Below are positions 1 to 64,000 of a stretch of DNA of 64,000 bases, piece by piece. The notes beneath the pieces are model-generated. The model did no database searches. It worked only from the letters and a program-made list of their open reading frames with translations, and had not been told where the DNA came from. Both the position numbers and the translations under genes were made by a program. Source of the stretch: Pseudomonas delhiensis (GTDB lineage: Bacteria; Pseudomonadota; Gammaproteobacteria; Pseudomonadales; Pseudomonadaceae); the NCBI RefSeq assembly GCF_900187975.1, contig NZ_FZPC01000020.1:1-64000 (forward strand), given 5' to 3'. Within the stretch, counting starts at the first letter, position 1. The number at the start of each line of letters is the position of its first letter.

Positions 1-460
1 TAGGCGTTATGCGCCCTACGCCGGACCCATCCGCGACGTAGGGCGAATAACCGTTCGCGGTTATCCGCCGATACACCGGCGCCACAGCCAATGCCCAGGT
101 CAACCCCGGAGCCGCCGGGGATCACGGCCAGACGGCGGATAACGCCGTAGGCGTTATGCGCCCTACGCCGGACCCATCCGCGACATAGGGCGAATAACCG
201 TTCGCGGTTATCCGCCGATACACCGGGGCCACAGCCTATGCCAAGGTCAACGCCGGAGCCGCCGGGGATCACGGCCGGACGGCGGATAACGCCGTAGGCG
301 TTATGCGCCCTACGCCGGACCCATCCGCGACGTAGGGCGAATAACCGTTCGCGGTTATCCGCCGATACACCGGCGCCACAGCCAATGCCAAGGTCAACCC
401 CGGAGCCGCCGGGGATCGCGGCCAGACGGCGGATAGCGCCGTAGGCGTTATGCGCCCTAC
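1..460. repeat. Three tandem 147-bp REP-containing units plus a partial fourth
   Basis: Unit boundaries fall at 1, 148, 295 and 442, giving an exact 147-bp period with only a few substitutions between copies. Each unit carries two halves of a palindromic element: GTAGGGCGAATAACCG..GGTTATCCGCC on one side and GGCGGATAACGCC..GCGCCCTAC on the other. The same element recurs singly at 13646, 37046, 50002 and 61331. The partial fourth unit ends at 460 and supplies the TAG stop of the neighbouring UPF0158 gene. The array may continue to the left of the window. No gene is seen in 1-456. Confidence 0.93.
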
Positions 461-891
461 AACGCGGCGCCTTGGCCCGCCGGGCGGATGTCGTGGTCGG
501 CGAGCCAGTCCAGGGCGCATTCGCGCAGGCGCTCGGCCTGGTAGTCGTACCAGGCCTGGAGCAGGTCCGGGTAGCCCATGAGCACGTGGCGGAAGGCCTT
601 GAACGGCTTGCGCCCTTCCAGGGCCGAGGCCATGGCGGCGTAGGCGTGGGGTTCGCCGACCTCGCGGAGGAAGTCGCGCATCAGTTCCAGGGATTCGCGG
701 CTGCTCAGCGGCTCGATCGGCAGCAGGCGCTCCGGGTCCTGCTCCAGCAGGAGCAGCAGATCCGGATCGGGAGAGTCGGTCAGCAGCGGCACCACCTGGC
801 CGCTGCCCAGGTCCAGGTAGTGCTCGATGTCGCTGGTGTCGAGGGCGACGGCGAGTTCGTCGAGGTCGATGGTCAGCGGGCGCATGGTCAC
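457..891 (-). CDS. UPF0158 family protein
   Basis: A 144-residue acidic soluble protein without signal peptide or membrane segment. The sequence (LTIDLDELAVALD near the N-terminus, then an MRDFLREVGEPHAYAAMASALEGRKPFKAF-type central block) resembles the UPF0158 family of uncharacterised small bacterial proteins, whose function is unknown. The ATG at 891 is preceded by a purine-rich GGAGAGT. The TAG stop lies in the terminal unit of the 147-bp tandem repeat, so the last residues may have been altered when the repeat arrived. The gene stands alone, 64 bp downstream of a chemoreceptor stop codon. Confidence 0.72.
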   Translation of the reverse strand: MTMRPLTIDLDELAVALDTSDIEHYLDLGSGQVVPLLTDSPDPDLLLLLEQDPERLLPIEPLSSRESLELMRDFLREVGEPHAYAAMASALEGRKPFKAFRHVLMGYPDLLQAWYDYQAERLRECALDWLADHDIRPAGQGAAL

Positions 892-955
892 TCTCCGGTT
901 GGGCGAGAGCCCCCAGCCTATCCCATGCGCCGCCTGCTTGTCCGCTGCAATCCTG

Positions 956-2530
956 TTACAGGCGGAAGCGCCCGACCTGGCCCTGCAGGTCGCCGCCCAG
1001 GCGCGCCAGCTCGTTGCTGGAGGTGGCGGTCTGCTGGCTGGCGGCGGCCGACTGCTCGGCGATGTCGCGGACCTGGCCGACGCTGCGGCTGATCTCGGCG
1101 GCGACGCTGCTCTGCTGTTCGGCGGCGGAGGCGATCTGCAGGTTCATGTCCTGGATCTGCGCCACGCTGCGGGCGATGGCCGACAGCGCGTCGCCGGCGC
1201 GGCGCGTCAGCTCGACGGAGTCGCCGGTGAGCTGGCGGCTGTCGTCCATGCACTGCGCGGCGTCCTCGGCGCCGCGCTGCAGGGCGGCGATCAGCGCCTC
1301 GATCTCGGCGGTGGACTGCTGGGTGCGCTGGGCCAGGGCGCGCACCTCGTCGGCGACCACGGCGAAGCCACGCCCGGCCTCGCCGGCGCGGGCCGCCTCG
1401 ATGGCGGCGTTGAGGGCCAGCAGGTTGGTCTGCTCGGCCACCGACTTGATCACGTCGAGCACGCTGCCGATCTTCCCGCTGTCGCCGCGCAGGCGCGCCA
1501 TGGCCTGGGTGGAACGCTCCACCTCGGCGGCCAGCTGGTCGATGCGGGCGATGGCCTGGCCGACCACCTGCTCGCCGTCGCGGGCCTGGGCATCGGCCTG
1601 GCGGGCGGCGCCGGAGGCCTGCTCGGCGTTGCGCGCGACCTCCTGCACGGTGGCGGCCATTTCCTCGATGGCGCTGGCCACCTGCTCGGTTTCCAGGCGC
1701 TGGCTGTCGACGCCGGCGCGGGTCTGCTCGGTGACCGCCGACAACTGGTCGGCAGCAGTGGCCAACTGGCCGACGCTGCCGCCGATGTGGCCGATCAGCT
1801 CGCCCAGGCTGTCGCGCATGCGCAGCATGGTGCGCTGCAGCTGGCCCAGCTCGTCGCGGCGCTGCAGGTGCAGGTCGCCGACCAGGTCGCGGGACAGGTC
1901 GCCCTGGGCGATGTGCTCGGCCAGTTCGAGGGATTCGTGCAGCGGGCGGACGATCTGGCGGTTGATCGCCCACACCGAGAGGGCGCCGAAGAACAGCGCG
2001 AACAGGGCGGTCAGCGCCTGGCGCCATTGCGCCTGGCTGGCCGCGGCGTCGCGCTGCTGCAGGCCTTCCTCGAACAGGGCGCCGCTGGCGCGGAACAGGG
2101 CTTCGGCACGGCTGTCGAGGCCGGGGTTGGCCTGCCCGCGCTGCTGCGGGTCGGCGCGCAGCAGGTCGTCAGCGGCCTGGGCATAGGCGGCGAGGGCCTG
2201 GCGCAGGTCGTCGAGGCGGGGCCCGGCGAAGCCGTCGCGGGCCAGGCGCTCGCTGCCGGCCTGCAGCTCGCCCAGCACCGTGCGCAGGCGCTGGGCCTGT
2301 TCCGCGCTGCCGTCCAGCTGGTAGCGCAGTCGCGCCAGTTCCGCCTGGCGGGCGCCACCGTCGAGCTGGCCGATGTGGGTCAGGCGTTCGCTGTGGGCGC
2401 CCTGTTCGTTCAGGCCCTCGATGCCACCGAGCAGCACCAGCAGGGTCAGCAGCAGGCAGATGCCGAAGCCCACGGTGAGCTTGAGGCTGACGTTCATGCG
2501 GCCGAGCTGAAGGACCAGCCAATCGTACAT
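956..2530 (-). CDS. Methyl-accepting chemotaxis protein, short ligand-binding domain
   Basis: A 524-residue chemoreceptor. Membrane segments lie at about 18-38 and 171-189 and bracket a roughly 130-residue periplasmic domain of helical character, the size of a four-helix-bundle sensor. A HAMP domain follows at about 190-245, then the cytoplasmic methylation and signalling helices with the conserved hairpin tip ([19 protein letters not shown]). I chose the ATG at 2530 because it has a CTGGAG ribosome binding site and places TM1 near the N-terminus; an upstream in-frame ATG at 2638 lacks both advantages. A sigma-28-like promoter lies at 2655-2681. The ligand cannot be predicted. No C-terminal CheR-tethering pentapeptide is visible. 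Confidence 0.93.
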
Positions 2531-2654
2531 GTCGAATACTCCAGGCAGACAGGGCCGCGGGACGGGCCCGAAGCCGGAAATGCAGGCTGTTTCGCTGTTC
2601 TTCTTGTGGTGCAGGCGAGGGACTTTTTCGGGACGCATCTGTGTGCGTCAGAGC

Positions 2655-2681
2655 TTATCGGCGACGTTGCCTGAAACTTCA
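2655..2681 (-). promoter_or_regulatory. Sigma-28 (FliA) promoter of the short chemoreceptor
   Basis: On the minus strand the sequence reads TGAAGTTT, 11 bp, GCCGATAA. This is 7 of 8 at the -35 and 8 of 8 at the -10 of the flagellar sigma-28 consensus, with the standard spacing. It lies 125 bp upstream of the start at 2530, which fits a motility-regulon chemoreceptor. Confidence 0.82.
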
Positions 2682-2749
2682 GCGCCGGATGTGTAATTTT
2701 TCGTATATCGGCAAGGGCCCGCCAGGAAGGCGGGCCGGAGGGGGAGGAC

Positions 2750-4663
2750 TCAGAGGCGGAAGCGTCCGACCAGGCCCTGCAGTTCGTTGCCCAGGCGCGC
2801 CAGCTCGACGCTGGAGGCGGCGGTTTCCTCGCTGGCGGCGGCGGTCTGCTCGGAGATGTCGCGCACGCTGAGCACGCTGCGGTTGATCTCCTCGGCCACC
2901 GCGCTCTGTTGCTCGGCGGCGGCGGCGATCTGCTGGTTCATCGACTGGATGCCGGAGACGGTGCGGGTGATCGCCTCCAGCCGCTCGCCGGCGCGGCGCG
3001 CCAGGTCCAGGGTGTTGTCGGTGAGCGCGCGGCTGCTTTCCATGCGCTGCACGGCCTGCTGGGTGCCGCTGTGCAGGCCGGCGATCAGTTCCTCGATCTC
3101 CTCGGTGGACTGCTGGGTGCGCCGGGCCAGGGCGCGCACCTCGTCGGCCACCACGGCGAAGCCGCGGCCGGCATCGCCGGCGCGGGCCGCCTCGATGGCG
3201 GCGTTGAGCGCCAGCAGGTTGGTCTGTTCGGCCACCGCCTTGATCACGTCGAGCACGCTGCCGATCTTCTCGCTCTCGCGCTTGAGCTGCTGCACCGCCT
3301 CGTTGGAACGGCCGACCTCGCCGGCCAGGCGGTCCATCTGCCCGACCGCCTCGCTGACCGCCTGGGCGCCGGCGCCGGCCTCGCGGTCCGCGGCGCTGGC
3401 GGCTTCCGAGGCTTCCTCGGCGTTGCGCGCCACTTCCAGCACGGTGGTGGCCATCTCGGTCATCGCCGTGGCCACCTGGTCGGTTTCGCTCTTCTGGTTG
3501 TTCACCCCGGCGCTGGTCTGCTCGGTGACCGCCGAGAGCTGTTCGGCGGCGCTGGCGATCTGGGTGACGCCGTCGTGGATGCGGCCGATCAGCTCGCGCA
3601 GCGACTGGCTCATGCGCTGCATGCTGGCCTGCAGCTGGCCCAGCTCGTCGCGGCGTTCGACGCGCAGTTCCTGGCTGAGGTCGCCGTCGGCGATGCGCGC
3701 GGCGGCGGCCAGCGCCTGGCGCAGCGGCAGGACGATCTGCCGGGTGATCAGCCAGGCCGCCAGCACGCCCAGCACCAGGACCAGCAGCGAGGCCAGGGCC
3801 AGCAGCTGCTTGGCGTGGCCGGCGTCCTCGTTGCGCTTGGCGGTCTGGCCGTCGCTCAGCTCGACGCTGAGTTTCTCGATCAGCAGGCCGCCGTCGCGCA
3901 TCTGGTTGCGCGCCTGCTGGCTGTTGTTGACTTCGTTGCGGTAGCGGTCCAGCGCCTTGCGGTAGTCGCGCAGGGCGTTCGCCACGGCCTGGTAGTTGGC
4001 CTGCTGCTCCGGCACTGCGGCCTGGGCGCGCTGTTCCACGGTGGCGGTGACCTGCTCCAGGGCGCTGATCGCGCCCTGTTCGAGGCTGGGGTCCTCGTTG
4101 GCGGTGTAGCTGAGCACCTGGAAGCGGGCGTCCATCAGCTGGCGGCCCAGCTCGGAGACGTCGGCGAGAGCCTTGAGGGACTCGACGCTGCCGGTCTCCA
4201 CCAGGTGCTGCTCCACCAGCTCCAGCCCCTGGGTGACCACCGAGGCCTTGCGGATCAGCGTCTTGCGCGCGCTGTCGCGGCTGTCGAAGGACTTCTGCAG
4301 GCCCTTGAACAGGGTGCGGTACTGGCTGGTGAGCTGGCGTTGCCGTTCGACCTTCTCCAGGTCGGCGGGCACGGTGAGCAACTGGCCGACGCGCTGTTGC
4401 TGCTGGTCCAGCTCGTTGATGCTCTGTTCCACCAGCTTGGCGTCTTCCGCGGTGCGGCTGGACTGGTATTTCAGGCGGGTGGTGCGCAGGTCCTTGGTCA
4501 TGGCGAGCAGCTTGGAGATCTCGCCGATCTTGTCGCCCCGGGATATCAGGCTGTTCAGGTTGAGCGCCCCGGCCAGCGCGATGAGCAGGGTGAGCAGCAG
4601 CACCAGGCCGAAGCCGATGGCGAGTTTCCAGTTGACCGTGAGATTGCTGAACCAGCGGGACAT
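2750..4663 (-). CDS. Methyl-accepting chemotaxis protein with large (HBM-type) sensor domain
   Basis: A 637-residue chemoreceptor. TM1 is at about 12-34 and TM2 at about 286-306, enclosing a roughly 250-residue all-helical periplasmic region, the size expected of a helical bimodular (HBM) ligand-binding domain. HAMP follows at about 307-360, then the signalling domain with the [19 protein letters not shown] tip. It sits beside rsmE exactly as PA5072 does in P. aeruginosa; that receptor has been reported as McpK, an alpha-ketoglutarate sensor, so orthology is likely but ligand identity is inferred. The ATG at 4663 with CTGGAG upstream is preferred over the in-frame ATG at 4753. The cytoplasmic half closely resembles the neighbouring receptor, so the pair may be a duplication with sensor exchange. 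Confidence 0.92.
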
Positions 4664-4735
4664 GAACGCGGCGCTCCAGGGGACGATGGGGCTGCGGCTG
4701 CCGCGGGGGCGGCCGCCGATTGACCAATGCCTGTC

Positions 4736-4762
4736 ATATCGGCGAGGCGACACGAATCTGAA
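4736..4762 (-). promoter_or_regulatory. Candidate sigma-28 promoter of the HBM-type chemoreceptor
   Basis: The minus strand reads TTCAGATT, 11 bp, GCCGATAT: 5 of 8 and 7 of 8 matches to the FliA consensus with correct spacing, about 70 bp upstream of the start codon at 4663. It is weaker than the site at 2655-2681, but the same architecture at both receptors supports it. Confidence 0.58.
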
Positions 4763-4821
4763 ATTTCTTTAGTAAATTTCTGGCCGACGATCCCCGTTGG
4801 GGGCTGTCGCGGGCCCTCAGG

Positions 4822-5529
4822 TCAGAACAGCCGGGCCAGCAGGGCGGTGACCGCGGTTTCCACGCGCAGGATGCGCTCGCCGAGTTGCACCGGGGCCAGG
4901 CCGGCTTCGCGCAGTTTCTCGACCTCGTAGGGAATCCAGCCGCCCTCGGGGCCGATGGCCAGGGTCACGGCCTGCTCGACCGCCCGCGGGCAGGCCGGCC
5001 AGGGCCCGGGGTGGCCGACCAGGCCCAGGCTGCCGGCGGCCAGGGCCGGCAGGCGGTCCTCGACGAAGGGTTTGAAGCGCTTCTCGATGATCACCTCGGG
5101 CAGCACGGTGTCGCGGGCCTGCTCCAGGCCGAGGACGAGCTGTTCGCGGATGGCCGCCGGCTCCAGGAAGGGCGTCTGCCAGAAGCTCTTCTCCACCCGG
5201 TAGCTGTTCAGCAGCACCAGGCGCGGCACGCCCATGGCGGCCACGGTCTGCAGCACGCGGCGGAGCATCTTCGGCCGCGGCAGGGCCAGCAGCAGGGTCA
5301 GCGGCAGCTTGGCCGGCGGCGCCTGGGTGAAGCTCACCTGCAGCTCGGCCTCGTCGCGCGAAAGGTTCAGCAGGCGCCCTTCGCCCATCAGCCCGCCCAG
5401 GCGGCCGACGCGCAGGCTGTCGCCGCTCTCGGCGCGGTGCACTTCATGCAGGTGGGTGAGGCGGCGGTCGCGCAGCAACACGCGGTCCGCCGCGACGAAG
5501 TCGGCGTCGTCCAGCAGCAGCAGGTTCAC
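4822..5529 (-). CDS. rsmE: 16S rRNA (uracil-1498-N3)-methyltransferase RsmE
   Basis: A 235-residue SPOUT-class methyltransferase that modifies U1498 of 16S rRNA using S-adenosylmethionine. The N-terminal PUA-like part includes the [17 protein letters not shown] stretch; the C-terminal trefoil-knot signature is IGPEGGW followed by [11 protein letters not shown] near the end. The start is GTG at 5529, which overlaps the tatC stop in a GTGA arrangement; the length and N-terminus ([10 protein letters not shown]) then fit the family. It is probably co-translated as the last gene of the hisI-hisE-tatABC run. Confidence 0.94.
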
Positions 5530-6326
5530 GGGCGCGTTGCCGGCGGCTGGTCGCCTTTCTCTTCGGGCTGCGCATCCTCGTCGCGGTTGCGCTTGCGGAT
5601 CAGCCGGCTGAACAGCACCCCGGCCTCGAACAGCATCCACATGGGCACGGCGAGCAGGGTCTGCGACATCGGGTCCGGCGGGGTGAGGATCATGCCGACC
5701 ACGAAGCAGCCGATGATGACGTAGGGGCGGATCTTCTTCAGGTAGGCCACGTCGACCACCCCTATCCACACCAGCAGCACCGTGGCCACGGGGATCTCGA
5801 AGGCCACGCCGAAGGCGAACAGCAGGGTGAGGAAGTCCAGGTAGCTGTTGATGTCGGTCATCGGCGTCACCCCTTCCGGGGCCTGGCCGAGGAAGAAGTG
5901 GAACATCAACGGGAACACCAGGAAGTAGGCGAAGGCCATGCCGGTGTAGAACAGCACCACGCTGGAGGCCAGCAGCGGCAGGGCCACGCGCTTCTCGTGC
6001 TTGTACAGGCCGGGGGCGATGAAGCCCCAGATCTGCGCCAGGATCACCGGCATGGCCAGCAGCACGGCGACGATCATGGTCAGCTTCAGCGGCGCGAGGA
6101 ACGCCGAGGCCGGGTCGATGGCGATCATGGTCGCGCCTTCCGGGAGGAAGCGGCGCAGCGGCGCGGAGGCCAGGGCGTAGATCTTCTGCGAGAAGTACAG
6201 CAGGCCGATGAAGATCACGAAGATCGCCACCACGCAGCGCAGCAGGCGCGTGCGCAGCTCGGTCAGGTGCGAGACCAGAGGCATTTCCTGGTCGTTTTCG
6301 GGCTGTTCGGGTTTTTCGTCGCTCAT
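5526..6326 (-). CDS. tatC: Sec-independent protein translocase subunit TatC
   Basis: A 266-residue polytopic inner-membrane protein, core of the twin-arginine translocase and the signal-peptide receptor with TatB. The N-terminal cytoplasmic motif [15 protein letters not shown] is diagnostic, and six hydrophobic segments follow through to the [19 protein letters not shown] region. The acidic, glutamine-rich C-terminal tail is typical of pseudomonads. The start overlaps the tatB stop by 4 bp (ATGA) and the stop overlaps the rsmE GTG by 4 bp, indicating translational coupling along the operon. Confidence 0.97.
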
Positions 6327-6787
6327 GGGGTACGCGGCGTCTCGGACGGAGGAGGCGTCTGGGCGGCGGCAGGCGCGGCCGGGGCCTCGGGAGCGGCTGG
6401 CGCGGCACCGGCGGCGGGCGCCTCGGGCGCGGCCGGGATGCCGACGCCGGGCATGTTGGCCAGGCGGCTGTTCGGCGCGATGGTCGGCGGCGCCGGCGGC
6501 TCGGCCTGCGCAGCGGTTTCGGCCGGCGGCGGCTGGCCGGTGAGCGGCGCCATCAGCTTCTGCGCTTCACGCTCCATCTGCAGGATGTGCTCGTTGTGCA
6601 GCTGCCGGCGGATCTCGTCGGCGCCCAGTTCACGCTCCACTTCCTGCTTGATCGCGTTGAAGCTGCGTTTCAGCCGGCCTATCCACAGGCCCGCGGTGCG
6701 CGCGGCGCCGGGCAGGCGCTCGGGGCCGAGCACCAGCAGGGCGACCAGGCCCACCAGCAGCAGTTCGCTGAAGCTGATTCCGAACAT
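6323..6787 (-). CDS. tatB: Sec-independent protein translocase subunit TatB
   Basis: A 154-residue single-span membrane protein. It begins [20 protein letters not shown], followed by the GPERLP hinge and a long amphipathic helix, the hallmark of TatB rather than TatA. The last 70 residues are a low-complexity alanine/proline tail, common in high-GC pseudomonads and probably disordered. TatB pairs with TatC to bind twin-arginine signal peptides. It lies 14 bp after tatA and overlaps tatC by 4 bp. Confidence 0.96.
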
Positions 6788-6801
6788 GGCGTTCTATCCC
6801 A

Positions 6802-7044
6802 TCAGTCCTTGCGCTGCGGCTCTTCGACCTTCTGCGCCTGGGCGTCGATGGTGTGCGGCTGGTTCAGCGGCGGGTTGGCCGGCGGCTGCTGGGGCTTGTC
6901 TTCCTCTTCGGTGTTCATCGCCTTGCGGAAGCCCTTGACCGCCTCGCCGACGTCCGAGCCCAGGGTCTTCAGGCGCTTGGTGCCGAATACCAGCACCACC
7001 ACGATCAGGATGACGACCCAGTGTTTCCAGTCAAAGATGCCCAT
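6802..7044 (-). CDS. tatA: Sec-independent protein translocase subunit TatA
   Basis: An 80-residue pore-forming component of the Tat system. It has a short N-terminal hydrophobic helix ([16 protein letters not shown]), the FGTKRL hinge, an amphipathic helix ([15 protein letters not shown]) and a charged tail. The ATG at 7044 follows a strong CGAGGAG ribosome binding site. TatA is needed in excess over TatBC, and this strong site is consistent with that. The hisE stop-to-tatA gap is only 25 bp, so his and tat genes are probably co-transcribed. Confidence 0.96.
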
Positions 7045-7069
7045 CTTGTTCTCCTCGAAGTAATCAGGT

Positions 7070-7408
7070 TCAGGCCGACGGCTGGCGCGCAGCTTTCTCG
7101 TCGTGGCCGGAGAGGCCGAAACGGCGCTCCAGCTCGTCCAGCACCGCCTGGGGATGCTGGCCGAGGGCGGCGAGCATGACCAGGGAATGGAACCAGAGGT
7201 CGGCGGTTTCGTAGATCAGGTCCGTGCAGTCGCCGCTCTGCGCGGCGTCCTTGGCGGCGAGGATGGTTTCCACCGATTCCTCGCCGACCTTTTCCAGGAT
7301 CTTGTTCAGTCCCTTGTGGTACAGGCTGGCCACGTAGGAGCTTTCGGGGGCTGCATTCTTGCGCCCCTCCAGCACCTCGGCCAGGCGCGCGAGGGTGTTG
7401 TCACTCAT
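7070..7408 (-). CDS. hisE: Phosphoribosyl-ATP pyrophosphatase HisE
   Basis: A 112-residue cytoplasmic enzyme for the second step of histidine biosynthesis, hydrolysing phosphoribosyl-ATP to phosphoribosyl-AMP. It is an all-alpha MazG-like fold; the acidic metal-binding segment [16 protein letters not shown] and the downstream YETADLWFH block are visible. The start overlaps the hisI stop by 8 bp. As in other pseudomonads, hisI and hisE are separate genes located beside tat rather than in the main his operon. Confidence 0.95.
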
Positions 7409-7805
7409 GGCTGTGCCCCGGCTTGTCGTAGATGGCGTGCGGGTCCTTGAGCACCGCGTCGACGACCTTCCAGCCGCCGTCCTGGTAGACCCGGTAGAAG
7501 CAGCTTTCGCGGCCGGTGTGGCAGGCGATGCCGCCGACCTGCTCGACCATCAGGATGACGACGTCGGCGTCGCAGTCCAGGCGCAGCTCGTGCAGCTTCT
7601 GCACGTGGCCGGATTCCTCGCCCTTGCGCCAGAGCTTGCCGCGCGAGCGCGACCAGTAGATGGCGCGGCCCTCGGCGGCGGTCAGGGCCAGGGATTCGCG
7701 GTTCATCCAGGCCATCATCAGCACGCGGCCCGTCTCGTGGTCCTGGGCGATCGCCGGCACCAGGCCGTCGGCGTTCCAGTGAATTTCGTCCAGCCAGTCT
7801 TTCAT
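7401..7805 (-). CDS. hisI: Phosphoribosyl-AMP cyclohydrolase HisI
   Basis: A 134-residue zinc/magnesium enzyme that opens the adenine ring of phosphoribosyl-AMP, the third step of histidine biosynthesis. Conserved blocks are [21 protein letters not shown], the metal-site LDCDADVV segment and [11 protein letters not shown]. The ATG at 7805 has a GGAAG ribosome binding site and yields the usual family N-terminus ([10 protein letters not shown]); the in-frame ATG at 7862 would add 19 residues with no family support. It overlaps hisE by 8 bp. Confidence 0.95.
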
Positions 7806-7887
7806 CTTCGCTTCCGTACAGCGGGCGTTCTCGCGCCCCGCGGCAGTTTCGGTGATTCCCAAGTGTGCCAGCAGTGGCGACGACTGG

Positions 7888-9495
7888 CTATCGGCGCAGG
7901 ATCAGATACAGACCACCGGCCAGCATGGCCCAGGCCGGCCAGGCCTCGATACTGTGGGTGGCCAGGCCCATCTGGGTGGCGCCGGCCACCAGCACTGCGC
8001 CGATAAGCCGCGGCACCCAGGCGCCGGCCAGGGGCTGTTCGCGGTTCGCCGTCGGCTCCTGGCGCTGTTGATTCTGCGACAGCTGTTCGAGCGCCTCGCG
8101 GGTCATCTGCGCCAGGTGCGGCAGCTGCTCGACGTGCTGCTGGGCGTTGCGCAGCAGCTGGGCGGGGCTCATGCGCTCGCGCATCCAGCGCTCCAGGTAG
8201 GGCTGGGCGGTGCTCCACAGGTCCAGCTCGGGGTAGAGCTGGCGGCCCAGGCCCTCGATGTTCAGCAGGGTCTTCTGCAGCAGCACCAGCTGCGGCTGCA
8301 CTTCCATGTTGAAGCGCCGCGCGGTCTGGAACAGGCGCAGCAGCACCTGGCCGAAGGAGATGTCCTTGAGCGGCTTCTCGAAGATCGGTTCGCACACCGT
8401 GCGGATGGCCGCCTCGAAGTCGTTGACGCGGGTTTCCGCCGGCACCCAGCCGGAGTCGATGTGCAGCTGGGCGACCTTGCGGTAGTCGCGCTTGAAGAAG
8501 GCGATCAGGTTGCGCGCCAGGTAGTCCTGGTCCTCGTCGGTGAGGCTGCCGACGATGCCGCAGTCCACCGCGATGTACTGCGGGCTCCAGGGCGTGCGGG
8601 TGCTGACGAAGATGTTGCCCGGGTGCATGTCGGCGTGGAAGAAGCTGTCGCGGAAGACCTGGGTGAAGAAGATTTCCACGCCGCGCTCGGCCAGGGCCTT
8701 GAAGTCGGTGCGCTGGTCGCGCAGGGTGTCCAGGTCGGTGACCGGGATGCCGTAGATGCGCTCCATCACCAGCACCTTGGGCCGGCACCAGTCCCAGTAC
8801 ACCTGGGGCACGTAGAGCAGCGGCGAGCCGTCGAAGTTGCGCCGCAGCTGGCTGGAGTTGGAGGCCTCGCGCAGCAGGTCGAGTTCGTCGTAGATGGTCT
8901 TCTCGTAGTCGCTGACCACCTCCACCGGGTGCAGGCGGCGGGCGTCGCTGGACATGCGCTCGGCCAGGCGGGCGAGGATGAACAGCCAGGCGATGTCGGC
9001 GCGGATCACCGGCTTGAGGCCCGGGCGGATCACCTTGACCACCACTTCCTCGCCGCTCTTGAGCTGCGCGGCGTGCACCTGGGCCACCGAGGCCGAGGCC
9101 AGCGGCTCGCGCTCGAAGCGGGCGAAGACCTGCTCGACCCTGGCCCCCAGCTGTTCCTCGATCAGCGCCACCGAGGCTTCCGGCGGGAACGGCGGGACCT
9201 TGTCCTGCAGGCGCGCCAGCTCGTTGGCGATGTCGTCGGGCAGCAGGTCGCGGCGGGTGGAAAGGATCTGCCCGAACTTGATGAAGATCGGCCCCAGGCC
9301 CTCCAGGGCCAGGCGGATGCGCTCGCCGCGGGACAGCTCCAGCTTGCGCCGCGGCAGCCAGCGCCAGGGCAGCAGGCCGCCGAGCAGGCGCAGGTACCAG
9401 GGCAGCATCGGCAGTTCGAGGATGAGGTCGTCGAGGCGGTAGCGGATCACCACGCTCTGGATGCGCAGCAGGCGGCGGAAGGCGAGCAGCTTCAT
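7888..9495 (-). CDS. ubiB: Ubiquinone biosynthesis protein kinase-like UbiB
   Basis: A 535-residue member of the ABC1/ADCK atypical kinase family, required for ubiquinone synthesis and thought to be an ATPase of the Ubi complex. The family KxGQ motif is at about 73-76 ([16 protein letters not shown]), with the nucleotide-binding lysine in VVVKVIRPG and the catalytic HADMHPGN and AVDCGI blocks in the second half. A C-terminal hydrophobic hairpin (after residue 490) anchors it to the inner membrane. The start overlaps the ubiJ stop by 4 bp. An 82-bp gap separates it from hisI. Confidence 0.96.
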
Positions 9496-10115
9496 GCGTC
9501 GGGTTTCGGCTTCTTGGACAGGCGCGCCAGGCGCGCGTCGAGGCGGTCGAGGGCGATCTTCAGCTGGTCGAGTTCGGCGGAGCGGGCTTCGGCCTCGTTG
9601 CGCCCGACCAGGGTGCGGCTTTCCTCGGCGAGGTAGTCGGCCAGGCTCAGGCGCAGGCTTTCCAGGCTGTCGCCGGCCCAGCGCGCGCCGCCGCGCAGGC
9701 GGCTGCCGAGCAGTTGCGCGGGCAGCGGGCCGAGCCAGCGCTGCACTTCGTATTCCCAGTCCAGCTCCAGGCTTTGCAGGATGTCGGCCAGCTCCAGCAG
9801 CAGGGCGCTGTCGCCGCCCATCTCCACTTCCGGGCTGTGCAGCACGCTGGTCTTGTCGGCGGCCAGGGCCAGTTGCAGCAGGCGCCCGGCCGGGGCGCGC
9901 AGGGTGCAGTCCACCGCGGCCTCGTGGTGCGCGGCCAGGTGCAGGCCGTCGGCGTCGGGCAGGATGAACAGGCGCAGCACGGGGGCCTGGCAGTCCACTT
10001 CCAGGACCCGCCCGGCCAGCCGGGCGAGGCGCTGCAGGGCCACGCCGTCCAGGCGCAGCACGCGGTTCACGCCGGCTTCGGCGCTGGCCAGCAGCGCCTG
10101 GGTCAGGAGCGCCAT
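9492..10115 (-). CDS. ubiJ: Ubiquinone biosynthesis accessory factor UbiJ
   Basis: A 207-residue SCP2-domain protein (formerly YigP). With UbiK it is thought to bind lipid intermediates in the soluble ubiquinone biosynthetic complex. The N-terminal SCP2-like half includes the [21 protein letters not shown] segment; the C-terminus is a charged coiled coil ([20 protein letters not shown]). Its position between ubiE and ubiB, separated by 1 bp from ubiE and overlapping ubiB by 4 bp, is the classical gammaproteobacterial arrangement. Confidence 0.92.
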
Positions 10116-10116
10116 C

Positions 10117-10899
10117 TCAGGGCTTGATGCCGCGGTGCAGGGCGACCACGCCGCCGGTCATGTTGTGGTAGGTGACGCGGTCGAAGCCGGCCTCGACCAT
10201 CATCGACTTCAGGGTTTCCTGGTCCGGGTGCATGCGGATCGACTCGGCCAGGTAGCGGTAGCTGTCGGCGTCGTTGGTGACCAGCTTGCCCATCAGCGGC
10301 AGCAGGGTGAAGGAGTAGGCGTCGTAGGCCTTGGACAGCAGGCTGCTGGTGGGCTTGGAGAACTCCAGCACCAGCAGGCGCCCGCCCGGCTTGAGCACCC
10401 GCAGCATGGAGCGGATGGCGGCGTCCTTGTGGGTGACGTTGCGCAGGCCGAAGGCGATGCTCACGCAGTCGAAGTGGTTGTCCGGGAAGGGCAGCTTCTC
10501 GGCGTCGGCCTGGACGAACCTGACGTTGCCGGCCACGCCGCTGTCCAGCAGCTTGTCGCGGCCGACCTTGAGCATGGAGGCGTTGATGTCCGCCAGCACC
10601 ACCTCGCCGGTGGGGCCGACCAGGCGCGAGAACTGGCGGGTCAGGTCGCCCGTGCCGCCGGCGATGTCGAGCACGCGGTTGCCGCTGCGCACGCCGGACA
10701 GCTCGATGGTGAAGCGTTTCCACAGCCGGTGGATGCCGCCGGACATCAGGTCGTTCATCAGGTCGTACTTGGCGGCGACCGAGTGGAACACCTCGGCGAC
10801 CTTCTCGGCCTTCTCGCTCTCGCGCACGGTCTTGTAGCCGAAGTGCGTGGTGGGGTCGGCGGGGCCCTGGTCCCCGGCGGGTTTGCGCGGCTCGCTCAT
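10117..10899 (-). CDS. ubiE: Ubiquinone/menaquinone C-methyltransferase UbiE
   Basis: A 260-residue class I SAM-dependent methyltransferase for the C-methylation step of ubiquinone synthesis. Motif I is [11 protein letters not shown] at about 77-87, with downstream blocks [20 protein letters not shown] and [11 protein letters not shown]. The ATG at 10899 has AGGGTAG upstream and gives the expected family length; the upstream ATG at 11040 would extend through the divergent promoter region. It heads the ubiE-ubiJ-ubiB run and is transcribed away from the small PHA-system gene at 11030. Confidence 0.96.
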
Positions 10900-11029
10900 G
10901 GCGTTTCTACCCTGGAAGTCAGTGGCGGCCATTCTAACAGGATGTGGGGAAAACGCCGCCCCGTGGCGCGGGGTGCGGCGAAACGTCGTGCGGCGTATCA
11001 TCCTCCGGTCTGTCATACCGGAGTCGCCC

Positions 11030-11305
11030 ATGTCCCGCATCCACGTCGAACGCCCCCATTCCCTCGGCCGCGAAGCCGCCCGCGAGAAAGCCCAGAAGCT
11101 GGCCGAGAAGCTGGCCCGCGAGCACGGCGTCAGCTACGAGTGGCAGGGCGACACGCTGACCTTCAGGCGCAGCGGCGTGGACGGACGCATCGAGGTGGGC
11201 GACGACCGCGTGGCGGTGGAGGTCAAGCTGGGCCTGCTGCTGTCGGCCATGGGCGGGATGCTCAAGGGCGAGATCGAACGCGCGCTGGACAAGGCGCTGG
11301 CCTGA
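11030..11305 (+). CDS. Polyhydroxyalkanoic acid system family protein
   Basis: A 91-residue soluble protein matching the small family found beside pseudomonad PHA genes (the PA5062-type protein). Visible blocks are a basic helical N-terminus ([20 protein letters not shown]) and a beta-strand section ([20 protein letters not shown]) ending in an amphipathic helix. The molecular role is not established. The ATG at 11030 follows CCGGAG at good spacing. The stop codon sits in the loop of a 22-bp hairpin (11281-11328). It precedes phaI-phaF on the same strand, so it may belong to the same granule-related set. Confidence 0.86.
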
Positions 11306-11328
11306 GGCCGAGCGCCTTGTCCAGCGCG
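11281..11328. other. Near-perfect 22-bp hairpin with the stop codon in its loop
   Basis: The left arm CGCGCTGGACAAGGCGCT (11281-11298) is exactly complementary to 11311-11328. The intervening bases pair further as GGCC-TGA-GGCC with one bulged G. The loop is the TGA stop of the preceding gene. No T-run follows, so it is not a standard intrinsic terminator; it could stabilise the 3' end or be a relic of an inverted duplication. Confidence 0.9.
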
Positions 11329-11333
11329 CGGGT

Positions 11334-11402
11334 GGCAAGCCACAAGCTTCAAGCTGCAAGCCGGTTTTTCGCTTGCGGCTTATCGCTTGAGGCTTGCAGC
11401 TC
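11334..11402. repeat. Heptamer-type (GCAAGCT) inverted repeat element
   Basis: The left half is runs of CAAGCT/GCAAGCC heptamer variants and the right half the complementary GCTTGCGGCTTATCGCTTGAGG series, around a TTTTTC centre. The same family occurs at 19247-19320 with 19474-19508 and at 24181-24305. It lies between the small PHA gene and the phaI promoter region. Confidence 0.75.
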
Positions 11403-11428
11403 CCGGCGCTCCGCGCCGGCTGGTATGT

Positions 11429-11451
11429 GTTTTCTAATTTTCCCCGATACC
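11429..11451 (+). promoter_or_regulatory. Box shared with the phaC1 upstream region, candidate pha operator
   Basis: GTTTTCTAAT followed by TTTCCCCGATA aligns without gaps to a segment upstream of phaC1 (minus strand, 18695-18715), with 17 of 21 bases identical and the first 10 exact. Both face their downstream pha gene in the same orientation. It is 66 bp upstream of the phaI ATG. PhaD is known in P. putida to act at the phaC1 and phaI promoters, so a PhaD site is one explanation; no dyad symmetry is obvious. Confidence 0.5.
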
Positions 11452-11516
11452 TTGCACTCAAGCTCGCAACGCTGCGGGCCTCTACGGACCCCCGAGAACA
11501 GTGTGAGGAAACCATC

Positions 11517-11939
11517 ATGGCCAAGGTCGCCAGCAAGAAGAAAGTCGAGAAAGCCGTCAGCGAGTCGTCCCTGATCACCGACGTCAAGCACTACGCCCGC
11601 CAGATCTGGCTGGCCGGCCTGGGCGCCTATGCGCGCGTCGGCGCCGAAGGCACCGGGTACTTCAAGTCGCTGGTGAAGGAAGGCGAAGGCCTGGAAACCA
11701 AGGGCCGCCAGTTGGTGACCGAGCAGGTCGAGTCGGCCAACGACAGCGTCAAGAGCAGCGTGTCGCTGGTGAAGGACAAGTTCGAGGTGCAGCTGGACAA
11801 GGTCGAGAAGGCTTTCGACAGCCGCGTGGCTTCCGCGCTGAACCGCATGGGCATTCCGTCGCGGCAGGATGTCGAGGCGCTCTCTGCTAAGCTTGACGAG
11901 CTGAGCGCGGTGCTCGAGCGTGTCGCGAAAACTCATTGA
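11517..11939 (+). CDS. phaI: PHA granule-associated phasin PhaI
   Basis: A 140-residue phasin that coats medium-chain-length PHA granules. It is helical and amphipathic, with the family core HYARQIWLAGLGAYARVG at about 22-39 and a C-terminal coiled-coil segment (LDKVEKAFDSRVASALNRMGIPS). The start at 11517 follows GTGAGGAAACC. The gene is followed after 10 bp by the paralogue phaF, with which it shares the N-terminal phasin domain; the ribosome binding site of phaF overlaps the phaI stop, indicating coupling. Confidence 0.95.
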   Translation: MAKVASKKKVEKAVSESSLITDVKHYARQIWLAGLGAYARVGAEGTGYFKSLVKEGEGLETKGRQLVTEQVESANDSVKSSVSLVKDKFEVQLDKVEKAFDSRVASALNRMGIPSRQDVEALSAKLDELSAVLERVAKTH

Positions 11940-11949
11940 GGAGAGCGGG

Positions 11950-12834
11950 ATGGCTGGCAAGAAAACTACCGATAAAAAAGAGTCCAGTTGGGTCGGCGAG
12001 ATCGAGAAATACTCGCGGCAAATCTGGTTGGCTGGTCTGGGGGCCTACTCGAAGGTCAGCAAGGACGGCAGCAAGCTGTTCGAGACACTGGTCAAGGATG
12101 GCGAAAAGGCCGAGAAGCAGGCCCGGACCGAAGTCGATAAATCCGTCGGCGCGGTGAAGTCCACCGCCCGTTCGGCGCGTTCCAAGGTCGACGAAGTGAA
12201 GGACCGCGCCCTGGGCAAGTGGGGTGAGCTGGAAGAGGCGTTCGACAAGCGCCTGAACAGCGCCATCTCGCGCCTGGGCGTGCCGAGCCGCAACGAGGTG
12301 AAGGACCTGCATGCGAAGGTCGAGACCCTGACCAGGCAGATCGAGAAACTCACCGGCGTCAGCGTCAAGTCGGTGGCCAAGCCCGCCGCCAAGGCCGCTG
12401 CGAAACCTGCGGCCAAGGCTGCAGCGAAGCCCGCAGCCAAGCCGGCCGCCAAGACCGCGGCGGCCAAGCCTGCTGCCAAGGCTGCTGCGAAACCGGCTGC
12501 GAAGCCGGCGGCCAAACCGGCTGCGGCCAAGGCAGCGGCGAAGCCTGCCGCCAAGCCTGCTGCTGCGAAGGCCGCGGCGAAACCGGCTGCGAAGCCGGCC
12601 GCCAAACCGGCTGCGGCCAAGCCTGCGGCGAAACCGGCAGCAGCGAAACCCGCTACCAAGCCTGCCGCGGTGAAGAAGCCGGCGGCGAAGAAGCCCGCCG
12701 CGCCGAAGGTGGCCAAGCCGGCAGCACCGGCCACGCCGGCCGCGGCTCCGGCCCCGGCGGCCACTCCGGCGCCGGCTGCGGCAGCTCCGGCTGCTCCGGT
12801 AGCGGCTCCGGCCACGCCGCCGACCCAGGCCTGA
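11950..12834 (+). CDS. phaF: PHA granule and nucleoid-associated phasin PhaF
   Basis: A 294-residue bipartite protein. Residues 1-140 form a phasin domain homologous to PhaI (KYSRQIWLAGLGAYSKV at 20-36). Residues from about 142 to 260 are histone-H1-like KPAAK/AAKPA repeats, which in characterised PhaF bind DNA and help segregate granules at division. The last 30 residues are an alanine/proline tail without lysine. The ribosome binding site GAGGAGAG overlaps the phaI stop. The repetitive codons (AAGCCT, AAACCG, AAGGCT) make length variation by slippage likely. An intrinsic terminator follows. Confidence 0.96.
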   Translation: MAGKKTTDKKESSWVGEIEKYSRQIWLAGLGAYSKVSKDGSKLFETLVKDGEKAEKQARTEVDKSVGAVKSTARSARSKVDEVKDRALGKWGELEEAFDKRLNSAISRLGVPSRNEVKDLHAKVETLTRQIEKLTGVSVKSVAKPAAKAAAKPAAKAAAKPAAKPAAKTAAAKPAAKAAAKPAAKPAAKPAAAKAAAKPAAKPAAAKAAAKPAAKPAAKPAAAKPAAKPAAAKPATKPAAVKKPAAKKPAAPKVAKPAAPATPAAAPAPAATPAPAAAAPAAPVAAPATPPTQA

Positions 12835-12853
12835 CGCGTTACCCGTGGTACCC

Positions 12854-12885
12854 GACGCCCGGCCTCGTGCCGGGCGTCTTCGTTT
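12854..12885 (+). terminator. Intrinsic terminator after phaF
   Basis: GACGCCCGGC and GCCGGGCGTC form a perfect 10-bp stem with a CTCGT loop, followed by TTCGTTT. It lies between the convergent phaF and phaD stop codons and could serve both directions weakly. Confidence 0.85.
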
Positions 12886-13499
12886 CAGGCGTTCAGGTAG
12901 CGCTGCGCCAGGCGCTCGGCGGCGAGCCGCGAATCGCCGCGCAGGTGCGGCGCCACCAGCATCATCACCTGGTAGACCACCAGGCGTATCTCGCCTTCGC
13001 GGCCGAGGATGCGCTGGTAGTCCAGGGAGAACAGCAGGGTCAGGGTGATCTGCTCCACCAGTTGGCCGAGGGCGTCGGTGTCGCTGGTCAGCTCGCCGTC
13101 GGCCTTGAGCCGGGCGAGCAGGGCGGCCAGGGTGCGCTTGAGCGCGTTGAGCCAGCCGCGCATGCCGCGGGCCAGCTTGGGCAGGCGCCCGGCCAGGTTG
13201 GACAGGTCCTGGAAGAGGAAGCGGTAGTGCGCCAGCCGCTCGACGATCAGGTGCAGGAACAGCCAGTAGTCCTCGGCCCCCAGGCGCGCGTCGGCGGGTG
13301 GGTCGAGCAGCGGCTGCAGTTCCTCCTCGAAGCGGGCGAACAGGGCCAGCACCAGCGGCTCCTTGCCGTGGAAGTGGTAGTACAGGTTGCCGGGGCTGAT
13401 GCCCAGCTCGGTGGCGATCTCCAGGGTGGAGACGTTGGGTTCGCCCTGTTCGTTGAACAACAGCAGGGCGCATTCGAGGATGCGGTCGCGGGTTTTCAT
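12885..13499 (-). CDS. phaD: TetR-family transcriptional regulator PhaD
   Basis: A 204-residue TetR-type regulator of the PHA cluster; in P. putida PhaD activates the phaC1 and phaI promoters in response to a fatty-acid metabolite. The N-terminal helix-turn-helix is seen in VSTLEIATELGISPGNLYYHF (about 23-43); the rest is the all-alpha ligand domain. The start at 13499 gives MKTRDRILECALLLF, the canonical TetR first helix. It is the last gene of the phaC1-phaZ-phaC2-phaD set but is separated from phaC2 by 421 bp containing a long palindromic repeat, which may weaken read-through. Confidence 0.94.
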   Translation of the reverse strand: MKTRDRILECALLLFNEQGEPNVSTLEIATELGISPGNLYYHFHGKEPLVLALFARFEEELQPLLDPPADARLGAEDYWLFLHLIVERLAHYRFLFQDLSNLAGRLPKLARGMRGWLNALKRTLAALLARLKADGELTSDTDALGQLVEQITLTLLFSLDYQRILGREGEIRLVVYQVMMLVAPHLRGDSRLAAERLAQRYLNA

Positions 13500-13624
13500 C
13501 CGTGTGCTGCTTCCGGCTTCGGGAGGTTCGACGATAACCGTGGCGGGAGCCGCCGGCCAGTCCCTCGAAAGCGTGAGGGCGCGCGTTCCTGGCAGGGGTT
13601 CATCGGGGAATCGCGGACAAAGTC

Positions 13625-13791
13625 CTTCTACGACCATGCTCGACCGTAGGGCGAATAACCGTTCGCGGTTATCCGCCGCCGGCCGGAACGCCGGTGCCCG
13701 ACGGCGGCGGCGGATAACGCCGTAGGCGTTATGCGCCCTACGGGTTGCAAGGGGGCGGCGTAGGAGGGGTTGAGCGAAGCGGTACCCATCG
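13625..13791. repeat. Composite REP element inside the pha cluster (copy 1 of an inverted pair)
   Basis: The core at 13646-13741 is the GTAGGGCG..TTATCCGCC / GGCGGATAACG..GCCCTAC palindrome also seen at 1-460. It continues into a GGGTTGCAAGGG..GGGTTGAGCGAAGCG tail. The whole 166-bp block recurs in inverse orientation at 61282-61447. The rest of the 13500-13920 gap holds only a further imperfect repeat tail (to about 13833) and no gene. Confidence 0.9.
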
Positions 13792-13920
13792 CCATGGCCG
13801 CATGGGTTTCGCCAAGGCTCAACCCATCCTACGAAGAGCATATCGGCGTGGGGCGCAAGACAGTTGCTCCTGCCACGCCACCGCTGTCCCACCTGTAGGA
13901 GCGCGCAGGGCGAGCGCCGC

Positions 13921-15603
13921 TCACCGCTCGTGCACGTAGGTCCCCGGCGCCGCTTCCATCGGCGGGTGCTCGGCATTGCCCAGTTCGAAGCTCACCGGCC
14001 GGCGTTCGCCCGAGCGCGCCTGGATCCACGCCAGCCACAGCGGCCACCAGCTGCCTTCCTGGCGCTGGGTGTCGTAGTACCAGGCGCGCGGGTCGGAGCT
14101 GAGCTTGCCGTTCTCGAAGTAGCAGGCCTTGGGGTTGCCCGGCGGGTTGAGGATGCTCTGGATGTGCCCGCTGTTGGACAGCACGAAGCGGCTGTCGCCG
14201 CCCAGCAGCAGGGCCGAGCGGTAGACCGCGTCCCAGGGGGTGATGTGGTCGGTGATGCCGGCGACGTGGAAGTTGTCCACCGCCACCTTCTTCAGGTCGA
14301 TGGAGGTGCCGCACACCTCCATGGCGCCCGGGCGGGCCAGCGGGTTGTGCTTGAAGAAGTCGAGGAAGTCGCCGTGCAGGGCGGCCGGCAGGCGGGTGTT
14401 GTCGTTGTTCCAGTAGAGGATGTCGAAGGCCGGCGGCAGCTTGCCCAGCAGGTAGTTGTTGACCCAGTAGTTCCACACCAGGTCGTTGGGGCGCATCCAG
14501 GCGAACACCTTGGCCATGTCCTTGCCCTCCAGCACGCCGTGCTGGTAGGAGCGGCGCTTGGTGCTTTCCAGCGTCTGCTCGTCGGCGAACAGCGCCGCCG
14601 GGGTTTCCACCTGGCTGTCCAGCAGGCTCACCAGGTAGGTGGCGCTGGCGATCTTGCGCAGCTGCCGGCGGGCCTGCAGGTGGCCCTGCAGCGCGGCGAT
14701 GGTCAGGCCGCCGGAGCAGGCGCCCATCAGGTTGACGCTGCGGCTGCCGCTGATCGAGCGGGCCACCTCGATGGCTTCGTCGAGGGCCTTCACGTAGGTC
14801 GACAGGCCCCATTCGCGATGGCGCGCGTCGGGGTTGCGCCAGCTGACCATGAACAGCTGCAGGTTGTTCTTCAGGGCGTACTGGACGAAGCTCTTCTCCG
14901 GGCTCAGGTCGAAGATGTAGTACTTGTTGATCTGCGGCGGGACGATCAGCAGCGGCTTGGCGTGCAGGTGCTCGCCCAGGGGCTTGTACTGGATGAGTTC
15001 GAGCACCTCGCTGCGGAACACCACGGCGCCCGGCGTGGTGGCCAGGTTGCGGCCGACCTCGAAGGCGTGCTTGTTGACCTGGCTGGGCATGCCGCCGTTG
15101 TGCAGCAGGTCGTCGAGCAGGTGGCGGCCGCCCTTGAGCAGGCTCTGCCCGCCGGTGTTGAACAGCTCCTTGACCGCCTGCGGGTTGATCAGGCTGTTGG
15201 TCGGCGCCATGGCGTCGGCGAACAGCGACAGCAGGAAGCGCGCGCGGGCGCGGTCGTCGCCGTCCAGGTCGCTTTCGTCGATCCACGCCAGCAACTGCTG
15301 CTGCCAGGCCAGGTAGGCCTGCAGGGTGCGCCGGTAGAAGGGGTTGAGGCGCCAGGACGGGTCCTGGAAGCGGGCGTCCTGGGGGTTGGGCTGCAGCGGC
15401 GAGTCGCCCAGCAGCACGTGGCCCATCTGCTTGCCGAAGGCCGCCAGGTGGCGGGCGCTGTGCAGCGGCCGGCGCACGCCCTGGAAGGCCAGTTGGCGCA
15501 GGGTGGACAGCATGTCCTTGCCGCGCAGGCCGACCATGGCGCTCTGGGCGTTCATGAAGTCGGCGGGGGCCGGCAGCCTGCCGGTGCTGGAGTTCTCTCG
15601 CAT
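13921..15603 (-). CDS. phaC2: Class II poly(3-hydroxyalkanoate) polymerase PhaC2
   Basis: A 560-residue medium-chain-length PHA synthase that polymerises 3-hydroxyacyl-CoA on the granule surface. The lipase-like box GACSGG at 294-299 holds the nucleophile Cys296; Asp452 (TDHITPWD) and His480 (NSGHIQS) complete the triad. The C-terminus GTYVHER is shared with PhaC1. The ATG at 15603 has GGAGCG upstream and gives exactly the class II length; the upstream ATG at 15735 is unsupported. It lies 178 bp downstream of phaZ on the same strand. Confidence 0.96.
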   Translation of the reverse strand: MRENSSTGRLPAPADFMNAQSAMVGLRGKDMLSTLRQLAFQGVRRPLHSARHLAAFGKQMGHVLLGDSPLQPNPQDARFQDPSWRLNPFYRRTLQAYLAWQQQLLAWIDESDLDGDDRARARFLLSLFADAMAPTNSLINPQAVKELFNTGGQSLLKGGRHLLDDLLHNGGMPSQVNKHAFEVGRNLATTPGAVVFRSEVLELIQYKPLGEHLHAKPLLIVPPQINKYYIFDLSPEKSFVQYALKNNLQLFMVSWRNPDARHREWGLSTYVKALDEAIEVARSISGSRSVNLMGACSGGLTIAALQGHLQARRQLRKIASATYLVSLLDSQVETPAALFADEQTLESTKRRSYQHGVLEGKDMAKVFAWMRPNDLVWNYWVNNYLLGKLPPAFDILYWNNDNTRLPAALHGDFLDFFKHNPLARPGAMEVCGTSIDLKKVAVDNFHVAGITDHITPWDAVYRSALLLGGDSRFVLSNSGHIQSILNPPGNPKACYFENGKLSSDPRAWYYDTQRQEGSWWPLWLAWIQARSGERRPVSFELGNAEHPPMEAAPGTYVHER

Positions 15604-15781
15604 GTGCAGCGCTCCCTGGGAAAAGAACCGTCGTGAGTCGGGCGCAGCAAGGCCCGTACCAGAATCGGCGCAGGCGCGTTCCTGACGCGCGCAGGAGCTG
15701 AAGCATAGGCACGAATCGGCGCGCCTGCCGGCCATCGACGATGAACGTGCACTGTTACGAGGCGATGATCCAGGCCGGGGG

Positions 15782-16792
15782 TCAGCCGGCCTTGGGGGCG
15801 AACGGCCGCGGGTGCATGACCGCGCGCTGCCGTTCCTCGGCGAGGAACTTCATGATGATCGGCGCCACCGTCTCGGCGCGGGTCACCAGGAACAGGTGGC
15901 CGTCGTCGATCACGTGCAGCTCCGCGTTGGGAATGCGCCAGGCCAGCAGGCGCATGTTCACCAGCGGGATGATCGGGTCGTCGTCGCCGGCCAGCACCAG
16001 GGTCGGCTGGCGGATGTGGTGCAGCCAGTGGATGCTGGTCCAGCCCAGGCCGGCGAACAGCTGCCAGTAGTAGCCCAGCTTGCCCGAGGAACGCACCTTG
16101 GCGGCGAAGGCCATGGCCAGCTTCGGGTCGCGGCGGAAGGCGCCGCCGTAGATGTCCGGGGCGATGTGCGCACCGTAGGACGGCTGGATGTAGCGCCGCG
16201 GGCTGGCCATGCGCCAGAGCACCTTGGGCTTGCCCGGGACCATCACCGCCCCGGCGGCGGTGGCCGCCAGGATCAGCTTCTTGCAGCGCTCGGGGTAGTC
16301 GTGGGCGAACTGCTGGGCCAGGGCGCCGCCCCAGGACACGCCGATGGCGGTGACCTGGCCGTAGTCCAGGTAGTCGAGCATGCGCGCCGCCAGCTTGGCC
16401 AGGCCGGGGAAGCGGTAGGGCGTGCTCGGCGTGGACGAGCCGCCGACACCGGGCACGTCGAAGGCGATCACCTCCAGGTCCGGGTCCAGCGCGGCGACGA
16501 AGGGGAACACCAGCTCCAGGTTGGCGCCGATGCCGTTGAAGATCAGCAGCGGCGTCATGTGCCCCTTGCCCGGCCGCACGGCGGTGCGGATGGTCTGCCC
16601 GTCCAGGTCGATGGTGCGGAACACGAAGGGCTGCGGCGCGAGCACGCGCGCGCGGGCCTCGGCCGGCTGCTGCGCTTCGGCTTCCGGGGCTGCGGCGCGT
16701 GCCTTGCGCGGGCGCGTGGCCGGCGGCGCCGGCTCGGGTTGCGCTGGCACCTGCCGTTCCGGCGTGGCTTCGGGTAGGTTTTCTGTCTTCAT
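15782..16792 (-). CDS. phaZ: Intracellular mcl-PHA depolymerase PhaZ with N-terminal extension
   Basis: An alpha/beta hydrolase that mobilises stored PHA. The conserved body begins at about residue 54 (QPFVFRTIDLDGQTIRTAVRPGK); the lipase box GVSWGG at 151-156 gives Ser153, with Asp in AGDDDP (270-272) and His299 (DDGHLF) as likely partners. From the ATG at 16792 the protein is 336 residues, about 50 longer than the usual 283-285. The extension is rich in Ala, Pro and Glu with an RPRKAR patch. The ATG overlaps the phaC1 TGA as ATGA, supporting use of this start. A GTG at codon 50 would give the standard length but has a poor ribosome binding site. Confidence 0.93.
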   Translation of the reverse strand: MKTENLPEATPERQVPAQPEPAPPATRPRKARAAAPEAEAQQPAEARARVLAPQPFVFRTIDLDGQTIRTAVRPGKGHMTPLLIFNGIGANLELVFPFVAALDPDLEVIAFDVPGVGGSSTPSTPYRFPGLAKLAARMLDYLDYGQVTAIGVSWGGALAQQFAHDYPERCKKLILAATAAGAVMVPGKPKVLWRMASPRRYIQPSYGAHIAPDIYGGAFRRDPKLAMAFAAKVRSSGKLGYYWQLFAGLGWTSIHWLHHIRQPTLVLAGDDDPIIPLVNMRLLAWRIPNAELHVIDDGHLFLVTRAETVAPIIMKFLAEERQRAVMHPRPFAPKAG

Positions 16793-18468
16793 CGTTCGTG
16801 TACGTAGGTGCCGGGGGATGCTTCGCCAGCCGGGTGGGCCTTGTTGCCCAGGGCGGTCGGCGCCTTTTTCAGCTTGCCCGCGCGCTCGGCCAGCCACTGT
16901 TGCCAGTGCAGCCACCAGGAGTCGGCGTGCTTGCTGGAGTTCTCCTGCCAGGTCTTGGGATCGACGGAGAGGTCCGGGCCGGTCATGAAGCGTGCCTTGG
17001 GGTTGCCCGGCGGGTTGAGGATGCTCTGGATGTGCCCGCTGTTGGAGAGGATGAACTCGCACTTGCCGCCGAGCAGGCGCGCCGAGCGGTAGCAGGCTTC
17101 CCAGGGGGTGATGTGGTCGTTGAGCCCGGCCAGGCAGTAGAAGTCGCAGGTGACCTGCTTGAGGTCGATGGGCGTGCCGCCCACCTCCAGCGCGCCGGGG
17201 CGGGCCAGCGGGTTGGTCTTGAACATCTCCACCAGTTCGCCGTGCAGCGCGGCCGGCAGGCGCGTGGTGTCGTTGTTCCAGAACAGGATGTCGAAGGCCG
17301 GCGGCTCGTTGCCCAGCAGGTAGTTGTTGACCCAGTAGTTCCAGATCAGGTCGTTGGGGCGCATCCAGGCGAACACCTTGGCCATGTCCTTGCCTTCCAG
17401 CACGCCGGACTGGTAGGAGCGGCGCTTGGCGGCCTCGAGGGTCTTCTCGTCGGCGAACAGGGCGACGGTGGTGTCCAGCTCGAAGTCGAGCACGCTGACC
17501 ATCTGGGTGAAGGCGTGCACCTTCTCCTCGCCCAGGGCCGCGTAGTGGCCGAGCAGGGTGACGGTGGTGATGCCGCCGGAGCAGGCGCCGAGCATGTTCA
17601 GGTCCTTGCTGCCGGTGATGGCCAGGACCACGTCGATGGCTTCCTTGAGCGCCTCGATGTAGGTGGTCAGGCCCCATTCGCGCTGGGCCTTGGTGGGGTT
17701 GCGCCAGCTGACGATGAAGGTCTGCACCTGGTTGCGCAGGCAGAAGCGCGCCAGGCTCTTCTCCGGCGACAGGTCGAAGACGTAGAACTTGTTGATCTGC
17801 GGCGGCACCACCAGCAGCGGGCGCTCGTGCACGCTCTCGGTGATCGGGCGGTACTGGATCAGCTCCAGCACGTCGTTGCGGAACACCACCGCGCCTTCGG
17901 TGGTGGCCAGGTTCTTGCCGACCTCGAAGGCGTCCATGTTGACCTGGCTGGGCATGCCGCCGTTGTTCACCAGGTCCTTGGCCAGGTGGCTGAGGCCGTC
18001 GAGCAGGCTCTTGCCGCCGGTCTCGAAGAAGCGCTTGACCGCGGCCGGGTTGCTCAGGGTGTTGGTCGGCGCCATGGCTTCGGTCATGAGGTTGATGACG
18101 AACTGGCCGCGGTTGATGTCCTGGGGCGACAGGTCGCTGTTGCCGATCCACTGGTGCAGCTCCTTGCGCCAGGCCAGGTAGGTCTGCAGGTAGCGGCGGT
18201 ACAGCGGGTTCTGGCTCCAGGCTGGGTCGTTGAAGCGGCGGTCGTCGTCGGCCGGGCGCAGGTCCGAGGTACCGAGCAGGACATTCTTCAGCTCCAGGCC
18301 GAAATGGCCGACGTGCTTGACGCTGTGGAAGGGCTGCCTGAGGGCCTGCAGCAGCACCATGCGGGCAGTGGACAACAAATCCTTGCCGCGAATGCCTATC
18401 ACCGGGTTGAGGTTCAGGGTGTTTTCCGCGGCTTGCTGGGACAGATCGTTGTTCTTCTTTTCGGTCAT
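16789..18468 (-). CDS. phaC1: Class II poly(3-hydroxyalkanoate) polymerase PhaC1
   Basis: A 559-residue mcl-PHA synthase, first gene of the phaC1-phaZ-phaC2-phaD set. The GACSGG box is at 294-299 with nucleophile Cys296; Asp451 (NDHITPWE) and His479 (NSGHIQS) are the other triad members. The C-terminus is GTYVHER, as in PhaC2. The ATG at 18468 follows GGAGCG at 6 bp spacing and matches the family N-terminus (MTEKKNN). About 400 bp of non-coding DNA upstream carries several dyads and a box shared with the phaI promoter region. Confidence 0.97.
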   Translation of the reverse strand: MTEKKNNDLSQQAAENTLNLNPVIGIRGKDLLSTARMVLLQALRQPFHSVKHVGHFGLELKNVLLGTSDLRPADDDRRFNDPAWSQNPLYRRYLQTYLAWRKELHQWIGNSDLSPQDINRGQFVINLMTEAMAPTNTLSNPAAVKRFFETGGKSLLDGLSHLAKDLVNNGGMPSQVNMDAFEVGKNLATTEGAVVFRNDVLELIQYRPITESVHERPLLVVPPQINKFYVFDLSPEKSLARFCLRNQVQTFIVSWRNPTKAQREWGLTTYIEALKEAIDVVLAITGSKDLNMLGACSGGITTVTLLGHYAALGEEKVHAFTQMVSVLDFELDTTVALFADEKTLEAAKRRSYQSGVLEGKDMAKVFAWMRPNDLIWNYWVNNYLLGNEPPAFDILFWNNDTTRLPAALHGELVEMFKTNPLARPGALEVGGTPIDLKQVTCDFYCLAGLNDHITPWEACYRSARLLGGKCEFILSNSGHIQSILNPPGNPKARFMTGPDLSVDPKTWQENSSKHADSWWLHWQQWLAERAGKLKKAPTALGNKAHPAGEASPGTYVHER

Positions 18469-18550
18469 CGGCGACGCTCCATTGTCCTGAGACGAATACT
18501 GGCGGGGCTGCACCTAGGTGACGGGCCAAGTACTGCTCGGGTTAGCGGAA

Positions 18551-18576
18551 CGTGGAGCGGGCTCCACGCATGTCAA
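18551..18576 (-). promoter_or_regulatory. Dyad next to a TTGACA hexamer in the phaC1 upstream region
   Basis: On the minus strand TTGACA (18576-18571) is followed after 2 bp by a perfect 8-bp inverted repeat, CGTGGAGC-CC-GCTCCACG (18568-18551). The hexamer is a perfect -35 but no good -10 is at standard distance. The dyad occupies the place of a spacer, as an operator would. It is 83-108 bp upstream of the phaC1 start. Confidence 0.45.
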
Positions 18577-18612
18577 CACTTGGCGGCATCGCTGGGGTCC
18601 TGGGCCCGCGTC

Positions 18613-18627
18613 TGCAACGGCGTTGCA
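18613..18627. promoter_or_regulatory. Perfect 7-bp palindrome upstream of phaC1
   Basis: TGCAACG-G-CGTTGCA is a perfect inverted repeat with a single central base. On the minus strand GTGCAACGCCGTTGC also has the GC/GC spacing of a degenerate -24/-12 (sigma-54) element, but lacks the TGG of the -24 box. Operator or chance palindrome cannot be told apart from sequence. Confidence 0.4.
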
Positions 18628-18690
18628 CTGACTTGGTTACCCGAGATTCCCCCGCCGCGCAAGCTGGTGCAGCGTGGTTCCCTGCGCCGG

Positions 18691-18715
18691 AGTATGTCGC
18701 GAAAGATTAGAAAAC
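18691..18715 (-). promoter_or_regulatory. Box shared with the phaI upstream region, candidate pha operator
   Basis: The minus strand reads GTTTTCTAAT then CTTTCGCGACA; 17 of 21 bases match the segment at 11429-11449 upstream of phaI, in the same orientation relative to the downstream pha gene. It is about 225-247 bp upstream of the phaC1 ATG. The remaining DNA to 18864 holds no gene I can support. Confidence 0.5.
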
Positions 18716-18864
18716 GCGCCCTAGAGCGCTCGCTCGTCCGCAGCCCGGACACAGGAAACACGCGGTTTCCAGTGTGCAGGGCGAATGTTGCAAATGACGT
18801 GCCCTGATCGGGGGCAGGAGGATGCTGGCGCGGCGGCGGCCGGTAAACCGGCGCAAAGGTGGGT

Positions 18865-19236
18865 TCAGAGCATCAGCTTGACCACCGACTCGTCGGGGTC
18901 GCGGGACTTGCCGGCGGCGGCCAGCTCGGCGAGGTACTCGGCCCACAGCTGGTCCTTGCGGGTGCACAGCTGGTAGAGGTAGTCCCAGCTGTACAGGCCG
19001 CTGTCGTGGCCGTCGTCGAAGGTCAGCTTGAGCGCATACTGCCCGGCCGGCTCCAGGCCGACCAGGGCGACGTTCAGCTTGCCGACCTGGAGGATCGGGT
19101 TGCCGTGGCCCTGCACCTCGGCCGAGGGCGAGTGCACGCGCAGGAATTCGGCGGAGAGGTCATAGGACTGCTCGCCGTATTTCAGGGTGAGCGTGCGCGA
19201 GGCCTTGTGCAGCTGGATGGCGGTGGGGATGTGCAT
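18865..19236 (-). CDS. DUF971 (GBBH-like N-terminal domain) protein
   Basis: A 123-residue soluble protein corresponding to the stand-alone DUF971 family, related to the N-terminal domain of gamma-butyrobetaine hydroxylase. The recognisable core is LTLKYGEQSYDLSAEFLRVHSPSAEVQGHG and then LTFDDGHDSGLYSWDYLYQLC. Family members are found near hslUV, as here, but no function is established; a role in iron-sulphur or metal handling has been discussed for relatives. The ATG at 19236 follows CCGGAG. Immediately upstream of that site begins a 74-bp GGCTACA heptamer array, an unusual leader. Confidence 0.88.
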   Translation of the reverse strand: MHIPTAIQLHKASRTLTLKYGEQSYDLSAEFLRVHSPSAEVQGHGNPILQVGKLNVALVGLEPAGQYALKLTFDDGHDSGLYSWDYLYQLCTRKDQLWAEYLAELAAAGKSRDPDESVVKLML

Positions 19237-19246
19237 GGGAAACTCC

Positions 19247-19320
19247 GGCTACAGGCTACAGGCTACAGGCTACAGGCTACAGGCTACAGGCTACAGGCTA
19301 CAGGCTACAGGCTACAGGCT
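19247..19320. repeat. Tandem heptanucleotide array (GGCTACA), about 10.5 copies
   Basis: A perfect 7-bp microsatellite spans 74 bp and starts 10 bp upstream of the DUF971 start codon, so it occupies the leader or promoter of that gene. No interruption is seen. Perfect tandem arrays of this kind change length by slippage. The unit is a variant of the heptamer family seen at 11334 and 24181. Confidence 0.97.
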
Positions 19321-19341
19321 AAGAGCGTGGCGAGGCTCTTC

Positions 19342-19413
19342 GTAGGAGCGAGCTTGCTCGCGAACCGGGTTGGCACGGTGCCAGGTCTGGTTCGCGAGCA
19401 AGCTCGCTCCTAC
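19342..19413. repeat. REP pair of the GTAGGAGCGAGCTTGCTCGCGAA type
   Basis: Two inverted copies of the common Pseudomonas REP sequence (19342-19366 and 19389-19413) flank a short centre, forming a REPIN-like hairpin in the gap between the DUF971 gene and hslU. Confidence 0.92.
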
Positions 19414-19473
19414 AGGGGGATCAGCCCGTCGCTATTGCCAGCAGCGACGGTGAGGCCACCGGCTCGTCGCTCT

Positions 19474-19508
19474 TGCTTGCAGCTTGTAGCCTGCAGCTTG
19501 CCGCCGCT
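19474..19508. repeat. Right-hand heptamer block closing the repeat cluster
   Basis: TTGCTTGCAGCTTGTAGCC then TGCAGCTTGCCG: degenerate GCTTGCA/GCTTGTA heptamers, complementary in type to the GGCTACA array at 19247. The whole 19247-19508 interval therefore looks like one composite element with a REP pair in the centre, ending just before the hslU stop. Confidence 0.65.
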
Positions 19509-19509
19509 C

Positions 19510-20850
<1,341 letters not shown>

Positions 20851-20879
20851 TTGTTCGGCTACTCCGGAGCGACAGGGCC

Positions 20880-21416
20880 TCAGACGGCGCTGTCGAGCTC
20901 CTCGATGGTGAGGTTCTGGTTGGTGAACACGCAGATGGAGCCGGCGATGTTCAGCGCGGTCTCGGCGATCTCGCGGGCGCCCATGCTCTCGTCGGTCTTC
21001 TGCAGCAGGGCCATGGCCGCGGCCTGGGCGAAGCCGCCGCCGGAGCCCATGGCGATCAGCCCGTGCTCGGGTTCGACCACGTCGCCGTTGCCGGTGATGA
21101 TCAGCGAGGCGTCCTTGTTGGCCACCGCCAGCATGGCCTCCAGGCGGCTCAGGGAGCGGTCGGTGCGCCAGTCCTTGGCCAGCTCGACGGCGGCGCGGAC
21201 CAGGTGGCCCTGGTGTTTTTCAAGCTGCTGCTCGAAGCGCTCGAAGAGGGTGAAGGCGTCGGCGGTGGCGCCGGCGAAACCGGCCAGCACCTGGCCGTGG
21301 TAGAGGCGGCGGACCTTCTTCGCGTTGCCTTTCATGACGGTGTTGCCAAGGGAAACCTGGCCGTCGCCGCCCATGACGACTTTGCCGTTGCGGCGGACAG
21401 AAACGATAGTGGTCAA
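20880..21416 (-). CDS. hslV: ATP-dependent protease proteolytic subunit HslV (TTG start)
   Basis: A 178-residue threonine peptidase of the proteasome-beta fold. The mature enzyme must begin with the catalytic threonine of [19 protein letters not shown], exposed by removal of the initiator residue. The codon before it is TTG (21416-21414), with GGAG 9 bp upstream, so TTG is the real start. The in-frame ATG at 21443 would bury the nucleophile. The glycine-rich motif [11 protein letters not shown] is present. It forms the heat-shock hslVU operon. Confidence 0.95.
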
Positions 21417-21463
21417 GGGGGAGTTCTCCACACAGCGGGGCATTGGTGCCCGAATGCGGAGTC

Positions 21464-21492
21464 ATATGGGGATGAAGGACGCGGCCTTCAAG
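21464..21492 (-). promoter_or_regulatory. Sigma-32 (RpoH) heat-shock promoter of hslVU
   Basis: The minus strand reads CTTGAA, 15 bp, CCCCATAT: perfect matches to both halves of the heat-shock consensus (CTTGAA and CCCCATNT) at allowed spacing. It ends about 48 bp upstream of the hslV TTG. This fits the known heat-shock control of hslVU in gammaproteobacteria. Confidence 0.87.
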
Positions 21493-21572
21493 GCGGGGTG
21501 ACGGACGTACCTTTCCGGCTCTGCCCGGCGAGTGCCGCGCGAACCTGCCGGGAGGCGGGCCCGCGCGGGGCT

Positions 21573-22349
21573 TCAGCGGGTCTGGCGCTGCTGTAACAGC
21601 AGGTTGCTGAAACCGTTGGCCGACAGCTGCTTCTGCGCCGCCGAGACCTGGGCGCGGTCGCTGTAGGGGCCGACCATCACCCGGTACCAGGTCTCGTCGC
21701 GCACCGCACCGGATTCCACCCGCGCGCTCTGGCCGAGGAGGATCACCTGGGCGCGCACGCGGTCGGCGTCGGCCTGCTTGCGGAACGAGCCGGCCTGCAG
21801 GAAGAACTGGGTGGCGGCCACCGCCGGCGGGGCGATCGGCTTGCTCGCCGGGGCCGTCGCCGGGGGTGTGGCCTTGGCCTGGGTGGCGGGCGGCTGCGCC
21901 GGCGGCGTGGCCGGCTTGACCACCGCGGGCGGCGGCGGGACCTGGCCGTTGAGCGCGGCCTGGGCGCGGGCGGCGTCGATCTTCGCCGCTTCCTCCGGGG
22001 TGCTGACCACCGTCGGCGTCTGCGGCTTCTCCGGCACGGCCTCCGGCGGCACCACCACTTCCGAGCCCGGCAGCAGGGTGTAGAAGTCGTACTTGGGCTT
22101 CACCGCCACCGCCGAGGGCTGTTGCGCCGGGGTGGCCGGCTTGGCGCCCTGGGCGATGCCCGGCTTCTGCTGCTCGGGTTTTTCCCGGCGGACTTCGTTG
22201 CGGCCCGGTTCCAGCTTCATCAGGAACATGATGAAGCCGCCGATGGCCAGGCCTGCGACCAGCCAGACCCAGCCGGGGACCGAGGTCTTCTTGGCCGGGG
22301 CCTGGTAGCGGCTGGCGCCGCGCTTGGGAGCGGGTTTCTTCTTCGCCAT
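21573..22349 (-). CDS. ftsN: SPOR-domain cell division protein FtsN
   Basis: A 258-residue bitopic inner-membrane protein. It has a basic cytoplasmic N-terminus (MAKKKPAPKRG), one membrane span at about 25-44 (WVWLVAGLAIGGFIMFLM), a proline/alanine-rich periplasmic linker and a C-terminal SPOR domain from about residue 180 (FFLQAGSFRKQADADRVRAQ) that binds denuded septal peptidoglycan. The position directly after argS, with a 6-bp gap, is the conserved pseudomonad context for FtsN. Confidence 0.9.
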   Translation of the reverse strand: MAKKKPAPKRGASRYQAPAKKTSVPGWVWLVAGLAIGGFIMFLMKLEPGRNEVRREKPEQQKPGIAQGAKPATPAQQPSAVAVKPKYDFYTLLPGSEVVVPPEAVPEKPQTPTVVSTPEEAAKIDAARAQAALNGQVPPPPAVVKPATPPAQPPATQAKATPPATAPASKPIAPPAVAATQFFLQAGSFRKQADADRVRAQVILLGQSARVESGAVRDETWYRVMVGPYSDRAQVSAAQKQLSANGFSNLLLQQRQTR

Positions 22350-22355
22350 GGAGGG

Positions 22356-24095
22356 TTACATGCGTTCCAGGGTTTCCAGGCCCAGCAACTCCAGGCCCTG
22401 CTTGAGGGTGCGGCCCGTCAGTGCGGCCAGTTTCAGGCGGCTTTCCTGCTGCTCCGGGGTCTGTGCGGCGAGGATCGGGCAGTGCTCGTAGAAGCTGGAG
22501 AACAGCCCGGCCAGTTCGTACAGGTAGGCGCAGAGGATGTGCGGCACGCCCTTGAGCGCCACATTGTTGAGCAGGTCGCCGAACTGCGCCAACTGCGCGG
22601 CCAGGGCCTGTTCCTGCGGGGCTTCCAGGACGATCTGGCCGCCGACTTCGTCGAAGCCCTTGCCCAGCTTGCGGAAGATGCTGGCCACGCGGGTGTAGGC
22701 GTAGAGCAGGTAGGGCGCGGTGTTGCCCTCGAAGCTGAGCATCTGCTCGAAGTTGAAGCTGTAGTCGCTGGTGCGGTGCTTCGACAGGTCGGCGTACTTC
22801 ACCGCGCCGATGCCCACGGCATGGGCGATGTGGCGCAGCTCGTCGTCGCCCAGCTCGGGGTTCTTGGCCTTGACCAGGGCGTAGGCGCGCTGCTCGGCCT
22901 CGTCGAGCAGGTCGATCAGCTTCACGGTGCCGCCGTCGCGGGTCTTGAAGGGCTTGCCGTCGGCGCCGTTCATGGTGCCGAAGCCCATGTGCTCCAGGTC
23001 CATGCTGGCCGGGACGAAGGCGGCGCGGCGGGCCACCTCGAACACCTGCTGGAAGTGCAGGGCCTGGCGCTGGTCGACGAAGTAGAGCACGCGGTCGCAG
23101 TGCAGCACCTTGTGGCGGTAGCGCATGGCGGCCAGGTCGGTGGTGGCGTACAGGTAGCCGCCGCCGGCCTTCTGCACGATCACCGGCAGCGGGTTGCCCT
23201 CGGCGTTCCTGAACTCGTCGAGGAACACGCACAGGGCGCCGTCGTCCTCGGTCAGCAGGCCCTTGGCCTTGAGCGCGTCGACCACGTTGGCGAGGTCGTC
23301 GTTGTAGGCGCTCTCGCCCTTGACGTCGGCCATGGTCAGCTTCACGCCGAGCTGGTCGTAGACCTTCTGGCAGTGTGACAGGGAGATTTCGTTGAAGCGC
23401 GTCCACAGGCGCAGGCACTCGGCGTCGCCGGCCTGCAGCCTGACCACCAGCTCGCGGGCGCGGTCGGCGAACTCGGCGGACTCGTCGAAGCGCTTCTTGG
23501 CGGCGCGGTAGAAGACTTCCAGGTCATGCAGCTCGGCCTGGGCGTCCACCGGCTGCTCTTCCAGGTAGGCCAGCAGCATGCCGAACTGGGTGCCCCAGTC
23601 GCCCACGTGGTTCTGGCGGATCACGGTGTCGCCGAGGAACTCCAGCACGCGGGCCACGGCGTCGCCGATGATGGTCGAGCGCAGGTGGCCGACGTGCATC
23701 TCCTTGGCCAGGTTCGGCGAGGACAGGTCGACGGCCACGCGCTGCGCCGGGCCGGCCTTGCGCACGCCCAGGTGGTCGTCGCGCAGGGCGGCGTCGAGGC
23801 TGGCGGCCAGCCAGGCCTGGTCCTGGAAGAAGTTGAGGAAGCCGGGGCCGGCGATGTCCACCCTGGCCACCTGCGGGTTGGCCGGCAGCGCGGCGACCAG
23901 CTTGGCGGCCAGGTCGCGCGGCTTCATGCCGGCGGGCTTGGCCAGCATCATGGCGATGTTGCTGGCGTAGTCGCCGTGGCTGCGGTCCTTGGTGGTCTCG
24001 ACCTGGATGTCCGGGGTCAGCCCGGCCGGCAGGGTACCGTCCTCGACGAGGCTGGCGAGGGCGTGCTGGATCAGCTGGCGGATGGTGTCTTTCAT
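22356..24095 (-). CDS. argS: Arginyl-tRNA synthetase ArgS
   Basis: A 579-residue class I aminoacyl-tRNA synthetase charging tRNA-Arg. An N-terminal Add-1 domain (1-110) is followed by the catalytic core with HVGH at 134-137 ([16 protein letters not shown]); a canonical KMSK is absent, as is common in ArgRS, with [10 protein letters not shown] at the equivalent place. The C-terminal DALR anticodon-binding domain ends [10 protein letters not shown]. It is co-oriented with ftsN and hslVU and preceded by a heptamer repeat element. Confidence 0.97.
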
Positions 24096-24180
24096 GGCTT
24101 TTCTCCGTGCTCGCGCGCAACTCGGGGCGGCGACCGCATATCTGGCTCAGAACCGCGCATTATCGGCGCCCGGGGGGCGC

Positions 24181-24305
24181 AGCGGCAAGCTGCAAGCTTA
24201 AAGCTACAAGCAAAAGCCCGTGCGAACCTTGATTTGCCCCAGGCAGGTCGCTGCTTTTGCTTTTTGCAGCTTGTCGCTTGCAGCTTGCAGCTTGCAGCCG
24301 CTTTT
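24181..24305. repeat. Large heptamer inverted repeat between argS and priA
   Basis: AGCGGCAAGCTGCAAGCTT..CAAGCAAAAGC on the left is complementary to GCTTTTGC..GCAGCTTGTCGCTTGCAGC with the final TTGCAGCCGCTTTT on the right, forming an extended imperfect hairpin of about 120 bp. The right end touches the priA stop region (24304). It is the largest member of the heptamer family in the window. Confidence 0.88.
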
Positions 24306-26523
24306 AAAATAAATCGATCGGGTCGACGTCCAGCGACCAGCGCACCTGGCGCCCGCCGGGCATGGTCTCGAGGATCGGCAGCCAGCACGACAGCAGGCGG
24401 TGCAGCGGCACGCGGGCGCTGCTCATCAGCAGCAGCTGGGCGCGGAAGCGGCCGGCTCGGCGTTCCATGGGCGCCGGCACCGGGCCGAGCAGCTCGACCT
24501 CGCTGCCCAGCTGCGCCTGCAGGCGCTCGGCCTCGGCGCAGGCCTCTTCGAGGAAGCCTTCGGCCTGGCCCGGCTTGTGCGCCTCGGCGCGCAGCAGGGC
24601 CAGGTGGCAGAAGGGCGGCAGGCCGGCGGCGCGGCGTTCGGCGAGGGCCTGGTCGGCGAAGGCGAAGTAGCCCTGCTCGGTGAGCTGCACCAGCAGCGGG
24701 TGGTCGGCCAGGTGCGTCTGGATCAGCACCCGCCCGGGCTCCTCGGCGCGCCCGGCGCGGCCGGCGACCTGGACGATCTGCTGGGCCATGCGCTCGCTGG
24801 CGCGGAAGTCGGCGGAGAACAGCCCGCCGTCGGCGTCGAGGATGGCCACCAGGGTCACCCGCGGGAAGTGGTGGCCCTTGGCGAGCATCTGGGTGCCCAC
24901 CAGGATGCACGGCTCGCCCTTGTTGATGGTGGCGAACAGGTCGCGCATGGCGTGCTTGCGCGAGGTGCTGTCGCGGTCGATGCGCAGCACCGGGTAGTCG
25001 GGGAAGAGGATGCGCAGGCGCTCCTCTGCGCGCTCGGTGCCGGCGCCGACCGGGCGCAGGTCCAGCTGGTTGCACTTGGGGCACTGGCGCGGCGGGCGCT
25101 CGCGGTGGTCGCAGTGGTGGCAGCGCAGCTCGCCGGAGCCCTGGTGCAGCGTCATGCGCGCGTCGCAGCGCGGGCACTGGCTGATCCAGCCGCAGTCGTG
25201 GCACAGCAGGGTGGGGGCGAAGCCGCGGCGGTTCAGGTACACCAGCACCTGCTGGCCGGCGCCGAGGGTCTCGCCGATGGCCCGTTGCAGCGGCATCGAC
25301 AGCCCGGCGTCCAGCGGCAGGCTCTTCACGTCCAGGCGCTGGAACTTCGGCGCCTGGGCGCCGCCGGCGCGCTGCGTCAGGCGCAACAGGCCGTAGCGGC
25401 CGCTGGCGGCGTTGTGCAGGCTTTCCAGCGAGGGCGTGGCCGAGCCGAGCAGGATCGGCACCTTCTCCAGGCGCGCGCGCACCAGGGCCAGGTCGCGGGC
25501 GTGGTAGCGCAGGCCTTCCTGCTGTTTATAGGAGGCGTCGTGCTCCTCGTCGATGATGATCAGCCCCGGGTTCTTCAGCGGGGTGAACAGCGCCGAGCGG
25601 GTACCGATGACGATGTCCGCCTGGCCGTCGCGGGCCGCCAGCCAGGCGTCCAGGCGCTCGCGGTCGGTCAGCGCCGAGTGCAGCAGGGCGATGCGCGCGT
25701 TGAAGCGGCGCTCGAAGCGGCTGAGGGTCTGCGGGCCCAGGTTGATCTCCGGGATCAGCACCAGGGCCTGCTTGCCGGCCTCCAGCACCTGGTGGATCAG
25801 CTGCAGGTAGACCTCGGTCTTGCCACTGCCGGTGACGCCGGCCAGCAGGTAGCTGTGGAAGGCGCCGAAGCCGGCGCGCACCGCTTCGCAGGCGGCGCGC
25901 TGCTCGGCGTTGAGCGGCAGCTCGGCCTGGGCCAGCCAGCCGCCGTGGTGCTCCGCCGGCACGTGGCGGCGGCTCTCCTGGGTGGCCAGGCCCTTTTCCA
26001 CCAGCAGGTCGAGGCTGTCCTTGTTGATGTCCAGCTGGCCGAGCAGTTCGTGGAGCACGCCGTGGGGGTGCTGCTGCAGCGTCTGCAGGGCCTGGCGCTG
26101 GCGTGGCGCGCGGGCCAGGCGCGGGTCGTCGAGGCGCGCGCCGGGGGCGGCGAGCCAGAAGCGCTGCACCCGCGCCTCGGCCGGCTCGCCCTGGCGCAGC
26201 AGGTTGGGCAGCGCCCAGGACAGGGTGTCGCCCAGGCTGTGCTGGTAGTACTGCGCGGTCCAGCGGCACAGTTCCAGCAGGTGCGCCGGCATGGGCGGCT
26301 CGCGGTCGAGCACGGCCAGCGCCGGGCGCAGCTTGTCCTCGGGCACTTCCGAGGTGTCCGCCAGTTCCACCAGCACGCCGACGATCTCGCGGCGGCCGAA
26401 GGGCACGCGCAGGCGCACGCCGGGCTGCAGGCGCCGGGGGTCCACCCCGCGCGGCGGCAGGTAGTCGAACAGGCGGCGCAGCGGCGAGGGCAGGGCGAGG
26501 CGCAGGATGCTGGGTGATGGCAC
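24304..26523 (-). CDS. priA: Primosomal protein N' (replication restart helicase PriA)
   Basis: A 739-residue superfamily 2 DNA helicase that reloads the replisome at stalled forks. The N-terminal DNA-binding domain (1-200) is followed by Walker A GVTGSGKT at 229-236, DEEH at 325-328, the zinc-binding cysteine clusters of the CHDCGWISQCPRCDARM type with further CxxC pairs (CHHC, CPKC), and helicase motifs V-VI (VGTQMLAKGHHFP, QVAGRAGRAEEPG). It is divergent from rpmE. The stop codon lies at the edge of a repeat element. Confidence 0.97.
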   Translation of the reverse strand: MPSPSILRLALPSPLRRLFDYLPPRGVDPRRLQPGVRLRVPFGRREIVGVLVELADTSEVPEDKLRPALAVLDREPPMPAHLLELCRWTAQYYQHSLGDTLSWALPNLLRQGEPAEARVQRFWLAAPGARLDDPRLARAPRQRQALQTLQQHPHGVLHELLGQLDINKDSLDLLVEKGLATQESRRHVPAEHHGGWLAQAELPLNAEQRAACEAVRAGFGAFHSYLLAGVTGSGKTEVYLQLIHQVLEAGKQALVLIPEINLGPQTLSRFERRFNARIALLHSALTDRERLDAWLAARDGQADIVIGTRSALFTPLKNPGLIIIDEEHDASYKQQEGLRYHARDLALVRARLEKVPILLGSATPSLESLHNAASGRYGLLRLTQRAGGAQAPKFQRLDVKSLPLDAGLSMPLQRAIGETLGAGQQVLVYLNRRGFAPTLLCHDCGWISQCPRCDARMTLHQGSGELRCHHCDHRERPPRQCPKCNQLDLRPVGAGTERAEERLRILFPDYPVLRIDRDSTSRKHAMRDLFATINKGEPCILVGTQMLAKGHHFPRVTLVAILDADGGLFSADFRASERMAQQIVQVAGRAGRAEEPGRVLIQTHLADHPLLVQLTEQGYFAFADQALAERRAAGLPPFCHLALLRAEAHKPGQAEGFLEEACAEAERLQAQLGSEVELLGPVPAPMERRAGRFRAQLLLMSSARVPLHRLLSCWLPILETMPGGRQVRWSLDVDPIDLF

Positions 26524-26598
26524 GCTGTGGGCTTCCCGGGGCGTCGTGAGGCGGCGATCTTAGCACGGGGCGCGGCGACGGTCGGTCGGCGGCCCGAC

Positions 26599-26626
26599 TT
26601 GCGCTGGCGAAAGTCTCTGGTATGAT
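26599..26626 (+). promoter_or_regulatory. Sigma-70-type promoter of rpmE
   Basis: TTGCGC, 16 bp, TATGAT with an extended -10 (TGG before TATGAT). It is about 118 bp upstream of the rpmE start and faces away from priA, leaving a leader of roughly 110 bp. Confidence 0.7.
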
Positions 26627-26743
26627 CCACGCCCTTAATTTGCGTGCGGTGCCCGGTAAAAGATCCCGCCCGCGGTCCTCGAAGGCCGTGGCTCGGCTTC
26701 TGCCAGAGACTGGGTGGCGGCACACCAACCAGAGGAAGACATC

Positions 26744-26959
26744 ATGAAACCGGAAATCCATCCCGCGTACGAAGAAATCGAAGCCACCTGCAGCTGCGGC
26801 AACGTGATCAAGACCCGTTCGACCCTGTGCAAAGGCATCCACCTGGACGTCTGCTCCGAGTGCCACCCGTTCTACACCGGCAAGCAGAAGGTCGTGGACA
26901 CCGGCGGCCGTATCGATCGCTTCAACCAGCGCTTCGCCATGTTCGGTGGCAAGAAGTAA
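26744..26959 (+). CDS. rpmE: 50S ribosomal protein L31 (zinc-binding form)
   Basis: A 71-residue ribosomal protein. The zinc ligands Cys16, Cys18, Cys37 and Cys40 are all present (CSCG and CSEC), so this is the C+ form rather than the zinc-independent paralogue. The start at 26744 follows AGAGGAAGACATC. The transcription terminator at 27004-27033 lies inside the next reading frame. Confidence 0.98.
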
Positions 26960-26982
26960 GAGCGATTTCCGGAAAAGCCCCG

Positions 26983-27789
26983 ATGGCCTTTCCCGATCTG
27001 CTGAAAAAGGCGCCCCTGCGGGGCGCCTTTTTTGTGCTCGCGGTTTGCCTGGGCGCGCAGGCACAGGCGGCCACCTGCCCGGCGCCCGGTAGTGCCTCCA
27101 TGGTCCGCGTGCAGCGGGTGGTGGATGGCGACACCCTGAGGCTGGCAGATGGCCGCAACGTGCGCCTGATCGGCGTCAACGCCCCGGAGCTGGCCCACCG
27201 CGGGCGCAGCGCCGAGCCCTTCGCCAAGGCCGCGCGGCAGCGCCTGCAGGCCCTGGTGGCGGCCAACGACGGCGAATTAGGGTTGCAGCTCGGACGCCAG
27301 GCCAAGGACCATTACGGTCGCACCCTGGCGCACCTCTACGACCGCCAGGGCGACAACATAGAGGCGCAACTGCTGGCCGAGGGCCTGGGCTACCTGGTGG
27401 CGGTGGCGCCCAACACCGAGCTGACCGCCTGCCAGCAGGCCGCCGAGCGCCAGGCCCGCAAGGCCGGCCGCGGGCTGTGGAAGCGCCCGCCGGTGCAGGA
27501 GGCCCAGGCCCTGCGGCAGAGCGGCTTCGCCATCGTCCGCGGGCGCGTCGCCCAGGTGCAGCGCAACCGCGGCGGGCTGTGGCTGGAGATGGACGGTTCG
27601 CTGGTACTGCGGATTGAGCCTAAGCTGTTGAAAGCGTTCGATAAGCGCACGCTGGAGGCGCTGCCCGGCCGCACCCTGGAGGCGCGCGGCTGGGTGATTG
27701 ACCGCGCCGCACGGGGCGCAGTAAAACCGGGGCAGGCACGCTGGATGCTGCCCATCACCGACCCGGCCATGCTGGAGCTGCTGCCATGA
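26983..27789 (+). CDS. Secreted thermonuclease-like (SNase fold) protein
   Basis: A 268-residue exported nuclease-like protein. Residues 1-29 form a signal peptide (two Lys and an Arg, then GAFFVLAVCLG, cleavage after AQA). The staphylococcal-nuclease domain follows with VVDGDTLRLADG at 46-57, RLIGVNAPE at 61-69 and a KDHYGRTLAHLY block; the C-terminal third (GFAIVRGRVAQVQRNRGGLWLEMDG) looks like an OB-fold extension. The region encoding KKAPLRGAFF is at the same time the rpmE terminator. The stop overlaps the M48 protease start by 4 bp. PA5048 is the probable counterpart. Confidence 0.85.
   Translation: MAFPDLLKKAPLRGAFFVLAVCLGAQAQAATCPAPGSASMVRVQRVVDGDTLRLADGRNVRLIGVNAPELAHRGRSAEPFAKAARQRLQALVAANDGELGLQLGRQAKDHYGRTLAHLYDRQGDNIEAQLLAEGLGYLVAVAPNTELTACQQAAERQARKAGRGLWKRPPVQEAQALRQSGFAIVRGRVAQVQRNRGGLWLEMDGSLVLRIEPKLLKAFDKRTLEALPGRTLEARGWVIDRAARGAVKPGQARWMLPITDPAMLELLP
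27004..27033 (+). terminator. rpmE terminator embedded in the nuclease signal-peptide codons
   Basis: GGCGCCCC-TGC-GGGGCGCC forms an 8-bp GC stem preceded by AAAAA and followed by TTTTTT: a textbook bidirectional-looking intrinsic terminator, 45 bp after the rpmE stop. It falls at codons 8-17 of the downstream nuclease frame, so nuclease expression from the rpmE promoter requires read-through, or a separate promoter must exist. Confidence 0.93.
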
Positions 27790-29237
27790 CCCCGACAAGG
27801 ATGCTGTTGCTGACCTGCCTGTTCACGCTGAGCGGCGTGCTGGGCGGCTGCGCGGTCAACCCCGCCACCGGCGAGACCGACTTCGTCACCATGAGCGAGC
27901 AGGACGAGCTGGCCCTCGGCCGCCAGGCCAGCCAGGAGGCGGCCAGACAGTACCCGCGCTACGCCGACGAGAAGCTCCAGGCCTACGTGCAGCAGGTGGG
28001 CGAGCGCGTCGCCCGGGTCGGCGACCGGCCCACCCTGCAGTACCGTTTCACCGTGGTCGACAGCCCCGACATCAACGCCTTCGCCCTGCCCGGCGGATAC
28101 ATCTACATCCACCGCGGGCTGATGGCCTACCTGAATTCCGAAGCCGAGCTGGCCGCGGTGCTGGGCCACGAGATCGGCCACGTCACCGCCCGCCACAGCG
28201 TGCGCCAGCAGAGCCAGGCCAGCGCCTGGAACGTGCTCGGCGCGGCGGTGGCCATCGGCACCGGGGTCAGCGCCGCCGGCGACCTCACCAATGTCCTCGG
28301 CACCGCCGTGGTGCGCGGCTACGGCCGCGACATGGAACTGCAGGCCGACGGCCTGGGCGCCAAGTACCTGGCCCGTGCCGGCTACGACCCCAAGGCGATG
28401 ATCCAGGTGGTGCGGGTGCTGAAGAACCAGGAGGACTACGCCCGCCAGGTCGCCCGGGCCAGGGGCGAGGCGGTGCAGCCGGTGGGCTACCACGGCCTGT
28501 TCGACACCCACCCGGACAACGACCGGCGCCTGCAGGAGGTGCTGGGCCCGGCCCAGGCCCTGGCCGGCGGCCAGCAGGAGGTCGGCCGCGACCGCTACCT
28601 GAAGGCCATCGACGGCATGCCCTTCGGCGATTCCGCCGAGTCCGGCATCCGCCGCGGGCAACGCTTCTACCACGGCGAACTGGGCTTCACCCTCAGCTAT
28701 CCCACCGGCTGGGGCATGCTCAACCAGCCCACCGCGCTGATCGGCTACCCCGAGGACCAGCAGGCCTACATCGGCATGAAGCTGGTGCCGCGCGACGGCC
28801 AGCTGAGCCCGCTGGACTACCTGCGCAAGGGCGCCGGCGGCCGCCTGGCCGACGAGCAGGAACTGAGCCAGGCCGGCCTGAAGGGCGCCACCGCGGTGAT
28901 CCCCGGTTCGCCCGCGCGGCGCGTGGCGGTGATCTACAAGGACCAGGGCGCCTACCTGTTCGTGGGTGTGGTCAAAGGCCGCGCCTCGCTGGAAAGCCGC
29001 GACGCCGAGTTCCTCTCGGTGATCCGCAGTTTCCGCCCGCTGCGCGCCGACGAACGGAAGCTGGCCGAGCCGCGGCGCCTGCAGCTGGTCCAGGCGAAGG
29101 CCGGGCAAAGCCTGGAACAGCTGGCAAAGGGCGGAAACGAGCCGGAATCTGACGCGATTTCTCGTATACGATTGCTCAACGATTTGTATCCAACTGGTCA
29201 GCCAAAACCCGGGGAATGGTTGAAAATCGTGCGTTAG
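27786..29237 (+). CDS. M48-family metalloprotease lipoprotein
   Basis: A 483-residue periplasmic or outer-membrane lipoprotein. Signal sequence with lipobox VLGGC (Cys22). The zinc protease motif HEIGH is at 128-132 and the third ligand lies in MELQAD (Glu184). It is BepA/LoiP-like in the first 260 residues; the C-terminal part contains a PepSY-unlike folded region (FTLSYPTGWGMLNQP) and ends with a LysM-like stretch (QAKAGQSLEQLAK). Such proteases act in envelope protein quality control. It is translationally coupled to the nuclease (ATGA overlap). Confidence 0.9.
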   Translation: MTPTRMLLLTCLFTLSGVLGGCAVNPATGETDFVTMSEQDELALGRQASQEAARQYPRYADEKLQAYVQQVGERVARVGDRPTLQYRFTVVDSPDINAFALPGGYIYIHRGLMAYLNSEAELAAVLGHEIGHVTARHSVRQQSQASAWNVLGAAVAIGTGVSAAGDLTNVLGTAVVRGYGRDMELQADGLGAKYLARAGYDPKAMIQVVRVLKNQEDYARQVARARGEAVQPVGYHGLFDTHPDNDRRLQEVLGPAQALAGGQQEVGRDRYLKAIDGMPFGDSAESGIRRGQRFYHGELGFTLSYPTGWGMLNQPTALIGYPEDQQAYIGMKLVPRDGQLSPLDYLRKGAGGRLADEQELSQAGLKGATAVIPGSPARRVAVIYKDQGAYLFVGVVKGRASLESRDAEFLSVIRSFRPLRADERKLAEPRRLQLVQAKAGQSLEQLAKGGNEPESDAISRIRLLNDLYPTGQPKPGEWLKIVR

Positions 29238-29243
29238 CAGCAT

Positions 29244-29270
29244 TGACACCACAGCCCTGAAGCTATCTTG
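29244..29270 (+). promoter_or_regulatory. Possible sigma-70 promoter of maeB
   Basis: TTGACA (29244-29249), 15 bp, TATCTT (29265-29270). The -35 is perfect but the spacer is short. It lies just after the M48 gene stop and 73 bp before maeB. Confidence 0.45.
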
Positions 29271-29342
29271 GCAGGCGCTTTCTTCCCGCGTATGCTCGGT
29301 CGCCCGTCTGTCCAACAAAGCAATAAAGCGGAAGTGCCAAAA

Positions 29343-30611
29343 ATGTCTGATCTCAAGACCGCTGCCCTCGAATATCACGCGCAACCCCGCCCTGGGAAAC
29401 TCAGCGTCGAGCTGACCAAGCCGACCGTCACCGCCCGCGACCTGTCGCTGGCCTACAGCCCGGGCGTGGCCGAGCCGGTCCGCGAGATCGCCCGTGACGC
29501 CGAACTGGCCTACAGGTACACCGGCAAGGGCAACCTGGTCGCGGTGATCTCCGACGGCACCGCCATCCTCGGCCTGGGCAACCTCGGCCCGCTGGCCTCC
29601 AAGCCGGTCATGGAAGGCAAGGGCGTGCTGTTCAAGCGCTTCGCCGGCATCGACGTGTTCGACATCGAGGTCGACGCCGAGAGTCCGCAGGCCTTCATCG
29701 ACACCGTCAAGCGCATCTCCATCACCTTCGGCGGCATCAACCTGGAAGACATCAAGGCGCCGGAGTGCTTCGAGATCGAGCGCGCGCTGATCGAGCAGTG
29801 CGACATCCCGGTGTTCCACGATGACCAGCACGGCACCGCCATCGTCACCGCCGCCGGCATGCTCAACGCCCTGGAAATCGCCGGCAAGAACCTGGAAAGC
29901 GCGAAGATCGTCTGCCTGGGCGCCGGCGCCGCCGCCATCTCCTGCATGAAGCTGCTGGTGAGCATGGGCGCCAAGGTCGAGAACATCTACATGATCGACC
30001 GCCAGGGCGTGATCCACGCCGGCCGCAGCGACCTGAACCAGTACAAGGCGGTGTTCGCCACCGAGACCGACAAGCGCACCCTGGACGACGCCCTCGACGG
30101 CGCCGACGTGTTCGTCGGCCTGTCCGGCGCCAACCTGCTGAGCGCCGAAGGCCTCAAGCGCATGGCGCCGAACCCGATCGTCTTCGCCTGCTCCAACCCG
30201 GACCCGGAGATCAAGCCGGAGCTGGCCCACGCAACCCGCAACGACGTGATCATGGCCACCGGCCGTTCGGACTACCCGAACCAGGTGAACAACGTGCTGG
30301 GCTTCCCCTTCATCTTCCGCGGTGCCCTGGATGTGCGCGCCACCCGCATCAACGAAGAAATGAAGATCGCCGCCGCCCTGGCCCTGCGCGACCTGGCCAA
30401 GGAGCCGGTGCCCAAGGACGTGTGCGAGGCCTACGGCGTGTCCTCCCTGGAATTCGGCCGTGAGTACATCATCCCGAAACCCATGGACAAGCGCCTGATC
30501 ACCGTGGTCTCCGATGCCGTGGCCAAGGCCGCCATCGAGAGCGGCGTGGCCACCCTGCCGTACCCGAAGCACTATCCGCTGCAGTCGGTGGAAGACGTGT
30601 TCAAGGGCTGA
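29343..30611 (+). CDS. maeB: NAD(P)-dependent malic enzyme, short form
   Basis: A 422-residue enzyme that oxidatively decarboxylates malate to pyruvate. It contains the malic N-domain ([38 protein letters not shown]) and the Rossmann domain ([18 protein letters not shown] at about 178-195, [15 protein letters not shown]). It lacks the C-terminal phosphotransacetylase-like domain of E. coli MaeB, so it is the short form. The start at 29343 follows an A-rich leader (AACAAAGCAATAAAGCGG) that resembles Hfq/Crc CA-motifs, suggesting possible catabolite control. An intrinsic terminator follows. Confidence 0.94.
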
Positions 30612-30649
30612 CCGGGCCGCTCCCTTCGGCCTGAGGCCGAAGGCAAAAG

Positions 30650-30686
30650 CGCCGTTTCTTCCGTGAGGGGGAAACGGCGTTTTCGT
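30650..30686 (+). terminator. Intrinsic terminator after maeB
   Basis: CGCCGTTTC and GAAACGGCG form a perfect 9-bp stem around a 12-base loop, followed by TTTTCGTTT. It lies 39 bp after the maeB stop. Confidence 0.85.
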
Positions 30687-30698
30687 TTCTGGGCTCTT

Positions 30699-30872
30699 GT
30701 AGGTGCGAGCTTGCTCGCGAAGGGTGCAGGCCGGCAGCCATGTAGTCGGGCTGACCTCCGCTCCCTCTCCCTAACCCTCTCCCTGAAGGGAGAGGGTTAG
30801 GGAGAGGGAGCGGAGCCAAGCCAAGGCAGCGGAATCACCGGGGGGCCCCTTCGCGAGCAAGCTCGCTCCTAC
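30699..30872. repeat. REP pair enclosing a 29-bp perfect palindrome
   Basis: A GTAGGTGCGAGCTTGCTCGCGAA REP at 30699-30721 and its inverse at 30850-30872 flank a palindrome at 30756-30815. The palindrome arms are 29 bp, perfectly complementary, with a 2-bp spacer, and composed of CTCCCTCTCCCTAACCC units. The rest of the 30612-31014 gap holds the maeB terminator and about 140 bp without recognisable features upstream of the NfeD gene. Confidence 0.93.
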
Positions 30873-31014
30873 GAGAAGCCGGCTAGGAGTTCTCCAGCAA
30901 AACACCCTGCAACAGCCTGCCACGGGCACCGCGGGCCAGGGGACTATGCTGTAGGAAGGCGCCGTCACTTCATTCGCCGCGGCGCCGCTTCGGCCCTGGC
31001 CGGGGAGGCGTGCC

Positions 31015-32361
31015 ATGTCCACGCTGATTCGCCGCTGCGCTTTCTGCCTGCTGCTGTTTGCGGCCGGGGCGCTGGCGGCCCCGCCGGCGGTGGTGCTGAC
31101 GGTGGACGGGGCCATCGGCCCGGCGACTTCCGACTACCTGGTGCGCGGCCTGCAGCGTGCCGCGGACGAGGGGGCGCCGCTGGTGGTGCTGCGGCTGGAC
31201 ACCCCCGGCGGGCTGGATAGCGCCATGCGCGACATCGTCAAGGCGATCCTCACCAGCCCCATTCCCGTGGTCGGCTACGTCGCCCCCGGCGGCGCGCGGG
31301 CGGCCAGCGCCGGCACCTACATCCTCTACGCCTGCCACCTGGCTGCCATGGCCCCGGGCACCAACCTGGGCGCCGCCACCCCGGTGCAGATCGGCGCGCC
31401 CGGCGCCCCGGAAAAGCCCCAGGGCAAGGACGGCAAGCCAGCCGTCAGCGAGGAAGACACCCTCAAGCGCAAGCAGGTCAACGATGCGGCGGCCTACATC
31501 CGCGGCCTGGCGCAGTTGCGCGGGCGCAACGCCGAATGGGCCGAGCGCGCGGTGCGCGAGGCGGTCAGCCTGTCCGCCGAGGAAGCTGTGAAGCAGAAGG
31601 TGGTCGAGCTCCAGGCCGGCGACCTCGACCAGTTGCTGCGCGCCATCGACGGGCGCAAGGTGCAGGTGGCGGGGCAGGCGGTGACCCTCCACAGCGCCGG
31701 CCTCGCCTGGGTCGAACACCAGGCCGACTGGCGCACCCGCCTGCTGGCGGTGATCACCGACCCCAGCGTGGCGCTGCTGTTGCTGATGATCGGCGTGTAC
31801 GGGCTGATCTTCGAATTCGCCAACCCGGGCCTTGCGCTGCCCGGCGTGCTCGGCGGCATCTGCCTGTTGCTCGGGCTCTATGCCATGCAACTGCTGCCGG
31901 TGAACTACGCGGGGGTGGCGCTGATCGTCCTCGGCCTGGCCTTCATGGCCGCCGAGGCCTTCGTACCCAGCTATGGCAGCCTGGGCATCGGCGGCATCGC
32001 CGCGTTCGTGATCGGCGGGCTGATCCTGCTGGACACCGAGGCGCCGGGCTTCGGCATTCCCCTGGGGCTGATCCTCGGCGTGGCCACGGTGAGCGCGCTG
32101 TTCATCGCCGGGGTGCTGGGCGTGGCGCTGAAGAGCCGGCGGCGCCAGGTGGTGAGCGGCGCGGCGGGCCTGGTGGGCAGCCTGGCGACCGTGGATGCGG
32201 TGGCCGACGAGGATGCCCACGCCGGCTGGGTACAACTGCAGGGCGAACAGTGGCAGGTCCGCTGCGCCCGGACCCTGCGCGCCGGCCAGCGGGTGAAGGT
32301 GCTGGCGCGCGACGGCCTGCGCCTGGAGGTGGCGGCCGACGACGAATCGGGAGGTGACTGA
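31015..32361 (+). CDS. NfeD-family membrane-bound serine protease
   Basis: A 448-residue long-form NfeD protein. It has a signal peptide, then a ClpP-like protease domain with [11 protein letters not shown] at about 62-72, the nucleophile Ser98 in [10 protein letters not shown] and a candidate catalytic lysine near 151-153. Several membrane spans follow at about 240-385, and a C-terminal OB-fold (soluble NfeD) domain ends the protein. Such proteins work with a slipin (stomatin-like) partner encoded next door, cleaving it in archaeal relatives. The stop and the slipin start share one base (TGATG). Confidence 0.93.
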
Positions 32362-33125
32362 TGGGTATTCCCTTCGGACTGCTGGTGACACTGGTCCTGC
32401 TGCTGATGCTGGTGGCCAGCGCCCTGCGCATCCTGCGCGAATACGAGCGCGGGGTGGTGTTCCAGCTCGGCCGCTTCTGGAAGGTCAAGGGCCCCGGCCT
32501 GGTGCTGGTGATCCCGGTGGTGCAGCAGATGGTCCGCGTCGACCTGCGCACCGTGGTGCTCGACGTGCCGCCGCAGGACGTGATCTCCCGCGACAACGTC
32601 TCGGTGAAGGTCAACGCGGTGGTGTACTTCCGCGTGCTCGACCCGCAGAAGGCCATCATCCAGGTGGAGAACTTCCTCGCCGCCACCAGCCAGCTGGCCC
32701 AGACCACGCTGCGCGCGGTGCTCGGCAAGCACGAGCTGGACGAGATGCTGGCCGAGCGCGAGCGCCTGAACGTCGACATCCAGAAGGTGCTGGATGCGCA
32801 GACCGATGCCTGGGGCATCAAGGTGGCCAACGTCGAGATCAAGCACGTCGACCTCAACGAGTCCATGGTTCGCGCCATCGCCCGCCAGGCCGAGGCCGAG
32901 CGCGAGCGGCGGGCCAAGGTGATCCACGCCGAGGGCGAGCTGCAGGCCTCGGAGAAGCTGATGCAGGCTGCCGAGATGCTGGCCCGCCAGCCCGGCGCCA
33001 TGCAGCTGCGCTACATGCAGACGCTGGGCAGCATCGCCGGCGACAAGAACTCCACCATCGTCTTCCCGATGCCCATCGACCTGCTCAAGGGGCTGCTCGA
33101 AACAAACGGACAGACTAAGAATTGA
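32361..33125 (+). CDS. Slipin (stomatin-like SPFH protein)
   Basis: A 254-residue membrane scaffold protein. One N-terminal membrane segment ([18 protein letters not shown]) is followed by the SPFH/band-7 domain ([21 protein letters not shown] through [26 protein letters not shown]) and a C-terminal helix that oligomerises. It lacks the extended flotillin repeats, so it belongs to the prokaryotic stomatin class. It is fused by overlap to the NfeD gene, the conserved partner pair of detergent-resistant membrane domains. Confidence 0.93.
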
Positions 33126-33219
33126 CTGAAGGCATGTCGGATAGGGCTGAGGCGTCTACCCTCTAGGTTTTCTGAAAATTCGTTACCGTCCCCTTACGGA
33201 CGGGTTACGGGGGGAAACC

Positions 33220-33993
33220 ATGAGCTACCCTACCCTCGCGGCCCTGACCCTGCTGTCATCCGCCCTCGTCGCCGGTTGCGCCGGCGCTCCCCAGATGAGC
33301 TGGTCGCGCGTCGGCGACTCCGCCCAGCGCGCCGTGCTCGACCCCGGCACCTGGGCGCCGGTGGCCGGCGCCGCGGTAATCGCCGCCGGCAACTGGGACC
33401 ACAAGTGGCAGAAGTCCGCGGCCAACCACGAATGGCTGTTCGGCGGTGACGCCAACTCCGCCGCCGACCACATGCTCAACGCCAGCACCGCGCTGAGCGT
33501 GGTCACCGGCCTGGTGGCCGCGCCCAGGGGCAGCGAGGGGGAGGAGAAGTGGAGCTGGCGCGGGCGCAACCTGGCGCTGCTGGCCACCGACCGCTACGCC
33601 GTGACCGGCCTGGTGGAGGAGTGGAAGGAGGTGTCCGGGCGCGACCGCCCCGACGGCATCCCCGACGACTCCTTCCCCTCCAAGCACACGGCCGTGACCG
33701 CCGTGCACAACAGCTTCACCCGGCGCAACCTGGACTACATCGACATGGACCCGACCCTGCGCTTCACCGCCAAGGCCGGGCTCTACACGGTGGACGGGCT
33801 GACCGCCCTGGCCCGGGTGGAAGGCTCCAAGCACTACCCGACCGATACTTTGGTGGGCATGGCGGTGGGCAATCTCGCGGCCAACTTCACCTACAATCTG
33901 TTCCTTGAGGGGTCGCCAGGTAGTGCCTATTCCTTCGGTGTCCTGCCTGAAGCGGGTGGGGGAATGAGCCTGCGCGCGGCTATGCTGTTCTGA
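33220..33993 (+). CDS. PAP2-superfamily phosphatase, predicted lipoprotein
   Basis: A 257-residue exported protein with a lipoprotein signal (VAGCAGAP, Cys20). PAP2 motifs are readable: KEVSGRDRPDG (C1), FPSKHTAVTAVHN (C2, with PSKH in place of the usual PSGH) and RVEGSKHYPTDTLVG (C3). The architecture suggests a periplasmic or outer-membrane-facing lipid or pyrophosphate phosphatase. The substrate is unknown. The start follows a purine-rich GGGGGGAAA. The 95-bp gap before it contains a short dyad (ACCGTCC / GGACGGGT). Confidence 0.87.
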   Translation: MSYPTLAALTLLSSALVAGCAGAPQMSWSRVGDSAQRAVLDPGTWAPVAGAAVIAAGNWDHKWQKSAANHEWLFGGDANSAADHMLNASTALSVVTGLVAAPRGSEGEEKWSWRGRNLALLATDRYAVTGLVEEWKEVSGRDRPDGIPDDSFPSKHTAVTAVHNSFTRRNLDYIDMDPTLRFTAKAGLYTVDGLTALARVEGSKHYPTDTLVGMAVGNLAANFTYNLFLEGSPGSAYSFGVLPEAGGGMSLRAAMLF

Positions 33994-34040
33994 GTCCGCC
34001 CGCTCGCCAGCAGCGGGGCGCGGGCCTCGCAAGGAGAGCC

Positions 34041-34769
34041 ATGCTGCTGCGTGCCCTGCTGATCGCCCTGCTCCTGCCGCTCTGCGCCCAGGCCGAGGAG
34101 CCGCTGAACCTGGTCGCCGACCGCTGGCCGCCCTACGCCGACGCGCAGATGCCCGGCCGCGGCCTGGCGGTGCATTTCGTCAGCACCGCGCTGACCCGCG
34201 CCGGCTACGCCATCCACTACGCCGAGGTGCCCTGGCCGCGCGCCCTGCACGGGGTGCGCAACGGCGAGTACGACGTGCTGGTGGACGCCTGGTACAGCGC
34301 CGAGCGCGAAGCCATCGGGCAGTATTCCGAGCCCTACCTGGTGAACCGCCTGCGTTTTCTCAAGCGCAAGGGCTCGCCCATCGTCTTCGACCGCCTGGCC
34401 GACCTCTATCCCTTCCGCATCGCCGTGGTCCGCGGCTACAGCTACACCCCCGAGTTCAACGAGGACCGCCGGCTGCACAAGGTGCCGGTGCTGTCCTTCC
34501 CCAACGCCGCGATGATGGTGGTGGCCGGGCGCGTCGAGCTGACCCTGGAGGACGAGTGGACCGCCCGCTACATCCTCGAGCACGACCTCAGGGCCGAGCG
34601 CGACAAGCTGGAGTTCCTGCCCCAGCCGCTGGCGGAGAACCCGCTGCACGTCCTGGTCAGCCGCGCCAACCCGCGCCATGCGCAGATAGTCGAGGACTTC
34701 AATCGCGAACTGCGGCTGATGCGCGAGGACGGCAGCTACGATGCCTTCATGAGCCTGCGCGGGCCCTGA
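34041..34769 (+). CDS. Periplasmic solute-binding protein (SBP family 3), orphan
   Basis: A 242-residue exported protein with a cleavable signal (ALLIALLLPLCAQAEE). The fold resembles family 3 (amino-acid type) binding proteins: LVADRWPPYADAQMPGRGLAVHFV near the N-terminus and DVLVDAWYSAEREA in the hinge region. No permease or ATPase is nearby, so it may be a sensor-associated or stand-alone protein, as seen for many pseudomonad orphans. AAGGAGAGCC precedes the ATG. Confidence 0.82.
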   Translation: MLLRALLIALLLPLCAQAEEPLNLVADRWPPYADAQMPGRGLAVHFVSTALTRAGYAIHYAEVPWPRALHGVRNGEYDVLVDAWYSAEREAIGQYSEPYLVNRLRFLKRKGSPIVFDRLADLYPFRIAVVRGYSYTPEFNEDRRLHKVPVLSFPNAAMMVVAGRVELTLEDEWTARYILEHDLRAERDKLEFLPQPLAENPLHVLVSRANPRHAQIVEDFNRELRLMREDGSYDAFMSLRGP

Positions 34770-34776
34770 GCCGGGC

Positions 34777-36972
34777 TCAGGCGGCCGCTTCCTGCTCGGC
34801 GCCGATTTCCTTCTTCAGCAGGTGCGCGGCCAGGCTGCGCAGCGGCGCCAGCTCGCGGCAGATCAGCGCCAGCTGGGTCTGCACCAGGCGCTGTGGGTCC
34901 TCCAGCTCTTCGGGCACCTGTTCCAGGCGCTTGGCCAGGTCTTCCTCGGCGTCGCTGTGGATGGCCACCGGGCGGCGCTGGGCGAGGCTGGCGGCGATGT
35001 CGTCGAGGCTGGCGGTGAGCTGCGCGGCCGCCTCGTCGATCAGCGCGTTGGCCGGCGACTCCGGCAGGCGGTCGCGGTGCGCGCCCAGGGCCGAGAGGTA
35101 GCTGAGCAGGGTGTGCGAGAGCACCAGGAAGCGGAAGCCCAGCTCGGCGTCCTTGCGGAAGTGGCCCGGCTCCAGAAGCATGTTCGACAGCGTGGTGGAG
35201 AGGGTGGCGTCGGCGTTGTGGGCGTTGCGCCGGGCGGTGCGGTAGGCCAGGTCGTCGCGCTTGCCGCTGGCGTACTGCTGCATGACCTCGCGCAGGTAGC
35301 GGGCGTTGCAGGCCAGGGTGCCGCCGACCAGGCTGTGCAGGCGCCGGCCCTGCCAGTCGGGGAGGATGAGGAACACCGCCAGGCCGGCGATGAAGGCCCC
35401 CAGCAGGGTGTCGAACAGGCGCGGCAGGATCAGCCCGTAGCCGTTGCCCACCTGGTTGAAGCACAGCAGCACCAGCAGGGTGATGGCCGCGGTGGCCAGG
35501 GTGTAGCGGGTGCTGCGGGTGGCGAAGAAGGCCACCCCGGCGACCACCGCCAGCAGCGACTGCACCAGCGGGCTGGGGAACAGGTCGATCAGCGCCCAGC
35601 CGGCCACCAGGCCGACCAGGGTGCCGAGGATCCGCTGCACCAGGCGGATGCGCGTGGCGCCGTAGTTGGGCTGGCAGACGAACACCGTGGTCAGCAGGAT
35701 CCAGTAGCCCTGGGTCGGGTGGATCAGGTGCAGCACCCCATAGCCGGCGGTCAGCGTCAGGCCCAGGCGCAGGGCGTGGCGGAACAGCAGCGAGGTGGGC
35801 GTGAGCTGCTGGCGGATGCGTTCGAAGGCGTCGCGCAGCGAGCGCGGCGAGCGGTCCAGCAGGGCGCTGTCCTGTTCCTCGGCGAGGGCGTCGGGGTTGC
35901 TCGCGCCGCTGAGCTTCTGGTCCAGGCTGGCGAGGTTGGCGGCCAGGGCGCCGAGCGAGCGCAGCAGCGAGCGCCAGGCCGGGTTGCCCTGCTGGCGCAG
36001 GTATTCCAGCGAGGCCTGCAGGTCGGCCAGGGCCTGCTCGCTGTCGTCGTAGTCGAAGCGCTGGCGCAGGCGAATGGCCCGCGACAGCGCCTGGCAGGCC
36101 TTGCCCTGCTGGTTGAGCAGGCGCTGGCAGCGGAACAGCACGTCGCTGTGGAAGAAGGCCTCGGCCAGGCGGTTGTAGGGGTAGTGCGAGGAGCTGGCGC
36201 GCTCGTGGACGTCCTGGGCGATGAAGTAGAGCTTCAGGTAGCGGCTCAGCTTGGGCCCCGGGCGGCCGTGGCTGAGGCGGCTGAGGATGGTCTCCTTGGC
36301 CTGGTTGAGGGTCACCACCAGGCGGCCGTTCTGCCGCGCCAGGGCCAGGCGCCGGCCCTCGACGTCGAGCTGGCGCAGCGGCTCGAACAGCGTCGACTTG
36401 ATCTTCAGGTACTCGCCCAGCTCGAAGTAGGCACGGGCCAGCACCTGCTGCACCGGCTGGTTGGCGAAGAGCGCGTTCCACAGCACCGAGAGCGCGCCGT
36501 ACCAGGCCGCGCCGGCCACCAGCAGCAGCGGCTCCTGCCACAGGTCGCCGGGGGCGCCGCCGCGCTGGTCGACGCCGATCATGGTGTAGATGGACAGGAT
36601 CAGCGTGGCCGAGGCGATGGCCGCATAGCGCTCGCCCAGCGCGCCCAGCAGCGTCATGCCGAAGGCCGACAGGGCCAGGCCGGCGACGAACAGCCAGGGG
36701 TAGGGGAACAGCAGCTCCACCGCCAGCGCGGCGATGAGGAAGCACACCAGGGTCACCAGTAGCGCCTGCAGGCGGCCCAGCCAGTGGTCGTCGGTCTCGG
36801 CCAGGGCGCTGGCTATGATGCCCAGGAACAGCGGGATCACCAGCTCGGTGCGGCCCAGCAGCAGGCAGGCGGCCATGGCGCCGGCCAGGGCGATGGTCAC
36901 CCGCAGGCTGTAGGCGAACTTGTCCAGCGCCCACAGGCGCCGCAGGGACTCGAACAACGGGGAGGAAAGCAT
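34777..36972 (-). CDS. YccS/FUSC-family inner membrane protein
   Basis: A 731-residue protein of the YccS/YhfK family, aromatic-acid-exporter (FUSC) type. There are two blocks of about five or six membrane segments each (about 22-150 and 395-520), each followed by a cytoplasmic helical region; the internal duplication is typical. The transported substrate is unknown. It is convergent with the solute-binding gene (7-bp gap) and its promoter lies in a repeat-rich gap next to dbpA. Confidence 0.9.
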   Translation of the reverse strand: MLSSPLFESLRRLWALDKFAYSLRVTIALAGAMAACLLLGRTELVIPLFLGIIASALAETDDHWLGRLQALLVTLVCFLIAALAVELLFPYPWLFVAGLALSAFGMTLLGALGERYAAIASATLILSIYTMIGVDQRGGAPGDLWQEPLLLVAGAAWYGALSVLWNALFANQPVQQVLARAYFELGEYLKIKSTLFEPLRQLDVEGRRLALARQNGRLVVTLNQAKETILSRLSHGRPGPKLSRYLKLYFIAQDVHERASSSHYPYNRLAEAFFHSDVLFRCQRLLNQQGKACQALSRAIRLRQRFDYDDSEQALADLQASLEYLRQQGNPAWRSLLRSLGALAANLASLDQKLSGASNPDALAEEQDSALLDRSPRSLRDAFERIRQQLTPTSLLFRHALRLGLTLTAGYGVLHLIHPTQGYWILLTTVFVCQPNYGATRIRLVQRILGTLVGLVAGWALIDLFPSPLVQSLLAVVAGVAFFATRSTRYTLATAAITLLVLLCFNQVGNGYGLILPRLFDTLLGAFIAGLAVFLILPDWQGRRLHSLVGGTLACNARYLREVMQQYASGKRDDLAYRTARRNAHNADATLSTTLSNMLLEPGHFRKDAELGFRFLVLSHTLLSYLSALGAHRDRLPESPANALIDEAAAQLTASLDDIAASLAQRRPVAIHSDAEEDLAKRLEQVPEELEDPQRLVQTQLALICRELAPLRSLAAHLLKKEIGAEQEAAA

Positions 36973-37045
36973 GCGCGTCGGGGACTTCCGAGTGTCTCTG
37001 CGCTGAGACTAGCGGATCGCCTGGCGCGCGGCTATCGGTCGGGCA

Positions 37046-37160
37046 CAGGGCGGGTAACCGTTCGCGGTTATCCGCCGCAAAGGTGACCAGGTCACGCGCC
37101 AGGGCCAGGGGGGCGGCCCTGGTTTCGGCGGATAACGCCGGAGGCGTTATGCGCCCTACG
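37046..37160. repeat. REP palindrome of the 147-bp-unit type
   Basis: GGGCGGGTAACCG..GGTTATCCGCC and GGCGGATAACGCC..GCGCCCTACG form the two halves of the element also found at 1-460, 13646 and 61331, here around an unrelated 50-bp centre. Confidence 0.9.
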
Positions 37161-37207
37161 TTCCTGCGTGTCTTCGAACGTGCAGGCGCGGATTCCGCCC
37201 CACCTCT

Positions 37208-37343
37208 GTAGGAGCGGGCCCTGCGCGCGATTCGCGGGCAGGGCCCGCTCCTACAAGGAATACGTCGTTACCGGCTGACTGCAGGATATCCGTTATGCAC
37301 CGTTGTGACCGGGAAGCTCCATTCGCGAGCAAGCTCGCTCCTC
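37208..37343. repeat. Two further REP elements before dbpA
   Basis: A 47-bp palindrome (GTAGGAGCGGGCCCTGCGCG / CGGGCAGGGCCCGCTCCTAC, 37208-37254) and half of a GCGAGCAAGCTCGCTCC element at 37322-37343. Together with 37046-37160 they fill most of the gap between the YccS-like gene and dbpA; no gene is visible there. Confidence 0.9.
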
Positions 37344-37359
37344 CGAAGAGCCCCTCGGC

Positions 37360-38736
37360 TCAGAGAATCCGCACCTTGAACGCGCGGCCCTTGATCCTGC
37401 CTTCCTGCAGGCGCTTGAGCGCCGCCTTGGCCTGGTCGCGCTGCACCGCCACGTAGGCCTGGAAGTCGAAGATGGCGATCTTGCCCACCGCGCTGCCGGG
37501 CAGGCCGGCCTCGCCGGTGAGGGCGCCGAGGATGTCGCCGGGGCGCAGCTTGTCCTTGCGTCCGCCGGCGATGTTCAGGGTGGTCATCGGCGGCAGCAGG
37601 GGCGCGGGGTTGGCGCGCAGGAAGTCGATGCGCTCCCAGTTCAGCGGGGCGCCCTGCAGGTCTTCGATGGCCTGGGCGCGGGAGGCCTCGGCCGGGGCCA
37701 CCAGGGACAGCGCCAGGCCCTTCTCGCCGGCGCGGCCGCTGCGGCCGATGCGGTGCACGTGGACCTGGGCGTCACGGCTCAGCTCGACGTTGATCACCGC
37801 CTCCAGGCCCTCGATGTCCAGGCCGCGGGCGGCCACGTCGGTGGCCACCAGCACGCTGCAGCTGCGGTTGGCGAACATTGCCAGCACCTGGTCGCGCTCG
37901 CGCTGTTCCAGGTCGCCGTGCAGGGCCAGGGCAGAAATCTTCTGCGCATCCAGCGCCTGCGCCAGCTCCACGCACTGCTGGCGGGTGTGGCAGAAGGCCA
38001 CGGCGGATTGCGGACGGAAGTGCTGCAGCAGGCGCACCACGGCGTCCATGCGCTGGCGTGGGTCGATTTCGTAGAAGTGCTGTTCGATCTGGCTGTCGTC
38101 GTGCAGCGCCTCCACTTCCACGCGCTCGGGCTGGCGCAGGAACTTCGCCGCCAGCTGCTCGATGCCGGCCGGGTAGGTGGCCGAGAACAGCAGGCTCTGC
38201 CGGCGCGCCGGGAGCTGGCCGATGATGTCGGCGATGCTGTCGTAGAAGCCCATGTCGAGCATGCGGTCGGCCTCGTCCAGCACCAGGGTGTTCAGCCCGT
38301 CGAGCACCAGGGTGCCGCGGCGCAGGTGCTCCTGCACCCGCCCCGGGGTGCCGACCACCACGTGGGCGCCGTGCTCCAGGGAGCCGATCTGCGGGCCGAA
38401 GGGCACGCCGCCGCAGAGGGTGAGCACCTTGACGTTGTCGGCGGCGCGGGCCAGGCGGCGGATTTCCTTGGCCACCTGGTCGGCCAGCTCGCGGGTCGGG
38501 CACAGCACCAGCGCCTGGCAGCCGAAGTAGCGCGGGTTCAGCGGGCTGAGCAGGCCGATGCCGAAGGCCGCGGTCTTGCCGCTGCCGGTCTTGGCCTGGG
38601 CGATCAGGTCGCGGCCCTTGAGGATGACCGGCAGGCTGGCGGCCTGGATCGGCGTCATCTCGGCGTAGCCGAGGGCCTCGAGGTTGGCGAGCAGGTCGGC
38701 GGAGAGGGGCAGGCTGGAGAAGGCGGTGGAGGTCAC
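37360..38736 (-). CDS. dbpA: ATP-dependent RNA helicase DbpA (GTG start)
   Basis: A 458-residue DEAD-box helicase of 50S subunit assembly that is stimulated by hairpin 92 of 23S rRNA. Motif I AKTGSGKT is at 48-55, DEAD at 154-157, SAT and HRIGRSGRAGE follow, and the C-terminal RNA-binding (RRM-like) domain specific to DbpA is present (GDILGALTGEAGLPGSAVGKIAIFDFQ). The first codon consistent with the family (TSTAFSSLPLS) is GTG at 38736; no strong ribosome binding site precedes it, so initiation may be weak. Confidence 0.94.
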   Translation of the reverse strand: MTSTAFSSLPLSADLLANLEALGYAEMTPIQAASLPVILKGRDLIAQAKTGSGKTAAFGIGLLSPLNPRYFGCQALVLCPTRELADQVAKEIRRLARAADNVKVLTLCGGVPFGPQIGSLEHGAHVVVGTPGRVQEHLRRGTLVLDGLNTLVLDEADRMLDMGFYDSIADIIGQLPARRQSLLFSATYPAGIEQLAAKFLRQPERVEVEALHDDSQIEQHFYEIDPRQRMDAVVRLLQHFRPQSAVAFCHTRQQCVELAQALDAQKISALALHGDLEQRERDQVLAMFANRSCSVLVATDVAARGLDIEGLEAVINVELSRDAQVHVHRIGRSGRAGEKGLALSLVAPAEASRAQAIEDLQGAPLNWERIDFLRANPAPLLPPMTTLNIAGGRKDKLRPGDILGALTGEAGLPGSAVGKIAIFDFQAYVAVQRDQAKAALKRLQEGRIKGRAFKVRIL

Positions 38737-39071
38737 GAAGGAAAAACCCGACAGGCGTGTGGGCGCGCAGTGTAGCAGGCGAGGCGCCGCGGGGCCCTGT
38801 AGAAACTGCCAGAACCCGCGAAATCACTGGCTTGGGTCACCACTCGCCTGAAACGGACGGGCGGTTGGATAGTGGATTTTTATACAGATTCGCTTTCCGC
38901 AGATTTTTGTCGTAGAGTGCCTCCACTGTGTTTGCATGGGTCGCCGTCGATCGTGACCTGATGCGGTCGGTTATTCCACCCCGTCCTGCTCGACTCCTTG
39001 TAACTCCTTGCAACTCAGTTCCTGCCACTCTTTTGTGGCTATTTCTACATCTACGTTCCAAGGAGAACACC
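38737..39071. other. Divergent dbpA / cold-shock gene intergenic region
   Basis: This 335-bp gap holds no gene I can support. The half nearer the cold-shock gene is clearly more AT-rich than its surroundings (for example GGATTTTTATACAGATTCG at about 38873) and probably contains the cold-shock promoter and a long 5' leader, usual for this family. I cannot place a convincing -35/-10 pair. Confidence 0.5.
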
Positions 39072-39284
39072 ATGTCGAATCGTCAGAACGGCACCGTCAA
39101 ATGGTTCAACGAGACCAAAGGCTACGGCTTCATCACCCCTGAGAGCGGCCCGGACGTCTTCGTTCACTTCCGCGCCATCGAAGGCCACGGCTTCAAGACC
39201 CTGGCCGAAGGCCAGAAGGTCAGCTTCGAAGTCGTGCAAGGCCAGAAAGGCATGCAGGCCGAGCGCGTTCAGGTAATCAACTAA
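39072..39284 (+). CDS. Cold-shock domain protein
   Basis: A 70-residue single-stranded nucleic-acid chaperone of the CspA class. RNP1 is KGYGFITPE (16-24) and RNP2 is VFVHF (29-33). The start is fixed by AAGGAGAACACC. A perfect intrinsic terminator follows. Its partner in synteny is dbpA, as PA0455-PA0456 in P. aeruginosa. Cold inducibility is not certain, since pseudomonads carry several constitutive members. Confidence 0.95.
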
Positions 39285-39304
39285 GATTCCCTGGCGTCGC
39301 CGAA

Positions 39305-39335
39305 AACCCCGGATGGAAACATCCGGGGTTTTTTG
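39305..39335 (+). terminator. Intrinsic terminator after the cold-shock gene
   Basis: AACCCCGGAT and ATCCGGGGTT form a perfect 10-bp stem with a GGAAAC loop, followed by TTTTG; the A/T-rich base of the stem makes it work in either direction. Confidence 0.93.
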
Positions 39336-39395
39336 TTGCCTGATTGGCATAACCGATCTGTACTGCCATTGCCCCACGATTCCGGAGCCCGATCC

Positions 39396-39890
39396 ATGAA
39401 GCTGCGCCTCGCCGGCCTGTTGCTGGCCTTCTCCTGCCCCTCGCTGCTCGCCGCGCAGCCGGCCACCTGGGGCTGGGTCGAGCAGGCCAGGCTGATGCCG
39501 GAGAACGTGCTGCTCAAGGTGCGCCTGGACACCGGCGTGCAGACCTCGGTGATGGACGCGCGCAACCTGGTGCGGATCAGGAAGAACGAGCAGCGCTGGG
39601 TGCAGTACGACATCCTGGTCAAGGACGTGGCGAGCGGCCAGGTGCAGCGCCTGCCCTTCGAGCGACCCATCGAGCGCACCCTCAAGGTCCGCGGCGCCAA
39701 CGGCATCGAGCATCGCCCGGTGGTGAGCATGGACCTGTGCCTGGGCGACAAGGTCTACCGCGAGCAGTTCGCCCTCACCGACCGCGAGGGCAGCGACTAC
39801 CCGGTGCTGCTGGGCCGGCGCAGCCTGGAGCACCTGGGCGCGGTGGACGTGTCGAAGACGCTGACCACGCCGCCCACCTGCAAGCCCTGA
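39396..39890 (+). CDS. Secreted retropepsin-like (ATP-dependent Zn protease family) protein
   Basis: A 164-residue exported protein of the family named RimK-associated / ATP-dependent Zn protease (PF05618), which is structurally retropepsin-like. A signal peptide ends near AAQPA. The catalytic-type triad DTG is at 45-47 in KVRLDTGVQTSVMDARN, and the second conserved block is CLGDKVYREQFALTDREGSDYPVLLGRRSL. A paralogue with the same layout lies at 45404. The enzymatic activity of this family is not well established. The ATG at 39396 is chosen because it starts the signal peptide. Confidence 0.82.
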   Translation: MKLRLAGLLLAFSCPSLLAAQPATWGWVEQARLMPENVLLKVRLDTGVQTSVMDARNLVRIRKNEQRWVQYDILVKDVASGQVQRLPFERPIERTLKVRGANGIEHRPVVSMDLCLGDKVYREQFALTDREGSDYPVLLGRRSLEHLGAVDVSKTLTTPPTCKP

Positions 39891-39891
39891 T

Positions 39892-41325
39892 TCAATGCCC
39901 GTCGTCGGGCTCCAGGCGCCGCGGCGCCTGGGCCGAGCGGCCGTCGTCGCGGGCCAGCTGGAAGAAGATCGCCGCCGCCGCCATCGACATCAGCCCCACG
40001 CTCAGGTAGGTCGCGTGGAAGGCGCCGAGCACGTCGCCGGCGTTGATCTCGACATCGCTCTTGAAGCCGCCCAGCAGCGCGGCCGCGCAGGCCACGCCGA
40101 GGCCGATGGACAGTTGCATCACCACCGACAGCAGGCTGTTGCCGGCGCTGGCGTTGTCGTCGCGCAGGTCGATCAGCGTCAGGGTGTTCATCGCCGTGAA
40201 CTGCAGCGAGTTGACCCCGCCGAGCAGCCCCAGGTGGATCAGCAGCCAGGGGTACGGGGTGTCCTGGTCGATCAGCCCCAGGCCTGCGATCAGTGCGCCC
40301 AGCAGCAGGGTGTTGCCGACCAGCAGGCGGCGGTAGCCGAACAGGTCGAGGATGCCCTTGGCCAGCGGCTTGACGACCATGGCCATGGCGGCCAGCGGGA
40401 TCATGGTCATGCCCGCCTTGGCCGGCGCGAAGCCCAGGCCGACCTGTAGCAGCAGCGGCGTGAGAAACGGCAGCGAGCCGCTGCCCAGGCGGGCGAACAG
40501 GTTGCCCAGCACGCCCACGGCGAAGGTGCGCGTCTTGAACAGGCTGGGCGGGAACAGCGGCGCCTCGACGTTCAGGGCGCGCAGCCAGTAGGCGGCGAGC
40601 AGCACCAGGCCGCCGATCAGCAGCATCACCACCCGCACGTGGGGCATGTGCAGTTCGCCCAGGCCTTCCAGGGCGATGGTGATCAGCACCATGGCGCCGC
40701 CGAAGAGCAGGAAGCCGGGGCCGTCGAAGCGGCTGAGCGCGGCGCCGCGCAGGTCGGGCATGAGGCGGATGGCGAAGACGATGCCCAGCAGCCCGACCGG
40801 GATGTTGATGAGGAAGATCCAGTGCCAGCTGGCGTACTCCACCAGCCAGCCGCCCAGGGTCGGGCCGGTCAGCGGGCCGAGCAGGCCGGGGATGGTGACG
40901 AAGCTGAGCACCCGCACCAGGTCGCTGCGCGGGTACACGCGCAGGATCACCAGGCGCCCCACCGGCATCATCAGCGCGCCGCCCAGGCCCTGCACCACGC
41001 GGGCGATGACCAGCACCCCGAGGCTTGGCGAGAGCGCGCAGAACAGCGAGCCCAAGCTGAACAGGAAGATGGCGAAGATGAACACCCGGCGCGTGCCGAA
41101 GCGGTCGGCGATCCAGCCGGAGGCGGGGATCAGCAGGGCCACGGTGAGCAGGTAGGCGATGACCACCCCCTGCATGCGCAGCGGGTCCTCGTCCAGCGAG
41201 CGGGCCATGCTCGGCAGCGCGGTGTTGAGGATGGTGCCGTCCAGCGCCTGCATGAAGAAGGCGACGGCCACCAGCCAGGGGAGGATGCGGGCGATGCGCG
41301 GGGTGAGGATGAAGGGCTCGCTCAT
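39892..41325 (-). CDS. MFS multidrug transporter, DHA2 (EmrB/QacA) type
   Basis: A 477-residue proton-coupled exporter. Fourteen-helix-type architecture begins at LPWLVAVAFFMQALDGTILNTALP, with the DHA2 motif D1 there and motif A (GWIADRFGTRRVF) in the first loop; motif C-like GPTLGGWLVEYASWHWIFLINIP is also present. No periplasmic adaptor gene is adjacent, so it may act alone. The ATG at 41325 starts the conserved N-terminus; upstream in-frame codons to 41571 encode low-complexity sequence. It converges with the retropepsin-like gene, 1 bp apart. Confidence 0.92.
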   Translation of the reverse strand: MSEPFILTPRIARILPWLVAVAFFMQALDGTILNTALPSMARSLDEDPLRMQGVVIAYLLTVALLIPASGWIADRFGTRRVFIFAIFLFSLGSLFCALSPSLGVLVIARVVQGLGGALMMPVGRLVILRVYPRSDLVRVLSFVTIPGLLGPLTGPTLGGWLVEYASWHWIFLINIPVGLLGIVFAIRLMPDLRGAALSRFDGPGFLLFGGAMVLITIALEGLGELHMPHVRVVMLLIGGLVLLAAYWLRALNVEAPLFPPSLFKTRTFAVGVLGNLFARLGSGSLPFLTPLLLQVGLGFAPAKAGMTMIPLAAMAMVVKPLAKGILDLFGYRRLLVGNTLLLGALIAGLGLIDQDTPYPWLLIHLGLLGGVNSLQFTAMNTLTLIDLRDDNASAGNSLLSVVMQLSIGLGVACAAALLGGFKSDVEINAGDVLGAFHATYLSVGLMSMAAAAIFFQLARDDGRSAQAPRRLEPDDGH

Positions 41326-41588
41326 GATGGGTCCTTGTTCGGCTCCCGCAAGCATAGGCGGGGAGGACCGTGCTGCGCGAGGGGCGCGCCAGAGCCTTTG
41401 CGCTGTTCGGCCTCGCTGGCGCGGCGGTGGCCCTGTGCTAGACCTGAGGGGGCTTTCGCGGCGCCCCGCGGGCATGCCGGAAGGGGCGCAAGATTGCGCC
41501 GCGGTGGCGGAACAATGGCACCCGGCGCCAGTCCAACCAGCGTGCGGCGCACCTTCGGCACCGCACGCCACTGCATCAGGAGATGTCG

Positions 41589-42134
41589 ATGACCGTCAGA
41601 TTCCGTGTCACCTGCGCCGCCGCGGCGCTGCTCGCCGCCAGTTCCGCCTTCGCCTTCAACCTTGGCGACGCCGCCAAGGCGGTGTCCGGCGTGGCCGAGG
41701 GCGGCAACCCGGGCCAGGTGGCTTCCACCCCGCAGACCAGCGGCCTGCTCGGCGCCCTCACCGGGCAGCTGGGCGTCAGCGACGAACAGGCCATCGGCGG
41801 CACCGGCGCGCTGCTCGGCCTGGCCAAGAACAAGCTCAGCGGCGGCGACTATTCGCAGCTGGTCCAGAGCGTGCCGGGGCTGGACAAGCTCAGCGGCGCC
41901 AATGCCCTGGGCGGCCTCGGCGGGACCCTGGGCAACCTCGGCGGCACCGGCGCCAAGGGCCTGCTGGGCAACGTCAACAGCATGGGCGACGTGAACAGCG
42001 CCTTCAGCACCCTGGGCATGGACCAGGGCATGACCGGCAAGTTCGCCGGCGTGCTGCTGGACTACTTCGGCAAGCAGGGCGTGAGCAGCGACCTGCTGGG
42101 CAGCCTGGGTAGCCTGTGGGGCGTGGGCGGCTGA
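41589..42134 (+). CDS. DUF2780 (VcgC/VcgE-like) secreted protein, copy 1
   Basis: A 181-residue exported protein with a signal peptide ending AFAF. It is rich in Gly, Leu and Ser, with the family block TGQLGVSDEQAIGGTGALLGLAKNKLSGGDYSQL and the distal FSTLGMDQGMTGKFAGVLLDYFGKQG. Function is unknown. The ATG at 41589 has CAGGAG at proper spacing; the ATG at 41583 is too close to it. A paralogue follows at 42518 after a repeat cluster. Confidence 0.85.
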   Translation: MTVRFRVTCAAAALLAASSAFAFNLGDAAKAVSGVAEGGNPGQVASTPQTSGLLGALTGQLGVSDEQAIGGTGALLGLAKNKLSGGDYSQLVQSVPGLDKLSGANALGGLGGTLGNLGGTGAKGLLGNVNSMGDVNSAFSTLGMDQGMTGKFAGVLLDYFGKQGVSSDLLGSLGSLWGVGG

Positions 42135-42151
42135 GCGCCGCGACGTTTACT

Positions 42152-42418
42152 GTAGGAGCGCGCCCTGCGCGCGAATCGCGGGCAGGGCCCGCTCCTACCC
42201 TGCCGGCGGGCACTGCTTCTCGTAGGAGCGAGCTTGCTCGCGAACAAACACGGTGCCATGCGGTTCGCGAGCAAGCTCGCTCCTACAAAGAGCATCTCGG
42301 CGCGGGCCACAAGACAGTTGCTCCTACAGGGGGAGAGGGCTTCTCGTAGGGTGGGTTGAGCTTGCGAAACCCATGCGGTCATGGCGATGGGCATCGCTTC
42401 GCTCAACGCCATCCTACG
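42152..42418. repeat. Three different REP families in tandem
   Basis: From left to right: GTAGGAGCGCGCCCTGCGCG palindrome (42152-42198), the GTAGGAGCGAGCTTGCTCGC pair (42222-42286), and the GGTTGAGC..ATCGCTTCGCTCAACGCC inverted element (42345-42418). They separate the two DUF2780 paralogues; no gene lies in the 42135-42517 gap. Confidence 0.92.
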
Positions 42419-42517
42419 GTTCAACCTGACGGAGTGTCCGGAACGAAGGGCACGGCTGCCAGTCAAATCCGCTGACCGCCCATGCCGAGGCGGGACCTGT
42501 CTGCCGCGGAGCCCCCG

Positions 42518-43060
42518 ATGATCGCCCGAGCCCTTCCCATCCTCGCCGCCTGCGCCTGGCTGGTGGCCTTCCCGGCCGCCGCCGAGACCTTCGAGGAAAT
42601 CCCCGGCGCCGAGTCCGGCGCCGCGGCAACGGCCGCCAACGGCCTGGTGGAAACCCTCGGCCAGCGGCTGAACATCAGCGACGAGCAGGCCATCGGTGGC
42701 GCCGGCGCGCTGATCGGCCTGGCCATGAACCGCCTCGACGACAGCCAGGGCTCGCAACTGCAGAAGAGCCTGCCGGGCCTGGACCAGCTGTCCTCGGGCA
42801 CCCTTGGCGGCGGCATCGGCGCCCTGCTGGGCGGCGCCGGGCAGTTGCTCGGCGGCATCCAGAACCTGCAGGACGTCGACCAGGTGTTCAACGTGCTGGG
42901 CATGAGCGAGGGCATGGTCGATCAGTTCGCTACGGTGATGCTCGACTACCTGGTCAAGCAGGGGCTGAACAGCCAGTTGCTGGGCACCCTCGGCAAGCTC
43001 TGGGAAGGCGCCCCGCTGCCTGCCACCCCGGCCACCAGCGTGGCCGGCAAAGCGATCTAG
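42518..43060 (+). CDS. DUF2780 (VcgC/VcgE-like) secreted protein, copy 2
   Basis: A 180-residue exported paralogue of the gene at 41589. The signal peptide ends AAAET. The conserved block here is LNISDEQAIGGAGALIGLAMNRL, followed by LPGLDQLSSG, and VFNVLGMSEGMVDQFATVMLDYLVKQGLNSQLLG near the end. The ATG at 42518 follows GCGGAGCC. Its stop abuts the convergent acyltransferase stop by 1 bp. Copy 1 is the more glycine-rich; the two have diverged strongly except in these blocks. Confidence 0.84.
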   Translation: MIARALPILAACAWLVAFPAAAETFEEIPGAESGAAATAANGLVETLGQRLNISDEQAIGGAGALIGLAMNRLDDSQGSQLQKSLPGLDQLSSGTLGGGIGALLGGAGQLLGGIQNLQDVDQVFNVLGMSEGMVDQFATVMLDYLVKQGLNSQLLGTLGKLWEGAPLPATPATSVAGKAI

Positions 43061-43061
43061 C

Positions 43062-43949
43062 TCAGAACTCGGCGCGCAGCGCGTCGATGCGCGCGTCCTT
43101 CTCTTCCCACAGGCGCGACACCCAGGCCTGCACGTACTGGCGGAATTCCGCGTCGTTCTCGTAGTCGCCCTGCCACAGCGCGGGGTCGATCCCGCGGGTG
43201 CGGATGTCGACGATCACCCGCGGCACCTTGCCGCTGAGCAGGTCCCAGAAGCCCGGCTTGGGGCCCTTGGGGTAGACCACGGTGACGTCGAGCATGGCGT
43301 CCAGCTGCTCGCCCAGGGCGGCCAGTACGAAGGCCACGCCGCCGGCCTTGGGCTTGAGCAGGTTCTGGTACGGCGACTGCTGCCGGGCCTGCTTGGCCGG
43401 GGTGAAGCGGGTGCCTTCCAGGTAGTTCACCACGGTCACCGGCATGCCCTTGAACTTCTCGCAGGCGGCGCGGGTGATCTCCAAGTCCTTGCCCTTCAGG
43501 TGCGGGTTCTTCTCCAGGAAGGCCTTGGAGTAGCGCTTCATGAAGGGGTAGTCCAGGGCCCAGAAGGCCAGGCCGAGGAAGGGCACCCAGATCAGTTCCT
43601 TCTTCAGGAAGAACTTGAAGTAGGGCGTCTTGCGGTTGAAGGCCTGGACCAGGGCGGGGATGTCGACCCAGGACTGGTGGTTGCTCACCACCAGGTAGGA
43701 GGTGTCGCGGCGCAGCTGGTCGCCGCCGCGGATGTCCCAGGCGGTGGGCGTCATCAGGGCGAAGATGGCCTTGTCGATCTCCGCCCAGGTCTCGGCGATC
43801 CACATCACGCCGTTGGAGCAGGCGTCCTTGAGCGCCTTGCCCGGCAGCACCAGCTTGAGCAGGGCGATCAGCAGCATCGGGCCGATCAGGATCAGGGTGT
43901 TGAGCAGCAGCAGGAGGGTGGTGACTATGCCGGTCAGCGTGGCCCACAT
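43062..43949 (-). CDS. YihG-type lysophospholipid acyltransferase
   Basis: A 295-residue inner-membrane acyltransferase of the PlsC superfamily. Two N-terminal hydrophobic segments (TGIVTTLLLLLNTLILIGPMLLIALLKL) precede the catalytic NHQSWVD (HX4D motif) and the acyl-acceptor block LEGTRFTPAK. The C-terminal DIRTRGIDPALWQGDYENDAEFR is typical of the YihG subfamily, which adjusts acyl composition of phospholipids. The ATG at 43949 gives the family N-terminus (MWATLTGI). Confidence 0.9.
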   Translation of the reverse strand: MWATLTGIVTTLLLLLNTLILIGPMLLIALLKLVLPGKALKDACSNGVMWIAETWAEIDKAIFALMTPTAWDIRGGDQLRRDTSYLVVSNHQSWVDIPALVQAFNRKTPYFKFFLKKELIWVPFLGLAFWALDYPFMKRYSKAFLEKNPHLKGKDLEITRAACEKFKGMPVTVVNYLEGTRFTPAKQARQQSPYQNLLKPKAGGVAFVLAALGEQLDAMLDVTVVYPKGPKPGFWDLLSGKVPRVIVDIRTRGIDPALWQGDYENDAEFRQYVQAWVSRLWEEKDARIDALRAEF

Positions 43950-44079
43950 GGCGGTGCGATTCCTTGTTCCGGTTGGCGCGGCCATGATACGCAGGCGGCG
44001 CGGCCAGCCCAAGCCACCCCCTCCCGCGACGTGCGCCGGCGCACTATGCTCAGGGGAACTGCCCCGACGACTGCCTGCC

Positions 44080-45327
<1,248 letters not shown>

Positions 45328-45403
45328 CGGCGGCCGCTGGCGAACCCCGGGCCGGCGTGGTAGTCCTATGCGCCATGCATCCCGAACTGCCCTGGAGATT
45401 CCC

Positions 45404-45943
45404 GTGAAACCCGTTCCCGCCCTGCTTTCGCTGCTCGTCCTGCCCGGCCTGGCCCTCGCCGCCGAGCCCAAGCTCTACGGGCGCTACGAATGGGTCGGCC
45501 TGCCCGAGCTGGACCAGACGCTGCAGGCCAAGATGGACACCGGTGCCTACACCTCGTCGCTGTCGGCCAGGGACATCCAGCTGTTCCAGCGCGACGGCGA
45601 GCAGTGGGTGCGCTTCCGCCTGGCCACCAAGGACGGCGGCGACTCGCAGTACGAGCACAAGCTGGCGCGCATCTCCAAGATCAAGAACCGCGCCGACGAA
45701 GCCGGCGAGGACGACGAGGAGGAGCGCGCCAGCGGCCTCAGCGAGCGCCCGGTGATCCTGCTGCCGGTGTGCCTGGGCGGCGACCAGCAGGTGATCGAGG
45801 TCAACCTCACCGACCGCAGCCGCTTCAACTATCCCTTCCTGATGGGCGCCAAGGGCCTGCGCAAGTTCCACGCCGCGGTGGACGCCAGCGAGCGCTTCGC
45901 CGCCGGCAAGCCCAACTGCGCCGGCGGCCGCTCCGACGATTGA
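45404..45943 (+). CDS. Secreted retropepsin-like protein upstream of creB
   Basis: A 179-residue exported paralogue of the protein at 39396 (PF05618 family). A signal peptide ends ALAAEP; DTG occurs at 45-47 in AKMDTGAYTSSLSARD, and the distal block is VCLGGDQQVIEVNLTDRSRFNYPFLMG. An acidic insertion (DEAGEDDEEERA) is absent from the other copy. I place the start at GTG 45404 because CTGGAG is 6 bp upstream; ATG 45368 would add 12 residues. PA0462 is the probable counterpart, directly before creB. Confidence 0.83.
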   Translation: MKPVPALLSLLVLPGLALAAEPKLYGRYEWVGLPELDQTLQAKMDTGAYTSSLSARDIQLFQRDGEQWVRFRLATKDGGDSQYEHKLARISKIKNRADEAGEDDEEERASGLSERPVILLPVCLGGDQQVIEVNLTDRSRFNYPFLMGAKGLRKFHAAVDASERFAAGKPNCAGGRSDD

Positions 45944-45998
45944 CGGGGCGCCGGCCTTGCGGCTTGATGGAAGGCCCCGCCACCCGGGCACGGAAGCC

Positions 45999-46682
45999 AT
46001 GCCGCACATCCTCATCGTCGAAGACGAAGCCGCCATCGCCGACACCCTGCTCTACGCCCTGCAGGCCGAAGGCTTCGCCGCCACCTGGCTGAGCCTGGCC
46101 GGCGAGGCCCTGCGGCGCCTGCGCGAGGAGGCCTTCGACCTGGTCATCCTCGACGTCGGCCTGCCCGACATCAGCGGCTTCGAGGCCTGCCGCCAGCTGC
46201 GCCGCTTCTCCGAGGTGCCGGTGATCTTCCTCACCGCCCGCGACGCCGAGATCGACCGCGTGGTGGGCCTGGAGATCGGCGCCGACGACTACGTGGTCAA
46301 GCCCTTCAGCCCGCGCGAGGTGGCTGCGCGGGTCAAGGCCATTCTCCGCCGCGGCCCGCCCCGCGCCAGCGCCGAGGCGGCGCCGGCCGGGCCCTTCCAG
46401 GTGGACGAGGGGCGCTTCCTGATCCACTACCGCGGCCAGGCGCTGAACCTCACCCTCCACGAATTCCGCCTGCTCCAGGCGCTGCTGGCGCGCCCGGGCC
46501 GGGTGTTCAGCCGCGAGCTGCTGCTGCAGGCCCTGGGGGTGGCGGCCCAGGCCGGCTACGAGCGCAACATCGACAGCCACATCAAGAGCCTGCGCGCCAA
46601 GCTGCGCCAGGTGGCCGCGGACGCCGAGCCGATCCAGACGCACCGCGGCCTGGGCTACAGCTACGCGGCGGAGAAGGCCTGA
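45999..46682 (+). CDS. creB: Response regulator CreB
   Basis: A 227-residue OmpR-class regulator. The receiver domain has the acidic pair Glu8-Asp9, phospho-acceptor Asp52 (ILDVGLPD), and Lys in VVKPFSPRE; the C-terminal winged-helix DNA-binding domain ends with RGLGYSY. In P. aeruginosa CreBC is linked to beta-lactam response and is activated on loss of PBP4, with creD as its main target. The stop and creC start share one base (TGATG). Confidence 0.94.
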   Translation: MPHILIVEDEAAIADTLLYALQAEGFAATWLSLAGEALRRLREEAFDLVILDVGLPDISGFEACRQLRRFSEVPVIFLTARDAEIDRVVGLEIGADDYVVKPFSPREVAARVKAILRRGPPRASAEAAPAGPFQVDEGRFLIHYRGQALNLTLHEFRLLQALLARPGRVFSRELLLQALGVAAQAGYERNIDSHIKSLRAKLRQVAADAEPIQTHRGLGYSYAAEKA

Positions 46683-48100
46683 TGCCGCTGGGCGTGCGGA
46701 TCTTCCTGGCGTACTTCCTGTTCGTCGGGCTGACCGCCTACTTCGTGCTGAGCACGGTGATGGACGAGATCCGCCCCGGGGTGCGCCAGTCCACCGAGGA
46801 AACCCTGGTGGACACCGCCAACCTGCTGGCCGAGGTGCTGCGCGACGACCTGAAGCACGGCACCCTGGTCCACAGCCAGCTCCCCGAGCTGCTCAGGGCC
46901 TACGGCGCGCGCAGCCCCCAGGCGGACATCTGGGGCGTGCGCAAGAACGCGGTGAACCACCGCATCTACGTCACCGACGCCCGCGGCATCGTCCTGCTCG
47001 ACTCGGCCGGCGAGGCGGTGGGCCAGGACTACTCGCGCTGGAACGACGTCTACCTGACCCTGCAGGGCAAGTACGGCGCGCGCTCCAGCCGCGAGTCGGC
47101 GGACGACCCGGGCTCCTCGGTGATGTACGTGGCGGCGCCGATCAAGGACGGCGAGAAGATCATCGGCGTGGTCTCGGTGGCCAAGCCCAACCGCACCCTG
47201 CAACCCTACATCGAACGCTCGCAGCGGCGCCTGGCCTGGCTCGGCGGCGGGTTGGTGGTGCTCGGCCTGCTGGTTGGCGGGCTGCTTTCCTGGTGGCTGA
47301 GCGGCGCCCTGCGCAAGCTCACCCGCTACGCCCAGGCTGTCAGCGAGGGCCGCCGCGCCGAACTGCCGCGCTACCGCGGCGGCGAGATGGCGCAACTGGC
47401 CGAGGCGGTGGAGCGCATGCGCGTGCAACTGGAGGGCAAGGCCTACGTCGAGCGCTACGTGCATACCCTGACCCACGAGCTGAAGAGCCCGCTGGCGGCC
47501 ATCCGCGGCGCCGCCGAACTGCTCGAAGGCGAGATGCCGGCGGCGCAGCGCGAGCGCTTCGTCGGCAACATCGCCGGCGAGAGCCAGCGCCTGCAGCAAC
47601 TGGTGGAGCGCCTGCTGAGCCTGGCCCAGGTGGAACAGCGCCAGGGCCTGGAGGAAAGCGAGCCGGTAAAGCTGCACGAACTGGTGGCGGAACTGCTGCA
47701 GGCCAACCTGGCACGCCTGGAAGGCTTGCGGGTGGAGAACGCGGTGCCGGAGGAAGCGCTGGTGGTGGGGGAGCGCTTCCTGCTGCGCCAGGCGCTGGGC
47801 AACCTGCTGGACAATGCCCTGGACTTCACCCCGGCTGGCGGGGCGATCCGTTTCAGCGCCCTGCGCGAGGGGGAAAGCTGGCGCCTGGCGCTGCTCAACG
47901 AGGGGCCGGCGATTCCGGACTACGCGCTGGAGCGGCTGACTGAGCGGTTCTATTCCCTGCCGCGGCCGGGGACGGGGCGTAAGAGCACCGGGCTTGGGCT
48001 GAACTTCGTTGCCGAGGTGGCTGGGTTGCATGGCGGGAGGCTGGGTGTGGGGAATGTTGAAGGTGGGGTGGAAGCTTGGCTGGAGGTGCCGGGGGGCTGA
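46682..48100 (+). CDS. creC: Sensor histidine kinase CreC
   Basis: A 472-residue inner-membrane kinase. TM1 is at about 7-27, a periplasmic sensor region spans 28-183 (with a CHASE/PAS-like YVTDARGIVLLDSAG strand set), and TM2 is at about 184-206. HAMP follows, then the phospho-acceptor His265 (HTLTHELKSPLAAIRG), and the ATP-binding N (LGNLLDNALDFTP), F and G boxes. The last ~40 codons switch from C-ending to T/G-ending codons and are extremely G-rich on this strand, unlike the rest of the gene. Confidence 0.95.
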   Translation: MPLGVRIFLAYFLFVGLTAYFVLSTVMDEIRPGVRQSTEETLVDTANLLAEVLRDDLKHGTLVHSQLPELLRAYGARSPQADIWGVRKNAVNHRIYVTDARGIVLLDSAGEAVGQDYSRWNDVYLTLQGKYGARSSRESADDPGSSVMYVAAPIKDGEKIIGVVSVAKPNRTLQPYIERSQRRLAWLGGGLVVLGLLVGGLLSWWLSGALRKLTRYAQAVSEGRRAELPRYRGGEMAQLAEAVERMRVQLEGKAYVERYVHTLTHELKSPLAAIRGAAELLEGEMPAAQRERFVGNIAGESQRLQQLVERLLSLAQVEQRQGLEESEPVKLHELVAELLQANLARLEGLRVENAVPEEALVVGERFLLRQALGNLLDNALDFTPAGGAIRFSALREGESWRLALLNEGPAIPDYALERLTERFYSLPRPGTGRKSTGLGLNFVAEVAGLHGGRLGVGNVEGGVEAWLEVPGG

Positions 48101-48120
48101 CAGGAGAAGAGCCTGAGAGC

Positions 48121-48293
48121 CCCTCTCCCCAGCCCTCTCCCTGAAGGGAGAGGGGGCTTGTCCGTGCCGAGAGGAGGAATGGTTTCAGCCGGAAACCTTC
48201 GGTGTTGCCGGCTAACTCCAAAATACCCAACCACGCCGAACGGTCCCCTCTCCCTTCAGGGCGGGGCGCGCAGCCGAGGGTTAGGGAGAGGGA
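48121..48293. repeat. CCCTCTCCC-type palindromes between creC and creD
   Basis: CCCTCTCCCTGAAGGGAGAGGG-like dyads occur at 48121-48155 and again, interrupted by a GCGGGGCGCGCAGCCG insert, at 48244-48293. The same family occurs at 30756 and 54350. Confidence 0.88.
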
Positions 48294-48296
48294 AAG

Positions 48297-48419
48297 GCGC
48301 CTACCCACCACACCAAAGCCAGCCCCCACACAATCCCCACAATCTCCCCATCCCACCACCACAAAGCCCCCACAGTACCGATCCAGACTCTCCACCACCC
48401 CACCCCCCGGAGAGCCCCC
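48297..48419 (+). other. C/A-rich leader of creD
   Basis: About 120 bp almost devoid of G on the plus strand (blocks such as CCACCACACC, CCCCACACAATCCCC, CCACCACCCCACCCCC), ending at the GGAGAG ribosome binding site of creD. It mirrors a G-rich tract at the end of creC. I looked for the cre tag (TTCAC, 6 bp, TTCAC) in 48101-48419 on both strands and did not see it. Confidence 0.6.
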
Positions 48420-49793
48420 ATGAACCGCCCCCTGCTTTTCAAGCTCGGCGCCATCGCCGTGCTCATGCTCCTGCTGCTGGTCCCCCTGCTGATGATCGAT
48501 GGCCTGGTCGTGGAGCGGCAGGCCTACCGCGACGGCGTGCTGCAGGACATCGCCCGCAGTTCCGCCTACGCCCAGCGCCTGCGCGGGCCGCTGCTGGTGG
48601 TGCCCTACGTGCGCCAGGTGCTGGAGTGGGAGCGCGACGAGCGCAGCGGCACCCGCGTGCAGGTGCAGCGGGAGAAGCGCGGGCGCCTGTACTTCCTGCC
48701 GGAGACCTTCCTGGTCGACGGCCAGATGAGCACCGAACTGCGCCACCGCGGCATCTACGAGGCGCGCCTGTACCACCTGGAAAGCCGCGTCAGCGGTAGT
48801 TTCGTGGTGCCGGCGCACTACGGCGTGCGCGACGACCTGGGCAGCTACCGCTTCGAGCAGCCGTTCCTGGCGGTGGGCATCAGCGACGTGCGCGGCATCC
48901 AGAACGCGCTCAAGCTGAGCCTCGACGGCCGCACCCTGGACTTCGCCCCCGGCAGCCGCTCGCAGCGCCTGGGCGAGGGCGTGCACGCGCCCCTGCCGCT
49001 GGACGCCAGCGCCGCCGAGCAGCGCTTCGACTACGCCTTCGAACTGGCCCTGCTGGGCAGCTCGCGGCTGGACATCACCCCGGTGGGCCGCGACAGCCAG
49101 GTCAGCCTCAAGGCCGACTGGCCGCACCCCAGCTTCGGCGGCGAGTTCCTGCCGGTGGAGCGCAGCATCGGCGCCGATGGCTTCAGCGCACGCTGGCGCA
49201 CCAGCTTCTTCGCCAGCAGCATGGAGGAGGCGCTGCAGAACTGCTTCGCCGGCAAGGGCTGCGACACCTTCGACTCGCGCGGTTTCGGCGTCAGCCTGGT
49301 GGACCCGGTCGACCAGTACCTCAAGGCCGACCGCGCGCTGAAGTACGCGCTGCTGTTCATCGGCCTGACCTTCGCCGGCTTCTTCCTCTTCGAGGTGCTC
49401 AAGGGCCTGGCCCTGCACCCGGTGCAGTACGCCCTGGTGGGCCTGGCCCTGGCGCTGTTCTACCTGCTGTTGCTGTCGCTGGCCGAGCATGTCGGCTTCG
49501 AACGCGCCTACCTGGCCTCCGCCGGCGCCTGCGTGGCATTGATCGGCTTCTACCTGTGCACGGTGCTGCGCAGCGTGGTGCGCGGCTGCGCCTTCGGCGC
49601 CGGCCTGGGGCTGCTCTACGCCATGCTCTACGGCCTGCTGCGGGCCGAGGACTATGCGCTGCTGATGGGCTCGCTGCTGTTGTTCGCGGTGCTCGCCGGG
49701 GTGATGGCGCTGACCCGCCGGCTGGACTGGTACGGCGTCGGCCGGCGCGCGGAGCCGCAGTTTTCCCTGGACGAAGTGAGCCACGAAGGCTGA
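48420..49793 (+). CDS. creD: Cell envelope integrity inner membrane protein CreD
   Basis: A 457-residue inner-membrane protein of the CreD family. One N-terminal span (GAIAVLMLLLLVPLLMIDGL) is followed by a periplasmic domain of about 300 residues, then six closely spaced C-terminal spans starting near residue 305 (YALLFIGLTFAGFFLFEVLKG). In relatives CreD is induced by CreBC and affects envelope stability and beta-lactam phenotype. The ATG follows GGAGAG. Separated from creC by 319 bp of repeats, it probably has its own promoter, although no cre tag is recognisable. Confidence 0.94.
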   Translation: MNRPLLFKLGAIAVLMLLLLVPLLMIDGLVVERQAYRDGVLQDIARSSAYAQRLRGPLLVVPYVRQVLEWERDERSGTRVQVQREKRGRLYFLPETFLVDGQMSTELRHRGIYEARLYHLESRVSGSFVVPAHYGVRDDLGSYRFEQPFLAVGISDVRGIQNALKLSLDGRTLDFAPGSRSQRLGEGVHAPLPLDASAAEQRFDYAFELALLGSSRLDITPVGRDSQVSLKADWPHPSFGGEFLPVERSIGADGFSARWRTSFFASSMEEALQNCFAGKGCDTFDSRGFGVSLVDPVDQYLKADRALKYALLFIGLTFAGFFLFEVLKGLALHPVQYALVGLALALFYLLLLSLAEHVGFERAYLASAGACVALIGFYLCTVLRSVVRGCAFGAGLGLLYAMLYGLLRAEDYALLMGSLLLFAVLAGVMALTRRLDWYGVGRRAEPQFSLDEVSHEG

Positions 49794-49804
49794 AGGAGGC
49801 CGCC

Positions 49805-50010
49805 ATGCAACTGCTGACTGTTGTACTGCCGGGAGCGCGCCGGTGAGCGCCTGGGGCGGGTTGCGCGAGGAGCGCCGGGCCGGCCGGCGCCTGGCCCGGC
49901 GGATCGCCGGCCTGGTGTTGCGGGCGCGCGGTGAAGGGTTCACGAGCAAGCTCGCTCCTACGAAGAGCGGGGGGCGCGCCCAGCCTGGCCCTGCTGCCCG
50001 CGGCGGATAA
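49805..50010 (+). pseudogene. Possible remnant of a gene downstream of creD
   Basis: A 13-codon frame (ATG 49805 to TGA 49846, MQLLTVVLPGARR) is coupled by GTGA to a second frame starting GTG 49843 (MSAWGGLREERRAG..). The second frame reads about 30 plausible codons before running into a REP element at 49941 and stopping at 50010. This could be the beginning of a gene truncated by repeat insertion, or non-coding. Evidence is thin. Confidence 0.22.
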
Positions 50011-50030
50011 CCGCGAACGGTTATTCGCCG
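49941..50030. repeat. REP half-elements between creD and the GST gene
   Basis: A GAGCAAGCTCGCTCCTAC half-element at 49941-49961 and a GGCGGATAACCG..GGTTATTCGCC element at 50002-50030, directly before the GST stop codon. Confidence 0.85.
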
Positions 50031-50040
50031 TGCCGATCCG

Positions 50041-50664
50041 TCAGGCCGGCTGTGTGGCCTGCAGGGAGGGGCGCCTGGCGGCCTCGGCGTACCAGGCCGC
50101 CAGCTTCGGGTAGCGCTCGCGCCAGGCCCAGTCCGGGCGGCGGAAGTCGAAGTAGCCCAGGGCGCAGGCCAGGCCGATGGCGACGATGTCGAAGCGCTCG
50201 TTCAGCGCCGCGAAGGCCTCGCCCTCGAAGTGCTCCAGGGCGCGCTCGATCTTCTGCTGCTGGCCCTGCAGCCAGTCGTCCCAGCGCTTCTGCTCGGGGC
50301 GCACGAAGGTTTCGTAGCGGCTCAGCACGGCGGCGTCCATGACGGCGTCGGCCAGCGCGGCGAGGGCCAGGCGCTGCCAGCGCTGCGGGCCTTCGCGGGG
50401 GACCAGCGGTTCGCCGGCGTGCTGCTGGTCGAGGTATTCGGCTATCACCCGGCTGTCGTACAGGGCCTGGCCGTCGGCCAGGCGCAGGCAGGGGATCTTG
50501 CCCGCCGGGTTGCAGGCGTTGACCCCGGCGTCCGGGCTCACCGGGCTGAGGCTGGCGGCCTGCAGGCGCACCTTGTCGAGCTGGCCGGTCTCGTGCAGCA
50601 GCACCATGACCTTGCGCACGAAGGGCGAGGCGGGGGCGTGGAACAGGGTGAGGGTGGGGCTCAT
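50041..50664 (-). CDS. Glutathione S-transferase
   Basis: A 207-residue cytosolic GST. The N-terminal thioredoxin-like domain includes LFHAPASPFVRKVMVLLHE with Ser12/Ser-type active residues and the glutathione-binding GKIPCLRLADGQALYDSRVIAEYLD block; the C-terminal helical domain includes FDIVAIGLACALGYFDFR. It follows the Vgb-like gene by 12 bp on the same strand and is probably co-transcribed with it. Probable counterpart of PA0473 beside the fiu genes. Substrate unknown. Confidence 0.9.
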   Translation of the reverse strand: MSPTLTLFHAPASPFVRKVMVLLHETGQLDKVRLQAASLSPVSPDAGVNACNPAGKIPCLRLADGQALYDSRVIAEYLDQQHAGEPLVPREGPQRWQRLALAALADAVMDAAVLSRYETFVRPEQKRWDDWLQGQQQKIERALEHFEGEAFAALNERFDIVAIGLACALGYFDFRRPDWAWRERYPKLAAWYAEAARRPSLQATQPA

Positions 50665-50676
50665 GGCGTCTCCTGG

Positions 50677-51633
50677 TTATTCGCGGATGACCAGCAGGCG
50701 GTCGCTGCCGGCGTCGGCGCCCCAGACCTCGCCGGGACGGCCGCTGAGCTGGCTGACCCGGGCCTCGGCCTGGTCGCTGGGGTAGGCGGTGAATTTCTCG
50801 CTCTGCGGGTCGAAGCGCAACACGGCGTCGCCGCCCGGGTCGCTGAGCCACACGCGGTCCATGGCATCGACGTAGAGCGCGCCGGGCTGCGGGTGGTCGC
50901 CGGGCAGGCGCCAGCTCTTCCACTTGCCGTCGCTGGGGTCGAAGCGGCCGAGCCGGCCGCTGCCGGCTTCGCTCACCCACAGCCGGCCGATGGAATCGGC
51001 GCCCAGTTGCTGCGGTCGCCCGCCTGGTTCGGGCAGCGGGAAGCGGGTGACGGCCTGGCCGAGGGGATCGATGCGGTTGATGCTGTCGTCGTCGGCGGAG
51101 GCGTACCAGACCTGGCCGTCGGGCGTCACCGCCAGGCCCTGGGCGCTCTTGCCGCCGGGCGTGGCCCAGACCTCGAGCTTGCGCGTGGCGGGGTCGATGC
51201 GGCCGTAGAAGCCCTTCGCGCCGGTGAACCAGATGTCGTGGTCGTCATCGTAGGCCAGGCTGTCCAGGCCGGCGTCGGCGGCCTCCTTGGGCAACGGCAC
51301 CACCTCGCTGCCGAGGCGGTCCGGGTCGACACGGACCAGGGCGTTGAGGCCGCTGTCGGCGATCCAGGCCTCGCCATCCGGGCCGGCCAGCACGGCGCGC
51401 GGCAGCGAGCCCTGGCCCAGGCTGACCTGCTCGTCCTGGCCGCCCTGCGGGTCGAAGCGGCCCAGCGAACCATTGCCCCCGGCGACGTACCACAGCCGGC
51501 CGTCGTCGAGCATGGCCACGGCCTGGGGCGCGCTGCCTTTGCTCAGGGGGTAGTACTGCGGGTCTGCGGCGTGGGCGGTGCAGCTCAGCAGGAGGCCGAG
51601 CAGGGCGGGCAGGAGTCGCGGGCTTTGCGGCAT
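50677..51633 (-). CDS. Secreted Vgb/SMP-30-like beta-propeller protein
   Basis: A 318-residue exported protein. Signal peptide LLPALLGLLLSCTAHAAD, then six or seven repeats of the type DGRLWYVAGGNGSLGRFDPQ, DGQVWYASADDDSINRIDP, IGRLWVSEAGSGRLGRFDP, DRVWLSDPGGDAVLRFDPQ, which mark a beta-propeller related to virginiamycin B lyase. Enzymatic activity is unproven; the propeller may bind a ligand in the periplasm. The start at 51633 has GGGAGC upstream. It lies between fiuA and the GST gene. Confidence 0.85.
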   Translation of the reverse strand: MPQSPRLLPALLGLLLSCTAHAADPQYYPLSKGSAPQAVAMLDDGRLWYVAGGNGSLGRFDPQGGQDEQVSLGQGSLPRAVLAGPDGEAWIADSGLNALVRVDPDRLGSEVVPLPKEAADAGLDSLAYDDDHDIWFTGAKGFYGRIDPATRKLEVWATPGGKSAQGLAVTPDGQVWYASADDDSINRIDPLGQAVTRFPLPEPGGRPQQLGADSIGRLWVSEAGSGRLGRFDPSDGKWKSWRLPGDHPQPGALYVDAMDRVWLSDPGGDAVLRFDPQSEKFTAYPSDQAEARVSQLSGRPGEVWGADAGSDRLLVIRE

Positions 51634-51741
51634 GGGGGTGCTCCCGGGCGTGGCCGTTGGAAGGCGCACTGTAGCGCGCCACGCGCCGGGAGGCGAACGG
51701 CGCGCGGGGAACGCGCCGTGGGGAGGGGCTTCAGTGGGTTG

Positions 51742-54153
51742 TCACCACTTGTAGGTCAGGCTCGCCACCACTTTGCGCTGGTCGCCGTAGTAGCAGTAGT
51801 AGCCATCGCAGGTGGAGATGTAGTCCTTGTTGAACAGGTTGCTGGCGTTGACCGCGACCGAGGCGCCCTTGAGCGAGTTGTCCAGCTTGCCCAGGTCGTA
51901 GTGCACGGCGGCATCGGACAGGGTGTAGGAACCTGCGTAGCCGTCGAAGGTATTGGCCTGGTCACCGTAGGTATCGCCCACGTAGCGAATCCCGTAGCCG
52001 ACGCCGAAGCCGTCCAGCACACCGGCGTGCCAGGTGTAGTCGGCCCACAGCGAGGCCTGGTTGCGCGGGATCAGCTGCAGGTGGTTGCCGTCGTACTGGC
52101 CCTTGCGCACCTCGGTGTCGGTGTAGCTGTAGCTGCCGATCAGCTTGAGGTTCTCGGTGAGGTTGGAGTTGGCTTCCAGCTCCAGGCCGGTGACCTTGAC
52201 CTCGCCGGTCTGGCTGGTCACCGAGACGCCGCCGACGTTGTCGGAGACGGTCACGTTCTTCTGCCGCAGGTCGTACACGGCGGCGGTCAGCAGGGTGTCG
52301 CTGCCGGGGGGCTGGTACTTCACGCCCAGCTCCCACTGCTTGCCCTCGGTGGGCTTGAAGGAGGAGGTGCTGGTGACGTCGGCGCCGCTGGAGGGCTGGA
52401 ACGACTCCGCATACGACAGGTAGGGCGCCACGCCCGAGTCGAACACGTAGCTGATGGCGGCGTTGCCGCTGAACTTCTGGTCCGACTCGGAGTTGGTGGC
52501 GTTGCCGGCGTTGTGGAACTTGGTGCCTGTGTGCACCCAGTCCTGGCGGCCGCCGAGGGTCAGGCGCCAGTGGTCCAGGGCGATCTGGTCCTGGATGTAG
52601 GCGCCGGTCTGGAAGGTCTTCTGGTCATAGTCGTAGAAGGCCGAGGAGCGCGGCGGGCGCACGATCGGCTGGCCATAGACCGGGTTGATCACGTTGCTCG
52701 GCGGTACGCCGAAACCGAAGATCGACAGGTAGTTGGTGTTGCTGCGGTTGTGGTCCAGGCCCAGCAGCAGGGTGTGCTTGAGGTCGCCGGTGGCGAAGTC
52801 GGCCTGGAAGTTGTTGTCCACCACGAACTGGGTGACGTCCTCTTCGGTCGAGGTACTCATGCGGCTGATGGTGCCATCGTCGGTCACTACCGGCGGGCTG
52901 CCGGCATAGAGGGTGGTCGGGGTGATGGCGTCGAACGACAGGTCGTTCTTCATGTAGCGCAGGTTCTGGCGGAACTGCCAGACGTCGTTCAGGCGGTGCT
53001 CGAAGCTGTAGCCCAGCCAGTAGGTGGTGCGGTCGTAGTGTTCCCAGTCCGGATCGCCCAGGTTCTTGTGGTGGGAGATGTCGCCGAAGGGAGCGTCGTA
53101 CTTGGTGCCCTTGAGCGGCAGGAACTGGGTGGTGATGCCGGTATCGTCGCGGGTGAACTGGCTGAGGAAGGTCAGCCTGGTGTCGTCGTCGATGTTCCAG
53201 GTCAGGCTGGGGGCGATGTTGTAGCGCTTGTCCGGGATGTGGTCGACCTGGGTGTTGCTGTCGCGCACCACGCCGCTGACGCGGTATAGCAGCTTGCCTT
53301 GGTCATCCAGCGGGCCGGTGCTGTCGAAGTTGATCTGCTTGTGGTTGTAGTTGCCCGCCTGCAGTTGCACGGCATTGGCCTGCTCGGCCTGCGGGCGCAG
53401 GCTGACCATGTCCAGCAGGCCGCCGGGCGGGGTCTGGCCGTACACCGAAGAGGCCGGGCCGCGCAGCACGGCGACGCGCTCCAGGTCCCAGGTGTCGAGT
53501 TTCGGGTTGGCGTAGACGCCGGTGGCCATGGGCAGGCCGTCGAGGAACTGGGTGGGCTTGAAGCCGCGCACGCGCAGCCAGTCGGAGCGGGTGTCGCTGC
53601 CGTAGCTGCCGGCCACGGTGCCGGGCATGTAGCGCACGGCGTCGTCGAGGTTCAGCGCGGCGCGGTCCTGCATCTGCTCGCGGGTGGCCACGGAGATCGA
53701 CTTGGGCGTTTCGAGGATCGAGCTATCGGTCTTGGTGCCGGTCATGGTGCGAGTGGCGACGTAGCCGACGGTCGGCCCTTCGGGGTCTTCCTGGGCGGCG
53801 CTCACGGTGGTGGCGCCCATGGCCAGGGTGTCCTTGGGCAGCGGGCGCACGCTGTAGCTGCCGGAGGCGTTCTCCACCAGTTCCAGGCCGGTGCCTTCCA
53901 GCGCCTGGCGCAGGGCGCCGAGGCCGTCGTAGCGGCCTTGCACGGCATGGGCGTTGCGGCCGCTGGCCAGGGCCGGGTCGATGCTTAGGCTGATCCCGGC
54001 TTCCGCGGCGATGCGGTTGAGGGTGCTGGCCAGGGGGGCGGCGGGCAGCTGGTAGTCGCGTACGGCGTCGGCGGCGACGGAAGCCAGCGGGCTGGCGAGG
54101 AGGATGGCGGCGGCCAGCAGGTGCGGACGGAAGGCCATGGTGGGGGACGGCAT
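51742..54153 (-). CDS. fiuA: TonB-dependent ferrichrome receptor FiuA
   Basis: An 803-residue outer-membrane transporter. Signal peptide to about residue 29; an N-terminal signalling (STN) domain at about 35-110 (YQLPAAPLASTLNRIAAEAGISLSID) contacts the anti-sigma factor FiuR. The plug follows (ETPKSISVATREQMQDR, YMPGTVAGSYGSD, VLRGPASSVYGQTPPGG), then the 22-strand barrel ending in the aromatic YKW. The ATG at 54153 is chosen for its AGGAG site. Gene order with fiuR-fiuI and the length both match P. aeruginosa FiuA; ferrichrome specificity is inferred from that. Confidence 0.93.
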   Translation of the reverse strand: MPSPTMAFRPHLLAAAILLASPLASVAADAVRDYQLPAAPLASTLNRIAAEAGISLSIDPALASGRNAHAVQGRYDGLGALRQALEGTGLELVENASGSYSVRPLPKDTLAMGATTVSAAQEDPEGPTVGYVATRTMTGTKTDSSILETPKSISVATREQMQDRAALNLDDAVRYMPGTVAGSYGSDTRSDWLRVRGFKPTQFLDGLPMATGVYANPKLDTWDLERVAVLRGPASSVYGQTPPGGLLDMVSLRPQAEQANAVQLQAGNYNHKQINFDSTGPLDDQGKLLYRVSGVVRDSNTQVDHIPDKRYNIAPSLTWNIDDDTRLTFLSQFTRDDTGITTQFLPLKGTKYDAPFGDISHHKNLGDPDWEHYDRTTYWLGYSFEHRLNDVWQFRQNLRYMKNDLSFDAITPTTLYAGSPPVVTDDGTISRMSTSTEEDVTQFVVDNNFQADFATGDLKHTLLLGLDHNRSNTNYLSIFGFGVPPSNVINPVYGQPIVRPPRSSAFYDYDQKTFQTGAYIQDQIALDHWRLTLGGRQDWVHTGTKFHNAGNATNSESDQKFSGNAAISYVFDSGVAPYLSYAESFQPSSGADVTSTSSFKPTEGKQWELGVKYQPPGSDTLLTAAVYDLRQKNVTVSDNVGGVSVTSQTGEVKVTGLELEANSNLTENLKLIGSYSYTDTEVRKGQYDGNHLQLIPRNQASLWADYTWHAGVLDGFGVGYGIRYVGDTYGDQANTFDGYAGSYTLSDAAVHYDLGKLDNSLKGASVAVNASNLFNKDYISTCDGYYCYYGDQRKVVASLTYKW

Positions 54154-54229
54154 CGGGGATTCACTCCTGGGTGTGAATATGTCTCGTTCGCCTGATTGCC
54201 GGTCGAGAATCGAAAAGTGATAGGGCTGT

Positions 54230-54245
54230 GCGAAAAAAATTTCGC
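54230..54245 (-). promoter_or_regulatory. AT-rich dyad upstream of fiuA, candidate FiuI promoter region
   Basis: GCGAAA-AAAA-TTTCGC, a 6-bp perfect inverted repeat, lies about 77-92 bp upstream of the fiuA ATG in an otherwise GC-rich gap. The target of the FiuI sigma factor should be in this interval, but I cannot fix the -35 and -10 hexamers with confidence. Confidence 0.3.
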
Positions 54246-54349
54246 GGGGCCTATTTCCAGTCCGATACAGCGTGATCAAGGGGCGTTCGGCTATCGCGGA
54301 CAAGGTCGTCTCAGGTTTGCGCCGAACTTCCCGTTCATGTCGGACAGCC

Positions 54350-54448
54350 CCCTCTCCCTTCAGGGAGAGGGTTGGGGAGAGGGAGCGGAGCAAATCCGAA
54401 GCACCGTTGTCCCCGGTAAATGCCATTCGCGAGCAAGCTCGCTCCTAC
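54350..54448. repeat. Palindromic repeats between fiuA and fiuR
   Basis: A CCCTCTCCCTTCAGGGAGAG dyad (54350-54383) and a TTCGCGAGCAAGCTCGCTCC REP half (54426-54448). They separate fiuR-fiuI from fiuA; the 54154-54490 gap holds no gene. Confidence 0.9.
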
Positions 54449-54490
54449 GAAGAGCGTTTTTACGAAGAGCGTTTCGCGCGGCCGGCAGGT

Positions 54491-55450
54491 TCAGCCGCGC
54501 GGCACCACCTTCGCCCACCAGTCGCCGTGGCGCTCGATGCGCACCGGCAGGCTCGGCGGCAGCGAATCCAGGGCCAGGTCGGTGTCGCGCAGGGAGAAAC
54601 TGCCGCTGATGCGCATGTCGGCCAGCGCCGGGTCCAGGCCGAGGTAGCCGCTGCGGTACTGGCCGAGTTTCTCCAGCAGGTCGGCCAGGCGCAGGTTGTC
54701 GGCCACCAGCATGCCGTGGGTCCAGGCGTCGGCGGTGGCGCTGTTGGCTTCCAGCGGCCCCAGGCCGTCGGCGCGCACCAGCACGTGGCGGCCCTGGGGG
54801 ACGACGGTTTCGTCGCGGCCGCGTTCGGGTCTGGCCGCCACCGCCGACTGCAGCACGCTGAGCAGGGTGCCGCCGGCCTGGCGTTCCACCAGGAAGCGGG
54901 TGCCCAGGGCGCGCAGACGGCCGTCGCGGGTCTCGACGATGAACGGGCGGCTGTCGCCGTGGGCGGTCTGCACCATGATTTCGCCGTCGAGCAGGACGAT
55001 GCGCCGTTCGCTGGCGTCGAAGCGGATGTCCAGGGCGGTGCGGCTGTCCAGTTGCACCAGGGTGTCGTCGGGCAGGCGCAGTTCGCGCAGCTCGCCGGTG
55101 CCGGTGACCACGTCGGCCAGGGCGTAGCGCAGCGGCAGGTAGCGGTTGCCCACGCCCAGGGCCAGCACCCCGGCCAGCAGCAGCGACAGGCCGGTGCCGG
55201 CCAGCCGCCGCAGCTTGCGCCGCGACTCGCCCGGCGCGCGCAGCAGGGCGCTGCGCGCCGCGGGGGCGGCGGCCGCGCCCAGGTTGTGGTCGAGCATGCC
55301 CAGTTGGTGCCAGGCGCGGGCGTGTTCGCTGTGGGCGGCGTGCCAGTGGGCGAAGGCGGCTTCGTCCTCGGCGCGGGCCTCGCCGGAGCCCAGGCGCAGT
55401 TGCCAGGCGATGGCCTCGTCGAGGATGCGGACGGAGACCGGGCCCTTCAT
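54491..55450 (-). CDS. fiuR: FecR-family anti-sigma factor FiuR
   Basis: A 319-residue transmembrane regulator. The cytoplasmic N-terminus has the DUF4880 block (ILDEAIAWQLRLGSG..AFAHWHAAHSEHARAW), one membrane span at about 83-101, then a periplasmic FecR domain (RELRLPDDTLVQLDSRTALDIRF, ETRDGRLRALGTRFLVE) and a C-terminal STN-like segment that meets the FiuA signalling domain. It transmits ferrichrome occupancy to FiuI. The start overlaps the fiuI stop by 4 bp (ATGA). Confidence 0.93.
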   Translation of the reverse strand: MKGPVSVRILDEAIAWQLRLGSGEARAEDEAAFAHWHAAHSEHARAWHQLGMLDHNLGAAAAPAARSALLRAPGESRRKLRRLAGTGLSLLLAGVLALGVGNRYLPLRYALADVVTGTGELRELRLPDDTLVQLDSRTALDIRFDASERRIVLLDGEIMVQTAHGDSRPFIVETRDGRLRALGTRFLVERQAGGTLLSVLQSAVAARPERGRDETVVPQGRHVLVRADGLGPLEANSATADAWTHGMLVADNLRLADLLEKLGQYRSGYLGLDPALADMRISGSFSLRDTDLALDSLPPSLPVRIERHGDWWAKVVPRG

Positions 55451-55965
55451 GTCGGCTCGCCGTACAGGGCGATGTAGCACTGGCGCAGGCCCTGGGCGAT
55501 GTACTGGCGCACCCTGGGGACCGACACGCCCAGGCGCTCGGCGATCTCGGCGTGGCCCAGGCCGTCCAGGCGGTTGAGCAGGAAGGCGCTGCGCGCGCGG
55601 CTGGACAGCTTGCCCAGCAGGCGGTCGATCTCGCGCAGGTCGGCGAGGATGAGGAACTGGGTTTCCACCGAGGGCTGCTCGGCCTCGGGCAGCTGCAGCA
55701 GTTCGTCGAGGTAGGCCTGTTCCAGCGCCTGGCGGCGCCAGTGGTCCACCAGCAGGCCCTTGGCCACGGTCACCAGGAAGGCCCGCGGCTCGCGCAGGCT
55801 GGGCAGCTCGCGGCGGCCGAGGATGCGCACGAAGGTGTCCTGGCCGAGGTCCTCGGCGCGCTGCGGACAGCCGACGCTGCGATTGAGCCAGGCGAGCAGC
55901 CAGTCGCGATGGTCGCGGTAGAGCGCGCCTACGAATTCGCCATTGCCAGTCTGGACTGCCGACAC
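55447..55965 (-). CDS. fiuI: ECF sigma factor FiuI (iron-starvation type)
   Basis: A 172-residue sigma-70-family regulator. Region 2 is seen in CPQRAEDLGQDTFVRILGR and EPRAFLVTVAKGLLVDHWRRQ; region 4 in SSRARSAFLLNRLDGLGHAEIAERLGVSVPRVRQYI. The start is GTG at 55965, preceded by GGGGGAG at 5 bp; the in-frame ATG at 56049 would read through the promoter and Fur-like box. It directs fiuA transcription under control of FiuR. Confidence 0.92.
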   Translation of the reverse strand: MSAVQTGNGEFVGALYRDHRDWLLAWLNRSVGCPQRAEDLGQDTFVRILGRRELPSLREPRAFLVTVAKGLLVDHWRRQALEQAYLDELLQLPEAEQPSVETQFLILADLREIDRLLGKLSSRARSAFLLNRLDGLGHAEIAERLGVSVPRVRQYIAQGLRQCYIALYGEPT

Positions 55966-56004
55966 CTTTGCTCCCCCACCCCGATTCGGAATGAACGACA
56001 AAAC

Positions 56005-56023
56005 GATAACTATTCGCAAATGA
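56005..56023. promoter_or_regulatory. Candidate Fur box of the fiuI promoter
   Basis: GATAACTATTCGCAAATGA matches about 11-12 of 19 positions of the Fur consensus (GATAATGATAATCATTATC) and lies 40-58 bp upstream of the fiuI GTG in a locally AT-rich segment. Iron repression of this sigma factor gene is expected from related systems. Confidence 0.6.
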
Positions 56024-56091
56024 TCGCAAAGTGCAACCAGCCTGCGCAATCGGCGCCTGTCGGTTTTCGGGGAAATTGGGGGCCAGAAACG

Positions 56092-56119
56092 AAAAAACCG
56101 CCCCGAAGGGCGGTTTTCC
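56092..56119 (-). terminator. Intrinsic terminator after glcB
   Basis: On the minus strand AAAACCGCCC-TTCG-GGGCGG-TTTTTT: a stable UUCG-loop stem followed by a T-run, 20 bp downstream of the glcB stop. Confidence 0.92.
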
Positions 56120-56138
56120 TGTCAGCGCAAGGTGAGCC

Positions 56139-58316
56139 TTACAGACCGTTCTTCGCCTTGAACTCGCGACGACGGCGGTGCAGCACCGGCTCGGTGTAGC
56201 CGTTGGGCTGCCTGGTGCCTTCGACCACCAGTTCCAGCGCGGCCTGGAAGGCCACGTTGTCGTCGAAGTTCGGCGCCATCGGGCGGTACAGCGGGTCGTT
56301 GGCGTTCTGCCGGTCGACCACCGCGGCCATGCGCTTCATGCTCTCGACCACCTGCTCCTTGGTGATGACGCCATGGCGCAGCCAGTTGGCCAGCAGCTGG
56401 CTGGAGATGCGCAGGGTGGCGCGGTCTTCCATCAGGCCGACGTCGTTGATGTCCGGCACCTTGGAGCAGCCGACGCCCTGGTCGATCCAGCGCACCACGT
56501 AGCCGAGGATGCCCTGGGCGTTGTTGTCGATCTCGTTCTTGATCTCTTCCGCGCTCCAGTTGGTGTTCGGCGCCAGCGGAATGCTCAGGATGTCGTCGAC
56601 CGAGGCTGGTGCGCGCTTGGCCAGTTCGGCCTGGCGGGCGAACACGTCGACCTTGTGGTAGTGCAGGGCGTGCAGGGTGGCCGCGGTGGGCGAGGGCACC
56701 CAGGCGGTGTTGGCGCCGGCCAGCGGGTGGGCGATCTTCTGCTCGAGCATGGCGGCCATCAGGTCCGGCATGGCCCACATGCCCTTGCCGATCTGCGCCT
56801 TGCCCTGCAGGCCGGTGGCCAGGCCGACGTCGACGTTGTTGTTCTCGTAGGCGCCGATCCACTTCTCGGTCTTCATGGCACCCTTGCGCACCACGGCGCC
56901 GGCTTCCATGGAGGTGTGGATCTCGTCACCGGTGCGGTCGAGGAAGCCGGTGTTGATGAACACCACGCGCTCGCGGGCTTCCTTGATGCAGGCCTTGAGG
57001 TTGATGGTGGTGCGGCGTTCCTCGTCCATGATGCCGACCTTCAGGGTGTTGCGCGGCAGGCCGAGGACGTCCTCGACGCGGCCGAACAGCTCGCTGGTGA
57101 AGGCGACTTCTTCCGGGCCGTGCATCTTCGGCTTGACGATGTATACCGAGCCGGTGCGGGTGTTCTTGCGGCTGGTGTTGCCGTTGAGGTTGTGGATGGC
57201 GATCAGGCTGGTGAACAGGCCGTCCTGGATGCCCTCGGGAACCTCGTTGCCGTTCTTGTCGAGGATGGCGTCGTTGGTCATCAGGTGACCGACGTTGCGC
57301 ACGAACAGCAGGGAGCGGCCGTGCAGGCTCAGCTCGGAGCCGTCGGCCCTGGTGTAGGTGCGGTCCGGGTTCATGGTGCGGGTGAAGGTGGTGCCGCCCT
57401 TGCTGACTTCCTCGGCCAGGTCGCCCTTCATCAGGCCCAGCCAGTTGCGGTAGATGATCACCTTGTCGTCGGCGTCGACCGCGGCGACCGAGTCTTCGCA
57501 GTCCATGATGGTGGTCAGCGCGGCCTCCATCAGCACGTCCTTCACGCCGGCGGCGTCGGTCTGGCCAACGGGGCTGGTGGGGTCGATCTGGATCTCGAAG
57601 TGCAGGCCGTTGTGCTTGAGCAGCACGGCCTGCGGCTTGGCCGCTTCGCCCTGGAAGGCGATGAACTGGGCGGCGTTCTTCAGGCCGGTCTGGCTGCCGT
57701 TCTTCAGGGTGACGGCCAGGGCGCCGTTGTTCACGGTGTAGGCGGTGGCGTCGACGTGGCTACCGCCTTCCAGCGGCGCGGCCTCGTCGAGGAAGGCGCG
57801 GGCGAAGGCGATGACCTTGTCGCCGCGGACCTTGTTGTAGCCCTTGCCCTTCTCGGCGCCGTTCTCTTCGCTGATGGCGTCGGTGCCGTAGAGCGCGTCG
57901 TACAGCGAGCCCCAGCGGGCGTTGGAGGCGTTCAGGGCGAAGCGCGCGTTCATCACCGGCACCACCAGCTGCGGGCCGGCCATGTGGGCGATTTCTTCGT
58001 CGACGTTCTGGGTGCTGGCCTGGAAGTCTTCGGCTTCGGGCAGCAGGTAGCCGATCTCCTGCAGGAAGGCCTTGTAGGCCGCGGCGTCATGGGCCTGGCC
58101 GGCGCGAGCCTGGTGCCAGCCATCGATCTTGGCCTGCAGCTCGTCGCGCTTGGCGAGCAGGGCCTTGTTCTTCGGGGCCAGGTCATTGACCACGGCTTCC
58201 ACGCCTGCCCAGAACTTGCCGGCGTCGACGCCGGTACCGGGGATGGCTTCGTTGTTGACGAAGTCGAACAGGACTTTGGCGACCTGCAGGCCACCGACTT
58301 GAACGCGTTCAGTCAT
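56139..58316 (-). CDS. glcB: Malate synthase G
   Basis: A 725-residue enzyme of the glyoxylate shunt condensing glyoxylate and acetyl-CoA. The TIM-barrel catalytic blocks are present: [29 protein letters not shown], the metal/acid region [40 protein letters not shown], and [19 protein letters not shown]. Length over 700 and the inserted beta-rich domain define the G form rather than the A form. The ATG at 58316 ([10 protein letters not shown]) is preferred over ATG 58328. It is divergent from the GNAT gene. Confidence 0.97.
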
Positions 58317-58608
58317 TGCTTGCCTCACTCTGCTCAGGACCAGCTCGGGACCCAGGCAAGACGCCTTGTAGTCCGAGCCGCGGAATACTACATGATGCCG
58401 TGGGAAAAATCAGTGGGCTTGCGTCGCGGTTAGACCAAAGTACGCATCTCAGTCACGTAGCAGCAACAATGTTCGCAAAAAACTGATGGATTGTTCCAGA
58501 TAAATCTGAAAACAGTACACGATTTATTCGGCAAGATACCTGCGACGCCCCGTCGCAGCTGGCTCCGCGCCGCGGCCTATACTCAGGCTTCACCCTCGGA
58601 GGATCACC

Positions 58609-59067
58609 ATGCCCATCGCCCGCGCCACCCTTGCCGACCTCGACGACCTGGTCCCGCTGTTCGCCGGCTACCTGGACTTCTACGAAGTGCCGGCGCCCCC
58701 GGCGGACGTCCGCGGGTTCCTCGCCCAGCGCCTGGAGCGCGGCGAATCGGTGATCTACCTGGCGCGCAGCATCGACGGCGTGGGCCTGGGCTTCGTCCAG
58801 TTGTACCCCTTCTTCGCCTCCCTTGCACTCCGCCCGGCCTGGCTGCTCAGCGACCTCTACGTGCTCCCGGCGGCCCGCCGCGACGGCCATGGCGAGGCGC
58901 TGATGAACGCCGCCCGCGCCCACGCCGAGGCCAGCGGCGCCTGCGGCCTGCAGCTGGAAACGGCGAAGGACAACCGCAATGCCCAGGGCCTCTACGAGCG
59001 CCTGGGCTACCAGCGTGACGAACGTTTCTATACCTACTGGCTGGACCTGGGCCAGGCCCGGGGCTGA
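58609..59067 (+). CDS. GNAT-family N-acetyltransferase
   Basis: A 152-residue acetyl-CoA-dependent acyltransferase. Motif A (LYVLPAARRDGHGEALMNAARAHAE) contains the R/QxxGxG/A-like CoA loop, followed by the motif B ending NAQGLYERLGYQRDERFYTYWLDL. The acceptor is unknown. A TATACT -10 hexamer (58578-58583) and a strong GGAGG site precede the ATG. The gene lies 22 bp before the GcvR-like gene, likely an operon (PA0483-PA0484 order). Confidence 0.9.
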   Translation: MPIARATLADLDDLVPLFAGYLDFYEVPAPPADVRGFLAQRLERGESVIYLARSIDGVGLGFVQLYPFFASLALRPAWLLSDLYVLPAARRDGHGEALMNAARAHAEASGACGLQLETAKDNRNAQGLYERLGYQRDERFYTYWLDLGQARG

Positions 59068-59089
59068 AGCATCGACTCAGGAGGCTGCC

Positions 59090-59608
59090 ATGGATCATCT
59101 CGTGCTCACCATCATCGCCCCGGACCAGCCGGGGCTGGTGGAACGCATCGCCCAATGCATCGCCGGCCACGGCGGCAACTGGCTGGAGAGCCGCATGTCG
59201 CGCATGGCCGGGCAGTTCGCCGGCATCCTGCGGGTGGCGGTGCCGGCCGAAGGCTACGACGAACTGGTGGAAGGCCTGCAGGAGTTGGGCGACCACGGCA
59301 TCCGCGTGCTGCTGGCCGACAGCGGCATCGAGCCCTCCTGCAACTGGAAGCCGATCCACCTCGACCTGGTGGGCAACGATCGCCCCGGCATCGTCCGCGA
59401 CATCACCCGCCTGCTGGCCGAGCACGGCGTCAACCTGGAGCGGCTGACCACCGAGGTGCTGCCGGCGCCCATGAGCGGCGAGCCGCTGTTCCACGCCGAC
59501 GCGGTGCTGGCGGTGCCGCTGACGCTGCCGCTGGAGCAGTTGCAACAGCACCTGGAGGCCCTGGCCGACGACCTCATGGTGGACCTGAATTTCCACAAGG
59601 AGGACTGA
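59090..59608 (+). CDS. GcvR-like ACT-domain protein
   Basis: A 172-residue cytoplasmic protein with two ACT domains: LVLTIIAPDQPGLVERIAQCIAGHGGNW (3-30) and LDLVGNDRPGIVRDITRLLAEHGVNLERL (92-120). This is the layout of the glycine cleavage system repressor GcvR, which acts by protein contact rather than DNA binding. Relatives in pseudomonads have not been assigned a clear target; no gcv gene is in the window. TCAGGAGG precedes the ATG at 59090. Confidence 0.85.
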   Translation: MDHLVLTIIAPDQPGLVERIAQCIAGHGGNWLESRMSRMAGQFAGILRVAVPAEGYDELVEGLQELGDHGIRVLLADSGIEPSCNWKPIHLDLVGNDRPGIVRDITRLLAEHGVNLERLTTEVLPAPMSGEPLFHADAVLAVPLTLPLEQLQQHLEALADDLMVDLNFHKED

Positions 59609-59631
59609 GGCGCGGAAAAACACCGGCGTCC

Positions 59632-60170
59632 TGTGTATAAGTCTGTTGAGGAAATGTGCGCTGAACGCTGGAAGGCCCGCATGGCGGCGTTCCAGGCGCA
59701 GTGCTTCGCTGTGAACAGGTCGCTCCGGGTTGCCCACAATCCCCGTGGGTTGTCCTGTTGGTTGGCTGTGGATGGATGGCTATACGTCAGGCTGTGCGCG
59801 GCCTCTGGCGGTTCGCTCAGAAAATGATCCGCGCCCGGGGCGGGCGCCGGGCTGGGCGGCTTATCCACGTCTTTGCACAAAAACCGTGGGTCGCGCTGTG
59901 GGCAACTGCTGTATGCCTGGCTACAGGCTGCGTGGATGCCGGGCTTGCGGGGATTGCTCAAAAAAGCGCCAGGCCCGTCGTGGCCCTGCACAGAAACCCG
60001 GGAAAGCCCTGTGGAAAACCCTTGGGTAGATCGCCGACGGCCTTTGACCGCGTGCCTTGCAGGCGTTTGTACGCATTCTGAGCAGCCATCGCTGCCGTTG
60101 CCGCGGCGCTTCGGCCCGGCTGCGGCATTGCGGGGTTATCCCCGCCAGCGCTGGACGAAGCTGTGGAAAA
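59632..60170. other. Non-coding array with DnaA-box-like 9-mers
   Basis: The 625-bp gap between the GcvR-like gene and rarD has no credible gene. It carries exact TTWTNCACA matches at 59632-59640, 60010-60018 and 60162-60170 and 8-of-9 matches at 59861-59869 and 59871-59879, plus several 7-of-9 sites. These sit in a degenerate repeat: CTGTGG, 16 bp, ATGCCTGGCTACAGGC (59913; also 60178), then GCTCA 43 bp later (59956; also 60221), the two copies being offset by exactly 265 bp. An earlier, more diverged copy starts near 59767. Confidence 0.65.
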
Positions 60171-60187
60171 GTTCCGGATGCCTGGCT

Positions 60188-60212
60188 GCAGGCCCCGCCG
60201 GACGGGGCCTGC
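60188..60212 (-). terminator. GC-rich hairpin downstream of rarD
   Basis: GCAGGCCCCG and CGGGGCCTGC pair perfectly over 10 bp with a 5-base loop, 22 bp past the rarD stop. There is no T-run, so termination would be weak or factor-assisted. Confidence 0.5.
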
Positions 60213-60233
60213 ATGCTATCGCTCAGGAAATGA

Positions 60234-61118
60234 TCAGGCGCGCCGCAGGCGGTACCAGATGTCCACGCTGTACACCACCAGCGCCAGCCAGATGCAGCCG
60301 AAGGCCACCAGGCGGGTGGAGTCCAGGTGCTCGCCGAACAGCAGGACGGCCTGCAGCAGCACCAGGGTCGGCGCGATGTACTGCAGGAAGCCCAGGGTCG
60401 CGTAGGGCAGGTGGCGGGCGGCGGCGTTGAAGCACACCAGCGGCACCAGGGTGACGGGGCCGGCGGCGGCCAGCCAGAGCGCCTGCGGGCTGCTCCAGAA
60501 GTCCAGGTGGGCGCTGGGGCCGTCGGCGAACAGCAGCAGCCAGACCAGGGCCAGCGGCAGCAGCATCCAGGTTTCCACCACCAGGCCGGGCAGGGCGTCC
60601 ACCGGCGCCTGCTTGCGGATCAGCCCGTAGAAGCCGAAGGTCAGCGCCAGCACCAGCGATACCCAGGGCAGGCTGCCCAGTTGCCAGACCTGCTGGGCCA
60701 CGCCGAGGGCGGCCAGGCCCACGGCCACCCATTGCAGCGGGCGCAGGCGCTCGCGCAGCACCACCAGGCCGAGCAGCACGTTGATCAGCGGGTTGATGTA
60801 GTAGCCCAGGCTGGCCTCGAGCATGTGCCCGTTGTTCACCGCCCAGACGTAGACCAGCCAGTTGCTGGCGATCAGCACCCCGCTGGCGCCGAGCACCGCC
60901 AGGCGCCGCGGGTTGTCGCGCAGCTCGCGCCACCAGCCGGGGTGCTTCCACACCAGCAGCAGCGCGGCGCCGAACAGCGCCGACCAGATGGCCCGGTGGG
61001 TGATGATTTCCAGGGCGGGAATGCGTTCCAGCAACTTGAAGTAGACCGGGAAGAGTCCCCAGATGACATAGGCGGTCAGGCCCAGGGCATAGCCCCGGCG
61101 GGGATTGGCGGTGGCCAT
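60234..61118 (-). CDS. rarD: EamA-family transporter RarD
   Basis: A 294-residue inner-membrane protein with ten predicted spans in two EamA repeats. The start GYALGLTAYVIWGLFPVYFKLL and the following THRAIWSALFG, NWLVYVWAVNNGHMLEASLGYYINPL blocks are diagnostic of the RarD subfamily. The natural substrate is not known; E. coli RarD was named for a chloramphenicol phenotype. The stop lies in the last GCTCAGGAAATGATC motif of the upstream array. Confidence 0.93.
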   Translation of the reverse strand: MATANPRRGYALGLTAYVIWGLFPVYFKLLERIPALEIITHRAIWSALFGAALLLVWKHPGWWRELRDNPRRLAVLGASGVLIASNWLVYVWAVNNGHMLEASLGYYINPLINVLLGLVVLRERLRPLQWVAVGLAALGVAQQVWQLGSLPWVSLVLALTFGFYGLIRKQAPVDALPGLVVETWMLLPLALVWLLLFADGPSAHLDFWSSPQALWLAAAGPVTLVPLVCFNAAARHLPYATLGFLQYIAPTLVLLQAVLLFGEHLDSTRLVAFGCIWLALVVYSVDIWYRLRRA

Positions 61119-61281
61119 CGGACGTCCTTGCGGCAGTGGAGAAGAGTGGCCGCGCCATTCTAGGGGGCGCGGCCGATGTTGTCTGTGTGTTCAGTTTCCG
61201 TTGCCGGGTGGTGCGGGGAATTGGCCGTAAAGCGGATGTTACGCCTCGGCCAAACCGTGGGAGCAACCGTCTATTGGGTTC

Positions 61282-61447
61282 CGATGGGTATCGCTTCGCT
61301 CAACCCCGCCAACGCCGCCCCTTGCAACCCGTAGGGCGCATAACGCCTACGGCGTTATCCGCCAATGGTCCCGGACACCGATGTTCCGGCCGGCGGCGGA
61401 TAACCGCGAACGGTTATTCGCCCTACGGTCGAGCATGGTCGTAGGAG
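61282..61447. repeat. Composite REP element (copy 2, inverted relative to 13625-13791)
   Basis: GATGGGTATCGCTTCGCTCA at the left end, then CCCTTGCAACCCGTAGGGCG and GGCGGATAACCGCG..CCCTACGGTCGAGCATGGTC at the right end. Read in reverse it aligns over its whole length with the element between phaC2 and phaD. Nothing else is recognisable in the 61119-61461 gap. Confidence 0.9.
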
Positions 61448-61461
61448 CGCGGTGGGATGGC

Positions 61462-62436
61462 TCAGAACAACCGCAGCGGCTCCTCGTCCAGCGCCGCCAT
61501 CTGCTCGCGCAGCACCAGCACCTGCTCGCCCCAGTAGCGCTCGCTGCCGAACCAGGGGAAGCTCGGCGGGAACGCCGGGTCGTCCCAGCGCCGCGCCAGC
61601 CAGGCGCTGTAGTGCATCAGGCGCAGGGTGCGCAGGCCCTCGATCAGCGGCAGCTGGCGCGGGTCGAAGTCGTGGAACTCCTGGTAGCCGTCGATCAGCT
61701 CCGAGAGTTGCAGCAGGCGTTCCTGGCGCTCGCCGGCGAGCATCATCCACAGGTCCTGAACCGCCGGGCCCATGCGGCAATCGTCCAGGTCGACCATGTG
61801 GTAGGCCTCGTCGCGGCACAGCAGGTTGCCCGGGTGCAGGTCGCCGTGCAGGCGGATGGCGGTGTAGCGGTTGTCGGCGAACAGGGCGTCCAGGCGCTTG
61901 AGCAGGTCGCGGGCCACCGACTCGTAGGCCGGCAGCAGGCTCTTGGGTACGAAGTTGCCTTCCAGCAGGGTGGCCAGGGACTGGTGGCCGAAGTTATCCA
62001 CAGTCAGCTGCTCGCGGTGTTCGAAGGGGCGGACGGCACCCACCGCGTGCAGGCGGCCGAGCAACTGGCCGAGTCGGTAAAGCTGGTCCAGGTTGCCCGG
62101 CTCCGGCGCGCGGCCGCCGCGGCGGGGGAACAGGGCGAAGCGGAAGCCGGCGAACTCGAACAGGCTTTCGCCGTCGCGCACCAGCGGCGCCACCACTGGC
62201 ACCTCGCATTCGGCCAGCTCGGCGGAGAAGGCGTGCTCCTCGCGGATGGCCGCGTCGCTCCAGCGCCCGGGGCGGTAGAACTTGGCCACCAGCGGCTGGT
62301 CGTCCTCGATGCCCACCTGGTAGACGCGGTTCTCGTAGCTGTTGAGCGCCAGCACCCGCGCATCGCTGAGGTGGCCCAGGCTTTCCACCGCATCGAGGAC
62401 CAGGTCGGGCGTGAGGGCGGAGAAGGGATGGGACAT
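61462..62436 (-). CDS. srkA: Stress response kinase A (SrkA/YihE)
   Basis: A 324-residue soluble Ser/Thr protein kinase with a choline-kinase-like fold. The catalytic loop is RLHGDLHPGNLLC (around 196-208) and the metal-binding aspartate lies in VDLDDCRMGP; the N-terminal lysine is in PLVAKFYRPGRW. In E. coli the homologue counteracts MazEF-type death pathways under stress. The ATG at 62436 gives MSHPFSALTPDLVLDAVE, the family start. It is preceded by repeats and followed by the composite REP element. Confidence 0.94.
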   Translation of the reverse strand: MSHPFSALTPDLVLDAVESLGHLSDARVLALNSYENRVYQVGIEDDQPLVAKFYRPGRWSDAAIREEHAFSAELAECEVPVVAPLVRDGESLFEFAGFRFALFPRRGGRAPEPGNLDQLYRLGQLLGRLHAVGAVRPFEHREQLTVDNFGHQSLATLLEGNFVPKSLLPAYESVARDLLKRLDALFADNRYTAIRLHGDLHPGNLLCRDEAYHMVDLDDCRMGPAVQDLWMMLAGERQERLLQLSELIDGYQEFHDFDPRQLPLIEGLRTLRLMHYSAWLARRWDDPAFPPSFPWFGSERYWGEQVLVLREQMAALDEEPLRLF

Positions 62437-62532
62437 GGCGGCGATCCAGGGCTGTGAACAGGCCCCTAGTCTACGCACACCGCCGCGGGATTGCTGGCCC
62501 CTGCGCCATCGTGCCGGGGGACTCTTCGGATC

Positions 62533-62664
62533 CATGGGGCCGTGGCGATGGGGATCGCTTCGCTCAACGCCATCCTGCGTTGGGGGGCTCCGGCGGGCCC
62601 GGCTTCTCGTAGGAGCGAGCTTGCTCGCGAACGGGCCCCGCAACGGAGCCAGCTCGCTCCTGCA
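62533..62664. repeat. REP cluster between srkA and the ModA-like gene
   Basis: A GGGATCGCTTCGCTCAACGC-type element (62533-62580), a complete GTAGGAGCGAGCTTGCTCGC REP (62609-62631) and a decayed inverse copy (62646-62664) that ends 4 bp before the stop codon of the ModA-like gene. Confidence 0.88.
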
Positions 62665-62667
62665 GCA

Positions 62668-63114
62668 TCAGTCGCCGCAGGGGCTGAACTGGAAGCCGGC
62701 CTTGGCCAGCGCCTCGGGATGCGCCTTCAGGTAGCTGAAGAAGCGTTCCGCCAGCTCGCGCCGCGGGCCTTCCACCAACACCAGGTAATACTGCGCCTGC
62801 GGGGCGCAGGCATAGGGTCGCGGCGCTTCGCCGCGGCCCTGGGCATGCAGCGCCTGCACGCCGTGGGCGCCGTTGTCGGCGAAGAACAGGTCGAAGGGCA
62901 TGCCCTGGCCGATGTCGCGGGCCAGCTCGGCGCTGTCGCCCTCGATCAGCAGGACCTTGTTGCCGGTCTGCAACTGGTACTGGTCGGCCAGCGCCTCCAG
63001 GGCCGCCATCGGCTGGTGGCCGCTGGCCACGCGCAGGACGTCGGGGGTGGCCTGGCCGAGCGACGGCAGCAGGGCGCTGCACACCAGCAGCAGGGGGATC
63101 AGGACGCGGCGCAT
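62668..63114 (-). CDS. Half-size ModA-like periplasmic protein
   Basis: A 148-residue exported protein (signal peptide ending SLGQAT). It resembles the first half of lobe 1 of molybdate-binding ModA (LRVASGHQPMAALEALADQY, GDSAELARDIGQGMPFDLFFADN) joined directly to the C-terminal helix region (YLVLVEGPRRELAERFFSYLKAHPEALAKAGF). The second lobe of ModA (about 100 residues) is missing, so classical oxyanion capture between lobes is unlikely. No permease genes are adjacent. It lies 79 bp downstream of modE on the same strand. Confidence 0.78.
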   Translation of the reverse strand: MRRVLIPLLLVCSALLPSLGQATPDVLRVASGHQPMAALEALADQYQLQTGNKVLLIEGDSAELARDIGQGMPFDLFFADNGAHGVQALHAQGRGEAPRPYACAPQAQYYLVLVEGPRRELAERFFSYLKAHPEALAKAGFQFSPCGD

Positions 63115-63193
63115 GGGCGGGGGCTCCGGGCAGTGGGGTGGCCTATTGGAACCCCACCGCCGGCGCCGGCCGTTGACTCAAGGCAGGCTTCGC

Positions 63194-63961
63194 TCAGACC
63201 GGCGTGCCGAGGATCACCTGCGCCGGGGAGAACTGCGTGCGCACCCGGCTGCCGGGGGCCAGGCGGAGGATGTCGATGCGCTCCTTGTCCACCAGGGCGC
63301 AGAGCATCTGCCCGCCGGGCAGCTGGATGCGCACCTCGCTGGGGCCGTCGCCGGCCTCGCGGATGTCCTCGACCCGCCCCTCCAGGGCGTTGAGCCCGGC
63401 CGGGCACTCGATCTGCGGCAGGTCGACGTAGAGCCAGCCGGCCTTCATCAGCGCGATCACCGGCAGGCCTTCGCACAGCTCCAGCTTCTCGGTGCTCTCG
63501 CGGGTGATGCGCGCGTGGATGCGCGCGCCGCCGGGCAGGTCGATGCCGACCAGGTCGTTCAGCCCCGCCGGCTCGATGCTGCAGACGCGCCCGTGCAACT
63601 GGTTGCGCGCGCTGGTGCGCAGCATCAGGCGGCCGATCAGCTCCAGGTCCTCGCCGTCTTCCTCGATGGTTTCGAGCATGCGCTCGCGCAGCTCCTCCAG
63701 GCGCTGGTACAGCGCCAGCAGGCGCTCGCCGGCCGGCGTCAGGCGCGCGCCGCCGCCGCCCTTGCCGCCGACGCTGCGTTCCACCAGCGGGCGTTCGGCC
63801 AGGTTGTTCAGCTCGTCCACCGCATCCCAGGCGGTCTTGTAGCTCATGCCGGCGGCCTTGGCGGCCTGGGTGATGGAGCCCAGCGCGGCGATCTGCGCGA
63901 GCAGGGCGATGCGTTGCGGGCGGCGGGTGACGTGCTGGGTGAGGAGGCTGAGGCTGGTCAT
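63194..63961 (-). CDS. modE: Molybdate-responsive transcriptional regulator ModE
   Basis: A 255-residue regulator. The N-terminal LysR-like winged helix (RIALLAQIAALGSITQAAKAAGMSYKTAWDAVDELN at 17-52, wing VGGKGGGGARLTPAG) is followed by two MOP/TOBE molybdate-binding domains (about 125-190 and 195-255; SARNQLHGRVCSIEPAG marks the first). It senses molybdate and controls molybdenum uptake and molybdoenzyme genes. The ATG at 63961 is near the right edge, so its promoter is only partly visible. Confidence 0.95.
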   Translation of the reverse strand: MTSLSLLTQHVTRRPQRIALLAQIAALGSITQAAKAAGMSYKTAWDAVDELNNLAERPLVERSVGGKGGGGARLTPAGERLLALYQRLEELRERMLETIEEDGEDLELIGRLMLRTSARNQLHGRVCSIEPAGLNDLVGIDLPGGARIHARITRESTEKLELCEGLPVIALMKAGWLYVDLPQIECPAGLNALEGRVEDIREAGDGPSEVRIQLPGGQMLCALVDKERIDILRLAPGSRVRTQFSPAQVILGTPV

Positions 63962-64000
63962 CGTTTTCGTTGTCGGGTTCGCGATAGGGCGAGGCTGGTA

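Follow-up and report, generated by a model that had tools for sequence, protein, structure and literature searches.

Two operons of the pha locus of Pseudomonas delhiensis, headed by phaI and phaC1, carry closely similar AT-rich boxes upstream, which raises the question of what this shared word does. The locus lies in the window, that is, the whole 64,000-nucleotide stretch that was analyzed. Profile matches place phaI, which encodes a phasin (PF05597), at 11517..11939 on the plus strand, followed by phaF (11950..12834, plus strand), which encodes a phasin domain (PF05597) with an alanine-, lysine-, and proline-rich tail. The phaD gene (12885..13499, minus strand) encodes a TetR-family regulator with PF00440 (TetR_N) and PF13972 domains, and phaC1 (PhaC_N, PF07167) lies at 16789..18468 on the minus strand. 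This genome therefore encodes a PhaD ortholog with a TetR helix-turn-helix, and the candidate operator described below is located in the promoter regions of both phaC1 and phaI.

According to two reviews and one research paper, PhaD of P. putida binds both the phaC1 and phaI promoter regions, and the expression of both operons is PhaD-dependent. PhaD reportedly activates transcription in response to fatty-acid carbon. One paper describes a lowered PHA content upon raised phaD expression, which counts against the explanation proposed here. The present analysis indicates, with a probability of roughly 87%, that the shared word is the right arm of a predicted PhaD operator that would stand in for the -35 element at both promoters. 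PhaD operators at the phaI and phaC1 promoters have already been reported for P. putida, and the finding is not new in kind. A description of the operator sequence was not found in the titles and abstract openings of the PhaD literature that was searched.

The shared box and its conservation

The phaI copy of the box, GTTTTCTAATTTTCCCCGATA, is located at 11429-11449 on the plus strand, 67 nt ahead of the phaI ATG (11517). The phaC1 copy, GTTTTCTAATCTTTCGCGACA, is located at 18715-18695 on the minus strand, 226 nt ahead of the phaC1 ATG (18468). Re-reading of both sites confirmed that 17 of 21 positions are identical and that the first ten match exactly, as the original prediction had claimed. 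When the 17 shared positions were searched with up to three mismatches, just the two pha sites were found in the 6.73-Mb assembly, and a reversed control of the same pattern gave no matches there. Within the window, the shared 10-mer has two matches at one mismatch or fewer against 0.24 expected, and 3 of 100 shuffles also gave two. When the two intergenic regions were Markov-shuffled, 21 of 1000 shuffles reached 17/21; an exact common 10-mer arose in 276 of 2000 shuffles, and one with at least eight A/T letters in 5 of 5000. The pairwise score is modest by itself, and the case is carried by conservation. A looser pattern, again with up to three mismatches, matched 111 sites in this genome versus 112 for its reversed control, so no expansion of the regulon beyond the two pha sites is indicated here. 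No other site stands out, and the word is not scattered over many unrelated promoters of the genome, the outcome that had been named as speaking against a regulatory role.

Conservation was followed in 160 pha loci collected by PhaD, comprising 79 found by place (genus and family genomes), 80 named loci, and the window itself. Judged by PhaD identity, the closest named genomes belong to P. citronellolis strains (99 and 95%), in a comparison that may have passed over records of the genome to which the window belongs. Nine loci with no usable phaI start (L077, L088, L092, L150, L164, L168, L174, L181, and L184) were left out, as was L109, which has no phaC1, from the phaC1 counts. In distant loci, phaC1 denotes the best tblastn match to the PhaC1 of the window. 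All 151 usable loci (151 of 151) have TTCTAA ahead of phaI, with no second copy in the searched range, and 136 of 159 have it ahead of phaC1; these counts are not all independent, because the named and by-place sets overlap in some records, and 120 (phaI) and 104 (phaC1) unique 60-mers are left. The word is thus conserved upstream of both genes in related Pseudomonas genomes, which was the check proposed along with the original prediction.

TTCTAA is missing from the searched range in 23 of the 159 phaC1 upstream regions. These are L040, L057 and L158 (P. aeruginosa PA7), L062, L063, L067, L086, L091, L101, L103, L124, L176, L104-L108, and L110-L115, the last two groups being presumably Stutzerimonas, judging from kinship. 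Some of these loci, such as L062 and L067, carry TTTTCTAG at that place. The two PA7 loci keep the right arm of the operator at phaI and have none at phaC1, and the single operator-pattern match on the PA7 chromosome is at phaI, so an apparent loss of the right arm has occurred upstream of phaC1 in this strain. Both operator-pattern matches of P. putida 31800 are inside the pha locus.

Putative operator palindrome and predicted promoter layout

The shared word makes up the right arm of TTAG-N10-CTAA, an imperfect palindrome with the form of a putative TetR-type operator. The ideal 20-bp operator consists of the halves ATTAGAAAGC and GCTTTCTAAT around this core. The predicted PhaD-type operator of phaIF lies at 11419..11438 on the plus strand (left half GCTGGTATGT, right half GTTTTCTAAT) and has a degenerate left arm, with CTGG for TTAG. 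That of phaC1 lies at 18706..18725 on the minus strand (left half TCTAGGGCGC, right half GTTTTCTAAT). The palindrome is weak in this genome, where 3 of 10 pairs are formed at phaI and 4 of 10 at phaC1, and the right half-site is intact. Columns were numbered from the C of CTAA over the collected loci, and the phaI and phaC1 sets both fit a palindrome best when it is centred on column -5.5. The mean number of pairs at this centre is 4.6 of 10 for phaI and 5.1 of 10 for phaC1, compared with about 2.3-2.5 as an average of all centres or in shuffles.

The left arm was also recovered among sites chosen without it, and dropping it as a criterion left every site count unchanged. All 136 of 136 phaC1 sites have at least three of the four TTAG letters, and the phaI sites have four (39 sites), three (81), or two (31). 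Columns common to both promoters are T-13, A-12, G-11, G-7, and mostly T4, with G instead of A at column -12 in 16% of phaI sites; TT at columns -2 and -1 and CTAA were required when the sites were picked, and the six-column invariance at phaC1 is built in because TTCTAA was required. The clearest palindromes are ATTAGGAAGC followed by GCTTTCTAAT (L139, L149, P. cichorii) and TCTAGAAAGC followed by GCTTTCTAAT (L060).

Conservation of individual columns also predicts a -10 element for each operon, TACCTT at 11448..11453 on the plus strand for phaIF and CATACT at 18691..18696 on the minus strand for phaC1. The -10-like hexamer starts 14 columns past the C of CTAA at phaI, at phaC1, and at fadB of other genomes. 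In all three sets, a TATAAT-like hexamer scores best at column 14 among columns 4-29, the range of the scan, which left columns below 4 outside. At phaI, the hexamer (columns 14-19) is mostly TACCTT or TACTTT, and T14, A15, and T19 are invariant in 120 unique sites. At phaC1, it is CATACT, TTGAAT, or TTCAAT in 100 of 104 sites, and at fadB it is TATGAA in 13 of 13. The box of the original prediction is therefore to be divided. Its right arm stands, but the functional unit extends some 10 bases beyond the 5' end of the box, to 11419 and 18725. The 3' half of the box consists of spacer and the opening letters of the predicted -10, which are conserved separately at each promoter.

A 17-bp spacer would put the -35 slot at the centre of the palindrome, where the letters are unlike TTGACA. 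For the -10 at column 14, the mean match to TTGACA in this slot is 2.44 of 6 for phaI, 1.07 for phaC1, and 2.54 for fadB. An ordinary sigma-70 promoter, whose TATAAT-like -10 would have a TTGACA-like -35 placed 16-18 nt away, was accordingly not found at these positions, and a simple promoter scan returned no promoter-like site in either the phaI or the phaC1 region.

The word could be a core promoter alone, with TCTAAT serving an ordinary sigma-70 promoter as its -10 and with PhaD binding elsewhere. TCTAAT, at column -1, matches TATAAT at five of six letters, with means of 5.0 for phaI and 4.8 for phaC1 versus 3.0 and 4.0 at column 14, and the scan that favoured column 14 excluded columns below 4 and hence TCTAAT. 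However, position 2 of a -10 is the critical A and would be C in every site, no conserved -35 is present at spacers of 16-18 bp (means of 1.0-1.8 of 6), and the simple scan found no promoter in either region. Such a promoter would also leave the TTAG arm, the palindrome, and the phaI invariant T, A, and T (columns 14, 15, and 19) unexplained. This explanation is improbable and was rejected because of the C at the second base, the lack of a conserved -35, and the other conserved columns. The original prediction had offered a PhaD operator or a common core promoter element; the palindrome and the -10-like hexamer at fixed spacing favour both at once, in the form of a predicted PhaD operator that takes the place of the -35 element.

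The same prediction had implied a distant phaC1 promoter, and the strong conservation of the leader, about 220 nt long, supports this. The position of the operator would explain why the phaC1 promoter lies more than 200 nt from the gene. The predicted 5' leader extends over 18469..18684 on the minus strand. Six patterns were tried for CTCGGGTAACC and its near variants, and 139 of 159 phaC1 upstream regions, including P. aeruginosa PA7, contain one of them. Of 61 non-redundant sequences, 39 were chosen for a joint alignment, and in these the stretch adjoining the phaC1 start codon is almost invariant. Two complementary segments, CTCGGGT (18645-18639) and ACCCGAG (18542-18536), may form a long-range stem, although this structure is tentative. 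RNAalifold predicted the CUCGGGU-ACCCGAG pairing in three of four groups and not in that of the window, and the minimum-energy fold of the window's own leader has no such stem (z -1.83; 10 of 200 shuffles at least as stable). A swap test favoured the own pairing in 32 of 38 cases, with a bias from short leaders in which the segments overlap. Covariation says little because the stem is nearly invariant in the 39 sequences, with a double change in 2 of 16 pairs. Seven weak Rfam matches all fall outside the leader and below their gathering scores.

Some other features were noted in and around the pha loci. A long inverted repeat, seen by eye, spans the stop codon of the small gene that lies ahead of phaI (window 11281-11331), where two microRNA-family matches fall below their gathering scores. 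Upstream of the gene preceding phaC1, at about 19247-19325 and 19336-19418 of the window, there are tandem TGTAGCC repeats (by eye) and a long hairpin, with a microRNA-family match that is also below its gathering score. In L104 and L105, whose genomes have three PF05597 matches each, the pha locus includes a third phasin-like gene. It carries a separate box copy, TTAGTATGTTTTTTCTAAA, in which T14, A15, and T19 are retained, and this counts in favour of the operator reading. Away from pha, L224 and L225 have TTAGAATGNGCTTTCTAAA in common between two genes that, by reading their letters, resemble a universal stress protein and a thioesterase.

Probable assignment to PhaD

The distribution of the box was compared with that of PhaD in 148 family genomes, of which 73 are PhaD-positive (PhaD match at E at most 1e-30) and 75 are without PhaD. 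The box is within 10 kb of phaD in 72 of the 73 PhaD-positive genomes, and in the remaining one (G052) it is beside the phasin on another contig. Further box matches occur elsewhere, 16 in PhaD-positive genomes and 27 in 19 of the 75 PhaD-less ones. Among phasin-positive (above the family cut-off) but PhaD-negative genomes, the box is present in 0 of 6 within 9-10 kb around the phasin; phaC1 is likewise absent from those stretches, so the box tracks the pha locus no less than it tracks PhaD.

A second line of evidence comes from the clearest PhaD paralog, which is 37% identical (E 1e-27) and has the same ISPGNLYYHF stretch; the next TetR protein has an E value of 3e-9. In L231, the paralog occupies 1216-1905, with a near-perfect palindrome, YTAGAG-N6-CTCTAR, upstream of the gene at 2035-2052. 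This palindrome is found just upstream of the paralog's own gene in 25 of 25 genus genomes (L290-L314) and adjoins TTGACA in most of them. The exact TTAG-N10-CTAA is present at the paralog in 4 of the 25 genomes and in all 25 once C/T and A/G are allowed at the outer letters. YTAG-N10-CTAR was found in none of the 18 other TetR loci fetched, out of 24 further matches. The bare TTAG-N10-CTAA is not unique, because the paralog locus of this genome holds a second one elsewhere. Together, these sequences suggest that PhaD-type helices read TTAG/CTAA at this spacing. The gene divergent from the paralog resembles an aldehyde dehydrogenase, by reading its letters.

The existence of this paralog raises the possibility that the palindrome serves as operator for a different regulator, which would govern both pha promoters as well, since this genome encodes elsewhere a TetR protein that shares the ISPGNLYYHF stretch and the half-sites. 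However, the paralog is on another contig here, and its operator differs in the inner letters (TTAGAG-N6-CTCTAA). The box is moreover near phaD in nearly every PhaD-positive genome and absent from the six phasin-positive, PhaD-less ones, and control by another regulator is decidedly improbable. A chance AT-rich match of two intergenic regions can practically be dismissed, as the 21 shuffles in 1000 that reach 17/21 stand against TTCTAA with a left arm in 151 of 151 phaI and 136 of 159 phaC1 upstream regions, a box unique in its genome, and family-wide conservation.

PhaD therefore remains the favoured regulator, and a mechanism can be proposed from what was directly observed, namely the sequences, their conservation, the palindrome, the fixed spacing, the co-occurrence with phaD loci, and the paralog's operator. 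A PhaD dimer, encoded in the same cluster, would bind the imperfect 20-bp palindrome. The operator would cover the -35 slot, centred at about -31.5 from the predicted start, with no TTGACA and with the -10-like hexamer following. PhaD would then do the work of a -35 element, recruiting sigma-70 RNA polymerase or holding it in position, and phaIF and phaC1ZC2D would be switched on together. TetR proteins sitting over a promoter usually repress, which counts against PhaD acting as an activator from this position. In this way, a pairwise match has become a defined candidate operator with an architecture that is open to point mutation.

A possible fadB target and comparison with known systems

A third target is indicated in another large genus of the family, coded g14, where TTAGGGCGA-N-Y-TTTCTAA is followed by TATGAAT at the same spacing. 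The box lies 315-318 nt from the fadB ATG in 13 of 39 fadB upstream regions (L251-L263), a hand-picked set in which 12 genomes were included because of earlier matches. In an unpicked draw of 298 g14 genomes, a 35-base pattern with up to two mismatches was found in 102, and the reversed control of this pattern gave 0 among the matches listed for the same draw. The fadB gene is downstream in 9 of 9 further checked loci (L315-L320, L323, L328, and L329), including P. fluorescens FW300-N2E3, PS691, and PS723, and at all 21 places checked (13 plus 9, one place counted twice). FW300-N2E3 has one operator-pattern match more besides those placed. Of twelve TTAGGGCGA-type boxes in g14 genomes, nine are ahead of fadB and three (G231, G216, and G245) are not. 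The window genome's own fadB upstream region has no box (a 10/17 match, which is background).

These findings suggest PhaD control of beta-oxidation in g14 genomes, which would be new; fadBA was not found as a reported PhaD target in the titles, abstract openings, and passages of the PhaD literature searched. There is about an even chance that PhaD is not restricted to pha and directly activates fadBA in about one third of g14 (P. fluorescens-type) genomes through the same promoter design, so that a single switch would govern both storage and beta-oxidation. PhaD would then be a TetR-family activator that replaces the -35 element, which is unusual for the family. A lineage-specific change of the PhaD regulon is predicted, with an apparent loss at phaC1 in P. 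aeruginosa PA7 and a gain at fadBA in P. fluorescens-type genomes. This bears on the coupling of bioplastic storage to fatty-acid breakdown.

The closest known system is that of P. putida KT2442, which has PhaD operators at the same two promoters, PC1 and PI, and the regulator gene in the same cluster as here. In 2010, de Eugenio and colleagues reportedly described these operators as two inverted 6-bp half-sites, 8 bp apart. This 6-8-6 layout fits ATTAGA-N8-TCTAAT. KT2442 belongs to another species, the left arm at phaI is degenerate here, and the two systems are likened by description rather than by letters. TetR self-operators, such as that of the PhaD paralog, have TTAG/CTAA half-sites with N10 between them, as here. 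In contrast to the pha operators, which have no TTGACA, the paralog's palindrome stands beside one in most of the 25 genomes, a layout typical of repression. Activator promoters that have no -35 and a site centred near -30 are those of the PhoB pho box and the phage T4 MotA box. Like the predicted pha promoters, they have the activator site in the -35 slot and the -10 at a fixed spacing. PhaD belongs to the TetR family and is related to neither PhoB nor MotA, and the mechanism given for it here is a proposed one.
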